Source of the DNA: Candidatus Gastranaerophilales bacterium
Lineage (GTDB): Bacteria > Cyanobacteriota > Vampirovibrionia > Gastranaerophilales > Gastranaerophilaceae
Length of the DNA stretch: 49,396 nucleotides
NCBI GenBank assembly: GCA_944322675.1
Contig: CALUPO010000015.1
Span: 1 to 49,396, forward strand
Direction of reading: 5' to 3'
Shown: positions 1 through 49,396 of the stretch, in pieces
How positions within the stretch are numbered: the first letter of the stretch is position 1
How the letters are laid out: each line of letters opens with the position of its first letter
Notes under the pieces: generated by a model
Database searches by the model: none
Told to the model about the DNA's origin: nothing
What the model saw: only the letters and a program-made list of their open reading frames with translations
Translations under genes and position numbers: made by a program

Positions 1-420
1 TTGCGGTTAACATAGTTAGACGCAAGGTTGATGCTGACATACCCATTTTTCGTTCCCCTTTTTTACTTTCCTAACCTATTATTTTATTTTTTTAATTATT
101 TATATATTAATATTCTATTGAGATATTTTCATGGTAAGGTTAATATTTTATTTATATACCATAATTCTTTTTTATTGATTAGAAAATTATACATTCCCTT
201 TATTCCTCTATATATTGTATCCTTGATTTTGTTATCGGTAATTTTTGCTACAACTTTAATATTTTTCTGATAAAATTGATATGAATTTCAAATACGAAAA
301 TTTACAAGGATTTTCAGGTTAACATTTCTTAATATTTTATTAAGTTATTATTCTAAGTCACCATACATATCTTACATTCATACTAAAAAAAGGAGAGGAA
401 AAATAAAAAAAAATAAACAA
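1..420. other. AT-rich non-coding stretch, nothing recognised
   Basis: No convincing gene is visible. A TTG-initiated hydrophobic 80-codon frame at 28-270 has no ribosome binding site and a composition (Phe, Ile, Leu, Tyr) expected of any T-rich strand, so it is not called. The stretch leads into the repeat cluster that begins near 421. Confidence 0.5.
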
Positions 421-895
421 AGTTGCCCCGTCCGGAGGACATTAAATTTCGTATGGGGGGATATGGGGGGAGGCTTTGCCTCCCCCCATAAATACTAATT
501 CCCGCCGTAGGAAAGACGCCCGAATGAAATGAGGGCGGATACCTCAGGCGGAAAAAAAGCCAAAACCGACAACACGAAGTGCGACAGGCGAAGTGCTTTG
601 AGCTTGAAGGAAATTCAAGAGAGTGATAATTGTTCGTGCCTGCGTATGGGTTACATTTGTTGACTTTTTCCTACAATTGTTTAATTCTTTAAAAAAAAAT
701 AAACAAAATAACCCCGTCCGGAGGACATTAAATTAATTAATTTTTGAAGTTTAACAATTTTGACACCCTCACCCCAACCCTCTCCCTTTAGGGAGAGGGA
801 GATAGGAAAAGATCTTTCCCCCCCTAAAAAAAGAAAGCGGAAAATAAAAAAGTTGTAGAATGAGAGCAACAATGGCAACCCATACGCAGGTTTGA
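421..895 (+). repeat. Composite repeat, copy A
   Basis: A GC-richer block in an AT-rich background. In order it holds a core GTCCGGAGGAC (430-440), a 13-bp G-run hairpin (462-474 pairing with 478-490, loop TTT), a foldable segment bounded by CCGCC/GGCGG (about 502-550), a TAATTGTTCGTGCC module (about 627-690), a second core (716-726), a CCCTCTCCC/GGGAGAGGG palindrome (778-799) and the AACCCATACGCAGG motif (about 878). The same order recurs at 949-1338 and 48796-49083. Short reading frames inside it are on neither strand gene-like. Confidence 0.85.
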
Positions 896-948
896 GTAAT
901 AGTTTTTAAATAATAATAAAAATATAAAGCCTTTCAGGCGGAGACACT

Positions 949-1338
949 ACCCCACCCGAAGGACGTTAACTTTCGTGTGGGGGGATATGGGGGGAGGCTT
1001 TGCCTCCCCCCATAAATTACTAATTCCCGCCGTAGGAAAGACGCCCGAATGAAATGAGGGCGGATACCTCAGGCGGAAAAAAGCCAAAACCGACAGCACG
1101 AAGTGCGATAGGAGAAGTTAAACAGAGTAACCCCGTCCGGAGGACGTTAAAATAATTTTAAACTTAATAATTTTGTCACCCTCACCCCAGCCCTCTCCCT
1201 TTAGAAAAAGTGAGAATAAAGAAGTTGGAGAATGAGGGCAACAATAGCAACCCATACGCAGGTTTGAGTAATAGTTTTTAAATAATAATAAAAATATAAA
1301 GCCTTTCAGGCGGAGGCACTTTGTGTGGACAAAGTGCC
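949..1338 (+). repeat. Composite repeat, copy B
   Basis: Second copy of the composite, in direct orientation to copy A. It has a degenerate core at about 951-966, the G-run hairpin (986-998 with 1002-1014, loop TTT), the CCGCC segment (about 1027-1077), a core near 1134-1144, and a half-lost CCCTCTCCC palindrome (left arm 1191-1199, right arm replaced by AAAAAG). It then has the AACCCATACGCAGG motif (about 1251) and a 10-bp hairpin GGCACTTTGT/ACAAAGTGCC (1315-1338). Confidence 0.85.
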
Positions 1339-1442
1339 CAAAACCGTAACCCGACTTGTCACTCACATTCTCACTAAACTCAACTAAAGCAGCCTTAACT
1401 CGTGCTTCGCACTCAAACAAAAGGCTGCCTGTTGTTGTTTCG

Positions 1443-1760
1443 TTAAGTGATAATTGTTCGTGCCTGCGTATGGGTTACATTTATTGACTTTATTCTACAA
1501 TTGTTTAATAAGTCTTGAAAAAGACAAGTGTTGAAATAAACCAAATGTTGTTGAGTATAATTAAAATATACAACCCATACGCAGGTTTGAGTAATAGTCA
1601 CAGACGAAACAGTGTCAAAGCCTCCTTTTGTTTGAGTGCACGAAGTGCACGAGTTAAGGAGGCTCAAGTTGAGTCGTGTGAATATACGAAAACCAAGTGG
1701 GTTGGGGTTTTGTGCAGCTTTTACGCAAAAGCTGCCCCATCCGGAGGACGTTAAATTAAT
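1443..1760 (+). repeat. Repeat modules: 135-bp-type element plus hairpin and core
   Basis: The TAATTGTTCGTGCC module (about 1449-1515) is followed by a copy of the inner mobile-like unit, which begins with AACCCATACGCAGGTTT at 1572-1588 and runs to about 1694. It contains the nested hairpin AGCCTCCTT...AAGGAGGCT around GTGCAC/GTGCAC. Next come a 9-bp perfect hairpin GCAGCTTTT/AAAAGCTGC (1714-1735) and a core (about 1741-1751). The reverse complement of most of this unit is found at 29953-30118. Confidence 0.75.
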
Positions 1761-1780
1761 TTTAAATAATTCTTAAAAAA

Positions 1781-1884
1781 TAATTGTTCGTGCCTGCGTA
1801 TGGGTTACATTTATTAACTTTATTCTACAACTGTTTAATTCTTTAAAAAAATAAACAAAGTAACCCCGTCCGGAGGACATTAAA
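1781..1884 (+). repeat. Partial repeat: TAATTGTTCGTGCC module plus core
   Basis: A third local copy of the module that starts TAATTGTTCGTGCCTGCG, ending in the AAACAAAGTAACCCC run and the GTCCGGAGGAC core (about 1868-1878). It closes the 5' repeat cluster. From 1885 to about 2056 the sequence is AT-rich and shows nothing recognisable. Confidence 0.7.
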
Positions 1885-2056
1885 ATATTGTTGAATATAC
1901 AAGTATTATAAAATTTTTCATATCCTAAATTTATAAGAGCATTTATACGATAGACTTATAACATATCCTTATGCTAAAAAAGTTATAGATTGGAGTCAAA
2001 AATCTAAAAATAAAACTTATCATCTAATACTAAGGAATAAGATGAAGGAAAAATAC

Positions 2057-2089
2057 TAAAAATCACCTCAAAAATTATTTGAGATGATT
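2057..2089 (-). terminator. Intrinsic terminator of the ilvD-adh operon
   Basis: On the minus strand a 12-bp stem (AATCATCTCAAA against TTTGAGGTGATT, one G-U pair, 5-nt loop; plus coordinates 2061-2072 and 2078-2089) is followed by a short T run. It lies 25 nt after the stop of the alcohol dehydrogenase gene. Confidence 0.7.
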
Positions 2090-2114
2090 CTTAATTATTA
2101 TTAAAATTTCTTAT

Positions 2115-3335
2115 TTAATTTTTATTGTATCCTTCAAGGGATTCTATAAATATATTTTTAACAACATCTCTTGTTGCATCAATTGGTGCAATACTCAATA
2201 ATAAGTCAAGTGAAGGTGTATTAAAAGTTAAATCAACTATTTTATCAATATCACTTTCACAAAAACCTTCATCTTTGAGTTTTTGAGTTGCACCTAATTC
2301 AAATATCCATTTTTCAACAGCTTTTGCAGCTTTTTGTGCTTCATTTGTTTCTCCATTTAAATTTTCGACAATGGGAGATAATATATAAGCAAAAATATGC
2401 GGCTTACCTTGATATGCATATTTGATAACAGAAGGTAATAAAATAGCCAAACCTAAACCATGTGTTAGTTCAGGTTTCATTCCGCTCAACGGATGTTCTA
2501 ATGCATGAGTTAAATGTAAAAGCCCATTATCAAAAGACATACCACCTAACATGGATGCATAAGTTAAAAAGTATCTTGCTTCCATATCATTTGGATTTTT
2601 AATTATTTTGGGAAGATATTTTGCTACTGTCTTTATAGTTTCATATGCAAGAGATATTGCAAGAGGTGAAGCAACTTTTGATGTAGCTGCTTCAACTGCA
2701 TGATTTACTGCATCAAGTGACACAAATAATGTTTGTTTAGGACTTAAACCCTTCATTAATGCCGGATCGTCTATTGATGCGTATGGATATAAACAATCAT
2801 AAGCTATTGCTGGTTTAAATTCTGTTTCAGGAATTGTTGCCACAGCAAATCTATTTGCTTCTGTTCCAGTTCCGTGTGTTAAATTGATTGCAATAATAGG
2901 AGCTGCAACTTGAGGTGTAAATTTAAAAGTATATAAATCACGTGCATTATATTGCGGATTCTTTATTAAACAAGCAACCGATTTAGCAGTATCAATAGGT
3001 GAACCACCTCCAATTCCAATAACAGCTTCAGCATTAAAGTCCTTAGCCATATTAAAAGCTTCATCTATATGACAAACAGTAGGATTTGGTGTCACTTTAT
3101 CATAATTTATATAATCTATATTATTGTCTTCAAGTGCTTTTTTTATAACATCCCATGCACCTGTAGATTTATAGGCATTTTTTCCTGATATAACGATTAT
3201 TTTATCAACTTTTTTTTCTTTTTTTAATGATTTTAATATATCATCAATTTTATTAACAGCACCAACACCAAAATATACATTTGTTTTTACTCGTAGTTCT
3301 TTAATTTCATTAATGTCAATATCATTTTCCCACAT
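2115..3335 (-). CDS. Iron-containing alcohol dehydrogenase
   Basis: A 406-residue group III (iron-activated) NAD(P)-dependent alcohol dehydrogenase. The nucleotide-binding GGGS motif lies at about residues 109-112 (GIGGGSPIDTAK). Metal ligands expected for the family are visible as Asp208 and His212 (SLDAVNHAVEA), His277 (THALEHPLSG) and His292 (THG). Length is normal for the family. It follows ilvD by 54 nt on the same strand and ends at a terminator, so the two are probably co-transcribed. The alcohol or aldehyde used cannot be read from the sequence; butanol, lactaldehyde or propanediol-type activity are all possible. Confidence 0.88.
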   Translation of the reverse strand: MWENDIDINEIKELRVKTNVYFGVGAVNKIDDILKSLKKEKKVDKIIVISGKNAYKSTGAWDVIKKALEDNNIDYINYDKVTPNPTVCHIDEAFNMAKDFNAEAVIGIGGGSPIDTAKSVACLIKNPQYNARDLYTFKFTPQVAAPIIAINLTHGTGTEANRFAVATIPETEFKPAIAYDCLYPYASIDDPALMKGLSPKQTLFVSLDAVNHAVEAATSKVASPLAISLAYETIKTVAKYLPKIIKNPNDMEARYFLTYASMLGGMSFDNGLLHLTHALEHPLSGMKPELTHGLGLAILLPSVIKYAYQGKPHIFAYILSPIVENLNGETNEAQKAAKAVEKWIFELGATQKLKDEGFCESDIDKIVDLTFNTPSLDLLLSIAPIDATRDVVKNIFIESLEGYNKN

Positions 3336-3389
3336 AATATTTTCACTCCTTTCATTTTTAGATTAAATATTTATTGCTTAATAACTTTT

Positions 3390-5051
3390 CTAATCTGTCG
3401 TAACAGCTCCACAAGCTGCCGTTTTGACTGTTTGTGCATATTTTTTTAAATATCCGTTTATTTTTTTATCCGGCTTTGCAGGTTTATTTTGACGCCTTTT
3501 AGCAAGTATGCTATCATTAACAATTAAATTTAAAGTCCTATTTGGTATATCGATTTCAATATCATCACCATCTTGAATATAGGCAATAATACCATCATTT
3601 GATGCTTCAGGACAAATATGACCTATGCATAATCCCCGCGTGCCGCCTGAAAATCTTCCATCGGTAATCAATGCAACTTTTGCTCCTAAACCTTTTCCAA
3701 CAATTAGTGATGTTGGACTTAACATTTCTCTCATCCCGGGACCACCCTGAGGACCTTCATAACGTATAACTACCACATGACCTTCTTTAACTGTATTATT
3801 TGTAATTGCATTCACAGCATCTTCTTCACAATTAAAACATATAGCTTTACCTTTAAAAACTAAAGCTTCTTTATCAACACCTGATATTTTAACAACACTT
3901 CCTTTTTCTGAAATGTTACCATATAAAATAGCCAACCCCGGATTCGTTGTTAAAGGTTTATCAAAAGGATGTATAACACTATTATCAACATAACTATTGC
4001 TTGCAATATCGCTTATTTTTTTACCTTCAATATTTGTTGTATTATTGAAATATGGTGTTTTACCATATAAAGTTTTTATGGCTCCACTTACACCACCTGC
4101 TTTTTCAAAATCATGCATTGTAAGATTTGATGAAGGATCAAGTTTTATTATTTGTGGAATTTTGTAACTTAACTTGTCAAAATCATTCAAAGTTATGTTT
4201 ATATTTGCAGTATTTGCTATTGCCAGCAAATGAAGAATAGAATTTGTTGACCCGCCAAGTGCAAGATCCATAATAATAGCATTTTGTAAACTTTCTTTTG
4301 TTATAATTTGGTTTGGTAATATTTGTTTTTGAACAAGCTCTACTATTTTTACACCTGATTCAAATGCAATTCTTTTTTTCTTTGCACTTGTAGCAGGGGC
4401 ACTTGCACAACCTTCTAAACTTAATCCCATTGTTTCAGTTAGAACTGCAAGTGTATTTGCTGTATAAAGTCCCTGACATGAACCTATTGACGGACAACAG
4501 TTTTCTTCCATTTTATGTAACTGTTCTTCATTTATCTCACCTGATTGTAGTTTACCTATAGCTTCAAATGAACCTTTAATGAATGTTAAATGATGACCTT
4601 CACAATACCCGTCATCCATTGGACCGCCGGTTACAACAATTGATGGAATATTTAATCTTAATGCCGCCATAATAGCACCAGGTGTTATTTTATCACAGTT
4701 TGTTAGCAAAACAAGACCATCCAATTGATGGGCCTGTGCTACTGTTTCAATACAATCAGCAATTAAATCACGTGATGGAAGAGAATATTTCATGCCGCTA
4801 TGACCCATTGATATACCATCACAAACAGCTGGAATTCCAAAAATAAAAGACTGCCCTCCTCCTGTATGTATTCCTTTTTCAATTTGACGTTCAAGATCTC
4901 GTAAACCTACATGACCGGGCACTAAATCTGAAAAAGAACTTGCTATACCAATAAATGGACGTTTTATTGAACTTTTTGTTATTCCCGTTGAATATAATAA
5001 CGCTCTATGTGGGGCTTTGGATATTCCTTCTTTTATTTCATCACTTCTCAT
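3390..5051 (-). CDS. ilvD: Dihydroxy-acid dehydratase
   Basis: A 553-residue IlvD/Edd-family enzyme that dehydrates 2,3-dihydroxy acids to 2-oxo acids in valine, isoleucine and pantothenate synthesis. The N-terminus ([22 protein letters not shown]), the [11 protein letters not shown] segment, the [16 protein letters not shown] cluster-binding region and the [14 protein letters not shown] region are all recognisable, and cysteines that ligate the Fe-S cluster are present. ATG at 5051 is preceded by AAGGATG at normal spacing. An ATTTTTT heptamer repeat lies about 106 nt upstream. No ilvB, ilvC or ilvE neighbour is in view. Confidence 0.95.
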
Positions 5052-5375
5052 AATTCATCCTTTTAATTTTTAGTATTTATGATAATTTTATTTTACAATA
5101 TTTTTTCTTATTTTGGCGGTTTATTACAAAATATTAAGTGTAATATAAGTATTATCTTTTATTTTTTATTTTTTATTTTTTATTTTTTATTTTTTATTTT
5201 TCTTAAACTTAATGTATTCAATGTTAAAATTTTATCTTTATTTATAAAAGTATATATTTTATAACTTACCATAACTAATCTAAAGGTTAATAAAATATAC
5301 ATCCGGAGGTTGATATTTTTTTTTCAAGATAAATATAAAATAATTAATAAATGAGTTGTGAGGATATAAATAGAC
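5052..5375. other. Intergenic region between divergent ilvD and TPR genes
   Basis: About 320 nt without a gene. It must hold the promoters of both divergent units. The only structured element is the ATTTTTT heptamer array at 5157-5201. A 61-codon Phe/Ile-rich frame running through the array is a composition artefact. Confidence 0.6.
5157..5201. repeat. ATTTTTT heptanucleotide tandem repeat (about 6 copies)
   Basis: Adenines at 5161, 5168, 5175, 5182, 5189 and 5196 are separated by T6 runs, and the last run is cut to five T by a C at 5202. A repeat of this kind can change length by slipped-strand mispairing and sits between two divergent starts. Confidence 0.85.
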
Positions 5376-6152
5376 TTGGTTATTGAAGTTAAAGATAGTT
5401 TTTTTAATGTGGAAAAATTGGATTTAGTAACAAATCCCAACCGTGTGACGAAAGATAAGATATTATTAACAAAAGCTAATGCTTTAAGAATGGGGCATTT
5501 GTTTCGTGAGTCTATCGGATTTTATTTGAAAACTATATTCTTAAATCGAAATAATTCTGATGCTTATTTGGGTTTAAGTCTTTCATATAAAAATATAGGT
5601 GAATATGAAAAAGCTATTGAATGTTTAAATAAAGCACGTAAGTTAAGTCCTTTTGTAAGTGAAATTTATTATCAGCTTGGAGTTTGTTATAATATAATAG
5701 CAAGACCTGATTTAGCTGTTATAAATTTAAGAAAAGCCATTAAATTAAACAAAAAAAATTTAAATTATCAAATACAACTTGGAATATCACATGAGTTGAT
5801 GGATGAGTATAAAATGGCTTTTTCTATTTATGAAAAAATAATAAAAGAAGAACCTTCGTTTTTGCTTGCTTACAATTACAAGGCAACTTTATTTCTCAAT
5901 ATAGGCAATTATGAATTATCCTCTAATTGTTTTTATCAAATTTTAAAACTTAATCCTGAATATTATAATGCTTATCTTGGCATAGCTATATGTTTTGATA
6001 GAATGGGTAAATTTTCAAAAGCATTGCGATTTTATAAAAAATATTTAAAATTAAAACCTAAATCAAATAATGTTTTTAGTGTGCATTCTCGAATTGAAAT
6101 ATTGAAATACAAAATGAAACCATTAAAGTGTAACAGGTTAACTTTGTTATAG
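5376..6152 (+). CDS. Tetratricopeptide repeat protein
   Basis: A 258-residue protein made almost wholly of TPR units from about residue 30 to 235, for example AYLGLSLSYKNIGEYEKAIECLNKA and similar helix pairs ending in LxP. No signal peptide or membrane segment is visible, so it is probably a cytoplasmic scaffold. The start is TTG at 5376, preceded by GTGAGGAT about 13 nt upstream; no better ATG exists in frame. It lies 76 nt before a PfkB kinase and is probably the first gene of a TPR-PfkB-CsaB unit. The partner is unknown. Confidence 0.75.
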   Translation: MVIEVKDSFFNVEKLDLVTNPNRVTKDKILLTKANALRMGHLFRESIGFYLKTIFLNRNNSDAYLGLSLSYKNIGEYEKAIECLNKARKLSPFVSEIYYQLGVCYNIIARPDLAVINLRKAIKLNKKNLNYQIQLGISHELMDEYKMAFSIYEKIIKEEPSFLLAYNYKATLFLNIGNYELSSNCFYQILKLNPEYYNAYLGIAICFDRMGKFSKALRFYKKYLKLKPKSNNVFSVHSRIEILKYKMKPLKCNRLTLL

Positions 6153-6228
6153 TTATAATTCCTTGTTTGACAAATTATATTTTTTTGTAATAATACAAAA
6201 AAAAGGTTTTAAGGATAAGTTTGTATTT

Positions 6229-7158
6229 ATGAGACAAGTTGATATTATTACAATAGGTGAATGTCTTCTTGAATTGTCAGCAAGTGAGACGTTATCTGAA
6301 ACTTATGATTTTATAAAATATTTTGGTGGTGATGCATTATGTTCATCGGTATGTGCTTCACGTCTTGGCTCAAATGTAGGATTTATTACAAAAATTGGAA
6401 ATGATTTTTTTGAAAAGTTTCTGTATAAAAAATTAAAAGATGAAAAATTGGATACATTATATGTAAAAACAGTAAATGCTATTAATGGTGTTTATTTCGT
6501 AGGCAAAGATGAGTGTTTTAAAAATGAAGTTCAATTTTATCGAAAAAAATCAGCAGCTTCTTATCTTTCTATTGATGATATTAATGAAGATTATTTTAAA
6601 GAAGCATCTGTATATTATGCAACAGGAACAACTCAGGCTCTTTCGGTTAATGCAAGAGAGGCTGTGTCACAGGGTTTTTTATTTGCTAAAAAAAATTCTT
6701 TAATATGTGCTTATGATCCAAATTTTAATCGCACATTATGGTCAGAAGCTGAAGCTAAGGATGCTTTTGACGAAATTATAAGCGATGTGGATATTTTATT
6801 TTTAAATATTGATAAAGATGTTAAAACAATATATAATATTGAATCTGTTGATTCGGTTATTAAGTATTTTTGGGATCAGGGTGTACAATCTGTAGTCATT
6901 AAGTCACTTGTTGATTCAGGATATTTTATAGGTTATAATAATGAAATATTATTTGTAAAATTTTTTGCAGCAACAAAAGATGCTTTTGGAGCAGGGGATG
7001 CTTTTAATGGTGCGTTTCTACATGCTATTAATAAAGGATTCAGTTATTATGAAGCAGGTAAGTTTGCTTCAATAGTTGCAGGCTTGCAAGCTCAAAAAAG
7101 TGGAGCTATAAAATCTATACCATTAAAAGAAGAAGTGTGTGAGTATTATGGATGTTGA
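6229..7158 (+). CDS. PfkB-family carbohydrate kinase
   Basis: A ribokinase/PfkB-fold sugar kinase of 309 residues. The N-terminal VDIITIGECLLEL strand, the substrate-side GGDALCSSVCASRLG segment and the C-terminal DAFGAGDAFNGAF motif with the catalytic Asp in GAGD are clear. It resembles 2-keto-3-deoxygluconate and fructose kinases most, but the sugar cannot be assigned. The ATG at 6229 has AAGGAT upstream; an in-frame extension to 6163 lacks conserved sequence and was not used. It overlaps the next gene by 11 nt, implying translational coupling. Confidence 0.85.
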   Translation: MRQVDIITIGECLLELSASETLSETYDFIKYFGGDALCSSVCASRLGSNVGFITKIGNDFFEKFLYKKLKDEKLDTLYVKTVNAINGVYFVGKDECFKNEVQFYRKKSAASYLSIDDINEDYFKEASVYYATGTTQALSVNAREAVSQGFLFAKKNSLICAYDPNFNRTLWSEAEAKDAFDEIISDVDILFLNIDKDVKTIYNIESVDSVIKYFWDQGVQSVVIKSLVDSGYFIGYNNEILFVKFFAATKDAFGAGDAFNGAFLHAINKGFSYYEAGKFASIVAGLQAQKSGAIKSIPLKEEVCEYYGC

Positions 7159-8206
7159 TTTAAGGAAAAAGGTTTTATTATCCGGATATTATGGAAGTAA
7201 AAATTTTGGGGATGAAGCTATTTTATATGTCCTTGTGCAAAAACTTAAAAATATTACAAGGAATATATGTGTCTTATCATCAGATCCAAAGTTTACATCA
7301 AGTGTTTATCTTGTTGATAGTGTTTATAAGTTTAATTTTTTTCAAATTTTAAAAGAAATTTTGAAAAATGATGTTTTAATTTCAGGTGGAGGAAGTCTTC
7401 TTCAGGATGCTACAAGTTTTAGAAGTTTATTATACTATTTATTTATTATTTTTATTTCTTTATTTTTAAAAAAAGAAGTTATAATTGTAGCTCAGGGTAT
7501 AGGTCCTATAAATAATAGGTTTGGAAAATTTTTAACAAAGAAATTATTAAAAAAAGCAAAACTTGTAACTGTGCGAGATGATAAAAGTTATGAGCTTTTA
7601 AAAAGCTGGGGTATAAATTCTCAGAATATTAATGATCCTATGTTTGGTTTATCATTACCACAGAATACACCTATGAATAGAGTTGGTGTTCAACTAAGGA
7701 AATGGAAAACTATATCTTCTAAGTTTTTGAATGATCTTGCAAAATATATAAATAAGTATTTTGCTCATAAGGAAATATACATATATTCTCTTCAGGAAAA
7801 TTTGGATATGCCTGTTTGTCAAGAGTTTGCTCAAATTTTGTTAAATATAAATCCTAAAATTAAACTTCAAATAGAACATAATTTAAATATTCCTGAGGTT
7901 ATATCGAGTTTTCGAAATTTAGATTTTATGATATCAATGAGATTTCATGGTTGTTTACTTGCATTAAAGTATGGAATTAGAACATGTGCTTTAAGTTATG
8001 ATGAAAAGGTTGAGGTGCTGGCTTCTAAGTTAGGTATTCCATGTATAGAGTTAAATAAAGATATGAATTATAATTTCGATAAAGCATTTAAAGATTTAAT
8101 AAGCATTGATAAATGGCAGCTTTATAATAGGGTTGAAGCGATTGATTTTAAATTTAAACCTGTTGAAGATAGTTTAGAAATAATTACTAATAAAACTAAT
8201 TTATAA
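7148..8206 (+). CDS. csaB: Polysaccharide pyruvyl transferase
   Basis: A CsaB-type enzyme, which adds ketal-linked pyruvate to secondary cell-wall polysaccharide and so creates the ligand for SLH-domain S-layer proteins. Family hallmarks visible are LLSGYYGSKNFGDEAIL at the N-terminus, ISGGGSLLQD, AQGIGPI, TVRDDKSYELL and the C-terminal SMRFHGCLLALKYGI motif. ATG at 7148 is favoured over a GTG at 7139 because of spacing to the AGAAG box; both overlap the pfkB end. CsaB homologues are standard in Cyanobacteria. SLH proteins are not encoded in this window. Confidence 0.88.
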   Translation: MDVDLRKKVLLSGYYGSKNFGDEAILYVLVQKLKNITRNICVLSSDPKFTSSVYLVDSVYKFNFFQILKEILKNDVLISGGGSLLQDATSFRSLLYYLFIIFISLFLKKEVIIVAQGIGPINNRFGKFLTKKLLKKAKLVTVRDDKSYELLKSWGINSQNINDPMFGLSLPQNTPMNRVGVQLRKWKTISSKFLNDLAKYINKYFAHKEIYIYSLQENLDMPVCQEFAQILLNINPKIKLQIEHNLNIPEVISSFRNLDFMISMRFHGCLLALKYGIRTCALSYDEKVEVLASKLGIPCIELNKDMNYNFDKAFKDLISIDKWQLYNRVEAIDFKFKPVEDSLEIITNKTNL

Positions 8207-8238
8207 TTTATCTTGAAGAAAAATCTTAAAAATAATAC

Positions 8239-8267
8239 TTGACTTTAAATTATTTCTTTAATAATAT
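8239..8267 (+). promoter_or_regulatory. Sigma-70 type promoter for tRNA-Val
   Basis: TTGACT (8239-8244), a 17-nt spacer and TAATAT (8262-8267). Transcription would start about 7 nt later, just before the tRNA 5' end at 8281. Confidence 0.8.
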
Positions 8268-8280
8268 ATTAAGTAAAGAA

Positions 8281-8356
8281 GGGCGTTTAGCTCAATTGGT
8301 AGAGCGTCTCCCTTACAAGGAGAGGGTTTGGGGTTCGAGTCCCTAAACGCCCACCA
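8281..8356 (+). tRNA. tRNA-Val (anticodon UAC)
   Basis: A full 76-nt cloverleaf with encoded CCA. The acceptor stem GGGCGTT/AACGCCC, D arm GCTC...GAGC, anticodon stem TCTCC/GGAGA with loop CTTACAA (anticodon TAC in DNA), and T arm with TTCGAGT are all present. It is a single-gene transcript with its own promoter and terminator. Confidence 0.97.
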
Positions 8357-8364
8357 CTTTCAAG

Positions 8365-8388
8365 GAGAGTTTAGGACTCTCTTTTTTT
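8365..8388 (+). terminator. Intrinsic terminator after tRNA-Val
   Basis: GAGAGT (8365-8370) pairs with ACTCTC (8376-8381) across a 5-nt loop and runs into a T7 tract. Confidence 0.9.
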
Positions 8389-8646
8389 ATTACTTTGTTT
8401 TTTGGAATTAAAAATTTTAAGACAAATTATAAAAGATATAAAAAATACTTTATGGTGTTGGTTTTAGAAATTTAAGTTTTTCTAATTAATCTTTTTTAAT
8501 GTTTAATTTGTTTTAGGTTTTTACAAATTTGGGGTGAAATTTGTTATCATATAACTAATTTTATATTTTATAAAGTAACATTTGAGTGGAAATAAAACGA
8601 AAGATAAATAAAATATTTATTGTGTTAAATAAGAGGATATAATAAA
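8389..8646. other. Intergenic region upstream of the umuC-like gene
   Basis: No gene, RNA or clear operator is seen. The ribosome binding site AGAGGAT at 8632-8638 belongs to the polymerase gene downstream. Confidence 0.5.
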
Positions 8647-9840
8647 ATTATCGGATTGGTTGATTGTGATGCTTTTTTTGTTTCCTGTGAAAAGACAAGA
8701 TATCCTGATTTGAATGGTAAAGCTGTGTGTGTATTAAGCAATAATGATGGCTGTGTTATTGCACGTTCAAAGGAAGCAAAAAAACTGGGTATTAAAATGG
8801 GGGAGCCGTTTTTTCTTGCACAAAAAGAGTATCCTCAGGTTGTTTTTATTTCATCTGATATTGATTTTTATGAAAAAATTTCAAAAGATGTTATGAATGT
8901 ACTTAGTAAATATACAAATGTTATGGAAAAATATTCAATTGATGAAGCATTTGTTGACCTTACTGGTTTAAGAGGATTTTATCATAAAAGCTATGAAAAA
9001 ATAGCTGAAATGATACGAGAAGATGTTTATCGGGAACTTCAAATTCCTGTTTCGATTGGAATAAGTGAAACTAAAACTTTGGCAAAGCTTGCGTGTGAAA
9101 AAGCAAAATTAAAAGATAGTGGTGTTTACTCTATAAAGGCAAAAAATATATTAAAAGAAGTTGAAAATGTTGATATAGCAGAAATATGGGGAATAGGTAA
9201 AAATACTGCTTCGTTTTTAAATAAACTTGGAATATATAAAGTTTATGAGTTTTTAAGTTTATCTGATTGTTTTTTAAGAAAATATTTTAATAAACGTATT
9301 ATTGAAATAAAAGAAGAATTAAAAGGTAATATTATATATAAAGTTACCAATTTAATGAAAATACCAAAATCAATACAAAAAACATGTTCTTTTTCTCAAT
9401 TTACCTGTGATATAAATTATATAAAGAATTGTTTGAATTTTCATATTCATAGGGCTTGCCGAAAATTAAGAGAGTTAAATATGTTAACTTGTATAGTTAC
9501 GCTTGTGTTAAAAACAAAAGATTATAGTCTTATTAAGAAAAAATATTACCTTGAAAGTGAAACTGACTGGGAGTTTCATATTTCAAATAAGATAATTCAA
9601 CTATTAAATGAAACTTATGATAAAAATATTCTATACCGAAGCTGTGGTGTTATATTGTCAGGTTTAAAGTCAAACACTTCAAGACAGCTTTCTCTTTTTA
9701 CTTTAAAAGAAGATATAGATAAGATAGAAAGACTTGAAAATTCTCTTGATGCTTTAAATTTAAAGTTTGGAAAGTACATTTTAAAACCAGGGTTTATGTA
9801 TACAAATATACAAAATAAAAATTTTTTAAGAATAAAATAA
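8647..9840 (+). CDS. umuC: Y-family DNA polymerase, UmuC type
   Basis: An error-prone translesion polymerase. Numbering from TTG 8656, it shows the catalytic VDCD start (Asp3), the UmuC-specific SNNDGCVIARS segment (28-38), SIDEAF with Asp96/Glu97, a helix-hairpin-helix region IWGIGKNTASFLNKLG and a QLSLF beta-clamp binding motif (344-348). The conserved family N-terminus M-[IF]-x-L-V-D requires three more codons, placing initiation at ATT 8647, which is 8 nt after AGAGGAT; the alternative TTG 8656 is 17 nt away. No umuD lies next to it. Confidence 0.88.
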   Translation: MIGLVDCDAFFVSCEKTRYPDLNGKAVCVLSNNDGCVIARSKEAKKLGIKMGEPFFLAQKEYPQVVFISSDIDFYEKISKDVMNVLSKYTNVMEKYSIDEAFVDLTGLRGFYHKSYEKIAEMIREDVYRELQIPVSIGISETKTLAKLACEKAKLKDSGVYSIKAKNILKEVENVDIAEIWGIGKNTASFLNKLGIYKVYEFLSLSDCFLRKYFNKRIIEIKEELKGNIIYKVTNLMKIPKSIQKTCSFSQFTCDINYIKNCLNFHIHRACRKLRELNMLTCIVTLVLKTKDYSLIKKKYYLESETDWEFHISNKIIQLLNETYDKNILYRSCGVILSGLKSNTSRQLSLFTLKEDIDKIERLENSLDALNLKFGKYILKPGFMYTNIQNKNFLRIK

Positions 9841-9842
9841 AA

Positions 9843-9865
9843 GTGTCTTAAAAAGATTAAGACAC
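9843..9865. terminator. Hairpin after the umuC-like gene
   Basis: A 9-bp perfect stem GTGTCTTAA/TTAAGACAC with a 5-nt loop begins 2 nt after the stop codon. It lacks a T run, so it may be a weak terminator or a 3' stabilising structure. Confidence 0.45.
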
Positions 9866-10119
9866 ATATAAGATGTGGAAAGTCATATTCGACTAGTTAA
9901 TATGTATAATAAGAATTATATCCACTATGGTACTTGACATTAGTTTTTTATTTTGTACTATTATTTATGAAAATTCAACATAAAAGAGCGTACAACAATA
10001 CCTCCTATGTTTGTATAATAAGATTATATATTTATTTAAACCTTAATTATATGTAACAACAAAAATATAATAGTACAAATGTTAAAATTTTTCAAGTACA
10101 TTTGTGCAATTAAAAAAAT
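9866..10119. promoter_or_regulatory. Regulatory region upstream of the tandem-HTH gene
   Basis: About 250 nt with several related GTAC-containing motifs: GGTACTTGAC (about 9948), TTGTACTA (about 9953-9962 region), AGTACAAATGTT (about 10073) and AGTACATTTGTGC (about 10097). The last two form a direct pair about 24 nt apart just before the HTH start. They may be operators for the regulator itself, and they loosely resemble the cyanobacterial LexA box (RGTACNNNDGTWC) with mismatches. Confidence 0.35.
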
Positions 10120-10710
10120 ATGGTTGAAAGAATGTTTGGAAAGCGTTTAAAAATTGTAAGAAATGAGCTTAAAAAAAGCCAAATAGAGATGGCTGAAGCT
10201 TTAAATATTTCAGTTAAAGGTTATTGGAATTATGAAAATGGAGAACGTGAACCAAAATTAGAAATATTAAAAAGACTTGTTGAAAAATTTAATATTAACG
10301 CATATTGGCTTTTAACCGGTAAAAGTGAGAATATTTTCAATAATATAAGTAATCTTTTTTATGATGAAAATGTTGATAAAAATAAATTTTTAAACATTGA
10401 TAAAGCTTATAAAAATTTTGGTAAAAGGTTAACTTTCATTCAGGATTATAATAGATATACGGATTCTAAAATGGCTGAAATTTTGCAAATAAATCATACT
10501 TCTTATTTAGATATAAAACTTTGCAAAAAGGAGCCTAATATTAAATTGCTTAATAATTTAAAAAAAAGTTTCAATGTTGATATGAATTGGCTTTTATATG
10601 GTGAAGATGGATATGAATTTGGTAAAGAAAATGAGTTTAATTATCCGGAATTAACTTCAAATGAAATTATGATTTTAAAAAAAATAGCTAATGAAAATGA
10701 TAATGTATAA
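10120..10710 (+). CDS. Transcriptional regulator with two tandem XRE-type HTH domains
   Basis: A 196-residue protein with two copies of an XRE/Cro-CI helix-turn-helix unit. Copy one is at about residues 6-68 (FGKRLKIVRNELKKSQIEMA ... YWLLTGKSE) and copy two at about 99-161 (FGKRLTFIQDYNRYTDSKMA ... NWLLYGEDG). Both end in the W-L-L-[TY]-G segment common in phage-type repressors. The second copy has lost the usual Q in helix 2. Start ATG 10120 (or 10132) has no clear ribosome binding site. No sensing or peptidase domain is visible. The target is unknown; autoregulation is plausible from upstream repeats. Confidence 0.78.
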   Translation: MVERMFGKRLKIVRNELKKSQIEMAEALNISVKGYWNYENGEREPKLEILKRLVEKFNINAYWLLTGKSENIFNNISNLFYDENVDKNKFLNIDKAYKNFGKRLTFIQDYNRYTDSKMAEILQINHTSYLDIKLCKKEPNIKLLNNLKKSFNVDMNWLLYGEDGYEFGKENEFNYPELTSNEIMILKKIANENDNV

Positions 10711-10714
10711 ATTT

Positions 10715-10909
10715 TCATCTATCTTCTTTAAAAAGTAAATATAGCTTGTTTGTATTGGATTTTATGTCGTTGTGTATTTTTTTGAAGTTTTTTTCATTAT
10801 TATATTGAAATAATATTAAAATGATTATTAAAATCAACAATAATAATCCGTTACGATTAATTTTTTCAAGCAAAAAGCTTTTCATTTCGCTAAATAATTC
10901 ACTATTCAA
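10715..10909 (-). CDS. Small single-span membrane protein
   Basis: A 64-residue protein with one strong hydrophobic helix (about residues 21-36, LLLLILIIILILF) and a charged, helical C-terminal half. TTG start at 10909 has AAAGGAT about 9 nt upstream, which supports translation. It is convergent with the tandem-HTH gene and only 4 nt from its end. No family is recognised. The topology resembles small phage or toxin-like membrane proteins, but that is only an analogy. Confidence 0.5.
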   Translation of the reverse strand: MNSELFSEMKSFLLEKINRNGLLLLILIIILILFQYNNEKNFKKIHNDIKSNTNKLYLLFKEDR

Positions 10910-11096
10910 TTCTTATAATCCTTTCATACTTAATATATATAAAGCTATAAAAAATGATTTTATATATATTTTCCATTAAAAATATTGTTTTTTAAATATA
11001 ATAAATTGTATATTACCCATATAGGCAATATGCTAAAACGAATATAAAAATCTTTAAAAATATAATTTATTTGCAATTTTGCAATACTAAAAAAAA

Positions 11097-11126
11097 TTGT
11101 ACATAATTTTTAAATTTCGGTATAAT
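11097..11126 (+). promoter_or_regulatory. Promoter directly abutting the amidase start codon
   Basis: TTGTAC (11097-11102), an 18-nt spacer and TATAAT (11121-11126). Only 6 nt separate the -10 box from ATG 11133, so the transcript would begin at or next to the start codon. Confidence 0.6.
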
Positions 11127-11132
11127 ATTTTT

Positions 11133-13025
11133 ATGATAAAAAAAATACTATTAATAATTTTTATACTTTTATCTTTAACTATAAACAGAATATATGCAGC
11201 TGATAGTAATATAAAATTAACGGATTTAATTTATGATAATTCAAGTAAGATAATTTTTTTACAAGCATATAATACACTTGAAGATGTTAAAAAATTAAAT
11301 GTTGAAAGTAAAAGTCTTGATAATCCTAAAAGAACTTTTTTTGATATTAACAATGCCATATTGACAGGCGGAAGTATTGTCTATAACTTTAAAAATTCGC
11401 CTGTTGAAAAGGTAATATTAGCTCAAAATAATGTAAATCCTAATGTGGTTAGGTTAACTTTTTACCATAATGATAATATAGATTTATCAAAAGTTGAGCT
11501 TTTAAAACTAAAAAATGGACTTATATTTAAACTTGATAGCATAAATATTCCAGATACTTCTTTACATCGTTCTTTTCGTGAAGAAAAAAGTTTGTCATCT
11601 GATTTTATTGAAAAGTTGACATTTTTAAAACAAATTTCAAATAATAAAGTTAATAATGAAACTCAGAATAAAACTACGACTTCATTAATAAATAATCCGG
11701 AAGGCAATGTTAAACAAACTGGCGAGGATGTTTTAAGTTCTATTTTTATACCGGATGATACAAAGAGACTTAGAAGCAAATCTTATATTCAAAAACTTTC
11801 GGTTAGAAATGGTAATATTTTGCTAAATGGAATTGGAAATATCACAGTTGAAAAACCAATAATATTATCAAATCCATCAAGAATAGCTTTTGACCTGGCA
11901 AATGCGGTTGTTGCAAAAGATTTAAAGAATAAAACTTTTAATATTTCTGAAAATGAGAAAGTTGTAATATCGCAATTTGAGCCCACAAAAGTTCGTGTTG
12001 TGGTTTATACTGATAAGGTAAATGAATACACAAGCGTTTTTTCGTTTGATTTACAAAGTTTACTTATTGTCAATAAAAATAGAATTTCAAATGTAAAACT
12101 TTCTGAGCACATATCCAAATTAAAATCCTTTACAATTTCAGATTATAATGTTGAAGATAAAAATTTGACATTTGAGTTTAATAATCCTTGTGTATTTTCA
12201 TATATTCGAAATGATAATAATGTTGAATTTATAATATACAACGGAAGTTTTTCAGATTTGACGAAAATAAAAACGACTTTATCTAATTCTTATGAAAATT
12301 CAAAAGTTGAATCTTATGGTCGTTCAATTATTAAAATAACAATTAATATAAATAAAAATAATAAAACAGAATTTTTTGAAACAACAAATGGTAAAAAAGC
12401 TGTCATTTTAATAAAGAATCCAATGATGAAAACCAAGCCGATTAATATTGGAAAAGATGATGATAATAATTTTGTTATTCCAGAAAATGTGGATAAAAAA
12501 TTGATAGTACTTGATGCCGGTCATGGTGGAAGTGATGTCGGTGCAACAAGAAATGGCATTTATGAAAAGGATATAAATTTAGATGTAACAAATCGCTTAG
12601 CTAGAATGCTTACAAAAAAAGGATTTAAGATTGTTTTGACACGTAAAGAAGATGAAACAGTTTCACTTCAGGAACGTGTCGAAGTTTCAAATGCAAAACG
12701 ACCTGTTTTGTTTATGAGTGTTCATGTTAATGCAAGTGTAAATGAAGCAGTGAGTGGAGTCGAAACTCATTATTGGAAAGATAATAGTGTTGATTATGCA
12801 AATGTTGTTCAAAAACATCTTTCAACTATTGATTCACCTGCTCGTGGTGTTGTAAAGTCGAAATTTTATGTAATTAATCATACTGAAGCTCCTGCTGTTC
12901 TTGTTGAAATTGGTTTTATATCAAATACTCAGGAACGAAATGAATTAATAAGTGATAAGCGTAAAGAACAAACAGCTAAAGTTTTAGCCGATGCTATAGT
13001 GGAGTATTTAAAAACAGTAAAATGA
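11133..13025 (+). CDS. N-acetylmuramoyl-L-alanine amidase with AMIN domains
   Basis: A 630-residue secreted cell-wall hydrolase that cleaves the amide bond between MurNAc and the stem peptide. A signal peptide (MIKKILLIIFILLSL...) is followed by two or three AMIN-like beta domains (about 25-130, 225-310 and possibly 330-430), which target septal peptidoglycan. A C-terminal amidase_3 domain (about 450-628) carries zinc and catalytic residues in DAGHGG, YEKDINLD, MSVHVNAS and VLVEIGF. The architecture matches cyanobacterial and proteobacterial AmiC. The chosen ATG gives a clean signal peptide; an upstream TTG at 11097 lies inside the -35 box. It overlaps murI by 4 nt. Confidence 0.92.
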   Translation: MIKKILLIIFILLSLTINRIYAADSNIKLTDLIYDNSSKIIFLQAYNTLEDVKKLNVESKSLDNPKRTFFDINNAILTGGSIVYNFKNSPVEKVILAQNNVNPNVVRLTFYHNDNIDLSKVELLKLKNGLIFKLDSINIPDTSLHRSFREEKSLSSDFIEKLTFLKQISNNKVNNETQNKTTTSLINNPEGNVKQTGEDVLSSIFIPDDTKRLRSKSYIQKLSVRNGNILLNGIGNITVEKPIILSNPSRIAFDLANAVVAKDLKNKTFNISENEKVVISQFEPTKVRVVVYTDKVNEYTSVFSFDLQSLLIVNKNRISNVKLSEHISKLKSFTISDYNVEDKNLTFEFNNPCVFSYIRNDNNVEFIIYNGSFSDLTKIKTTLSNSYENSKVESYGRSIIKITININKNNKTEFFETTNGKKAVILIKNPMMKTKPINIGKDDDNNFVIPENVDKKLIVLDAGHGGSDVGATRNGIYEKDINLDVTNRLARMLTKKGFKIVLTRKEDETVSLQERVEVSNAKRPVLFMSVHVNASVNEAVSGVETHYWKDNSVDYANVVQKHLSTIDSPARGVVKSKFYVINHTEAPAVLVEIGFISNTQERNELISDKRKEQTAKVLADAIVEYLKTVK

Positions 13026-13834
13026 TAGAAAAATATAAATCAATAGGGATATATGACTCGGGTTTGGGTGGTTTGAGTGTATTTAAAGAACTTTTTAGCA
13101 AATTAAAAAATGAAAATTATATTTATTTTGGTGATACAAAAAATTTACCCTATGGAGATAAAAAAGAAGATGAATTGCTAAAAATAGCTACAAATATTTT
13201 TAATATTTTTGAAAGAATGAATGTTAAAGCTGTTGTTATGGCTTGTAATACTACAAGTGCTGTTGTATATGATAAAATTAAAGATAAATATGACTTTAAA
13301 ATTTATCCTATAATTCAAAATTTTGCAAAATATATTGCTTCTCAAAATTATGAACGTCTTGGTGTTTTTGCAACAAGTTCAACAATCAATTCTCATGCTT
13401 ATTTAAAATATATAAAATTATACAAAAATAATATAAGTATTTTTGAGCATGCTTGCCCGAATTGGGTAAAAATAGTTGAAGAAAATAGTTTTGATGATGA
13501 AATTAATCAAAATATAATAAAAAAAGATTTAGAGGAATTGTTGAAATTTAGACCTCAAAAAATTATTCTAGGTTGTACGCATTATCCATTTTTACTTGAT
13601 AATTTATCAAAATATGTGCAAAGAGATATGTTTATAGATCCTGCAAGATGTTTTGCTAAAGAAATAATAAATGATTTGGCAAAACATGATTTAATAAATG
13701 AACAAGAAAAAGGGAAGATAACTTGTTATGTAAGTTCAAATCCAAAATCTTTTTCAAAAAATTCAAAGATATTTTTTGATTTTGATTTAAACCCAATGCT
13801 ATTAAATGAAAAGGAATATTTTGTAAACATATAG
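13022..13834 (+). CDS. murI: Glutamate racemase
   Basis: Converts L-glutamate to the D-glutamate used in peptidoglycan stems. Signature segments are IYDSGLGGLSV (Asp12, Ser13), VVMACNTTSA with catalytic Cys75 and LGCTHYPFLL with catalytic Cys185. At 270 residues it is full length. The ATG overlaps the amidase stop (ATGA), so the two wall genes are translationally coupled. Confidence 0.95.
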   Translation: MIEKYKSIGIYDSGLGGLSVFKELFSKLKNENYIYFGDTKNLPYGDKKEDELLKIATNIFNIFERMNVKAVVMACNTTSAVVYDKIKDKYDFKIYPIIQNFAKYIASQNYERLGVFATSSTINSHAYLKYIKLYKNNISIFEHACPNWVKIVEENSFDDEINQNIIKKDLEELLKFRPQKIILGCTHYPFLLDNLSKYVQRDMFIDPARCFAKEIINDLAKHDLINEQEKGKITCYVSSNPKSFSKNSKIFFDFDLNPMLLNEKEYFVNI

Positions 13835-13892
13835 TCAAAAAAATATATTTATGTTATTTTTAAAATGAGAAGAATTAATTGAAAGGTAAAGC

Positions 13893-14450
13893 ATGATTTC
13901 AGTAAACGATTTAAAAACCGGTTTGACAATTGAAATAGAAGGTGTTTTATGGAGTGTAATCGAGTTTTTACATGTAAAACCCGGAAAAGGTGCAGCATTT
14001 GTACGAACAAAATTAAAAAACGTAGAAACAGGACAAGTTGTTGAAAAAACATTCCGTGCCGGTGAAAAAGTTGCAAAAGCTATGTTGGATAGACGCATAA
14101 TGCAATATTTGTATAAAGAAGGTTCAGATTATATAATGATGGATAATCAATCATATGAACAGTTAAGTGTTCCTGAAAAAGAAATAGGTGATGGAATAAA
14201 ATACTTAAAGGAAAATATGGAAGTATCCGTTTTGTTGCATGAAGGCAAAATTATAGGTGTAGATATTCCAAACCATGTTGAATTGGAAGTTGCTGATTGT
14301 CCACCATCTGAAAAAGGAAATACCTCTCAAGGTGGAACAAAACCTGCAACATTAGAAACAGGTGCTGTTGTAAACGTTCCTTTCTTTATTTCAATAGGTG
14401 ATAAAATTCGTGTCGATACCCGCACAAACGAATATTTAGATAGAGTATAG
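13893..14450 (+). CDS. efp: Elongation factor P
   Basis: A 185-residue translation factor that relieves ribosome stalling at polyproline. The N-terminal KOW-like domain has the loop HVKPGKGAAFVRTK with Lys32 at the tip, the position that is modified in some bacteria. The two OB domains follow, ending in KIRVDTRTNEYLDRV. GAAAGG precedes ATG 13893. It is 10 nt upstream of accB, an arrangement characteristic of Cyanobacteria and relatives. No EpmA or EarP modifying enzyme is in view. Confidence 0.97.
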   Translation: MISVNDLKTGLTIEIEGVLWSVIEFLHVKPGKGAAFVRTKLKNVETGQVVEKTFRAGEKVAKAMLDRRIMQYLYKEGSDYIMMDNQSYEQLSVPEKEIGDGIKYLKENMEVSVLLHEGKIIGVDIPNHVELEVADCPPSEKGNTSQGGTKPATLETGAVVNVPFFISIGDKIRVDTRTNEYLDRV

Positions 14451-14460
14451 GTGATAAAAA

Positions 14461-14949
14461 ATGCAATTTGATTTTGAATATATAGAAAAACTTGTAAAAT
14501 TAGTTTCAGATAGTGAATTATCTGAACTTGTTTTAGAGGATAGTGAACAAGCTATTGTATTAAAGAAAAACGAAAATCAGGTTATAAGTCAAGTTGTGCC
14601 TGCTTCAAATATGGCTCAAATGCAATTGCCTTATGCTGCTTCGATTCAAAGCGGTTCAAACAATACACAAACAACTATTGAAATAAAAGAAGATGAAGTT
14701 AAGGAAAAACCAAAAGGAAAGCCAATTACTTCACCAATGGTTGGAACTTTTTATAAAGCACCATCACCTGATGCTTCTCCATTTGTTACAGTTGGCGATA
14801 TGGTAGCAACAGGTCAGGTTGTTTGTATTATTGAAGCTATGAAAATGATGAACGAAATTGAAGCTGAAGTTTCAGGACGTGTTGTCGAAGTATGTGTTGC
14901 AGATGGGCAAAGCGTCGAATACGGACAAGTTTTAATGTATGTAGAATAA
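14461..14949 (+). CDS. accB: Biotin carboxyl carrier protein of acetyl-CoA carboxylase
   Basis: A 162-residue BCCP for the first step of fatty-acid synthesis. The C-terminal biotinyl domain (about 88-162) contains the EAMKMM motif with the biotinylated lysine at residue 128, preceded by the [15 protein letters not shown] strand. An Ala/Gln/Ser-rich linker joins it to the N-terminal segment. A strong hairpin separates it from accC, which would set the carrier-to-carboxylase ratio. Confidence 0.96.
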
Positions 14950-14954
14950 AAATT

Positions 14955-14988
14955 AAAAATGCACTATAATTTATTATAGTGCATTTTT
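14955..14988 (+). terminator. 15-bp hairpin with T run between accB and accC
   Basis: A perfect 15-bp stem (14955-14969 with 14974-14988; inner part TGCACTATAA) has a TTTA loop and the stem itself ends in T5. It should act as a partial or full terminator in the efp-accB-accC unit, and being A/T-flanked it could work in both directions. Confidence 0.8.
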
Positions 14989-15023
14989 ATTATTTATTTT
15001 TGAGGGATAAGAGTTAAAAGAAA

Positions 15024-16400
15024 ATGATAAAAAAAGTTTTAATTGCAAATAGAGGCGAAATTGCACTTAGAGTTATACGTGCAGCAAAAGAACTTGGTAT
15101 AAAAACAGTAGCTGTTTATTCTCAAGGTGATAGTGAATCACTTCATGTTACTTTAGCTGATGAAGCCTATTGTATTGGGCCAAACCAAAGTTCAAAAAGT
15201 TATTTAAACATCCCAGCTCTTATTTCAACAGCATTAATGAGTGGAGCGGATGCTATACATCCGGGTTACGGGTTTTTATCGGAACGTGCTGATTTTGTTG
15301 ATATTTGTAATGACCATAATATAAAATTTATAGGACCATCTGCAAGTGCTATGAGGCAAATGGGTGATAAAGCAACAGCTCGTAAAACTATGGTTGCAAA
15401 TGATGTGCCTGTAACTCCGGGGACTGATTTAGTTGAAAATATAGATGATGCTATTTTATTTGCTCAAAAAACAGGATATCCTATAATCGTGAAAGCAACT
15501 GCAGGCGGTGGCGGAAAAGGAATGAGAATAGCAAACAGCAATGAAGAATTGAAAGAAGCTATATCTTTATGCCAGCTTGAAGCTAAAAATGCATTTGGTA
15601 ACTCTGGAGTTTATTTAGAAAAATATCTTATAAATCCCCGTCATATTGAGGTTCAAATAATTGCAGATAGTTTTGGCAATGTTGTTCATTTAGGAGAGCG
15701 TGATTGTTCAATACAAAGACGTCATCAAAAACTTATTGAAGAAGCACCATCTTGTGCTATTGATGAATCTTTACGTAAGAAAATGGGTGAGGCGGCTCGT
15801 CGTGCTGCAAAAGCTATAAATTATGAAGGTGCTGGAACTTGTGAGTTTTTGCTTGATGAAAAAAATAATTGGTATTTTATGGAGATGAATACTCGTATTC
15901 AAGTTGAACATTGTGTTACTGAAATGGTTACGGGTGTTGATTTAGTGAAAGAACAACTTCTTGTTGCTTCAGGCAAAAAATTGTCTTTCACTCAAGAAGA
16001 TATAAGTATAAAAGGTGCTGCTATTGAGTGCCGAATTAATGCAGAAAATCCTGATAAAAATTTTATGCCATGTCCCGGTAAAATCGAAGGATATATTGCT
16101 CCCGGTGGTTTTGGAGTGAGAGTTGATTCACATTCTTATACTGGTTATTCTATTCCACCATATTATGATTCTATGATTGGAAAACTTATTTGTTGGGGTA
16201 AAAATCGTGAAGATGCAAGAAAACGTATGCTTCGTGCTTTGGATGAGTTTGTAATAACAGGAGTTAAAACAACTATTCCTTATCATAAAAAAGTTTTAAA
16301 TCATGATGTTTTTATTTCAGGTAATTTTAACACGGGCTTTATTGAACAATATATGAATAATCAAGAAGATAGTTTAGATAAAGTTCCAAGTGGTGTTTAA
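15024..16400 (+). CDS. accC: Acetyl-CoA carboxylase, biotin carboxylase subunit
   Basis: A 458-residue ATP-grasp enzyme that carboxylates the biotin on AccB. The N-terminal KVLIANRGEIALRVIRAAKE, the ATP-binding KATAGGGGKGMRIA loop, the HLGERDCSIQRRHQKLIEEAP segment and the active-site MEMNTRIQVEHCVTE stretch are all present. The ATG at 15024 follows GAGGGAT. It lies in line with accB and close to murI, coupling wall and lipid supply. Confidence 0.97.
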   Translation: MIKKVLIANRGEIALRVIRAAKELGIKTVAVYSQGDSESLHVTLADEAYCIGPNQSSKSYLNIPALISTALMSGADAIHPGYGFLSERADFVDICNDHNIKFIGPSASAMRQMGDKATARKTMVANDVPVTPGTDLVENIDDAILFAQKTGYPIIVKATAGGGGKGMRIANSNEELKEAISLCQLEAKNAFGNSGVYLEKYLINPRHIEVQIIADSFGNVVHLGERDCSIQRRHQKLIEEAPSCAIDESLRKKMGEAARRAAKAINYEGAGTCEFLLDEKNNWYFMEMNTRIQVEHCVTEMVTGVDLVKEQLLVASGKKLSFTQEDISIKGAAIECRINAENPDKNFMPCPGKIEGYIAPGGFGVRVDSHSYTGYSIPPYYDSMIGKLICWGKNREDARKRMLRALDEFVITGVKTTIPYHKKVLNHDVFISGNFNTGFIEQYMNNQEDSLDKVPSGV

Positions 16401-16406
16401 ATTAAA

Positions 16407-17423
16407 ATGGAAGATTTAAATACAGCAAATAAAGAAAAGAAAATTTTAATAATTCGTTTTGGTGCTATTGGCGATGTTGTCCATAGCACTATTATTTCTA
16501 CTGCCATTAAAAATAAATATCCTCAATATAAAATACATTTTTTGACTTTACCTTATATAAAAGAAATGTTAAAAAATGATTTTAATTTTGAAAAAATATT
16601 TGAATTCGATGATAGTAAAAAAAATAATTTATTATATTTATATAAATTAGGCATAAAATTGAAAAAAGAAAAATATGATGTTATTTTTAATCTAACCAAT
16701 GCTTTTAGAACAAATTTTATATCTTATATAGCTAATCCAAAAAATGTTATTAAAAGGAGTAAGAAACGAACAATTGCATTGGATGCTTTTTTTAATGCTG
16801 CTTTAAAGTTTGATAATACTTTAGAATATCCTTCAAATTTGTCAATTGAAGCAGGTCAAGTTGAAAAAGATAATATATTAGAAATGCTTAATGTAATAAA
16901 ACAACCAATTATTGTTTTTAATCCGGGCGGTGAAAATGACAACATTCGGCAAGGTCGTATTTGGCCTTTTGAATATTGGGTTGAACTTGGAAATAGACTT
17001 TATGAAAGTTTAAATGCTGCAATTATTATTTCCGGGTCAAAGAATGAAGAAGTTGAACATCAAAAATATAAAGCTATAAAAAATGCCATGATTTTGTCCG
17101 GAAAGCTTAAATTGAATGAAACACTTGCTTTATTTTCTTTGGCGGATATAGTTGTCTCAGGTGATAGCGGTCCTTTACACATGGCATCTTCGCAAAATAG
17201 TGTTAAAACAGTTGCTCTTATGGGGTCAACTGCAAACATGTGTGAAGCTTATGGTGAAAATTGTTATAATATTTATCCTGACTATGATTGTGTCGGGTGT
17301 TTTGAGAAAAAATGTAAATATCTTCATAGAAGCAATGACAAATATTCACCTTGTATGAAAGCTATTTGTGTTGATAAAGTTTTTAATAAAATAAATGAGG
17401 TATTAAAAAAACATAATGTATAA
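16407..17423 (+). CDS. Glycosyltransferase family 9 (heptosyltransferase-like)
   Basis: A 338-residue GT9 protein. It has the N-terminal KKILIIRFGAIGDVVHSTII nucleotide-fold start, the VFNPGG segment and the SGDSGPLHMASS signature that binds the ADP-sugar. A C-terminal Cys cluster (DYDCVGCFEKKCKY) is common in the family. The likely role is sugar addition to lipopolysaccharide core or another surface glycan at the inner face of the membrane; the sugar is not determinable. It starts 6 nt after accC and overlaps the next gene by 8 nt. Confidence 0.88.
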   Translation: MEDLNTANKEKKILIIRFGAIGDVVHSTIISTAIKNKYPQYKIHFLTLPYIKEMLKNDFNFEKIFEFDDSKKNNLLYLYKLGIKLKKEKYDVIFNLTNAFRTNFISYIANPKNVIKRSKKRTIALDAFFNAALKFDNTLEYPSNLSIEAGQVEKDNILEMLNVIKQPIIVFNPGGENDNIRQGRIWPFEYWVELGNRLYESLNAAIIISGSKNEEVEHQKYKAIKNAMILSGKLKLNETLALFSLADIVVSGDSGPLHMASSQNSVKTVALMGSTANMCEAYGENCYNIYPDYDCVGCFEKKCKYLHRSNDKYSPCMKAICVDKVFNKINEVLKKHNV

Positions 17424-18654
17424 TCATGAAGTTATAAAACAAGCAGAAAAATTAATTGAACCATATATAAAACAAATTGAAGAAATTGAAACATATAACC
17501 AAAATAAGGTTTTAAATGCGTTTATTGAAAATAAAGTAAGTGCAACTGATTTTTCATATGTTTCAGGCTATGGGCACGATGATATGGGGCGTGAGAAGCT
17601 TGATAGAGTTTTTGCTTCTATATTTAAAACAGAAAAAGCAATAGTGAGAAACCATTTTGTATCAGGAACCCACGCTTTATCTTGCTGTTTGCTTGGAAAT
17701 TTAAATTATGGTGACACACTTGTTTCTGTTGCTGGAAGCCCTTATGATACAATGGAAGAAGTTATTGGTAAGCGAGGAAATTCAAAAAATTCTTTGATTG
17801 CAAATGGGGTTAAATATTATGAAATACCGCTTTTTAACAATCAAACCGTTGATTATGATGCTTTAATAAATACAATAAATGAAAAAACGACAATGGTTTT
17901 AATCCAACGTTCTTGCGGTTATCAACTTCGTGAGTCGTTAAATATTGAAACAATAAAGAAAATAATATCAATTGTCAAAACAAAAAATCCCAATTGTATA
18001 TGTTTTGTAGACAATTGTTATGGCGAGTTTGTTGAAAAAATGGAACCAACGGAAGTTGGTGCTGATATAATAGCGGGGTCGTTAATAAAAAACCCTGGGG
18101 GTGGCATTGTTGAAACGGGTGGATATATTGCAGGCAAAGAAGAATATGTCACAAATGCTTCAGAACGTTTGACGGCTCCCGGGATTGGAGAATATGGAGG
18201 CTCCATGCTTAATCAAAGTCGTTTGATTTATCAAGGAATATTTATGTCTCCAATGATTGTTGCAAATGCATTAAAAGGTGCAATTCTTGCTTCTTGTGTT
18301 TTTGAAAATATAGGTTTTGAATCGTATCCAAAATATAATGAAGCAAGAACGGATATTATTCAAAAAGTGAAATTTGGAGAAGAAGAACCTTTAAGACATT
18401 TTTGTGAAACAATTCAGCATTATTCACCAATTGATTCTTATGTTACTCCAATGCCTGATGATGTTCCAGGGTATGATAATAAGCTTATTATGGCAGGCGG
18501 GTCGTTTATTGAAGGGTCAACAATAGAATTGTCTGCGGATGGCCCATTAAGAGCTCCTTACGTTGCTTATATGCAAGGCGGGTTAAGTTATTCTCATGTT
18601 AAAATTGCTTTGGGCGGAATTTTAAAACGATTAAATGTGAAAAGTTGTGTGTGA
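17416..18654 (+). CDS. Methionine gamma-lyase-like PLP enzyme (YnbB / aluminium-resistance family)
   Basis: A 412-residue fold-type I PLP enzyme of the family annotated as methionine gamma-lyase-like or aluminium-resistance protein. The cofactor lysine is Lys225 in GSLIKNPGGG, and the preceding VDNCYGEFVE supplies the pyridine-ring aspartate. Other conserved segments are SGYGHDDMGREKLDRVFA and VRNHFVSGTHAL. The family is frequent in Cyanobacteria and Firmicutes; the in vivo substrate is not settled. It overlaps both neighbours or nearly so, indicating operon membership. Confidence 0.85.
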   Translation: MYNHEVIKQAEKLIEPYIKQIEEIETYNQNKVLNAFIENKVSATDFSYVSGYGHDDMGREKLDRVFASIFKTEKAIVRNHFVSGTHALSCCLLGNLNYGDTLVSVAGSPYDTMEEVIGKRGNSKNSLIANGVKYYEIPLFNNQTVDYDALINTINEKTTMVLIQRSCGYQLRESLNIETIKKIISIVKTKNPNCICFVDNCYGEFVEKMEPTEVGADIIAGSLIKNPGGGIVETGGYIAGKEEYVTNASERLTAPGIGEYGGSMLNQSRLIYQGIFMSPMIVANALKGAILASCVFENIGFESYPKYNEARTDIIQKVKFGEEEPLRHFCETIQHYSPIDSYVTPMPDDVPGYDNKLIMAGGSFIEGSTIELSADGPLRAPYVAYMQGGLSYSHVKIALGGILKRLNVKSCV

Positions 18655-18656
18655 AA

Positions 18657-19403
18657 ATGGCAAGACAAAATAAAATAAAAACTTTAAAACTTAATAAATA
18701 TATTGCTCAAAGCGGTTTATGTTCTCGTCGTAAAGCGGATGAGCTTATATTGTCAGGTGTTGTTTTTGTTAATGGTAAAAAAGTTGAAAACTTAGGTGTA
18801 GTTGTAACTTCAAAAGATAATGTTGTGGTTGATGGTAAAGTGATAAAACCTAATAATTTTGTTTATATCCGCTTTTATAAGCCCGCTGGGTATATTACAA
18901 GTTCAAATGACGAAAAAGGCAGAAAAACTATTTATGACATATTGCCCGAAGAAGTTAAAAATCTAAAGCCTGTTGGACGTTTGGATAAAGATTCATCAGG
19001 TTTGCTTATTATGACAAATGATGGTGATTTTATAAATGCTTTAACTCATCCTAAAATCAAAATACCAAAAGTTTATAAAGTTGTTGTTGAAGGTAAAATG
19101 ACACGTCAAAAAGTGCTTGAGCTTGAAAATGGTATTGAAATTGAAAAAGGAAAAATAGCATACGCTCAAGTTGATTGTGTTGATGTGCTTGTTGATACAA
19201 CCGTTTTACAAATCACTCTTTATCAAGGTTTAAATCGACAAATTCGCAAAATGTGTGAGTATGTCGGCCATAAGGTTGTTACTTTAAAAAGAATTAAACA
19301 CGCAAATGTTGTTATTGATGGTTTAAAACGCGGAGCTTTTAAATATATTAATCAAAAACAAATTAAAGAAATAGAAGATTATATTAAAAAGCCTCTTAAA
19401 TAG
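18657..19403 (+). CDS. Pseudouridine synthase, RsuA/RluB/RluE/RluF family
   Basis: A 248-residue rRNA-modifying enzyme. An N-terminal S4 RNA-binding domain (about residues 8-55, LNKYIAQSGLCSRRKADELI) is followed by the catalytic domain with GRLDKDSSGLLIMTNDGD, where the Asp is the nucleophile, and the closing LYQGLNRQIRKMCEYVGHKV segment. It looks most like RluB (23S position 2605) but the target is inferred. ATG 18657 is used; an in-frame TTG at 18645 overlaps the upstream stop. A CTTAAG-GTA-CTTAAG palindrome (19459-19473) lies after it. Confidence 0.9.
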   Translation: MARQNKIKTLKLNKYIAQSGLCSRRKADELILSGVVFVNGKKVENLGVVVTSKDNVVVDGKVIKPNNFVYIRFYKPAGYITSSNDEKGRKTIYDILPEEVKNLKPVGRLDKDSSGLLIMTNDGDFINALTHPKIKIPKVYKVVVEGKMTRQKVLELENGIEIEKGKIAYAQVDCVDVLVDTTVLQITLYQGLNRQIRKMCEYVGHKVVTLKRIKHANVVIDGLKRGAFKYINQKQIKEIEDYIKKPLK

Positions 19404-19505
19404 TATATTAAAAAATACTTAATATAGATGATATAATTGACCACTTATATGCGTTAAACTTAAGGTACTTAAGACATTTTTATTTAAAGGTGGAAAAACG
19501 CATAA

Positions 19506-19952
19506 GTGAAAAAGTTTAAATTTAGGTTACAAACAGTACTTGAATTAAAGTCTAAAATATTGGATGAAAAGTTGATTGAACTTTCTAAGATTCTTTCTCA
19601 AATTAAAGCTGAGGAGGATATTTTAAATGAGTTAGAAGAAAAACAAAATTCTTTAAATTTAGAAGTTTTAAGTCTTATTTCAAATTCTTCAAATATTAAT
19701 ATTGAACAAGTTGTAAATTTAAAAAATTATTTGCCAAAATTAGAAGATAAAATTAAATCACAAAGACAGCTTATTAATGATATGAAAAATGTGCTTGAGT
19801 TGAAGCAAGATGAAGTTAATGCTGCATATCGAGATAAAGAAATTTTAGAAAAGCTAAAAGATAAACAAAAAAATGCTTATTATAAAGAATTTGAAATAAC
19901 TCAAAATAATGAACTTGATGATATTACAATATGTAGATATAGTTTTTCGTAA
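19506..19952 (+). CDS. fliJ: Flagellar protein FliJ-like
   Basis: A 148-residue coiled-coil protein starting KKFKFRLQTVLELK, the characteristic FliJ opening. FliJ is the soluble stalk that couples the FliI ATPase to the export gate. Heptad-rich helices fill residues about 10-135. The start is GTG 19506, with AAAGGTGG about 12 nt upstream. Its position directly before a FliK-like gene and flgD-flgE supports the call. FliI itself is not in the window, and the gene upstream is unrelated. Confidence 0.8.
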   Translation: MKKFKFRLQTVLELKSKILDEKLIELSKILSQIKAEEDILNELEEKQNSLNLEVLSLISNSSNINIEQVVNLKNYLPKLEDKIKSQRQLINDMKNVLELKQDEVNAAYRDKEILEKLKDKQKNAYYKEFEITQNNELDDITICRYSFS

Positions 19953-19983
19953 GTGAAAATATAATTAAGGAATGCATTTATTT

Positions 19984-21714
19984 ATGGCAATGAATGATAT
20001 TTTGAATTTAAATAACATATTAAAACCTCAAATTTCAAATGAGAATAATGTGAATAATATTTTTGATAGCACTTTTAAAACTAAAAAAGATAGTTTTACT
20101 ACTAATATAAACTCTGATTTTTCAAATGTTTTTGAACGTGTTAGAAAAAATGAAATTCATTCAGATAAAAAAAATGATAAATTTCAAGATTATAAAAATA
20201 ATGAATTTAATTATGAAAAGCATAGTTATGAAAATATAAATGATAACTTTGATAAAAATAAAAAAAACTTTCAAAAAAAATCAAATGTAAATGTTAAAAA
20301 TGATACAAAAGAAAATGAATTGAATAGTGAAATTAAAGAATTAGATGAAAAAAAAGATAGTCATATTGATTTTAATCTTAAGACAAATGAAAAAGATATA
20401 AATGATAATGAAAAAAATAATGGTTTTGAAAATAATGAATCTAAAGATATAGTTACAAATGTTTTAAGCAATAATATTGATAATAAAGAAGAAAATAAAG
20501 AAAATAACTTAATTATTAATAATTTAAATGAAGATATATTAAATGAAGATGAAGGCATTAAGGTTGCAAATGAAAGTTATGTAAATCAAAGTTTTGATAG
20601 TAATAAAACTGAAGATACTACTAATAATGATGATGTGGCTAATTTGTCAAATGATAAGAATATAATTGATAAAAATATAGTTTATAAAGAAGCAGGTAAT
20701 ATAAAATCTGAAAATGGCAATTATAAAAATTATATTGAGCCTTTTAATAGTACTTATAAAATAAATAATAATAAGTATAATATAGAAAATAGTAAAAATA
20801 TCCAAAATGAAATAAAACTTGAAGAAAGTTTAAGCATTGAGTCAATGAATGAAATGAATGATAATAATGTTGTTATTCAAAAAAATGGTTATATTTCTAA
20901 AACAGATGAGGTTAAAAGTTTAACTAATTTAGAAGAAAGTTCTCAAGCTATAAATAAGTTAAATATGTTAAGCAAAAATGTAGATTTAAAAGAACTTAAT
21001 TTAAAAGTCAAGAATATAGAAAATTCGAATAATAATAGTTTAAAACAAGACACCAACCAAGGTTTTAGCCATTTATTGAATGAAACAAGTGCAAAATATA
21101 ACTTTGAAAATTCAAATAATATAAGTTTTAATCAAAATATAAAAATAGATGCTAGTTCTCAAATAAATACAACAAATAAATTAAATGAAAATGTTAATGC
21201 AAATTTAATAAACAGAGACAATATTTTAAATCAAATATCAAATAAATTAGAAAATTTAAATGATTTTCAAAGTCGGGTTAATATTGTTTTGCGTCCTGAA
21301 CATTTAGGACGTTTACAATTGGAAATAATAAGTGATAAAACAGGAGCAATAAGTGCAAATTTAATTGCAACAAATGAAGATGTTAAACAATTGCTTGAAA
21401 AAAGTATTAATGATTTAAAAAATACTTTAAATTCACATGGTGTAAATGTTAACAATATAAATATAAAAATTGAAAATACAAATCAAGCATCAAATAACGG
21501 TTTAAATTATAGCAATCAAAATAATGATGGTTTGAATAATAATTTTAACTTTAATGAAAATTCTAAAAATGGATTCAATGGTAATAATAAATTTCAAGAT
21601 TTAGAACATGAGAAAATAATAAGTAACACTAAGAGTATAGATCATAATATTGATAATAAAATAACAGATGAAACACCACATATAAATGACAGATTAGTGG
21701 ATTTAAAAGTGTAA
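19984..21714 (+). CDS. fliK: Flagellar hook-length control protein FliK-like
   Basis: A molecular ruler that is exported during hook assembly. The C-terminal Flg_hook domain is visible at roughly residues 430-500 with VNIVLRPEHLGRLQLEI and the NDLKNTLNSHGVNVNNINIKI end. The first 400 or so residues are low-complexity, dominated by Asn, Asp, Glu and Lys, as expected for an unfolded ruler but extreme in Asn content. AAGGA at 19967-19971 fits ATG 19984 best; ATG 19972 immediately follows that box and ATG 19990 is another option. Confidence 0.82.
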   Translation: MAMNDILNLNNILKPQISNENNVNNIFDSTFKTKKDSFTTNINSDFSNVFERVRKNEIHSDKKNDKFQDYKNNEFNYEKHSYENINDNFDKNKKNFQKKSNVNVKNDTKENELNSEIKELDEKKDSHIDFNLKTNEKDINDNEKNNGFENNESKDIVTNVLSNNIDNKEENKENNLIINNLNEDILNEDEGIKVANESYVNQSFDSNKTEDTTNNDDVANLSNDKNIIDKNIVYKEAGNIKSENGNYKNYIEPFNSTYKINNNKYNIENSKNIQNEIKLEESLSIESMNEMNDNNVVIQKNGYISKTDEVKSLTNLEESSQAINKLNMLSKNVDLKELNLKVKNIENSNNNSLKQDTNQGFSHLLNETSAKYNFENSNNISFNQNIKIDASSQINTTNKLNENVNANLINRDNILNQISNKLENLNDFQSRVNIVLRPEHLGRLQLEIISDKTGAISANLIATNEDVKQLLEKSINDLKNTLNSHGVNVNNINIKIENTNQASNNGLNYSNQNNDGLNNNFNFNENSKNGFNGNNKFQDLEHEKIISNTKSIDHNIDNKITDETPHINDRLVDLKV

Positions 21715-21736
21715 GTAAATAAAAAGGAGGTATAAT

Positions 21737-22267
21737 ATGGCTTTAAACACAGAAATAATCAATTTGCAAAACCAGACAACAGCTATGCAAGCTCAACAAA
21801 CAAAAACAACAGGTAGTGAACAGCAATATGATCAAGATATGTTTTTAAAGCTAATGTTAGAGCAATTAAAATATCAAGATCCGCTTGAACCCACAGGTAA
21901 TACCGAATTTTTGCAACAACAGGCAATGTTCACTCAAGTAAGTGAGTTACAAAAGCTGAATAATGAAATTAGTGCAAATAACCAGCTTGTACAAGGTAGT
22001 CTTATGATAGATAAAGAAGTTGTTTTAACGGATCCTTCAAATTCATCAAAAGAAATAACAGGGATAGTAACATCTGTTGGCTATAATGGAACTGAAGCCA
22101 CGATTGAAGTTAATGGAGAAAGTTATCCTTTATCGCTCGTTAAAGAAATAAATTCTATGAATTGGGAATATGTGCCGCCAAGTGATGAAAATAATACTAA
22201 TGGAACAGAAGATAATAATGACAGCAACGATAACACTAATAATTCTGAAACAGAAGAAAAAGTATAA
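21737..22267 (+). CDS. flgD: Flagellar hook assembly (capping) protein FlgD
   Basis: A 176-residue hook-cap protein. The conserved N-terminal block FLKLMLEQLKYQDPLEP and NTEFLQQQAMFTQVSELQKL defines FlgD. The usual C-terminal FnIII-like part is short, and the protein ends in an Asn/Asp/Glu-rich tail (about 150-176). A strong AAGGAGG box lies 8 nt before the ATG. It is 22 nt after fliK and 40 nt before flgE. Confidence 0.92.
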   Translation: MALNTEIINLQNQTTAMQAQQTKTTGSEQQYDQDMFLKLMLEQLKYQDPLEPTGNTEFLQQQAMFTQVSELQKLNNEISANNQLVQGSLMIDKEVVLTDPSNSSKEITGIVTSVGYNGTEATIEVNGESYPLSLVKEINSMNWEYVPPSDENNTNGTEDNNDSNDNTNNSETEEKV

Positions 22268-22307
22268 AATGAAAGAGTAATTATATATAATGGAGGAATG
22301 AATTTTT

Positions 22308-23669
22308 ATGGCACAAGCATTTTTTACATCAATGGGTGGCATTAATGCAGCACAGTCACAAATTAATGTAATAGCAAACAATGTAGCAAACATTAATACA
22401 ACAGGTTTTAAATCAAGTAATATGACATTTGCTGATGTTTATTATATAACCAATTCTTCAGGTAGTGCACCTACAAGAACATTAGGAGGTACAAATCCAA
22501 GACAGGTAGGTTTAGGAGTTCAGGTAAGTGCTATAAGTAAGAATTTTACTCCTGGTACGACGACAACAACCGGACGTAATACTGATATAAATATTCAAGG
22601 TAATGGTTTCTTTTGTGTGCAAAATAGTAATGGAGCAATAATGTATACAAGAGCCGGTAACTTTACATTTGATGCAAATGGAGTTCTTGTTGATCCAAAT
22701 GGTAATAAAGTTATGGGAACAAATGTAATATTTGGAAGTCAGGGAAGTGATATACCGGTAAAAATACCTACATTAATAAAAACAGAAACAGTTCCAAATA
22801 CAGAGGATATATTAACAAAGAATTTATCTGATTTAAATGGTGTTGATATAATAAAAGGGACTTTTACAATAACAGCGGATATGCGTCCTTCAGGCGGAGC
22901 AAGTGATGTTGTTGCTACAATAGATATATCAAATTGTAATGACTTAAATTCTATAATAACTGAGATAAATAATAGTTTAAATACAGCAGGTATACCATCT
23001 CAAGCATCAGTGGTTGATGGGAAAATTGTATTTACAAATGATACAACAAAGTGTGGGTCTTTAAGTTTTGGTTCGGGGACATCAAATTTTGTTTCAGTAG
23101 CTGATTTAGCTGGTGCACAACCTGCAGCCGATGGTTCATATTCTTCTCAGGTTTTGGACTATAAACAGCAAATTTCCATGCCTGATGTTGTTGCTGAAGC
23201 ACAGGGACAAGAAGATGTTGCAATATATGAAAATGGAGCAGTTGAAGTTACCTATGCAAATGGTGATAAATTGACTGTTGTACTTGATGAAACTACTAAT
23301 AAAAATATATTCAGATACACAACAGCTGATGGTATAATTATTGAAGGAAATGATGTAAAAATGAATCCTGATGTTTGTCAAGTTGAAAACTTGCAGATTC
23401 AATTAGCTAAGTTCACAAATCCTGATGGTCTTGTGCAAGTAGGTTCAAATTTATTTCAACAAAGTGCAAATTCAGGTTTACCTTATTATGGTTTTGCAGG
23501 TGTAAGCGGTCTTGGCAGTTTACAAACAGGAGCTTTGGAAGCTTCAAATGTTGATTTATCTGAACAATTTGCTAATATGATACAGGCACAAAGAGCTGTT
23601 GAAGCTAACAGTCGGGTATTTTCAACAACAAATGAAGTATTAAAAACACTTGTTTACATGGGACAATAA
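22308..23669 (+). CDS. flgE: Flagellar hook protein FlgE
   Basis: A 453-residue structural protein of the hook. The N-terminal flagellar rod-type segment (FFTSMGGINAAQSQINVIANNVANINTTGFKSS) and the C-terminal LEASNVDLSEQFANMIQAQRAVEANSRVF coiled segment, which pack in the inner tube, are both intact, with a variable domain between. It closes the block fliJ-fliK-flgD-flgE; 18 nt after its stop a MITE-like repeat begins, so any later flagellar genes are not adjacent. Confidence 0.93.
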   Translation: MAQAFFTSMGGINAAQSQINVIANNVANINTTGFKSSNMTFADVYYITNSSGSAPTRTLGGTNPRQVGLGVQVSAISKNFTPGTTTTTGRNTDINIQGNGFFCVQNSNGAIMYTRAGNFTFDANGVLVDPNGNKVMGTNVIFGSQGSDIPVKIPTLIKTETVPNTEDILTKNLSDLNGVDIIKGTFTITADMRPSGGASDVVATIDISNCNDLNSIITEINNSLNTAGIPSQASVVDGKIVFTNDTTKCGSLSFGSGTSNFVSVADLAGAQPAADGSYSSQVLDYKQQISMPDVVAEAQGQEDVAIYENGAVEVTYANGDKLTVVLDETTNKNIFRYTTADGIIIEGNDVKMNPDVCQVENLQIQLAKFTNPDGLVQVGSNLFQQSANSGLPYYGFAGVSGLGSLQTGALEASNVDLSEQFANMIQAQRAVEANSRVFSTTNEVLKTLVYMGQ

Positions 23670-23687
23670 GTTTTGTATATTATTTTT

Positions 23688-24178
23688 GGACTTATATACA
23701 AGTTTACACAAAGCTGCCCTGTCCGGAAGACGTTAATATATTTTTAAATAATTTTAAAAAATCGTAAAACAAAGCTACATTAGAATCATCCACACCCCTG
23801 CCCTCACTCTTAAAAGGGAGAGAGGGGGAATAAAAAATTTGGTGAATGAGGTCAGCAATGGCAACCCATACGCAGGTTTTCGTATATTCACACGACTCAA
23901 CTTGAGCCTCCTTAACTCGTGCACTATGTGCACTCAAACAAAAGGAGGCTTTGACAACGTTTCGTCTGTGACTATTACTCAAACCTGCGTATGGGTTGTA
24001 TATTTTAATTATACTCAACAACATTTGGCTTATTTCAACACTTGTCTTTTTCAAGACTTTTTTCTCCTCTCCATTTAAGCGTGAGGGCAGGGTGTGGATT
24101 TAATGTCGAACCTTAACAAATTAATTAATTCAATGTCCTCCAGACAAAGAAACTTTGTGTAAAGTTGTATATAAGTCC
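23688..24178. mobile_element. MITE-like element with terminal inverted repeats
   Basis: A 491-bp unit bounded by inverted ends: the left end begins GGACTTATATACAA (23688) and continues TTTACACAAAG; the right end is its reverse complement with one mismatch, finishing TTGTATATAAGTCC at 24178. Each end is followed internally by a degenerate GTCCGGAGGAC core. The inside holds CCCTC-type palindrome variants and a nested 135-bp unit. No transposase is encoded, so it would move only in trans. A clear target duplication is not visible. Confidence 0.7.
23863..23997. repeat. Nested 135-bp repeat with perfect 17-bp terminal inverted repeats
   Basis: AACCCATACGCAGGTTT at 23863-23879 and its exact reverse complement at 23981-23997 bound a unit whose core folds as AGCCTCCTT/AAGGAGGCT around a GTGCAC hairpin. 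Related copies are at 1572-1694 (plus orientation) and 29996-30118 (minus orientation). Reading frames through it give near-identical Ser/Thr/Cys-rich peptides that only reflect DNA identity. Confidence 0.8.
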
Positions 24179-24212
24179 CTTAATTATACTTTTTAATTCT
24201 AATTTTATATTA

Positions 24213-25019
24213 TTATATTCGTTTTAATCGTTTTTCAAGTTTTTTATACCAGGGAAGTTTTTGTTTGAATAAAAAGTCATATCCATTTAAATGTCCGGCT
24301 TGTATTTGAGCCATTTGTTCGTTAAGTGCTGCTTCAAATTCTGATGAAAGTTTGGCTGTAAAGTATTTTCTATCTTTTAATTCATCGGGATCTTTTATTA
24401 TGTATGGTTCCTTTACCTCAACTAAAACTTCAGGTTTATCCTCTCGAAGAAAAGTATAATTTACACACATAGGAATTAAATTTATTCCCCCTGTTTTTTG
24501 AACAACTTTTTGTGCTATATAAGTTAAGCCCGTTTGAAACTCAACAGGTCGAAAATTTGGAGGCTTTATTATACCTTGAGGAAATATCCACAATGTCTTA
24601 TTTTTATCACGACTTAACTCAAGACTTGCATATTTTAAAGCCTTCATTGCACTTTGGGCTGATTTTTTATTAACAGGAAACGCACCAACTTTTGCAAGAA
24701 TAGGAAAACGATTTAATTCCTCAATCATCATTATAAGTTTAGTTTTTAATACACGGTTACATATATTATATCCAACAATACCATCCCACCAGTTAGTATG
24801 AGGTGCATATATTATATTTGCATAATCAGTATCCCTTTTGTAATAGTTGTCAAGATTTTTTATTTTTAACGCAAAAAAACGATTCTCAAGCATATTATAA
24901 AAAAATAAATCAGCTATCAATCCCCAAAACTTATAGTGATGTGCCCGTCTAAACTTTTCATCTATATTTCTTAACTTTGTAGGAGGTATATCCTGATATA
25001 AATCGCAATCATAACCCAT
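24213..25019 (-). CDS. 1-acyl-sn-glycerol-3-phosphate acyltransferase family protein
   Basis: A 268-residue PlsC-fold acyltransferase. The HX4D catalytic motif is HTNWWD at residues 74-79, block III appears as FPQG (146-149) with Gln in place of the common Glu, and block IV as LIPMCVNY. The most likely role is acylation of lysophosphatidate or another lipid at the membrane. The C-terminal basic end (KKLEKRLKRI) may help membrane contact. The start at 25019 has a CCGGAG box. It lies 83 nt after the TPR membrane gene on the same strand. Confidence 0.83.
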   Translation of the reverse strand: MGYDCDLYQDIPPTKLRNIDEKFRRAHHYKFWGLIADLFFYNMLENRFFALKIKNLDNYYKRDTDYANIIYAPHTNWWDGIVGYNICNRVLKTKLIMMIEELNRFPILAKVGAFPVNKKSAQSAMKALKYASLELSRDKNKTLWIFPQGIIKPPNFRPVEFQTGLTYIAQKVVQKTGGINLIPMCVNYTFLREDKPEVLVEVKEPYIIKDPDELKDRKYFTAKLSSEFEAALNEQMAQIQAGHLNGYDFLFKQKLPWYKKLEKRLKRI

Positions 25020-25102
25020 ATTTGTCTTTTTCTCCGGAATTATTTATAAAAAATATAATTATATTATCGTTTCTCTTAAAATTATAGCATGAAATTTATT
25101 AT

Positions 25103-26359
25103 TTATGGAACAGTAAGTGTTCCAATAAGTGTCTTATCTATTTTTTTATTTTTATTTAAATATATTTTTATTTTATTTTGAACAAAATTGTCATAATCTT
25201 CATTTTTAAATCCAATAAAATAAACTTCTCTTATTTTTATTTTCTTTGACATTTCATTGGCTTTCAAGGGTTTATTCGATTCACTTAGCAGTTTAAATGT
25301 CTTTTCTTTTTTTATTTTATCATTTGTTTCATATACAAGTGTTATATATAAATCATTATAATTTAAATTTGTATTATTCTTTATTTCAAAATCTATTACA
25401 ACATATTTCACAGGATAAATTCTATATATTTTAGATTTTAAAATATTAACTGTAAAATCATTCTCAAGAATGTATTTGGTGTTAAGATTAAAATTTAGTC
25501 GTTTTAATTTCAATTCATATAATTCCATTTCTATACTATCATTGCGATAATATGCATCCATATGTAAATTTTCAAGTAATTTTTTATAAAGTTCAAAATT
25601 TATTATGGAATAATCAGATTTATAAACCTTTTCAAAATATTTTAAAGATTTTTTAGGATCTTGCTCAAAATATAATAACGCAAATTTATAATCTATCAAA
25701 TTTGAATTATTTATTTGTGCAAGTTCATTCAATAATTCAATTGCTTCTTCAACTTGCCCATCCAATACATAATCATCACACAATGTCATGCCAACTTTAT
25801 AATACATATTTTGAATTAATTTTGGCATTTCTTGAATATTAGGATAATAATGTTTTATTTTGTTATATATTTTATAACTTTTATAATATTCCTCATTATT
25901 ATAATATGCATTCATAAGTGAGATATAAAACTTAATTTTGTTATTTATCAAATTATTTGACGTTTTAAAATTAAGATTTTCAATCAAATTTAATGCCTTA
26001 TCATATTCTTTTTGTATAATATAACACTGTGCAAGTTCAAAATAAATATAACTTTTGTTTTTTTCTTTTTCTAAAGCTTCTAAATATTCATTTTGTGCAA
26101 GAACATAATATGATAATTTCATATAAATTCTTGCAAGTTCAACATTTAAAATATAATCTTTTGGTTTTTTTACTTTTAGTTTTTGTATTTTATAAGCTTC
26201 AACTGTCAAATAATCACTGCTATTCAAATATTCCTTTGACAAACTCGGGTCAAATTGTATAAAAAAATCGTGAAATAATAAAGGTATAAATGCAACGACA
26301 TTTAATACAACAAATGTCATTAAAAATGTTCTTAAATATCCTTTTATTTTCCTATTCAT
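25103..26359 (-). CDS. Membrane-anchored TPR protein
   Basis: About 418 residues with an N-terminal hydrophobic helix (TFLMTFVVLNVVAFIPLLF) and no clear cleavage site, so probably an inner-membrane anchor. Several TPR-like helix pairs span about residues 70-290, and a C-terminal beta-rich part (about 300-418) has no recognised family. ATG 26359 overlaps the mgtC stop; an upstream in-frame GTG at 26368 is also possible. It is coupled to mgtC and may assemble an envelope complex. Confidence 0.7.
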   Translation of the reverse strand: MNRKIKGYLRTFLMTFVVLNVVAFIPLLFHDFFIQFDPSLSKEYLNSSDYLTVEAYKIQKLKVKKPKDYILNVELARIYMKLSYYVLAQNEYLEALEKEKNKSYIYFELAQCYIIQKEYDKALNLIENLNFKTSNNLINNKIKFYISLMNAYYNNEEYYKSYKIYNKIKHYYPNIQEMPKLIQNMYYKVGMTLCDDYVLDGQVEEAIELLNELAQINNSNLIDYKFALLYFEQDPKKSLKYFEKVYKSDYSIINFELYKKLLENLHMDAYYRNDSIEMELYELKLKRLNFNLNTKYILENDFTVNILKSKIYRIYPVKYVVIDFEIKNNTNLNYNDLYITLVYETNDKIKKEKTFKLLSESNKPLKANEMSKKIKIREVYFIGFKNEDYDNFVQNKIKIYLNKNKKIDKTLIGTLTVP

Positions 26360-27047
26360 CAAGTTCACTCACCATTATATTTTCAACATCCAAATTATTC
26401 TTAAGTTTATTATAAATATTTTTAACGGCATCCGGTGAATAAGTGTTAATTTTAACTATTATTTTTGAAGTATCATTTAAGTCCCTTTCATCTTTTTTGT
26501 GAGAAATTTCATATATTGAAGAAATTGTTTTCAAAATAATACTCTCAGTTTTTTTAACCATTTCATCCTTAACCATAACTATTGCTTTCACTTTTATTGC
26601 AGTTTTTATACTTTTGGGAAAAAATTTAAATTCCATAAATCTTATAACAACAAGAGTAAATAAAGCAAATATAGAACACATACCGCCAAGCAAATAAAAT
26701 CCTGCCCCGCAAGCCATTCCCACACTTGCTGCAAGCCACAATGTTGCAGCCGTTGTTATTCCATAAATATTATTCCCCATTCTTAAAACAGTTCCACCGC
26801 CAATGAAACCAATCCCTGTAACAATCTGAGCGGCAATTCGTGCAGGATCTGCATTATATCTTGTCGTATCAACAGGAAAACCATATATTGATAATATTGT
26901 AAAAATACAAGCCCCCAAACTTACAAGGATATGAGTCCTAAGACCTGCAAATTTGTTTGTTACCTCTCGCTCAACCCCGATTATCGCCCCAAATAACATT
27001 GAAAATAAAACTTTTATTATAAATTCAATACTTATATTATAATCCAT
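26352..27047 (-). CDS. MgtC/SapB family membrane protein
   Basis: A 231-residue integral membrane protein. Four to five hydrophobic helices occupy residues about 8-140 with the family segments GAIIGVERE, FAGLRTHILVSLGA, GIGFIGGGTVLR and ITTAATLWLAASVGMACG. An ACT-like soluble domain follows (about 150-231). MgtC proteins are linked to growth in low magnesium and to control of the F1Fo ATPase in pathogens; the role here is not known. ATG 27047 is chosen for spacing from GGGGAAAG; a TTG two codons earlier is possible. Confidence 0.9.
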   Translation of the reverse strand: MDYNISIEFIIKVLFSMLFGAIIGVEREVTNKFAGLRTHILVSLGACIFTILSIYGFPVDTTRYNADPARIAAQIVTGIGFIGGGTVLRMGNNIYGITTAATLWLAASVGMACGAGFYLLGGMCSIFALFTLVVIRFMEFKFFPKSIKTAIKVKAIVMVKDEMVKKTESIILKTISSIYEISHKKDERDLNDTSKIIVKINTYSPDAVKNIYNKLKNNLDVENIMVSELDE

Positions 27048-27079
27048 TTCCAAATTCTTTCCCCGATTTATTTTTTATA

Positions 27080-29560
27080 TTATATCACACTTAATGTCTT
27101 TATTTCATAAGGTTTAAAGTTTATTATTCCATCTTTTATTATTTTTCTTGATTTATTTTTTATATCCTCTTCATAAATACAACACTTATCACTCATAAAC
27201 AAATTATCTATTACCGTTTGATTTGAATGAGGTTTTGAATTGCACAATCTCATTGTTAAAATATTTTGTTTAATTTTTATATTTAAAACCTTAATGCTAT
27301 CATTTTTTACATTAAAAAATTGTGTATTTTCAATATCCGAATGTAAACACACAATAGGGCGATAATAAGTATTTGTATTTTTATACATGTTATATACATC
27401 ATCTTCAAAACATATAGCAAACTTTGCAACTACATCTTTTAGCATGTAGTTTTTATATGCCTTAAGAGGAGGGCCCGCACTTGTGCCGCGGGAGGGATTA
27501 TCAGGATTTGATATTATACCGGTAGAACGCAACAAATTTAAAAACAAGCCTTCTTGATTTAATTGTGCACTATGAAGCCCGTAGGTTATAATCCCAACTC
27601 CATCAAAATAAATAAAGCGGTTAAAAGGAACTACATTTGTTTTTAATTCTACACCTTTTTTAGCCGGAATTTCATTATAAATATTATAATTTAAATCAAT
27701 TTCTCGCTTTGTTATTCCAAGTAAATCCTCACAATATAATTCATTTTCTTTGTATGTATTTAACCTCAAACCAAATTCAAGCTTATGATTTTTACTTCGA
27801 TTTTTAAATTGTATTTTAGCTTTAATTAATTTTGATTCCGTTTCTAAAATATAATCCACATTTATTGAAGTGTTATAACAACTTTTCGTCCTAAATTTGC
27901 TATTGCTATTTTTAGGAATTTTAATGTTATATTTTGCTTTTAAAGCACAAAAACAACTATTTTTAACTATTTTATATTTACTTAATACTGCATATATATT
28001 TTTATCATTTTTTAAAGGGCCAAAATTATAACTGTCACCAATATCCGCTGCATCACTAATAATAAACATATCTTCATATAATTTATTTTTTTGTTTATTT
28101 AAAATATTAATTTTTCCATTTAAAACTTCAATTCTTATATTCTCATTTTCTAAACTATTTTGAGTTATTTTTAAGTCATTTTTATTTGAAATATGATTTA
28201 TGTCAATTTTATTAACAGAAAAAGGTTTAATATTTTTAACAGGAATTAAATAAGTATAAATATTTTTATAATCTTGCGTTAAAGGTACATCAGAAGAATT
28301 ATAAAGTTTATTTAATGCAAACCCCTTTTCTTTTTTTTGTAAATAAAGTCCTTTTATTTTTTTATCAGTTTTTAGCTTAACACACCCTTGAAAATCATAC
28401 TGCCCAAGATTAAAGACGGTTAATGAATTTCCAATATTTTCAAGCTTTGCTATTTGGGTATTTAAAATCCATTTTGCAATAGTTTGTGCTTTTTTATATC
28501 TCAAATATATTTCATCATTTACATTATCGATATTACACCCGTATAAACTATCATGAGCATGGTTTTTTATAGTTTCAATATATGCATATTTTAACTCATC
28601 TTCATATGTATTAAAGGAAAGTTTTAACAAATTCAAAAATGCTAAAAAAGGTTCACAAATTGTACTTAAAAGTTTTTGTGTTTTTGCATTTTGATATTTT
28701 AGATCATTTCTTGTTGAAAGCACTCCATCAAGCATGAATGTTGAGTCATTACTTCTAAATTCCTTGTCTTTATATTGTTTTAAATCTTCAGGATTCAAAC
28801 TTTTAAAAACATCAAACAAAGTCAAACCGGTATTAAGTTTATATTTACCAATAAATTTATTAATATTACGTAATTCATAATTTACATCTTCGGGTATATT
28901 TAAATGGTCGCCTCCAAGCGGCAATAAAACAGGATATTTATCATTATCTTTAATTATTTTTTCTAATTCATTTTCAATTAATTGTGCTTTTTGCTTATAA
29001 TCAATATCTAACATCAATTGATTTTGGAAATATCCTCGTTTCAAATTTAAAGTAACAATATTATTCCAACAAAAAAAAGAATCAATTTTTTCCTCAAGCC
29101 CTCGCCACAAAATTGCATAATTTATACCAAAATAAGATATAACATAAGGCAAAAATCTGCTATGACCGAATGAATCTGCTATGTAACAAATAAAATCCAA
29201 ACATCCAAATTCATTTTTGGCAATATCAATTCCATATTCAAGATTTCTCAAGTAAAATTCTGGATTGACAAGAAAACTATCTGATGAAACATAATAAGGA
29301 CCTATAAAAAGCTTCTTTTGATTTATAAGTTTTTTAACTTCATCCATTTTTTCTTTTCTAATTTCAAGATAATCCACAAGTGCTCTTATCTGACCGTCAA
29401 AATAAAATGAATCAAGTTTATTTGTTTTTAAAGCATTTAATATATTGTCAAAAACCTCAAGAAGCCGGAGACGAAAACTTTCATATTCCATATACCATTC
29501 TCTATCCCAATGGGTGTGAATATATGTATTAACTTCAAATATTTTTGTCTTTAAATCCAT
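27080..29560 (-). CDS. Glycoside hydrolase family 38 alpha-mannosidase
   Basis: An 826-residue GH38 enzyme that removes alpha-linked mannose or mannosylglycerate-type sugars. The N-terminal HTHWDREWY (residues 15-23) gives zinc ligands, YIADSFGHS carries the nucleophile Asp129, and NHAHDSLYGC supplies a further zinc His and Asp. The middle three-helix and C-terminal beta-sandwich regions follow. There is no signal peptide, so it acts in the cytoplasm, perhaps on imported oligosaccharides. ATG 29560 follows AAAGGAT. It is the first gene of a GH38-mgtC-TPR-acyltransferase run. Confidence 0.9.
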   Translation of the reverse strand: MDLKTKIFEVNTYIHTHWDREWYMEYESFRLRLLEVFDNILNALKTNKLDSFYFDGQIRALVDYLEIRKEKMDEVKKLINQKKLFIGPYYVSSDSFLVNPEFYLRNLEYGIDIAKNEFGCLDFICYIADSFGHSRFLPYVISYFGINYAILWRGLEEKIDSFFCWNNIVTLNLKRGYFQNQLMLDIDYKQKAQLIENELEKIIKDNDKYPVLLPLGGDHLNIPEDVNYELRNINKFIGKYKLNTGLTLFDVFKSLNPEDLKQYKDKEFRSNDSTFMLDGVLSTRNDLKYQNAKTQKLLSTICEPFLAFLNLLKLSFNTYEDELKYAYIETIKNHAHDSLYGCNIDNVNDEIYLRYKKAQTIAKWILNTQIAKLENIGNSLTVFNLGQYDFQGCVKLKTDKKIKGLYLQKKEKGFALNKLYNSSDVPLTQDYKNIYTYLIPVKNIKPFSVNKIDINHISNKNDLKITQNSLENENIRIEVLNGKINILNKQKNKLYEDMFIISDAADIGDSYNFGPLKNDKNIYAVLSKYKIVKNSCFCALKAKYNIKIPKNSNSKFRTKSCYNTSINVDYILETESKLIKAKIQFKNRSKNHKLEFGLRLNTYKENELYCEDLLGITKREIDLNYNIYNEIPAKKGVELKTNVVPFNRFIYFDGVGIITYGLHSAQLNQEGLFLNLLRSTGIISNPDNPSRGTSAGPPLKAYKNYMLKDVVAKFAICFEDDVYNMYKNTNTYYRPIVCLHSDIENTQFFNVKNDSIKVLNIKIKQNILTMRLCNSKPHSNQTVIDNLFMSDKCCIYEEDIKNKSRKIIKDGIINFKPYEIKTLSVI

Positions 29561-29684
29561 AATTTATCCTTTAAAATTATATTTGTTTTATTATAACAAG
29601 TTATACTTTTATTTACTATATTACATTTTAACATTCAGAATTTTAAATTAAAAAATAGGAATTTATATATCAATTTACACTAAG
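29561..29684. other. Upstream region of the mannosidase gene
   Basis: AT-rich sequence between the GH38 start and the second repeat cluster. It must contain the promoter of the minus-strand operon unless that lies within the repeat. No distinct operator is visible. Confidence 0.4.
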
Positions 29685-30150
29685 TTTTGTGTGAAGTTGT
29701 ACATAAGTCCCAATATTTTTACGTCTTCCGGAAGAGAGCAACCGTCTTGTTTTTTCTCCCTCTCCCTTTAGCGTATGGGCGGGGGTGAGGGTGGCAAAAT
29801 TGTCGAACTTCAACAAATTAATTAATTTAAGTCCTCCGGACGGGGCAGCTGTCTTGGATTTGCTCCACGCTCACAGAGTCTCACCTTTTGAGCTTCGCTC
29901 AAGTCGGCTCGTTCTGTTCGCTATCCGGATTCGCTTCACTCCATCCGTACGCAAATCCGCTTTTACGTAAAAGCTGCACAAAACCCAACCCACTTGGTTT
30001 TCGTATATTCACACGACTCAACTTGAGCCTCCTTAACTCGTGCACTTCATGCACTCAAACAAAGGGAGGCTTTGACAATGTTTCGTCTGTGACTATTACT
30101 CAAACCTGCGTATGGGTTGCCATTGTTGACCTTATTCTCCAACTTTTTTA
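29685..30150 (-). repeat. Mosaic repeat cluster upstream of the mannosidase
   Basis: It begins with a solo terminal repeat (TTTTGTGTGAAGTTGTAC... to AAGTCC at 29710) like the right end of the MITE. This is followed by inverted cores at about 29730-29740 and 29833-29843, a CCCTCTCCC variant (about 29758), an extra GC-rich segment with the hairpin TTGAGC-TTC-GCTCAA, the palindrome GCTTTTACGTAAAAGC (about 29960) and the minus-orientation 135-bp-type unit (29996-30118). No genuine gene is present despite a few short frames. Confidence 0.75.
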
Positions 30151-30253
30151 TTCTTTCTCATTCCTGCCCTAACATTAAAGACGGAAATAGTAAATAAATT
30201 ATTTTTATTATTAGACAAGATTTAAAAAAAAAAAATTTTAAAACTTCATTTTT

Positions 30254-30280
30254 ATTAAAAAACCGGCTTTGAACCGGTTT
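30254..30280 (-). terminator. Intrinsic terminator of the coiled-coil gene
   Basis: On the minus strand AAACCGG and CCGGTTT pair over a 7-nt loop and lead into T6 (plus-strand stems 30260-30266 and 30274-30280). It lies 32 nt beyond the stop of the gene ending at 30313. Confidence 0.85.
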
Positions 30281-30312
30281 AAATCTTTATTTAGTATTTA
30301 ACAAGTTATGTT

Positions 30313-30813
30313 CTATGCTGCTTTATTGCCTTCATCATTATTCATATTATTTACTAAATCACTTCGCTTGATACTGCAAAAAGTAAACATAAATCCATAT
30401 AAACTATCAATTCGTGAATTTATTTCTTTTGTATTATGTGTCATTTCCTCACGTAAAATTTTTATTTCATTTCTAAGACTACCTTCCATAGCCTTCATTT
30501 CATTTCTAAGATTTTCATCTACTGTTTTTATTTCATTTCGTACTTCTTTTATTTCATTTCTAAGATTTTCATCTACTGTTTTTATTTCATTTCGTACTTC
30601 TTTTATTTCATTTCTAAGATTTTCATCTACTGTTTTTATTTCATTTCGTACTTCTTTTATTTCGTCTCTAAGTTTAATTTCGACGTTGTCTATTTTTTGA
30701 TCAAGTTTACCTATTTTTATATCAATTCTTTGATAGAAAAACCAAAACATAACACCCATTGCTGCAAGTGTTACCGGATTTATTATTTCTATTATTTTTA
30801 TTAAGTCATCCAT
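30313..30813 (-). CDS. Membrane-anchored coiled-coil protein with 18-residue repeats
   Basis: A 166-residue protein with one N-terminal membrane helix (about 10-27, PVTLAAMGVMFWFFY). A long charged coiled coil follows in which EIKEVRNEIKTVDENLRN is repeated three times without change. The C-terminal third leads to a short hydrophobic patch (SLYGFMFTFCS). AAAAGGAAA precedes ATG 30813. Similar small anchored coiled coils occur beside phage or envelope genes, but no function is assignable. It stands alone with its own terminator. Confidence 0.75.
   Translation of the reverse strand: MDDLIKIIEIINPVTLAAMGVMFWFFYQRIDIKIGKLDQKIDNVEIKLRDEIKEVRNEIKTVDENLRNEIKEVRNEIKTVDENLRNEIKEVRNEIKTVDENLRNEMKAMEGSLRNEIKILREEMTHNTKEINSRIDSLYGFMFTFCSIKRSDLVNNMNNDEGNKAA
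30499..30667 (-). repeat. 54-bp tandem repeat, three near-perfect copies, in frame
   Basis: The string CTAAG at 30506, 30560 and 30614 marks copies exactly 54 bp apart, each encoding 18 residues of the coiled coil. Copy identity at the nucleotide level suggests recent expansion. Length change by whole units would keep the frame and shift coiled-coil length by about 27 Å per unit. Confidence 0.9.
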
Positions 30814-30865
30814 TTTTGTTTTTTTCCTTTTCTACTTATATTATAACATAAAATATATTATAATA

Positions 30866-31438
30866 TCAATTTTTTTTGTTAGTTTCGTTTATATTTTTTA
30901 AATATTGTTTTATAGAATGAGAAATATAAATTTCGGGTTCTTTTTTTATGAATTCAAATAATATTTTTTCACCTTCATTTCTATCTCCAAGTTCAATTAA
31001 TATGAGGGCTACAATTACTGTATTTAAATAATTATCTTTTATTTTTTTCTCATACTCGAGTTTTTTTTTCTCAAGCACATTATCAAACCTAAATCCCGAA
31101 ACAAGATGTTGATAATACAAAAAACACATAGGATTCTGTTTTAAAGCAAGTTCAAAGCAATTTATAGCAAGCTTATAAATCCCGAGTTTCATATAGCATT
31201 GTCCCATATTATCATAATAAATTCCGGTTGTTTCCATATTTGGATTTAATTCAATAGCTATTTGAAATTCCTTAATAGCCTGCGGCAAATAACCTTCATG
31301 CATATATGTAATACCTTTATTATTATGCTTAATTCCGTTAAGTGTCGGGTCAATCTTTGTATCGTAAGAAAAAACAGGATTGATTATGAATAGCATAAAA
31401 AATATCAATGCTATAAAATTATAGTTCAATTTCTTCAT
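30866..31438 (-). CDS. Secreted TPR protein
   Basis: About 190 residues from ATG 31438 with a signal peptide (KKLNYNFIALIFFMLFIINPVFS) followed by TPR units from about residue 35 (HNNKGITYMHEGYLPQAIKE, YYDNMGQCYMKLGIYKLAIN). An upstream in-frame start at 31480 would bury the signal peptide, so it is not preferred. It overlaps the metallophosphatase by 20 nt, so the pair is coupled and probably shares a place outside the inner membrane. Confidence 0.72.
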   Translation of the reverse strand: MKKLNYNFIALIFFMLFIINPVFSYDTKIDPTLNGIKHNNKGITYMHEGYLPQAIKEFQIAIELNPNMETTGIYYDNMGQCYMKLGIYKLAINCFELALKQNPMCFLYYQHLVSGFRFDNVLEKKKLEYEKKIKDNYLNTVIVALILIELGDRNEGEKILFEFIKKEPEIYISHSIKQYLKNINETNKKN

Positions 31439-32354
31439 AATCCTTAATTTCATAAAGTTCCTTATTCTTTGTTTTTTCATAACTTATATTTGAATATTCT
31501 TTTAAAGTTGTTCTTATTGTTTCTAATTTAATTAATATTTTACCATTTTCTATTTTATCTATACTAATAATACGAAATGCATTAGGATATTGAATCAAAG
31601 AAGGTGATGAAATATATAATACATTATTTAATTTTTCTGTTTTAGGTATATGATAATGACCCTGAAATACTAAAACAGGTTTATTATATGCGTACAAAAT
31701 TTCTTTTAATTCATCACTATTTTTTATTTCATGATCTTTGGAACCGACACATGGCGGTTTTATAGGATGATGAATGAAAATAAGAGGAATTTTATTATCC
31801 ATTTTAGCTTCATTTAATGCATTATTTAAAAAACATAATTGATTCTTGTCTATATAACCGGCTGATGTTGGTCTTGTTTCGATAACCGCATTTAAAATTA
31901 TTATTTTATAATCTTCATTATAATCAAAACTATCATATATATTTTTTAACTTAAAATATTTATTTTTTGAATTCACATATTTTAAAAGTTTGTTTGAATT
32001 AAAACATGCAATTTTGGACACATCATGATTGCCAAAAGCCCAAAAATATGGAATTTTTGTGTTGGATATTATTTTAATAAATTCATTTGCTAATTTTTTT
32101 TGCGGCAAATTTATACCATCACCTGTTATAGCTATAAAATCAATGTCATTTTTAGTTTTAATTTGATTTAAAGCATCATTAAATATTTCATAACTATATG
32201 GTAAAAGTCTTGCACCACGCATGTTTGTTTCATGACTTATATGGATATCCGATAGTTGAACAAACTTTAATTCTTCTGCATAACAAATATTTGTTATTAA
32301 AAATGCCGTAAACAAAACAAAACTTAAGATTAATTTTTTTACTTTTAATATCAT
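31419..32354 (-). CDS. Exported calcineurin-like metallophosphoesterase
   Basis: A 311-residue enzyme with a signal peptide ending near CYA (residue 26). The five metal-binding blocks of the family are present: DIH (36-38), GDG (78-80), GNHD (108-111), HH near residue 200 and GHYH near 242. It is likely a periplasmic or surface phosphodiesterase or phosphatase of unknown substrate. AGGAGA precedes ATG 32354. Its start is 24 nt from the divergent methyltransferase start. Confidence 0.87.
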   Translation of the reverse strand: MILKVKKLILSFVLFTAFLITNICYAEELKFVQLSDIHISHETNMRGARLLPYSYEIFNDALNQIKTKNDIDFIAITGDGINLPQKKLANEFIKIISNTKIPYFWAFGNHDVSKIACFNSNKLLKYVNSKNKYFKLKNIYDSFDYNEDYKIIILNAVIETRPTSAGYIDKNQLCFLNNALNEAKMDNKIPLIFIHHPIKPPCVGSKDHEIKNSDELKEILYAYNKPVLVFQGHYHIPKTEKLNNVLYISSPSLIQYPNAFRIISIDKIENGKILIKLETIRTTLKEYSNISYEKTKNKELYEIKDYEEIEL

Positions 32355-32378
32355 TATTTTTCTCCTAAAATTGTTAAT

Positions 32379-33746
32379 ATGAATAATTTAACCATAAATT
32401 CAGAAATAATTGTAGATGTTGAAAAAATGTTATACGAAGGCAAGTCACTTTGCAGGTATGAAAACTTTCCTATATTTTTAAATGACGGTGTTACAGGGGA
32501 TAGAGTAAAAATTAAAATAATTAAAATAAATAAAAATTTTGCTCAAGGTAAAATAATTGAAATTATAACACCTTCAATACATCGTGTAAAGTCAAATTGT
32601 CCCTATTCACAATCTTGCGGCAGCTGTGACTGGAGTGAACTTGATTATAATGAACAATTAAACCAAAAAACACAAATAGTCAAAGATTCTATAAATAAAA
32701 TCCTAAATGAAAAGCCAAAAATATTTAACACCATTTCAAGCCCAAAACTTGAGGGTTATAGAAGTAAAATACAAATGCCTTTTGGTTTTAATAAGAATTC
32801 AAAAAGAATAATTGCAGGATACTATGAAAAAAAATCACATAAACTTGTTAATATAAATTATTGCCCCATGGCAAGTGATGTTGTTAATAATTTAATTAAG
32901 TTTATAAAAAAAGAAGCACAAAATTATCAATTGTCGGTTTATAATGAAGATAAACACGAAGGCGATTTAAGACATGTTGTTTTTAGATTCTCTCAAAATG
33001 AAAAAAAGTGTATTGTAACACTTGTTGTCAATTCAAAATTTGTACATAAAAAAATAAAAAATTTAGCTTATAAAATATCAAAATGTGAACATGTCAAAGG
33101 GGTTTGTATAAACTTTAATTCCAAAAAAACTAATGTTATTCTAAGTGATAAATTTGAAACTCTTTATGGTGATGATTTTGTATATGAAAAGTTAGATGAT
33201 TTTATTTATAAAATTAGTGCAAATAGTTTTTTTCAGGTTAATATTGCTCAAACTAAAAATATTTTAAAATATGTAAAAGATGAAGTAAAAAATAAATTAA
33301 CATCTCCAAAAATACTTGATGCTTATTGCGGGGTAGGAACTTTTGGTATTTATTTATCAGATATTGCAAAAGAAATTACAGCAATTGAGCAGGTTGAATC
33401 TTCGGTTAAAAATTGTGTTGAAAATATAAAATTAAATAACATCAAAAATATGAAAGTTTTAAAAGGAGATGCAAAGCTGCAATTTGAAAATTTAAAACAA
33501 AATAATGAAAAATTTGATATCTCAATAATTGACCCGCCTCGAAACGGATGTGATATTGAAGCACTTGATAATTTAATTCAACTTACAAAAGGATATATAA
33601 TCTATATAAGCTGCAATCCTAACACTCTTGCCCGCGATTTAAAATATTTATCCAAAAATAATTTTAAAACACAATACATACAACCCTTTGATATGTTTGT
33701 AAACACTTATCATGTTGAATGTGTGGCTTGTGTCAAAAAAGTTTAG
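32379..33746 (+). CDS. 23S rRNA (uracil-C5)-methyltransferase, RlmD/RumA type
   Basis: A 455-residue SAM-dependent RNA methyltransferase. An N-terminal TRAM-like domain (about 7-66) is followed by Fe-S cysteines at about 74, 80, 83 and 162. The catalytic domain has FFQVNIAQT, the SAM site DAYCGVGTFG, DPPRNGC and SCNPNTLARDL with the nucleophilic Cys. The target is inferred as U1939 or U747 of 23S rRNA. The gap to the divergent gene is only 24 nt and has no ribosome binding site for this strand; TAAAAT at 32366-32371 sits 7 nt before ATG. Confidence 0.9.
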   Translation: MNNLTINSEIIVDVEKMLYEGKSLCRYENFPIFLNDGVTGDRVKIKIIKINKNFAQGKIIEIITPSIHRVKSNCPYSQSCGSCDWSELDYNEQLNQKTQIVKDSINKILNEKPKIFNTISSPKLEGYRSKIQMPFGFNKNSKRIIAGYYEKKSHKLVNINYCPMASDVVNNLIKFIKKEAQNYQLSVYNEDKHEGDLRHVVFRFSQNEKKCIVTLVVNSKFVHKKIKNLAYKISKCEHVKGVCINFNSKKTNVILSDKFETLYGDDFVYEKLDDFIYKISANSFFQVNIAQTKNILKYVKDEVKNKLTSPKILDAYCGVGTFGIYLSDIAKEITAIEQVESSVKNCVENIKLNNIKNMKVLKGDAKLQFENLKQNNEKFDISIIDPPRNGCDIEALDNLIQLTKGYIIYISCNPNTLARDLKYLSKNNFKTQYIQPFDMFVNTYHVECVACVKKV

Positions 33747-34326
33747 TTTGTACTTTTAAAAGAGAGCTGTCTATTTTTTCACGATTTATCTTGAAATCAA
33801 ATTTATAGAATTTTGTCTTTCCAAATTTATTCATATTTTCAAAACACTCATATAATATTAAACAATCTTTAAGCCCTCTATGGTGACCTTTTGTATCAAC
33901 GTTATAATAACTTGCTATGCTTTTTAAATTATAATGTTCTAAATTTAAAACTCTATGTGCAAGTGAAACCGTATCAACATATAAGGGTGTGAATATTTTG
34001 TTTAAATTTATAAAAATATCTCTTTGTAAAAAAGATAAATCAAAATTTGCATTATGTGCAACTAAAATATTATCTTCAATAAAATTAATAAAATTTGGAA
34101 GAACAAAATCAATAGTTTCACAATTTTTTACCATTTCATTTGATATACCATGAATTTTAATAACATTATAAGGTATCTTATTTATTGGTTTAATAAGTGT
34201 TGAAAAATTTGAATGGATTTTATTGTTTATAACTTTAACTGCACAGAGTTCAACAATTTCATCCTTGTAAAAGCTAAAGCCGGTTGTTTCAATGTCAACT
34301 AATATGTAATTTGAAAGAATATCCAT
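33733..34326 (-). CDS. DnaQ-like 3'-5' exonuclease (DEDDh)
   Basis: A 197-residue exonuclease domain protein resembling the PolIII epsilon and related stand-alone exonucleases. The ExoI motif is YILVDIETTGF, ExoII lies in LVAHNANFDLSFL and ExoIII in HHRGLKDC, giving the four acidic residues and the His. It could be a proofreading subunit or an RNase T/ExoX-like repair enzyme; no polymerase domain is attached. It converges on the methyltransferase with a 14-nt overlap of coding ends. Confidence 0.85.
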   Translation of the reverse strand: MDILSNYILVDIETTGFSFYKDEIVELCAVKVINNKIHSNFSTLIKPINKIPYNVIKIHGISNEMVKNCETIDFVLPNFINFIEDNILVAHNANFDLSFLQRDIFINLNKIFTPLYVDTVSLAHRVLNLEHYNLKSIASYYNVDTKGHHRGLKDCLILYECFENMNKFGKTKFYKFDFKINREKIDSSLLKVQTKLF

Positions 34327-34335
34327 AATAATATT

Positions 34336-34365
34336 ATTATATTCACTATTTTATATTTATGTAAA
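34336..34365 (-). promoter_or_regulatory. Promoter abutting the exonuclease start codon
   Basis: On the minus strand TTTACA (34365-34360), an 18-nt spacer and TATAAT (34341-34336). ATG begins 9 nt after the -10 box, giving a 5' leader of zero to three nucleotides. Confidence 0.6.
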
Positions 34366-34382
34366 GTTTTATAATATATGAA

Positions 34383-34411
34383 TTGACAAATCATTTAATT
34401 TTTAATAAATT
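34383..34411 (+). promoter_or_regulatory. Candidate promoter of the serS leader
   Basis: A consensus TTGACA (34383-34388) is followed after 17 nt by TAAATT (34406-34411), which matches the -10 consensus at four of six positions. The start would be about 25 nt before the leader terminator. Confidence 0.5.
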
Positions 34412-34440
34412 GTTTTTAGGAATTAAGAATTTTTAAGGCT

Positions 34441-34468
34441 GAGTGACATTTATGTTACTCTTTTTTTT
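34441..34468 (+). terminator. Intrinsic terminator in the serS leader
   Basis: GAGTGACA pairs with TGTTACTC (one G-U) over a 4-nt TTTA loop and runs straight into T8. It is about 58 nt upstream of the serS ATG and on the same strand, with no plus-strand gene closer than 33746 on its 5' side. It is therefore either an attenuator or the end of a short leader RNA. Confidence 0.75.
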
Positions 34469-34504
34469 ATTTTATAGTAAAATAAACAAAGAAATAAATA
34501 ATAA

Positions 34505-35790
<1,286 letters not shown>

Positions 35791-35791
<1 letters not shown>

Positions 35792-36435
35792 TGAATAAAA
35801 ACAAAGGATTATTTATTACATTTGAAGGTATTGATGGATGCGGGAAAACCACACAGTTAAATATGCTTCAAGAATATCTAAAAAAATGCGGATATGATGT
35901 TTTAATAACAAGGGAACCGGGAGCAAACCAAATACTTTGTGAAAAAATACGACATCTTTTGCTTTACACTCAATGTGAAATGGATAGTCGTGCTGAAATG
36001 TTTTTGTTTTTGGCTGATAGAGCCCAGCATATAAATAAGTTTATTCTTCCTGCTTTAAAACAGGGTAAAATCGTCTTGTGCGATAGACACATAGACTCAA
36101 CACTTGCATATCAAGGTTATGGAAGAAATAATAATCTTGATGAAATAATATTTTTAAATAATATAGCAACAAACGGAATAAAACCTGATTTAACACTATT
36201 ATATGATATTGATATAAAAACTTCTAATTTAAGAGTTGGTAAAGAAAAAGATAGAATGGAAAATCAAGGTGATGATTTTTTAAAACGTGTGCGTGAAGGC
36301 TATTTAGATATTGCACAAATTAACAATCAAAGAATTAAAATTATTGATGGTTGTCAAAATGTTGAAGATGTTTTTTTAAATACAAAAAATGTTGTTAATG
36401 ATATTTTAAAATCTAAATTTGAGGAGAAAATATGA
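35791..36435 (+). CDS. tmk: Thymidylate kinase
   Basis: A 214-residue dTMP kinase giving dTDP for DNA synthesis. The P-loop is FEGIDGCGKTTQ (about 10-21), followed by the DRX-type TREPGA motif, LFLADRAQHI and the CDRHIDSTLAYQGYGR segment. It shares the last base of the serS stop (TAATG) and overlaps the following small gene by 4 nt. Confidence 0.95.
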
Positions 36436-36761
36436 CAAATTTTAGAAGATGGTATGATAATGACCCTATATTAAAAGAAGCTTTAGAATTGTTAAAGGAA
36501 CAGGACGATTTGACACAAACCGAAGCTGCAAAATTTATGATGCAAATCAAGGAACAAGTTGCAGCCGATGTTATTGAACGTGTTTATGAAATTGTAAATA
36601 ATTATGGTGATGGAAAAGGTAACAGGTGGTATGATAGTGATCCTTTTTTGCTAAAAGCCATTGAGTTTTTAAGAGAAGCACCTCCAAAAGTTCAAAGAAA
36701 AGCAGCTTTGAAACTGCTTCTTGCTTTGGAAAACAACAGTTTTGATAATATGGAATTATAA
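36432..36761 (+). CDS. Small protein with two WYD-DP repeats, function unknown
   Basis: A 109-residue all-helical protein built from two copies of one unit: RRWYDNDPILKEALELLKEQ (residues 5-24) and NRWYDSDPFLLKAIEFLREA (64-83). Each is followed by an Ala-rich helix (TEAAKFMMQI; QRKAALKLLL). Similar single or double WYD-DP proteins are seen as conserved unknowns in Firmicutes-like genomes. ATGA overlap with tmk and 9-nt spacing to folE2 place it firmly in the operon. No catalytic motif is visible; a small adaptor is the simplest guess. Confidence 0.75.
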   Translation: MTNFRRWYDNDPILKEALELLKEQDDLTQTEAAKFMMQIKEQVAADVIERVYEIVNNYGDGKGNRWYDSDPFLLKAIEFLREAPPKVQRKAALKLLLALENNSFDNMEL

Positions 36762-36770
36762 ATTTAAATA

Positions 36771-37568
36771 ATGGAAAAAATATTGAAAGATATACAAAAT
36801 AAAAAGGATAGCCGTGGAATTGATATACAAAAAGTTGGTATCAAAAATATTGAAGTTCCTTTGATTATTGAACGTAAAGACGAGGCAAATCAGGTGGTTT
36901 ATGCAAAAGCACGTTTAAATGTGTCTTTACCTCAAAATTATAAGGGAACACATATGTCACGCTTTGTTGAAGTTTTAAATGATTGGAGACAAAAAAATCT
37001 TCTCGGGGTGGATATACAAGGCTGTCTTAATCAAATTTGTCAAAGACTTAATTCATCAAGTGCCGAGTTGGAATTTAAATTTAAGTATTTTATTGAAAAA
37101 ACAGCACCGGTAAGCGGTTTAAAATCCTCAATGTGTTACGATTGTTCTTTTGAAGGAATTTTAGATGATAATAAAGGATATAAATTTATACTCGGGGTAA
37201 AAGTTCCATTAACAACATTGTGCCCGTGTTCTAAGGAAATTTCCGACTATAGTGCACACAATCAAAGAGCACTTGCAAGTGTTAAAATTAGTTATAATAA
37301 TGATGAACATATTTGGATTGAAGATTTAATAGAAATTATTGAAAATTGTGCATCCTGTGAACTTTATCCCTTGCTTAAACGGGTGGATGAAAAATATGTG
37401 ACTGAAAAAGCATATAATAATCCTAAGTTTGTCGAAGATGTTTTACGTGATATTGTTTTGGAACTTAAAAAAGATGAAAGAATAACTTATTATGAAGTTG
37501 AAATAGAATCTTTTGAAAGTATACACAATCATAGTGCCTGGGCTTACCAATCAGAAGAAAAAAAATAA
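36771..37568 (+). CDS. folE2: GTP cyclohydrolase IB
   Basis: A 265-residue FolE2-type enzyme making dihydroneopterin triphosphate from GTP for folate or queuosine-type pathways, with a metal other than an obligatory zinc. Family segments are KGTHMSRFVEVL (about 58-69), TLCPCSKEISDYSAHNQR with the metal-binding Cys near 151 and the closing FESIHNHSAWAY. It is the IB form rather than FolE, which fits growth under zinc limitation. No other pterin gene is adjacent. Confidence 0.95.
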   Translation: MEKILKDIQNKKDSRGIDIQKVGIKNIEVPLIIERKDEANQVVYAKARLNVSLPQNYKGTHMSRFVEVLNDWRQKNLLGVDIQGCLNQICQRLNSSSAELEFKFKYFIEKTAPVSGLKSSMCYDCSFEGILDDNKGYKFILGVKVPLTTLCPCSKEISDYSAHNQRALASVKISYNNDEHIWIEDLIEIIENCASCELYPLLKRVDEKYVTEKAYNNPKFVEDVLRDIVLELKKDERITYYEVEIESFESIHNHSAWAYQSEEKK

Positions 37569-37593
37569 AAGATAATAAAAAAGGAGAATAAAT

Positions 37594-38847
37594 ATGACAA
37601 TTAAAGAATTATTTAACGATTACGTACAAGATTTGCAAACTTATATTATGTTTAGAATAAAACAAATGGCTTCTGATTTAAAACCCCAATTGGATAAAAT
37701 AAACAGAACACCTATATTTTTGTCAATGGGTGCACCTACACAAAATCCACCTGAATTTGTTATTAATAAATTAAAAGAAGCTTTAACAATTGAAGGTATT
37801 CATACATATTCATCACCAAAAGGTGAAAAATATTTTTTAGATGCTGTTAAAATAAGAATGAAAAATCGTTTTGGCGTTGAACTTGATTCTAATAAGCAAA
37901 TTTTTTCGTTAATAGGTTCAAAAGAAGGTATTGCAAATATTATACGTGAGTTAATTAATCCAAAAAATGATGAAAAAGAACGTGATATTATTTTGGTGCC
38001 TGACCCTGGATATGCCTCTTATAAAGAAATGGTAAAAGTGTCAGGAGGTGTTGGCTATAGTTTACCGCTTACTAAAGATAACAATTATATGCCTGATTTG
38101 GAGGAAATTATTAATAAATTAAAAAGTGATGGTTATGATGAAAAGAAAATAAAAGCTTTAATCGTTAATTATCCAAATAATCCTTTAGGAGTTGGTGCAA
38201 CAAGGGAATATTTACAAAATGTAGTTGATTTTTGTAAGAAAAGAAATATACTTTTAATCTCAGATGCCGCATACTGTGATATGTACTTTGATGAAAAAGA
38301 TAAACCTATTAGTATTCTTGAACTTGAAGGTGCTATGGATATTGCTGTTGAATTTCATAGTTTTTCAAAACCATTTGCAATGACAGGCTGGCGTATAGGT
38401 TGGGTTTGTGGTAATGAAGAAGCTTGTTCTATGTTTGGAAAGTTAAAATCAACTATTGATACAGGTATTTTTAAAGGTATTCAATATGCTGCATCTCAAG
38501 TGTTGAATTCCAATGAAGGTGAAAAATATATTATTAAAGCCAATGAAGACTTTAAAATTAAACAGGAAATAGCATTAAACGGATTTAAAGAATTAGGCTG
38601 GGATTTTAGTCAAGTAAATATTCCTAATGCAACATTTTATCTGTGGCTTCCTATTCCAAAACGCTATAAAACATCATGGGATTTTACTTGTGATGTTTTA
38701 AAAACTTCAGGTGTTGTTCTTGTTCCAGGACATGCATTTGGCGATTATGGCGAAGGATTTTTTAGAATTTCTATTGTTTGTAGTGAGGAAAAATTAAAAG
38801 AAGTATTTAAAAGACTTAAAGATGATGGATTTTATTATAACAAATAA
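37594..38847 (+). CDS. dapL: LL-diaminopimelate aminotransferase-like enzyme
   Basis: A 417-residue class I/II PLP aminotransferase. Cofactor lysine is Lys259 in FHSFSKPFAMTGWRIG, with NYPNNPLG and SDAAYCDMYFD upstream and the GEGFFRISI arginine near the C-terminus. The segments GSKEGIANI and LKSTIDTGIFKGIQYAA follow DapL, which converts tetrahydrodipicolinate to LL-DAP in one step in Cyanobacteria, plants and Chlamydia. A role as another aspartate-family aminotransferase cannot be excluded. AAGGAG precedes the ATG. Confidence 0.8.
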   Translation: MTIKELFNDYVQDLQTYIMFRIKQMASDLKPQLDKINRTPIFLSMGAPTQNPPEFVINKLKEALTIEGIHTYSSPKGEKYFLDAVKIRMKNRFGVELDSNKQIFSLIGSKEGIANIIRELINPKNDEKERDIILVPDPGYASYKEMVKVSGGVGYSLPLTKDNNYMPDLEEIINKLKSDGYDEKKIKALIVNYPNNPLGVGATREYLQNVVDFCKKRNILLISDAAYCDMYFDEKDKPISILELEGAMDIAVEFHSFSKPFAMTGWRIGWVCGNEEACSMFGKLKSTIDTGIFKGIQYAASQVLNSNEGEKYIIKANEDFKIKQEIALNGFKELGWDFSQVNIPNATFYLWLPIPKRYKTSWDFTCDVLKTSGVVLVPGHAFGDYGEGFFRISIVCSEEKLKEVFKRLKDDGFYYNK

Positions 38848-38872
38848 GTTATAAAAGAAAGGATGAATAATT

Positions 38873-39460
38873 TTGATTACAATTCTTGATTATGGAGCAG
38901 GCAACGTTCGAAGCATCGGGAATATGCTCAAATTTTTAGGTTGTGATTATAAAATTAGTGATAATATTGATGAAATTAAAAAAGCTAAAGCTTTGATTTT
39001 CCCCGGACAGGGGCATTTTGAACAGGCTATAAAAAATCTTGAAAATAAAAATCTCATTCAACCTTTAAAAGATTATATAAATTCAGGAAGACATTTTTTG
39101 GGCATTTGCCTCGGTTTTCAGGTGCTTTTTGAAAAAAGTGAAGAAGCCCCTCAAATTGAAGGTTTGTCTATACTTAAAGGTGAGGTTAAAAAATTTCCGA
39201 CAAAAAAAATTCCACAGGTAGGATGGAACAAAATTGAAGTAACTTTAAATAATTCATATCTTACAAATGATTATTTTTATTTTGTTAATTCATACTATGT
39301 CAAACCTTATGATTGTAATATAATCTCATCAAATAGCTATTATTATGGTGACTTTTGCTCTTCCATTGAAAAGGATAATATTTGTGCCTGTCAGTTTCAT
39401 CCCGAAAAAAGCAGCGAAGCAGGCATTAAATTTTTTCAAAAATGGATAGAGAAAATTTAA
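38873..39460 (+). CDS. hisH: Imidazole glycerol phosphate synthase, glutaminase subunit
   Basis: A 195-residue class I glutamine amidotransferase that feeds ammonia to HisF in histidine synthesis. The start LDYGAGNVRSI, nucleophile Cys79 in GICLGFQ, and His176/Glu178 in CQFHPEKSS are conserved. The start is TTG 38873 after AAAGGATG. No other his gene is adjacent, so hisF must be elsewhere. Its end overlaps the convergent unknown gene by 4 nt. Confidence 0.93.
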   Translation: MITILDYGAGNVRSIGNMLKFLGCDYKISDNIDEIKKAKALIFPGQGHFEQAIKNLENKNLIQPLKDYINSGRHFLGICLGFQVLFEKSEEAPQIEGLSILKGEVKKFPTKKIPQVGWNKIEVTLNNSYLTNDYFYFVNSYYVKPYDCNIISSNSYYYGDFCSSIEKDNICACQFHPEKSSEAGIKFFQKWIEKI

Positions 39461-40041
39461 GCTATACCATCAACTTTTTTGGAGGTGTTTCTTTTATCCA
39501 CATTTCGCATAGCCTGTGCAAAATTATAGGAATGTATATTTAAATCAAGAGTTCTTTGTGCGGTTTCACCGGTTAAAACAGGGTCTATTTGTTCTAAATA
39601 TCCTGTAATATCCGGAACAAGACTTTTTGCAAAATTTATAGCTGTGCTTTTATATAATTGACGACTTCTTTCACCAAAGTTATCATTAAAATAATTTGTT
39701 ATAAAACTTGATACATTTTCAAAAAAGCTTTTTGTTTCAACTTTTTCACCAAGTCCATCAAGTGAATTATTTTTAAAATATTCTGCAACAAAAAATGAAA
39801 GTTGTTCAAAAAAAGCTTCTGCAGCTTCTTCAACTTGAGGTGTTGAATCAGTTTGCCCTTCTTTTACAAAATAATCCGCTACATTTTCAACAAGTTGCCC
39901 AAAAAAATCCGATGTAACTTGTTCTATATTCTTTTTCTTACTATTATCATTGCTGTCATCATGTTTTGCAGCGTGAGAACCGTAGGTGAATATATTTTGA
40001 TTATTTTGTACATTTGTATTGTTATTTACCTCAGAAGCCAT
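39457..40041 (-). CDS. Protein of unknown function with three FF-YF helical repeats
   Basis: A 194-residue soluble protein from ATG 40041, chosen because AAGGGAT lies 8 nt upstream (an in-frame start at 40086 lacks one). After an Asn/Ser/His-rich head, three similar helical units occur: SDFFGQLVENVADYFVKEG, EAFFEQLSFFVAEYFKNNS and KSFFENVSSFITNYFNDNF. The C-terminal part is helical (KSLVPDITGYLEQIDPVLTG). No membrane segment or known domain is seen. The repeats suggest an amphipathic-helix bundle that binds a surface or self-assembles. Confidence 0.68.
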   Translation of the reverse strand: MASEVNNNTNVQNNQNIFTYGSHAAKHDDSNDNSKKKNIEQVTSDFFGQLVENVADYFVKEGQTDSTPQVEEAAEAFFEQLSFFVAEYFKNNSLDGLGEKVETKSFFENVSSFITNYFNDNFGERSRQLYKSTAINFAKSLVPDITGYLEQIDPVLTGETAQRTLDLNIHSYNFAQAMRNVDKRNTSKKVDGIA

Positions 40042-40186
40042 TTTTATATCCCTTAAAAATATATCTTTAATATACTTTATCGACATTTTTTCATCTTTCT
40101 TTAATTTTTTTAGATTATTTTAAATAATTCGATACAAAAATTTACAAATTAAGATATAATGAATAATTTCATTTACAATATTTATT

Positions 40187-40834
40187 ATGGAAACAGATAT
40201 TATCAAAAATATTCAAAAATTGAAAAATAATAATAGTTTATGTACAATAAATCCAGTTGAACAAATTGATGTTTTTCTTTATGACAATTTAAACAACACT
40301 TCTAATTTTTCTCTTTTTAATAACTTTTGGATTAAATGTAGAGTTGAATATAGTGATTCATTTATTTTTGATTTTCTTGTTAATTTTTTAACGATACAAA
40401 ATAAAGGAAAAATTACAAATGGTGTGAATGTTGTTAAAATATTTATATTCTTATTTAATCAATATAAAAATAAAAATATTATTGATGAGTTTTTTATTCA
40501 AATTAGAAAGTATATAAAATATTATAATATTATTATTAATGAAAAAACCAAAAATGAATTAATAAACAGCCTATTGCACAAAATAAACAAAAGTCATAAT
40601 AACGAAGCATATCCATACTTGATGGAAGTCTTTGAAGATTATGAATATGCCCGTATTAATACAGAAATGCTGATTGAAATTTTAAATACCGTAATTTTAT
40701 TTATTGAACATAGAAATGACGATAACATAAATACAATAGTAAAAAGTTTTGATGAATTAAGTGATGAAATAAATAAAATGTTACTTCTAAAAGTTTTAAC
40801 ACCAAAAATCGTCAAAGTTAAAGTTGAAAACTAA
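40187..40834 (+). CDS. Uncharacterised helical protein
   Basis: A 215-residue, Asn/Ile/Lys-rich protein predicted to be mostly alpha-helical, with no signal peptide, membrane span or recognised motif. Helix patterns (IIDEFFIQIRKYIKYYNIII, EAYPYLMEVFEDYEYARI) could be HEAT- or ARM-like. ATG 40187 has no ribosome binding site; TATAAT at 40155-40160 may be its -10 box. It is divergent from the FF-YF protein and its end touches hpt. Confidence 0.6.
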   Translation: METDIIKNIQKLKNNNSLCTINPVEQIDVFLYDNLNNTSNFSLFNNFWIKCRVEYSDSFIFDFLVNFLTIQNKGKITNGVNVVKIFIFLFNQYKNKNIIDEFFIQIRKYIKYYNIIINEKTKNELINSLLHKINKSHNNEAYPYLMEVFEDYEYARINTEMLIEILNTVILFIEHRNDDNINTIVKSFDELSDEINKMLLLKVLTPKIVKVKVEN

Positions 40835-41376
40835 TTTTCAAAATAACCTATATAAGGAATATTACGTAAATATTCTTTATAATCAAGTCCATAACCCACA
40901 ACGAATTTATCATCAATTTCAAAACCTGAAAAATCGGCATCAATATCATTTTGACGTGCACATTTTTTATTTAACAAAGCTGCAAATTTTAATGACTTCG
41001 GACAATATTTAAGATTTATTAAATCAGTTATAAATTTTGCAGTGTGACCTGTATCAAGAATATCCTCAACTATAAGTACATTTTTATCTTTCAAATCCGG
41101 CAAAGTTAAATCAATTGTGTTTATTTTTCCACTTGATTCAAAGTTATTTCCATAACTTGAAATTCTTATAAAATGTAAAACAACAGGCAAATTTAACTTC
41201 TTAATAAGATCACAACAAAATAAAGCTGACCCTTTTAGAACACAAATAACATGCAAATCTTCATCTTTAGAAGGATGACTGTTTTCAATTTCAATTGCAA
41301 GTTCTTTTATTCTTTTTTGTATTGTGTTTTCATCAAATAAAATTTTTAAATCTTTTAAATTTTTATCAAGTTTCAT
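40831..41376 (-). CDS. hpt: Hypoxanthine phosphoribosyltransferase
   Basis: A 181-residue purine-salvage enzyme converting hypoxanthine or guanine to IMP or GMP. The PRPP loop VLIVEDILDTGHTAKFI, the N-terminal VICVLKGSALF strand and the C-terminal FVVGYGLDYKEYLRNIPYIG motif are diagnostic. ATG 41376 with AAAAGG 9 nt upstream is used; an upstream TTG at 41394 lies inside tilS. It follows tilS in the widespread tilS-hpt arrangement. Confidence 0.93.
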   Translation of the reverse strand: MKLDKNLKDLKILFDENTIQKRIKELAIEIENSHPSKDEDLHVICVLKGSALFCCDLIKKLNLPVVLHFIRISSYGNNFESSGKINTIDLTLPDLKDKNVLIVEDILDTGHTAKFITDLINLKYCPKSLKFAALLNKKCARQNDIDADFSGFEIDDKFVVGYGLDYKEYLRNIPYIGYFEN

Positions 41377-41380
41377 AATA

Positions 41381-42766
41381 TTAAACCTTTTCAATAACTA
41401 TTTCATATATTTTTTTACTGTGTTTATAAACTTTTAATTTGTCACTTAGCCCTACATTTTTTGCCCACAATATTTCATTATCTTTCGCTAATAAAACTAT
41501 TTTATCACGATTATGTTTTAAAACACCTCTATTAATAAAGTATTTTTTTAACTTCATTGACCCTTCACGAAAACCAAAAGGTTTTATAACGTCGCCATTT
41601 TGCCTGTATCTTATGCAAAATGGCGACGTTACTTCATCAAAAGAAACAATTGCACAATTTTCATTTTCTTTTGGAAAAATGTTAGGAATTTTTTCAAGTT
41701 TTTTAAAAAAAATTTTATAATTTTCAAATGTATAAATTTTTTCAAAATCATTTATATAACAACATTCATCACTTTTATTTTCTTTTTTTAACAAATAAAA
41801 ATATGAATTATTTGAAAATAAAAACAAATTGTTGGATATTGACATAATTTTTCCGTTTTTTAATGTAGAATTTTTTTGAATAAAATAACAAATTTCATCA
41901 ATTTTTTTATAGTTCCAATCAATTTTGTTTTCTTTTAAAAGCTGTGCTATAAGGCGATTTTTTATAGCTTTATCAAGTTCAAGAAAATTTGTTGTTTTAT
42001 ATTTTGGAAAGGTATCATCACAATTTAGTATTATTTTTTTTAAAGAATCTTTTAAAACTTTATCAAGAAAATCCTCATTGTCATTTATTGTTCTAATTAA
42101 ATTTGAAACAGCATTTTGATAATTATGATTAATATAAAGAAAATGTTTTGTCATTTTATTTCTTATATAGTTTCTCAAGAAGAAAGATTGGAAGTTTGTT
42201 TTATCATTAACATAAGTAAGTTTATGGAATTTTAAATATTCTTCAATATCCACACGATTTGTATTCAAAAGAGGTCTAAAGATTTGAAGATTTTCATCTT
42301 TTCTAAAAGGTAAAATACACTTTAAACCATATGTGGAAGTTCCTTTTAAAGTGCGGTAAAAAAAAGTTTCAATATTGTCATCTTTATTGTGTGCAAGGAA
42401 AAGAGCATTTGTGTTGTGTTCAAGAGCCATTGTTTTAAAAAAATTATACCTTTGCTCCCGTGCTTCAAGTTCGGATAATTTTTTATTTGATTTAAGTTTG
42501 TGGGAATAAAAATCGATATTTAGATTTTTAGAGAAATCAAGACAAAATTTTTCATCGTTATCGCTTTCAACACCTCTTTGATTGTGGTTTAAGTGAAGAG
42601 CAATAATTTTTATGTTTAATTTGTTATTTTTAATAACATTATTAAGTGCAAAAAGTAAAGAAGTTGAATCTGCACCGCCTGAAAAACCTGCAAGTATTAT
42701 TTTAAATTTTTCTTGAATATTATATTGTAATAAAAAATTCAAAATATTATTTTCTAACTTTTGCAT
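41381..42766 (-). CDS. tilS: tRNA(Ile)-lysidine synthase
   Basis: A 461-residue PP-loop ATPase that converts cytidine-34 of tRNA-Ile(CAU) to lysidine. The PP-loop is SGGADSTSLLFAL (about 30-42), with HLNHNQRG, REQRYNFFK and LAHNKDDNIETFFYR following, and a C-terminal RYRQNGDVIKPFG segment in the substrate-binding domain. A perfect 17-bp inverted repeat lies within the codons for that last segment. The start overlaps ldpA by 13 nt. Confidence 0.93.
   Translation of the reverse strand: MQKLENNILNFLLQYNIQEKFKIILAGFSGGADSTSLLFALNNVIKNNKLNIKIIALHLNHNQRGVESDNDEKFCLDFSKNLNIDFYSHKLKSNKKLSELEAREQRYNFFKTMALEHNTNALFLAHNKDDNIETFFYRTLKGTSTYGLKCILPFRKDENLQIFRPLLNTNRVDIEEYLKFHKLTYVNDKTNFQSFFLRNYIRNKMTKHFLYINHNYQNAVSNLIRTINDNEDFLDKVLKDSLKKIILNCDDTFPKYKTTNFLELDKAIKNRLIAQLLKENKIDWNYKKIDEICYFIQKNSTLKNGKIMSISNNLFLFSNNSYFYLLKKENKSDECCYINDFEKIYTFENYKIFFKKLEKIPNIFPKENENCAIVSFDEVTSPFCIRYRQNGDVIKPFGFREGSMKLKKYFINRGVLKHNRDKIVLLAKDNEILWAKNVGLSDKLKVYKHSKKIYEIVIEKV
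41587..41631. repeat. Perfect 17-bp inverted repeat inside tilS
   Basis: TAACGTCGCCATTTTGC (41587-41603) and its exact reverse complement (41615-41631) flank an 11-nt loop. In mRNA this makes a stable hairpin covering codons of the conserved SPFC...RQNGDVI segment. Confidence 0.95.
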
Positions 42767-43686
42767 AATTCAACAAGCCTTTTAGCATTTATTATTGCAG
42801 TATCCATATTAACATTTTCAATAATTTTTCTTGCATAACTTCCAACTGTAATGCCTGTGTATTTAATGTTAGAAAGCGAAGCAAGTTGAGCTGTTTTTTC
42901 ATTTGTACCGCCTGAAATAAAAAGGTAAAAACAGGGCAATTTCAAATACTTTTGGAATAATTGAGAGCAAGAAACAGCATTTAAAGTTGAAAAATAATTA
43001 TTATCTCCACCTGACATTGAAAAACCGTCAGCTTGAATTATAAGTGGTTTATTTTGTCTTTTTTTTATAAAATATTCCGTTAACTTTAACAATTTATTTT
43101 CAGATAAATACTCCCTTGAAAAACAAACAGAAATTATTCCATCAAAATGTGTATTTAAATTATCAAAGGTTTTTTTTATTGTTTTTGTTTTGGAAATGGA
43201 AGCATGAAGTTCAATTATATTTATATTATTTTTATTTGCAAGTTTAACTGCATCAAATTCTGAAATTGAAAATTTGTTCTTGTATGAAATGGCTTTGCAC
43301 TTACATTTTTGACAGCCTATACATTTATTTGAATCAATAAGTACGTTTTTTTCCTTAATATAAATAGCTTTTTGTGGACAATATTTTAAACATTTATAAC
43401 ATTTTTTACATTTTTGATTATTAACAAAAGCACACATATTGTGTTTATCATCGTTTAAAGCAAAACTTAAACAATAGACAAAGTTTTCGATATTAAAATT
43501 TTTATTTTTTAATGTTTCAAAAACAAGATCAATTGCCCTTTGATCACATGGAAGGTCAATAATGTCCATTTTAGTGTTTGAATATATTTGAATAATATAC
43601 TTAATTTGTTCATAATTTAAATTTCCAAGCCCGAGAACAAGCTTAAATAAATGACCATAATTAAGTTTATCAATAATGTATTCCAT
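42754..43686 (-). CDS. LdpA-like 4Fe-4S protein
   Basis: About 310 residues. A central ferredoxin-type region (near residues 88-125) has CKKCYKCLKYCP and CIGCQKCKCKAI, enough for two 4Fe-4S clusters. The C-terminal domain has QADGFSMSGGDN, FISGGTNEKTAQLA and ITVGSYARKI, which match LdpA, the cyanobacterial redox-sensing clock-input protein, in order and spacing. No kai gene is present here. ATG 43686 lies 7 nt after an extended -10 box; ATG 43695 overlaps that box. It heads the ldpA-tilS-hpt operon. Confidence 0.78.
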   Translation of the reverse strand: MEYIIDKLNYGHLFKLVLGLGNLNYEQIKYIIQIYSNTKMDIIDLPCDQRAIDLVFETLKNKNFNIENFVYCLSFALNDDKHNMCAFVNNQKCKKCYKCLKYCPQKAIYIKEKNVLIDSNKCIGCQKCKCKAISYKNKFSISEFDAVKLANKNNINIIELHASISKTKTIKKTFDNLNTHFDGIISVCFSREYLSENKLLKLTEYFIKKRQNKPLIIQADGFSMSGGDNNYFSTLNAVSCSQLFQKYLKLPCFYLFISGGTNEKTAQLASLSNIKYTGITVGSYARKIIENVNMDTAIINAKRLVELCKS

Positions 43687-43693
43687 AAAAAAC

Positions 43694-43702
43694 ATTATAT
43701 CA
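43694..43702 (-). promoter_or_regulatory. Extended -10 promoter of ldpA
   Basis: On the minus strand TGATATAAT reads as TGN-TATAAT, a full extended -10 element. ATG 43686 is 7 nt downstream, so the transcript is probably leaderless. Confidence 0.55.
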
Positions 43703-43787
43703 TAATAATATTAATTATTTTACTTCAAAGTTTGTATCTGTTATATTATAATTAAAGGTATAAAGTACATAAAGAAAAAATAGAAAA

Positions 43788-45575
43788 ATGGATAATAAAA
43801 ATATAAGAAATATAGCAATAATAGCACACGTAGATCATGGTAAAACAACACTTGTTGATTGTATGTTAAGACAATGCGGTGTGTTTCGTGAAAATGAAGT
43901 TGTTGAAGATAGAATTTTGGACAATAACGACATTGAACGCGAACGAGGAATAACAATACTTGCAAAAAATGTATCAGTAAGTTACAAAGGATACAAAATA
44001 AATATTGTAGATACACCGGGACACGCTGATTTTGGAGGGGAAGTTGAACGCGTTTTGGGAATGGTCGATGGTGCCTTGCTTATTGTTGATGCTGCTGAAG
44101 GCCCTATGCCGCAAACAAGATTCGTGTTAAAAAAAGCTTTAGAACTTGGCATTAGAGTTATTGTTGTTGTAAATAAAATTGATAAGCCGCAAGCTGAACC
44201 TGATAAAACAATTGATAAGGTTTTTGATTTATTTACGGAATTAACAACTGATGAATATTTGATTGATTTTCCTATAATATACTCATCAAGTCTTCAAGGT
44301 TATGCAAAAAAAGAACTTGAAGATGAAAATAAAGATATAATTCCTTTGCTTGACAGTATAATTGAAAACATTAAACCGCCTCAGGGGGATAAAACAAAGA
44401 ATTTACAATTTCATGTAACGACTCTTGATTATAACGAATATGTAGGACGAATAGCAATTGGTCGGGTTGTAAACGGTATAATCAATTCAAATGAAATGGT
44501 ATCTTTAATAAAATCCGACAGTTCAATACAAAGAGGGAAAATTGTCAAGTTATTTGGATTTAAAGACTTAGGACGTGTTGAAATAGCAAGTGCAAGTGCA
44601 GGTGATATAGTTGGTGTTGCAGGTTTTGCTGATATTCAAATAGGTGAAACTATCTCATCACTTGATAATCCGCAGGCTTTGCCTTTGATAAAAATTGACG
44701 AACCTACATTGCAGATGAATTTTCAGGTGAATAATTCTCCATTTGCAGGTCAAGAAGGCAAGTATGTGACAAGCAGACAAATAAGGAAACGTCTTTATCA
44801 GGAGCTTGAAAAAAATGTAAGTTTACGTGTTGAAGATACTGATAATACAGATGTTTTTCGTGTATCCGGACGTGGTGAGCTTCATCTTGGTATACTTATT
44901 GAAACAATGCGTCGTGAGGGGTATGAGTTTCAAGTTTCTAAACCTCAGGTTATTTTAAAAACCATTGATGAAAAAATACATGAACCTTTTGAAAATCTTT
45001 TTATTGATGTTCCTGAAGAATATGCAGGTGCAACAATAGAACGTTTATCCGGTCGTAAAGGAGAATTGCAGCAAATGCAAGTTGTTGGAACAAGAACAAA
45101 TATGCGATTTGTTATTCCTTCACGTGGTTTGATAGGGTTTAGATCCGATTTTATCAGATTAACACGTGGCGAGGGCATTATGAATCATACGTTTTATGAA
45201 TATCGTCCATATTGCGGAGATATAGAAAAACAACGTAACGGGTCAATTATTGCTCATGAAACAGGTGAAGCTATACCTTATGCTTTAAATCAGTTTGAGG
45301 ATAGAGGTGTGTTTTTTATTGTTCCAAAAACCAAAGTTTATCGCGGTATGATAATTGGTGAAGCAAATCGCCCTCAAGATGTTGTTGTTAATATTTGTAA
45401 AACAAAAAAACTCACAAATATGCGAAGTGCAACAGCAGATGTTATGGTGACTCTTCAAGCACCTAGAATTATGTCACTTGAAGATTGTCTTGAGTATATT
45501 CAAGATGATGAACTTGTTGAAGTTACACCTAAAAATGTAAGAATACGCAAATTTGATATAAATAAAATAAGATAG
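43788..45575 (+). CDS. typA: Translational GTPase TypA/BipA
   Basis: A 595-residue ribosome-associated GTPase. G1 is AHVDHGKTTLVD, G2 includes RERGITI, G3 DTPGHADFGGEVER and G4 NKID. The EF-G-like domains and the TypA-specific C-terminus (IRIRKFDINK type ending) follow. It acts in ribosome assembly and stress adaptation. TATAAT about 40 nt upstream may be its -10 box. It is followed by valS after 24 nt. Confidence 0.97.
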   Translation: MDNKNIRNIAIIAHVDHGKTTLVDCMLRQCGVFRENEVVEDRILDNNDIERERGITILAKNVSVSYKGYKINIVDTPGHADFGGEVERVLGMVDGALLIVDAAEGPMPQTRFVLKKALELGIRVIVVVNKIDKPQAEPDKTIDKVFDLFTELTTDEYLIDFPIIYSSSLQGYAKKELEDENKDIIPLLDSIIENIKPPQGDKTKNLQFHVTTLDYNEYVGRIAIGRVVNGIINSNEMVSLIKSDSSIQRGKIVKLFGFKDLGRVEIASASAGDIVGVAGFADIQIGETISSLDNPQALPLIKIDEPTLQMNFQVNNSPFAGQEGKYVTSRQIRKRLYQELEKNVSLRVEDTDNTDVFRVSGRGELHLGILIETMRREGYEFQVSKPQVILKTIDEKIHEPFENLFIDVPEEYAGATIERLSGRKGELQQMQVVGTRTNMRFVIPSRGLIGFRSDFIRLTRGEGIMNHTFYEYRPYCGDIEKQRNGSIIAHETGEAIPYALNQFEDRGVFFIVPKTKVYRGMIIGEANRPQDVVVNICKTKKLTNMRSATADVMVTLQAPRIMSLEDCLEYIQDDELVEVTPKNVRIRKFDINKIR

Positions 45576-45599
45576 TAAAAAAGATAGGATATAAAGTAT

Positions 45600-48251
45600 A
45601 TGGAAACACAAACAGTTGAGCAAATGCCAACACAGTATGATGCTTTGAATATTGAAAAGGAAATTTATAAATTTTGGGAAGAAAATGAATTATTTAAAGC
45701 TAATGCAAATTCGGATAAACCTCCTTATACGATAGTTATTCCTCCTCCTAATGTTACAGGTGTTTTACATATGGGGCATGCACTTGATGGAACATTGCAG
45801 GATATTTTAACACGTTATTATAGAATGTCAGGTTATGAAGCTCTTTGGCTTCCGGGAACTGACCATGCAGGTATTGCTACACAAAATGTTGTTGAAAAAA
45901 AATTAAGAGAAGAAAATAAAACTCGTTTTGACCTGGGACGTGAAGAATTTTTAAAGTTGACATGGCAATGGGCAAATGAGCATAAAGGAACAATATTAAA
46001 CCAGTTCAAAAGACTTGGTGCATCATTTGATAGAACACGTGAAAGATTTACTCTTGACAAGGGATGCAATGATGCAGTTAAAGAAGTTTTTGTACGATTG
46101 TATGAAAAGGGTTTAATTTATAAAGGTGCATATATTGTAAATTGGTGTCCACGATGTTGTAGTGCTATTTCTGATATAGAAACCGTATATGAAACTGAAA
46201 TGGGCTCTCTTTGGGAAATATCTTATCCGTTAAAAAATGAAGCCGGTGCAATTGTTGTTGCAACCACACGTCCTGAAACAATGTTTGGTGATGCTGCTAT
46301 TGCTGTTAATCCTAATGATTACAAATATAAAGAACTTATAGGCAAAAAAGTTGTTATGCCTTTAACAGGCCGTGAAATACCAATTATAGCTGATGAGTAT
46401 GTCGATAAATCTTTTGGAACCGGAGCTGTTAAAATAACACCGGCTCATGATCCAAATGATTATGAAGTTGGAAAACGTCATAACTTAAAATCTATATGGG
46501 TTATTGATGAAAATGGTAAAATGAAAGCCAATGGTTATGTTCCAAAAGAACTTCATGGTCTTGACCGTTATCAGGCCAGAAAAAAAACTATTGAAATGTT
46601 AAAAATACAAGAAACCTTACTTAGAACTCTTCCACATGAACATAATGTTGGCAAATGTCAAAGATGTAACACCACCATTGAACCCATGCTTTCCGAACAG
46701 TGGTTTGTAAAAATGGAACCGCTTGCCAAAAAAGCTATTGAAGCTATAAATAAAGGAGAAATTAAGTTTATTCCGGAACGATATACAAAAAATTATCTAA
46801 GCTGGATGGAAAATATCCGTGATTGGTGTATATCAAGACAATTATGGTGGGGGCATCAAATTCCTGCTTATTATCATATAGAAACAGGCGAAATGGTTGT
46901 TGCTAAAGAAAATCCTAATCCTAAATTATACAAACAGGATGAAGATGTTTTAGACACTTGGTTTTCTTCAGGTTTGTGGCCTTTTTCAACTTTGAATTGG
47001 CCTGATATTGATAATGCGGATTTCAAAAAATTCTATCCTACAACAACACTTGTGACCGGGTTTGATATTATCTTTTTCTGGGTTGCCAGAATGATAACTA
47101 TGGGATATGAATTCACAGGTGAAGCTCCTTTTTCAACAGTATATATCCATGGACTTATACGTGATGAACAGGGGCAAAAAATGTCAAAATCCAAAGGAAA
47201 TACAATTGACCCTGTTCAAATTATTGATAAATATGGCTCGGATGCTTTAAGATTTACTTTAACTTCTTTAAATACATTCGGTGCACAGGATATTAAAATA
47301 AGTGATGAAAGATTTGAATATGGTCGTAATTTCGCTAATAAAATATGGAATGCATCAAGATTTACTTTGATGAATATTTGTGATGTTGATGATATTCAAA
47401 TTGATTTTAACAATTTAACAATTGCTGATAAGTGGATTTTAAATAAATTAAATGAAACTATAAAACTTGTTAATGATAATTTGAAAACTTTTCGCTTTGG
47501 TGAAACGGCACATATTTTATATGAATTCTTCTGGAATAATATTTGTGATTGGTATCTTGAAATTTCAAAAGTTCAACTTGGCGATGAAAAAATAAGTATG
47601 AATACAAAACGAGTTTTAAAGTATCTTTTTGATACAACTTTAAGACTTTTGCATCCTATTATGCCTCATATTACTGAAAAAATATGGCAGCTTATTCCTT
47701 ATGTTAAAAATAGTTCTTGTAATGCTTTGATTATAGCTTCTTTTCCAATTCCTGATGAAAAATATAATTTTGCTTTAGAAAGTAAACAAATGGAAGTTGT
47801 ATTTGAAACTATAAAATCTTTGAGGAATTTAAGACAATCTTTAAATATCAATACAGGTGCTTTGATTGATATTGTTATCGATGCTAACAAAGAAGAGGAA
47901 ATTATCTTTAAAGCTATTGAATCTTATATTAAAAGACTTGCAAAAGTTAATTCTATTTTATATAATTCACAAGAAATTAAAGATAAAAAATGTGTAAATT
48001 GTGCGGTTTCTAATTCTAAAATAATTGTGCCGCTTGATAATTTGATTAATTTTGAGGATGAACTTTCACGTCAAAATAAAAAATTATTAAAATTGACAAA
48101 TGAAAGAAATTCTCTTGAATCAAGATTAAATAATGAAAAATTTATGCAAAATGCAAAAGAGGAGTTAATTAATCAAACAAAAACACGTATTGATGAAATA
48201 ATTGCTCGAGAAAATGTTATTAAAGAATTAATAGAAAATTTAAAACAATAA
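45600..48251 (+). CDS. valS: Valyl-tRNA synthetase
   Basis: An 883-residue class I synthetase. HMGH is at residues 57-60 (VLHMGHALDGT), the CP1 editing domain is in the middle (TTRPETMFGD), and KMSKS is at 527-531. The anticodon-binding domain and a C-terminal coiled coil (about 815-880, DELSRQNKKLLKLTNERNSL) complete the usual bacterial ValRS layout. The gene lies 41 kb from the tRNA-Val gene in this window, with no regulatory link visible. Confidence 0.97.
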   Translation: METQTVEQMPTQYDALNIEKEIYKFWEENELFKANANSDKPPYTIVIPPPNVTGVLHMGHALDGTLQDILTRYYRMSGYEALWLPGTDHAGIATQNVVEKKLREENKTRFDLGREEFLKLTWQWANEHKGTILNQFKRLGASFDRTRERFTLDKGCNDAVKEVFVRLYEKGLIYKGAYIVNWCPRCCSAISDIETVYETEMGSLWEISYPLKNEAGAIVVATTRPETMFGDAAIAVNPNDYKYKELIGKKVVMPLTGREIPIIADEYVDKSFGTGAVKITPAHDPNDYEVGKRHNLKSIWVIDENGKMKANGYVPKELHGLDRYQARKKTIEMLKIQETLLRTLPHEHNVGKCQRCNTTIEPMLSEQWFVKMEPLAKKAIEAINKGEIKFIPERYTKNYLSWMENIRDWCISRQLWWGHQIPAYYHIETGEMVVAKENPNPKLYKQDEDVLDTWFSSGLWPFSTLNWPDIDNADFKKFYPTTTLVTGFDIIFFWVARMITMGYEFTGEAPFSTVYIHGLIRDEQGQKMSKSKGNTIDPVQIIDKYGSDALRFTLTSLNTFGAQDIKISDERFEYGRNFANKIWNASRFTLMNICDVDDIQIDFNNLTIADKWILNKLNETIKLVNDNLKTFRFGETAHILYEFFWNNICDWYLEISKVQLGDEKISMNTKRVLKYLFDTTLRLLHPIMPHITEKIWQLIPYVKNSSCNALIIASFPIPDEKYNFALESKQMEVVFETIKSLRNLRQSLNINTGALIDIVIDANKEEEIIFKAIESYIKRLAKVNSILYNSQEIKDKKCVNCAVSNSKIIVPLDNLINFEDELSRQNKKLLKLTNERNSLESRLNNEKFMQNAKEELINQTKTRIDEIIARENVIKELIENLKQ

Positions 48252-48256
48252 TTATT

Positions 48257-48748
48257 ATGAGAATATTAGGACTTGACCCAGGTCTTGCAATTGTTGGATA
48301 TAGTGTTATTGATTATAAAGATAAACAGTATAACCTTGTTGCATCAGGGTCTATAAAAACTCCTCAAAATGAACGTGAGGCTAAAAGATTACTTGAAATT
48401 TATGAAGATGTGTGCTTTTTATGTCAAAAATATAATCCTCAAGCTGCAAGTGTTGAAAAATTGTATTTTTTTAGCAACCAAAAAACTATAATAGGTGTAA
48501 GTCAGGCTAGAGGCGTCATACTTGCTGCTTTAGAAAAAAATGGAATAAATACATATGGCTATACTCCTATTGAAGTGAAGCAAGTTATAACAGGTTATGG
48601 TCGTGCATCAAAAAATGAGGTAAAAAAATACGTAAGTTTATATGTAAACTTACCACATACAAACCTTGATGATACAATTGATTCAATTGCAATTGCAATA
48701 TGTCATATAAGATCAACGGGAATAAATCCACAATTTGATGGAGTTTAA
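48257..48748 (+). CDS. ruvC: Holliday junction endonuclease RuvC
   Basis: A 163-residue junction resolvase working with RuvAB. The four catalytic acids Asp7 (LGLDPGL), Glu67 (VEKLYFF), Asp138 or 139 and Asp142 (LDDTIDSIAIAICH) are in place. The start is 5 nt after valS with no separate ribosome binding site, suggesting coupling. ruvA and ruvB are not here. Confidence 0.96.
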   Translation: MRILGLDPGLAIVGYSVIDYKDKQYNLVASGSIKTPQNEREAKRLLEIYEDVCFLCQKYNPQAASVEKLYFFSNQKTIIGVSQARGVILAALEKNGINTYGYTPIEVKQVITGYGRASKNEVKKYVSLYVNLPHTNLDDTIDSIAIAICHIRSTGINPQFDGV

Positions 48749-48795
48749 AAAAATATTTGATTTAGTATAGGCGGCACAGCCGACAAATTAATAAT

Positions 48796-49083
48796 GGGAC
48801 TTATATACAAGTTTACACAAAGCTGCCCCGTCCGGAGGACGTTAACTTTCGTGTGGGGGATATGGGGGAGGCAAAGCCTCCCCCATATATTACTAATTCC
48901 CGCCGTAGGAAAGACGCCCGAATGAAATGAGGGCGGATACCACAGGCGGGAAAAAAGCCAAAGCCGACAGCACGAAGTCGATAGGCGAAGTTAAACAGAG
49001 TAACTCAGTCCGGAGGACATTAAAATATTTAATTTGTTGAGATTTAACAATTTTGACACCCTCACCCCAACCCTCTCCCTTTA
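48796..49083 (+). repeat. Composite repeat, copy C (interrupted by an IS)
   Basis: It opens with GGGACTTATATACAAG, the same end as the MITE at 23688. It continues with a core (about 48830-48840), the G-run hairpin (48860-48872 with 48876-48888, loop AAA), the CCGCC segment (about 48899-48950), a second core (about 49008-49018) and the CCCTCTCCC left arm (49071-49079) with loop TTTA, after which unrelated sequence begins. Module order equals copies A and B. Confidence 0.85.
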
Positions 49084-49396
49084 GGAATTGTTAACATTTC
49101 ATTTCCATGTTAGGCAAAATAATGTATAATATTCTTAAAAGAAGGAGGTATACAATGACAATATGTCCCCATTGCCAAAGCAATAAAGTAAGAAAAAACG
49201 GAAAAAATAGAGGAACCCAACGTATGCTTTGTACAAATTGTGGCAAAACATTCCCACAAAAGCCTAAACGTTACACCAAAGAAGATAAATATAAAGCTTT
49301 AATGATGTATTTAAACAATGTAGGTATACGGAAAATAGCACTATTTTTTGGAGTAAGTGCTACTGCGGTATTAAAATGGATAAAAAATGCTCATGC
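49084..49396 (+). mobile_element. IS1-family insertion sequence, left part (runs off the window)
   Basis: Unrelated sequence starting GGAATTGTTAACATTTC replaces the right arm of the repeat palindrome at 49084. A promoter (TTTCCA 49102-49107, 17-nt spacer, TATAAT 49125-49130) and a strong AAGGAGG box precede the transposase gene. The GG start is typical of IS1 ends, but the true end is inferred from the junction only. Confidence 0.65.
49155..49396 (+). CDS. IS1-family transposase, N-terminal part (truncated by window end)
   Basis: Eighty residues are visible. A zinc ribbon (CPHCQSNKVRKNGKNRG ... CTNCGKTF, residues about 4-33) is followed by a helix-turn-helix (YKALMMYLNNVGIRKIALFF and VSATAVLKWIKN), the layout of InsA or the N-terminus of single-frame IS1 transposases. 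ATG 49155 follows GAAGGAGGTATACA at ideal spacing. The catalytic DDE part would be outside the window. Confidence 0.82.
   Translation, partial: MTICPHCQSNKVRKNGKNRGTQRMLCTNCGKTFPQKPKRYTKEDKYKALMMYLNNVGIRKIALFFGVSATAVLKWIKNAH

Follow-up and report, generated by a model that had tools for sequence, protein, structure and literature searches.

A divergent, probably paralogous LdpA-family gene beside tilS and hpt in Gastranaerophilales, and its possible place in a wider family of redox enzymes

LdpA (light-dependent period A) is a clock protein known from Synechococcus elongatus and other cyanobacteria, where it senses the redox state of quinones and sets the level of CikA. Other barrel proteins of interest here are Ycf23, a protein of plastids and cyanobacteria, and the phosphate-binding TIM barrels of hexulose-6-phosphate synthase, ribulose-phosphate epimerase and TrpA, which lack a ferredoxin insert. 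To our knowledge, no enzyme activity is known for any member of the LdpA family. In published work, LdpA is treated as a redox sensor (PMC13421787, PMC6378743) and stated to be unique, or exclusive, to cyanobacteria (PMC5520375), while how it acts in the clock of cyanobacteria is recognized as an unsolved problem (PMC13421787). Our literature search found no paper tying LdpA to Melainabacteria, Gastranaerophilales or a TIM barrel.

The window analyzed here is a 49,396-nt stretch from Candidatus Gastranaerophilales bacterium, in which an LdpA-family gene stands in the following setting:

42754..43686, minus strand: LdpA-family coding sequence, 310 aa (open reading frame, LdpA_C over the cut-off, CircClkLdpA alignment, dN/dS)
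41381..42766, minus strand: tilS, tRNA-Ile lysidine synthetase (TIGR02432, 163.9 bits against a cut-off of 93.6)
40831..41394, minus strand: hpt, hypoxanthine phosphoribosyltransferase (TIGR01203, 185.2 bits against a cut-off of 150)
43788..45575, plus strand: bipA/typA, divergent, upstream and outside the operon (BipA_C, E 1e-44)

The LdpA-family reading frame has its stop at 42754, and an alternative in-frame ATG at 43695 would lengthen the product to 313 aa. Measured against its counterpart in a congeneric genome, it shows a dN of 0.18 and a dS of 1.0 (dN/dS about 0.18), as expected of a real gene under purifying selection. A reading of the DNA made from its letters alone (hereafter, the sequence-only reading) had named the product an LdpA homologue, and the profiles agree: Pfam LdpA_C (PF12617) covers residues 151-294 (E 9e-15, 55.1 bits against a cut-off of 22.2), and the alignment to NCBIfam CircClkLdpA (NF045992) spans residues 5-293 (E 1.9e-21). 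At 76.6 bits, the latter match falls below the equivalog cut-off of 450 bits, and LdpA_Fe-S-bd (PF25160) is likewise below its own (9.8 versus 27.6 bits). Fer4 is over its cut-off (25.1 versus 21.1 bits), and the middle of the protein carries two ferredoxin motifs with eight cysteines, the second shortened to CX2CX2CXC. A sequence search of solved structures returned mostly ferredoxins and ferredoxin-like domains. The same early reading had suggested a profile search that might place the protein in another ferredoxin family with no LdpA C-terminal match; LdpA_C was found over its cut-off instead, and together with the whole-length alignment this rules out a plain ferredoxin of another family. 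Judged from sequence, the gene encodes a full-length member of the LdpA family and most likely a divergent, Gastranaerophilales-specific paralogue.

A scan of named genomes returned 346 relatives, 80 of which were kept for comparison. Those named outside the phylum include the isolate Methanocalculus taiwanensis and other Methanomicrobiales, Omnitrophota, Elusimicrobia, WOR-1/Saganbacteria, delta-proteobacteria and single cells of Pelagibacteraceae. Although the names on metagenome-bin records can err, one of these relatives is an isolate and the groups are internally consistent, so that the family likely reaches well beyond cyanobacteria. In unrooted trees, we observe three clades. Clade I comprises photosynthetic cyanobacteria and the majority of the phylum's other lineages; clade II brings together the copies from outside the phylum and two genomes with Sericytochromatia as their record name; and clade III contains Gastranaerophilales plus one record labelled Magasanikbacteria. 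Profiles of clade I and of clades II/III (the latter including the window protein) align over 327 columns in HHalign with an E of 2e-75. Single cells of Prochlorococcus also carry the non-canonical, clade II type, and directly 3' of this copy lies a second, strongly diverged LdpA-like gene (69-139 bits; L158:8021-8869, L167:5980-6837, L169:8038-8874 and L170:8110-8976).

The genomic contexts agree with the trees, with an AAA/R3H ATPase gene beside clade I, sugar genes around clade II, and tilS-hpt beside the window type only. The AAA/R3H gene lies within 6 kb and on the same strand at 21 of the 22 clade I loci from non-photosynthetic lineages and at 16 of the 23 from photosynthetic ones, whereas it was so placed at none of the examined loci outside clade I, making it a strong candidate, from gene order, for the partner of clade I LdpA. 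At most of these loci, as at L124:5880-8512, it lies directly downstream of the canonical ldpA. Around the clade II copies, 49 loci were compared, and the recurrent neighbors encode a KdsB-like cytidylyltransferase (37/49), a HAD protein (35/49), an HpcH/HpaI aldolase (31/49), an HMGL aldolase (29/49) and a TIGR04326 surface-carbohydrate protein (24/49). At the M. taiwanensis locus (L179:5252-13822) and about 30 similar loci in archaea and bacteria, the cluster consists of HMGL aldolase, LdpA-like, HAD, HpcH, KdsB-like and TIGR04326 genes, and its HMGL aldolase has an extra C-terminal domain. Clusters of this type probably make a CMP-activated sugar acid, with the LdpA-like protein probably taking part; a limited literature search found no description of this combination of HMGL, LdpA-like, HAD, HpcH and KdsB-like genes.

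The AlphaFold2 model of the window protein (pLDDT 94.4, pTM 0.91) is a complete (beta/alpha)8 TIM barrel, with the two-cluster ferredoxin inserted after barrel strand 3 on the active-site side. Its parts map to the window as follows:

43450..43686, minus strand: barrel strands 1-3, residues 1-79, with invariant K15, D44 and S74; DUF561/Ycf23-like (AlphaFold2, conservation)
43294..43449, minus strand: ferredoxin insert, residues 80-131 (Fer4 over the cut-off, conserved cysteine columns, a gap when aligned with Ycf23)
42805..43236, minus strand: LdpA_C domain, residues 151-294, strands 4-8 (Pfam E 9e-15, AlphaFold2 model)
43003..43035, minus strand: QADGFSMSGGD, residues 218-228, at the end of strand 6 (Q218, D220 and G221 invariant)
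42880..42915, minus strand: SGGTNEKTAQLA, residues 258-269, after strand 7 (G259 and G260 invariant in 80/80; position from the model)
42826..42843, minus strand: GSYARK, residues 282-287, after strand 8 (G282 and R286 invariant in 80/80)

The nearest solved folds are hexulose-6-phosphate synthase, ribulose-phosphate epimerase and TrpA (Z about 17 over about 200 residues). The window protein shares its fold with these phosphate-binding barrels at only 8-14% identity among the matches listed, and as the Z values of TIM barrels are all similar, the fold does not name the reaction. Within the family, conserved glycines follow strands 7 and 8, and SGGTNEKTAQLA and GSYARK are likely the predicted phosphate sites. 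Residues identical in all 80 sequences are K15, D44, S74, H82, C99, E159, H161, Q218, D220, G221, G259, G260, G282 and R286, and the [4Fe-4S] motif cysteines of the insert are C93, C96, C99 and C103, followed by C122, C125, C128 and C130. The ferredoxin core, QADGFSMSGGD, SGGTNEKTAQLA and GSYARK, which the sequence-only reading had picked out as the LdpA architecture, hold up, as all three motifs lie on family-conserved columns and all eight cysteines are present. By predicted secondary structure, conserved residues stand at all eight strand ends, most of them invariant and kept even in fast-evolving members; the one at the end of strand 5 is conserved in clades II and III only. The window type also shows distinctive changes in strand 1 (C18L and A20L), and its substrate may therefore differ or its activity may be lost.

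A ferredoxin set over a barrel with a conserved lysine, acidic residues, a histidine and a glycine-rich site of the phosphate-binding type points to an enzyme that is supplied with electrons and has a small phosphorylated molecule as its substrate. In such a scheme, the LdpA family would be redox enzymes in which the ferredoxin passes electrons to the phosphorylated molecule, the glycine-rich ends of barrel strands 7 and 8 would hold it, and the invariant Lys, Asp, Ser, Glu-x-His and Gln-x-Asp residues would work on it, with the conserved strand-end residues predicted from the fold to converge in one pocket.

The barrel of the LdpA family is also, by profile comparison, a remote homologue of Ycf23. 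The full barrel aligns with Ycf23 in HHalign (E 3.8e-6, probability 87) with the ferredoxin as an insertion, a domain absent from Ycf23 and present in the window protein. DUF561 (PF04481) matches the window protein over residues 8-55 only (22.4 bits against a cut-off of 21.6), as well as 5 of 20 other LdpA-family members. Membership in DUF561/Ycf23 itself is ruled out by the partial extent of this match and by the separate Ycf23 in the genome. That Ycf23/DUF561 gene (G000:C1:133250-133960, L248) is a true one, scoring 215 bits in a non-photosynthetic genome.

Within the trees, the window protein belongs to the Gastranaerophilales clade with high support (98/99, and 100/100 under a C20 mixture model), in a subclade of nine members (100/89), and the clade as a whole adjoins the non-cyanobacterial surface-sugar copies in unrooted trees. 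The residues tell a similar story: the protein has G21, N22, S186, R191 and S258, which are typical of clades II/III, and lacks M72 and Q256, both fixed in clade I only. Like the clock protein, it has the full-length architecture, the two ferredoxin motifs and the invariant residues; it differs in scoring only 77 bits against CircClkLdpA, whose equivalog cut-off is 450, in having no AAA/R3H neighbor, and in falling in another clade, and its genome differs from the setting of clock LdpA in having no KaiB and no KaiC over the cut-off. On these grounds of sequence and context, the window protein probably does not correspond to the LdpA of the clock. With the surface-sugar proteins of M. taiwanensis (L179), WOR-1 (L182) and Elusimicrobia (L156), it shares full-length homology and N22, S186, C188 and R191; those genes sit in sugar clusters, whereas the window gene lies outside any such cluster in a genome without the HAD partner. 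No HMGL, HAD, HpcH and KdsB-like sugar cluster was found in the gene's neighborhood, no homologue of the sugar-cluster HAD in the window genome, and only one weak, 24-bit match to an HMGL-type aldolase there; the genome's KdsB-type genes sit away from the LdpA-family gene. Its AAA/R3H gene is retained on contig G000:C4 with no LdpA beside it. Among the other genomes, G152 carries two copies, one A-type and one tilS-type, and a genome of the same family as the window genome (G182, L232) has the LdpA-like, HAD, HMGL and HpcH set.

Our preferred reading, to which we give a probability of roughly 55%, is that the window gene is a divergent paralogue in a family of redox enzymes, descended from the surface-sugar branch and now a housekeeping enzyme co-expressed with tilS and hpt, with no tie to a clock. 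Its ancestry would most likely lie in the sugar branch, followed by loss of the sugar partner genes. One might argue instead for a vertically inherited, fast-evolving LdpA that has left the vicinity of the AAA/R3H gene and remains a redox sensor tuning partner proteins, as has been proposed for Synechococcus. The full-length homology to LdpA_C and CircClkLdpA fits such a history, as does the lack of a clade I copy in the Gastranaerophilales genomes sampled for the tree, since displacement then needs no extra loss. Approximately unbiased (AU) tests also leave room for it: a tree in which only the window type is shifted into clade I is not rejected (p 0.37), and neither is one that joins it to clade I after removal of long branches and under a mixture model (p 0.27). 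A tree that unites every clade III copy with the rest of the class in clade I, however, is rejected (p 0.007), which makes simple vertical descent unlikely, and the missing clade I residues (M72, Q256), the presence of G21, N22, S186, R191 and S258, and the sugar-type cluster of relatives in the same family (L232) all speak against it. We regard vertical descent as an unlikely account. As for the monophyly with cyanobacterial LdpA that the sequence-only reading had looked for, the best trees place the protein elsewhere with high support, while the AU tests of the window type (p 0.37 and 0.27) do not reject the alternative.

The operon itself, proposed at the outset, is upheld by the arrangement of the frames. 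The genes ldpA, tilS and hpt are co-directional, the stop of ldpA overlaps the start of tilS by 13 nt, and hpt either overlaps tilS (with a TTG start) or begins 4 nt after it (with an ATG start). The order ldpA-tilS-hpt is kept in eight of the nine subclade members, representing 8 genomes of 7 genera. Scans for promoters and terminators gave numbers of sites not above those expected from shuffled sequences. Two reading frames of about 210 aa adjoin the operon (39457-40086, minus strand, and 40187-40834, plus strand), with no NCBIfam match over the cut-off. This conserved order of overlapping or adjacent frames is what would favor a redox-linked accessory of TilS or Hpt, serving tRNA lysidine formation or purine salvage. 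We consider such a role improbable: among the loci examined, neither tilS nor hpt is near any LdpA-family gene outside the window subclade, the tilS-hpt pair is common in bacteria without LdpA, and the chemistry of TilS needs no electrons. The earlier suggestion that the protein connects redox state with tRNA modification or with purine salvage has gene order as its basis and is likewise improbable. Under the preferred reading of a housekeeping redox enzyme, the gene would simply be co-expressed with these two neighbors. Least probable is that the window copy is decaying, or has lost catalysis and persists for a structural purpose, a view consistent with the shortened second cluster motif, the long branch and the lost partner genes and at odds with a dN/dS of about 0.18 against the congener and the retention of the family-invariant positions and all eight cysteines.

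The window genome (2.10 Mb, 99% complete) lacks PsaA/B, in keeping with the non-photosynthetic organism that had been assumed, and the suggested search for kai genes detected no KaiB by profile and no KaiC over the cut-off. Across the phylum Cyanobacteriota, 377 of 386 sampled genomes encode an LdpA_C protein, among them all 58 chosen from lineages taken as non-photosynthetic; PsaA/B is absent from the 39 of these 58 that were tested. KaiB is over its cut-off in just 2 of 64 tested genomes from lineages taken as non-photosynthetic. KaiB over the cut-off lies on G013:C17 and G096:C13, whose genomes belong to the phylum and lack PsaA/B, and that of G013 adjoins a KaiC-like gene. Clade I LdpA in the non-photosynthetic lineages adjoins the AAA/R3H gene, with PsaA/B absent where tested and KaiB nearly always absent. 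These copies support a clock-independent original role better than the window gene does. The older, clock-independent role put forward for the window gene thus gains ground from clade I in other non-photosynthetic lineages, nearly all without KaiB, and loses its first exemplar: canonical LdpA survives in those lineages, so the window gene is not the ancestor's relic.

An enzyme-like family that extends beyond cyanobacteria and occurs without a clock implies that timekeeping was probably not its original job. More tentatively, and at somewhat less than even odds, LdpA would be one branch of an unrecognized family of ferredoxin-TIM-barrel redox enzymes found in archaea and many bacterial phyla, near-universal in Cyanobacteriota since before photosynthesis and Kai, and later borrowed by the clock. 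If this is true, a non-cyanobacterial branch of the family helps to make an activated surface sugar. The data also argue against the published restriction of LdpA to cyanobacteria (PMC5520375), a statement in need of revision. For the cyanobacterial clock, the enzyme-like fold, the conserved residues, the near-constant AAA/R3H gene partner and the clade I members in non-photosynthetic lineages suggest testable answers on how LdpA acts. Of greatest value is the finding that LdpA resembles the enzymes of a widespread family, since this offers a concrete route to its action in the clock.
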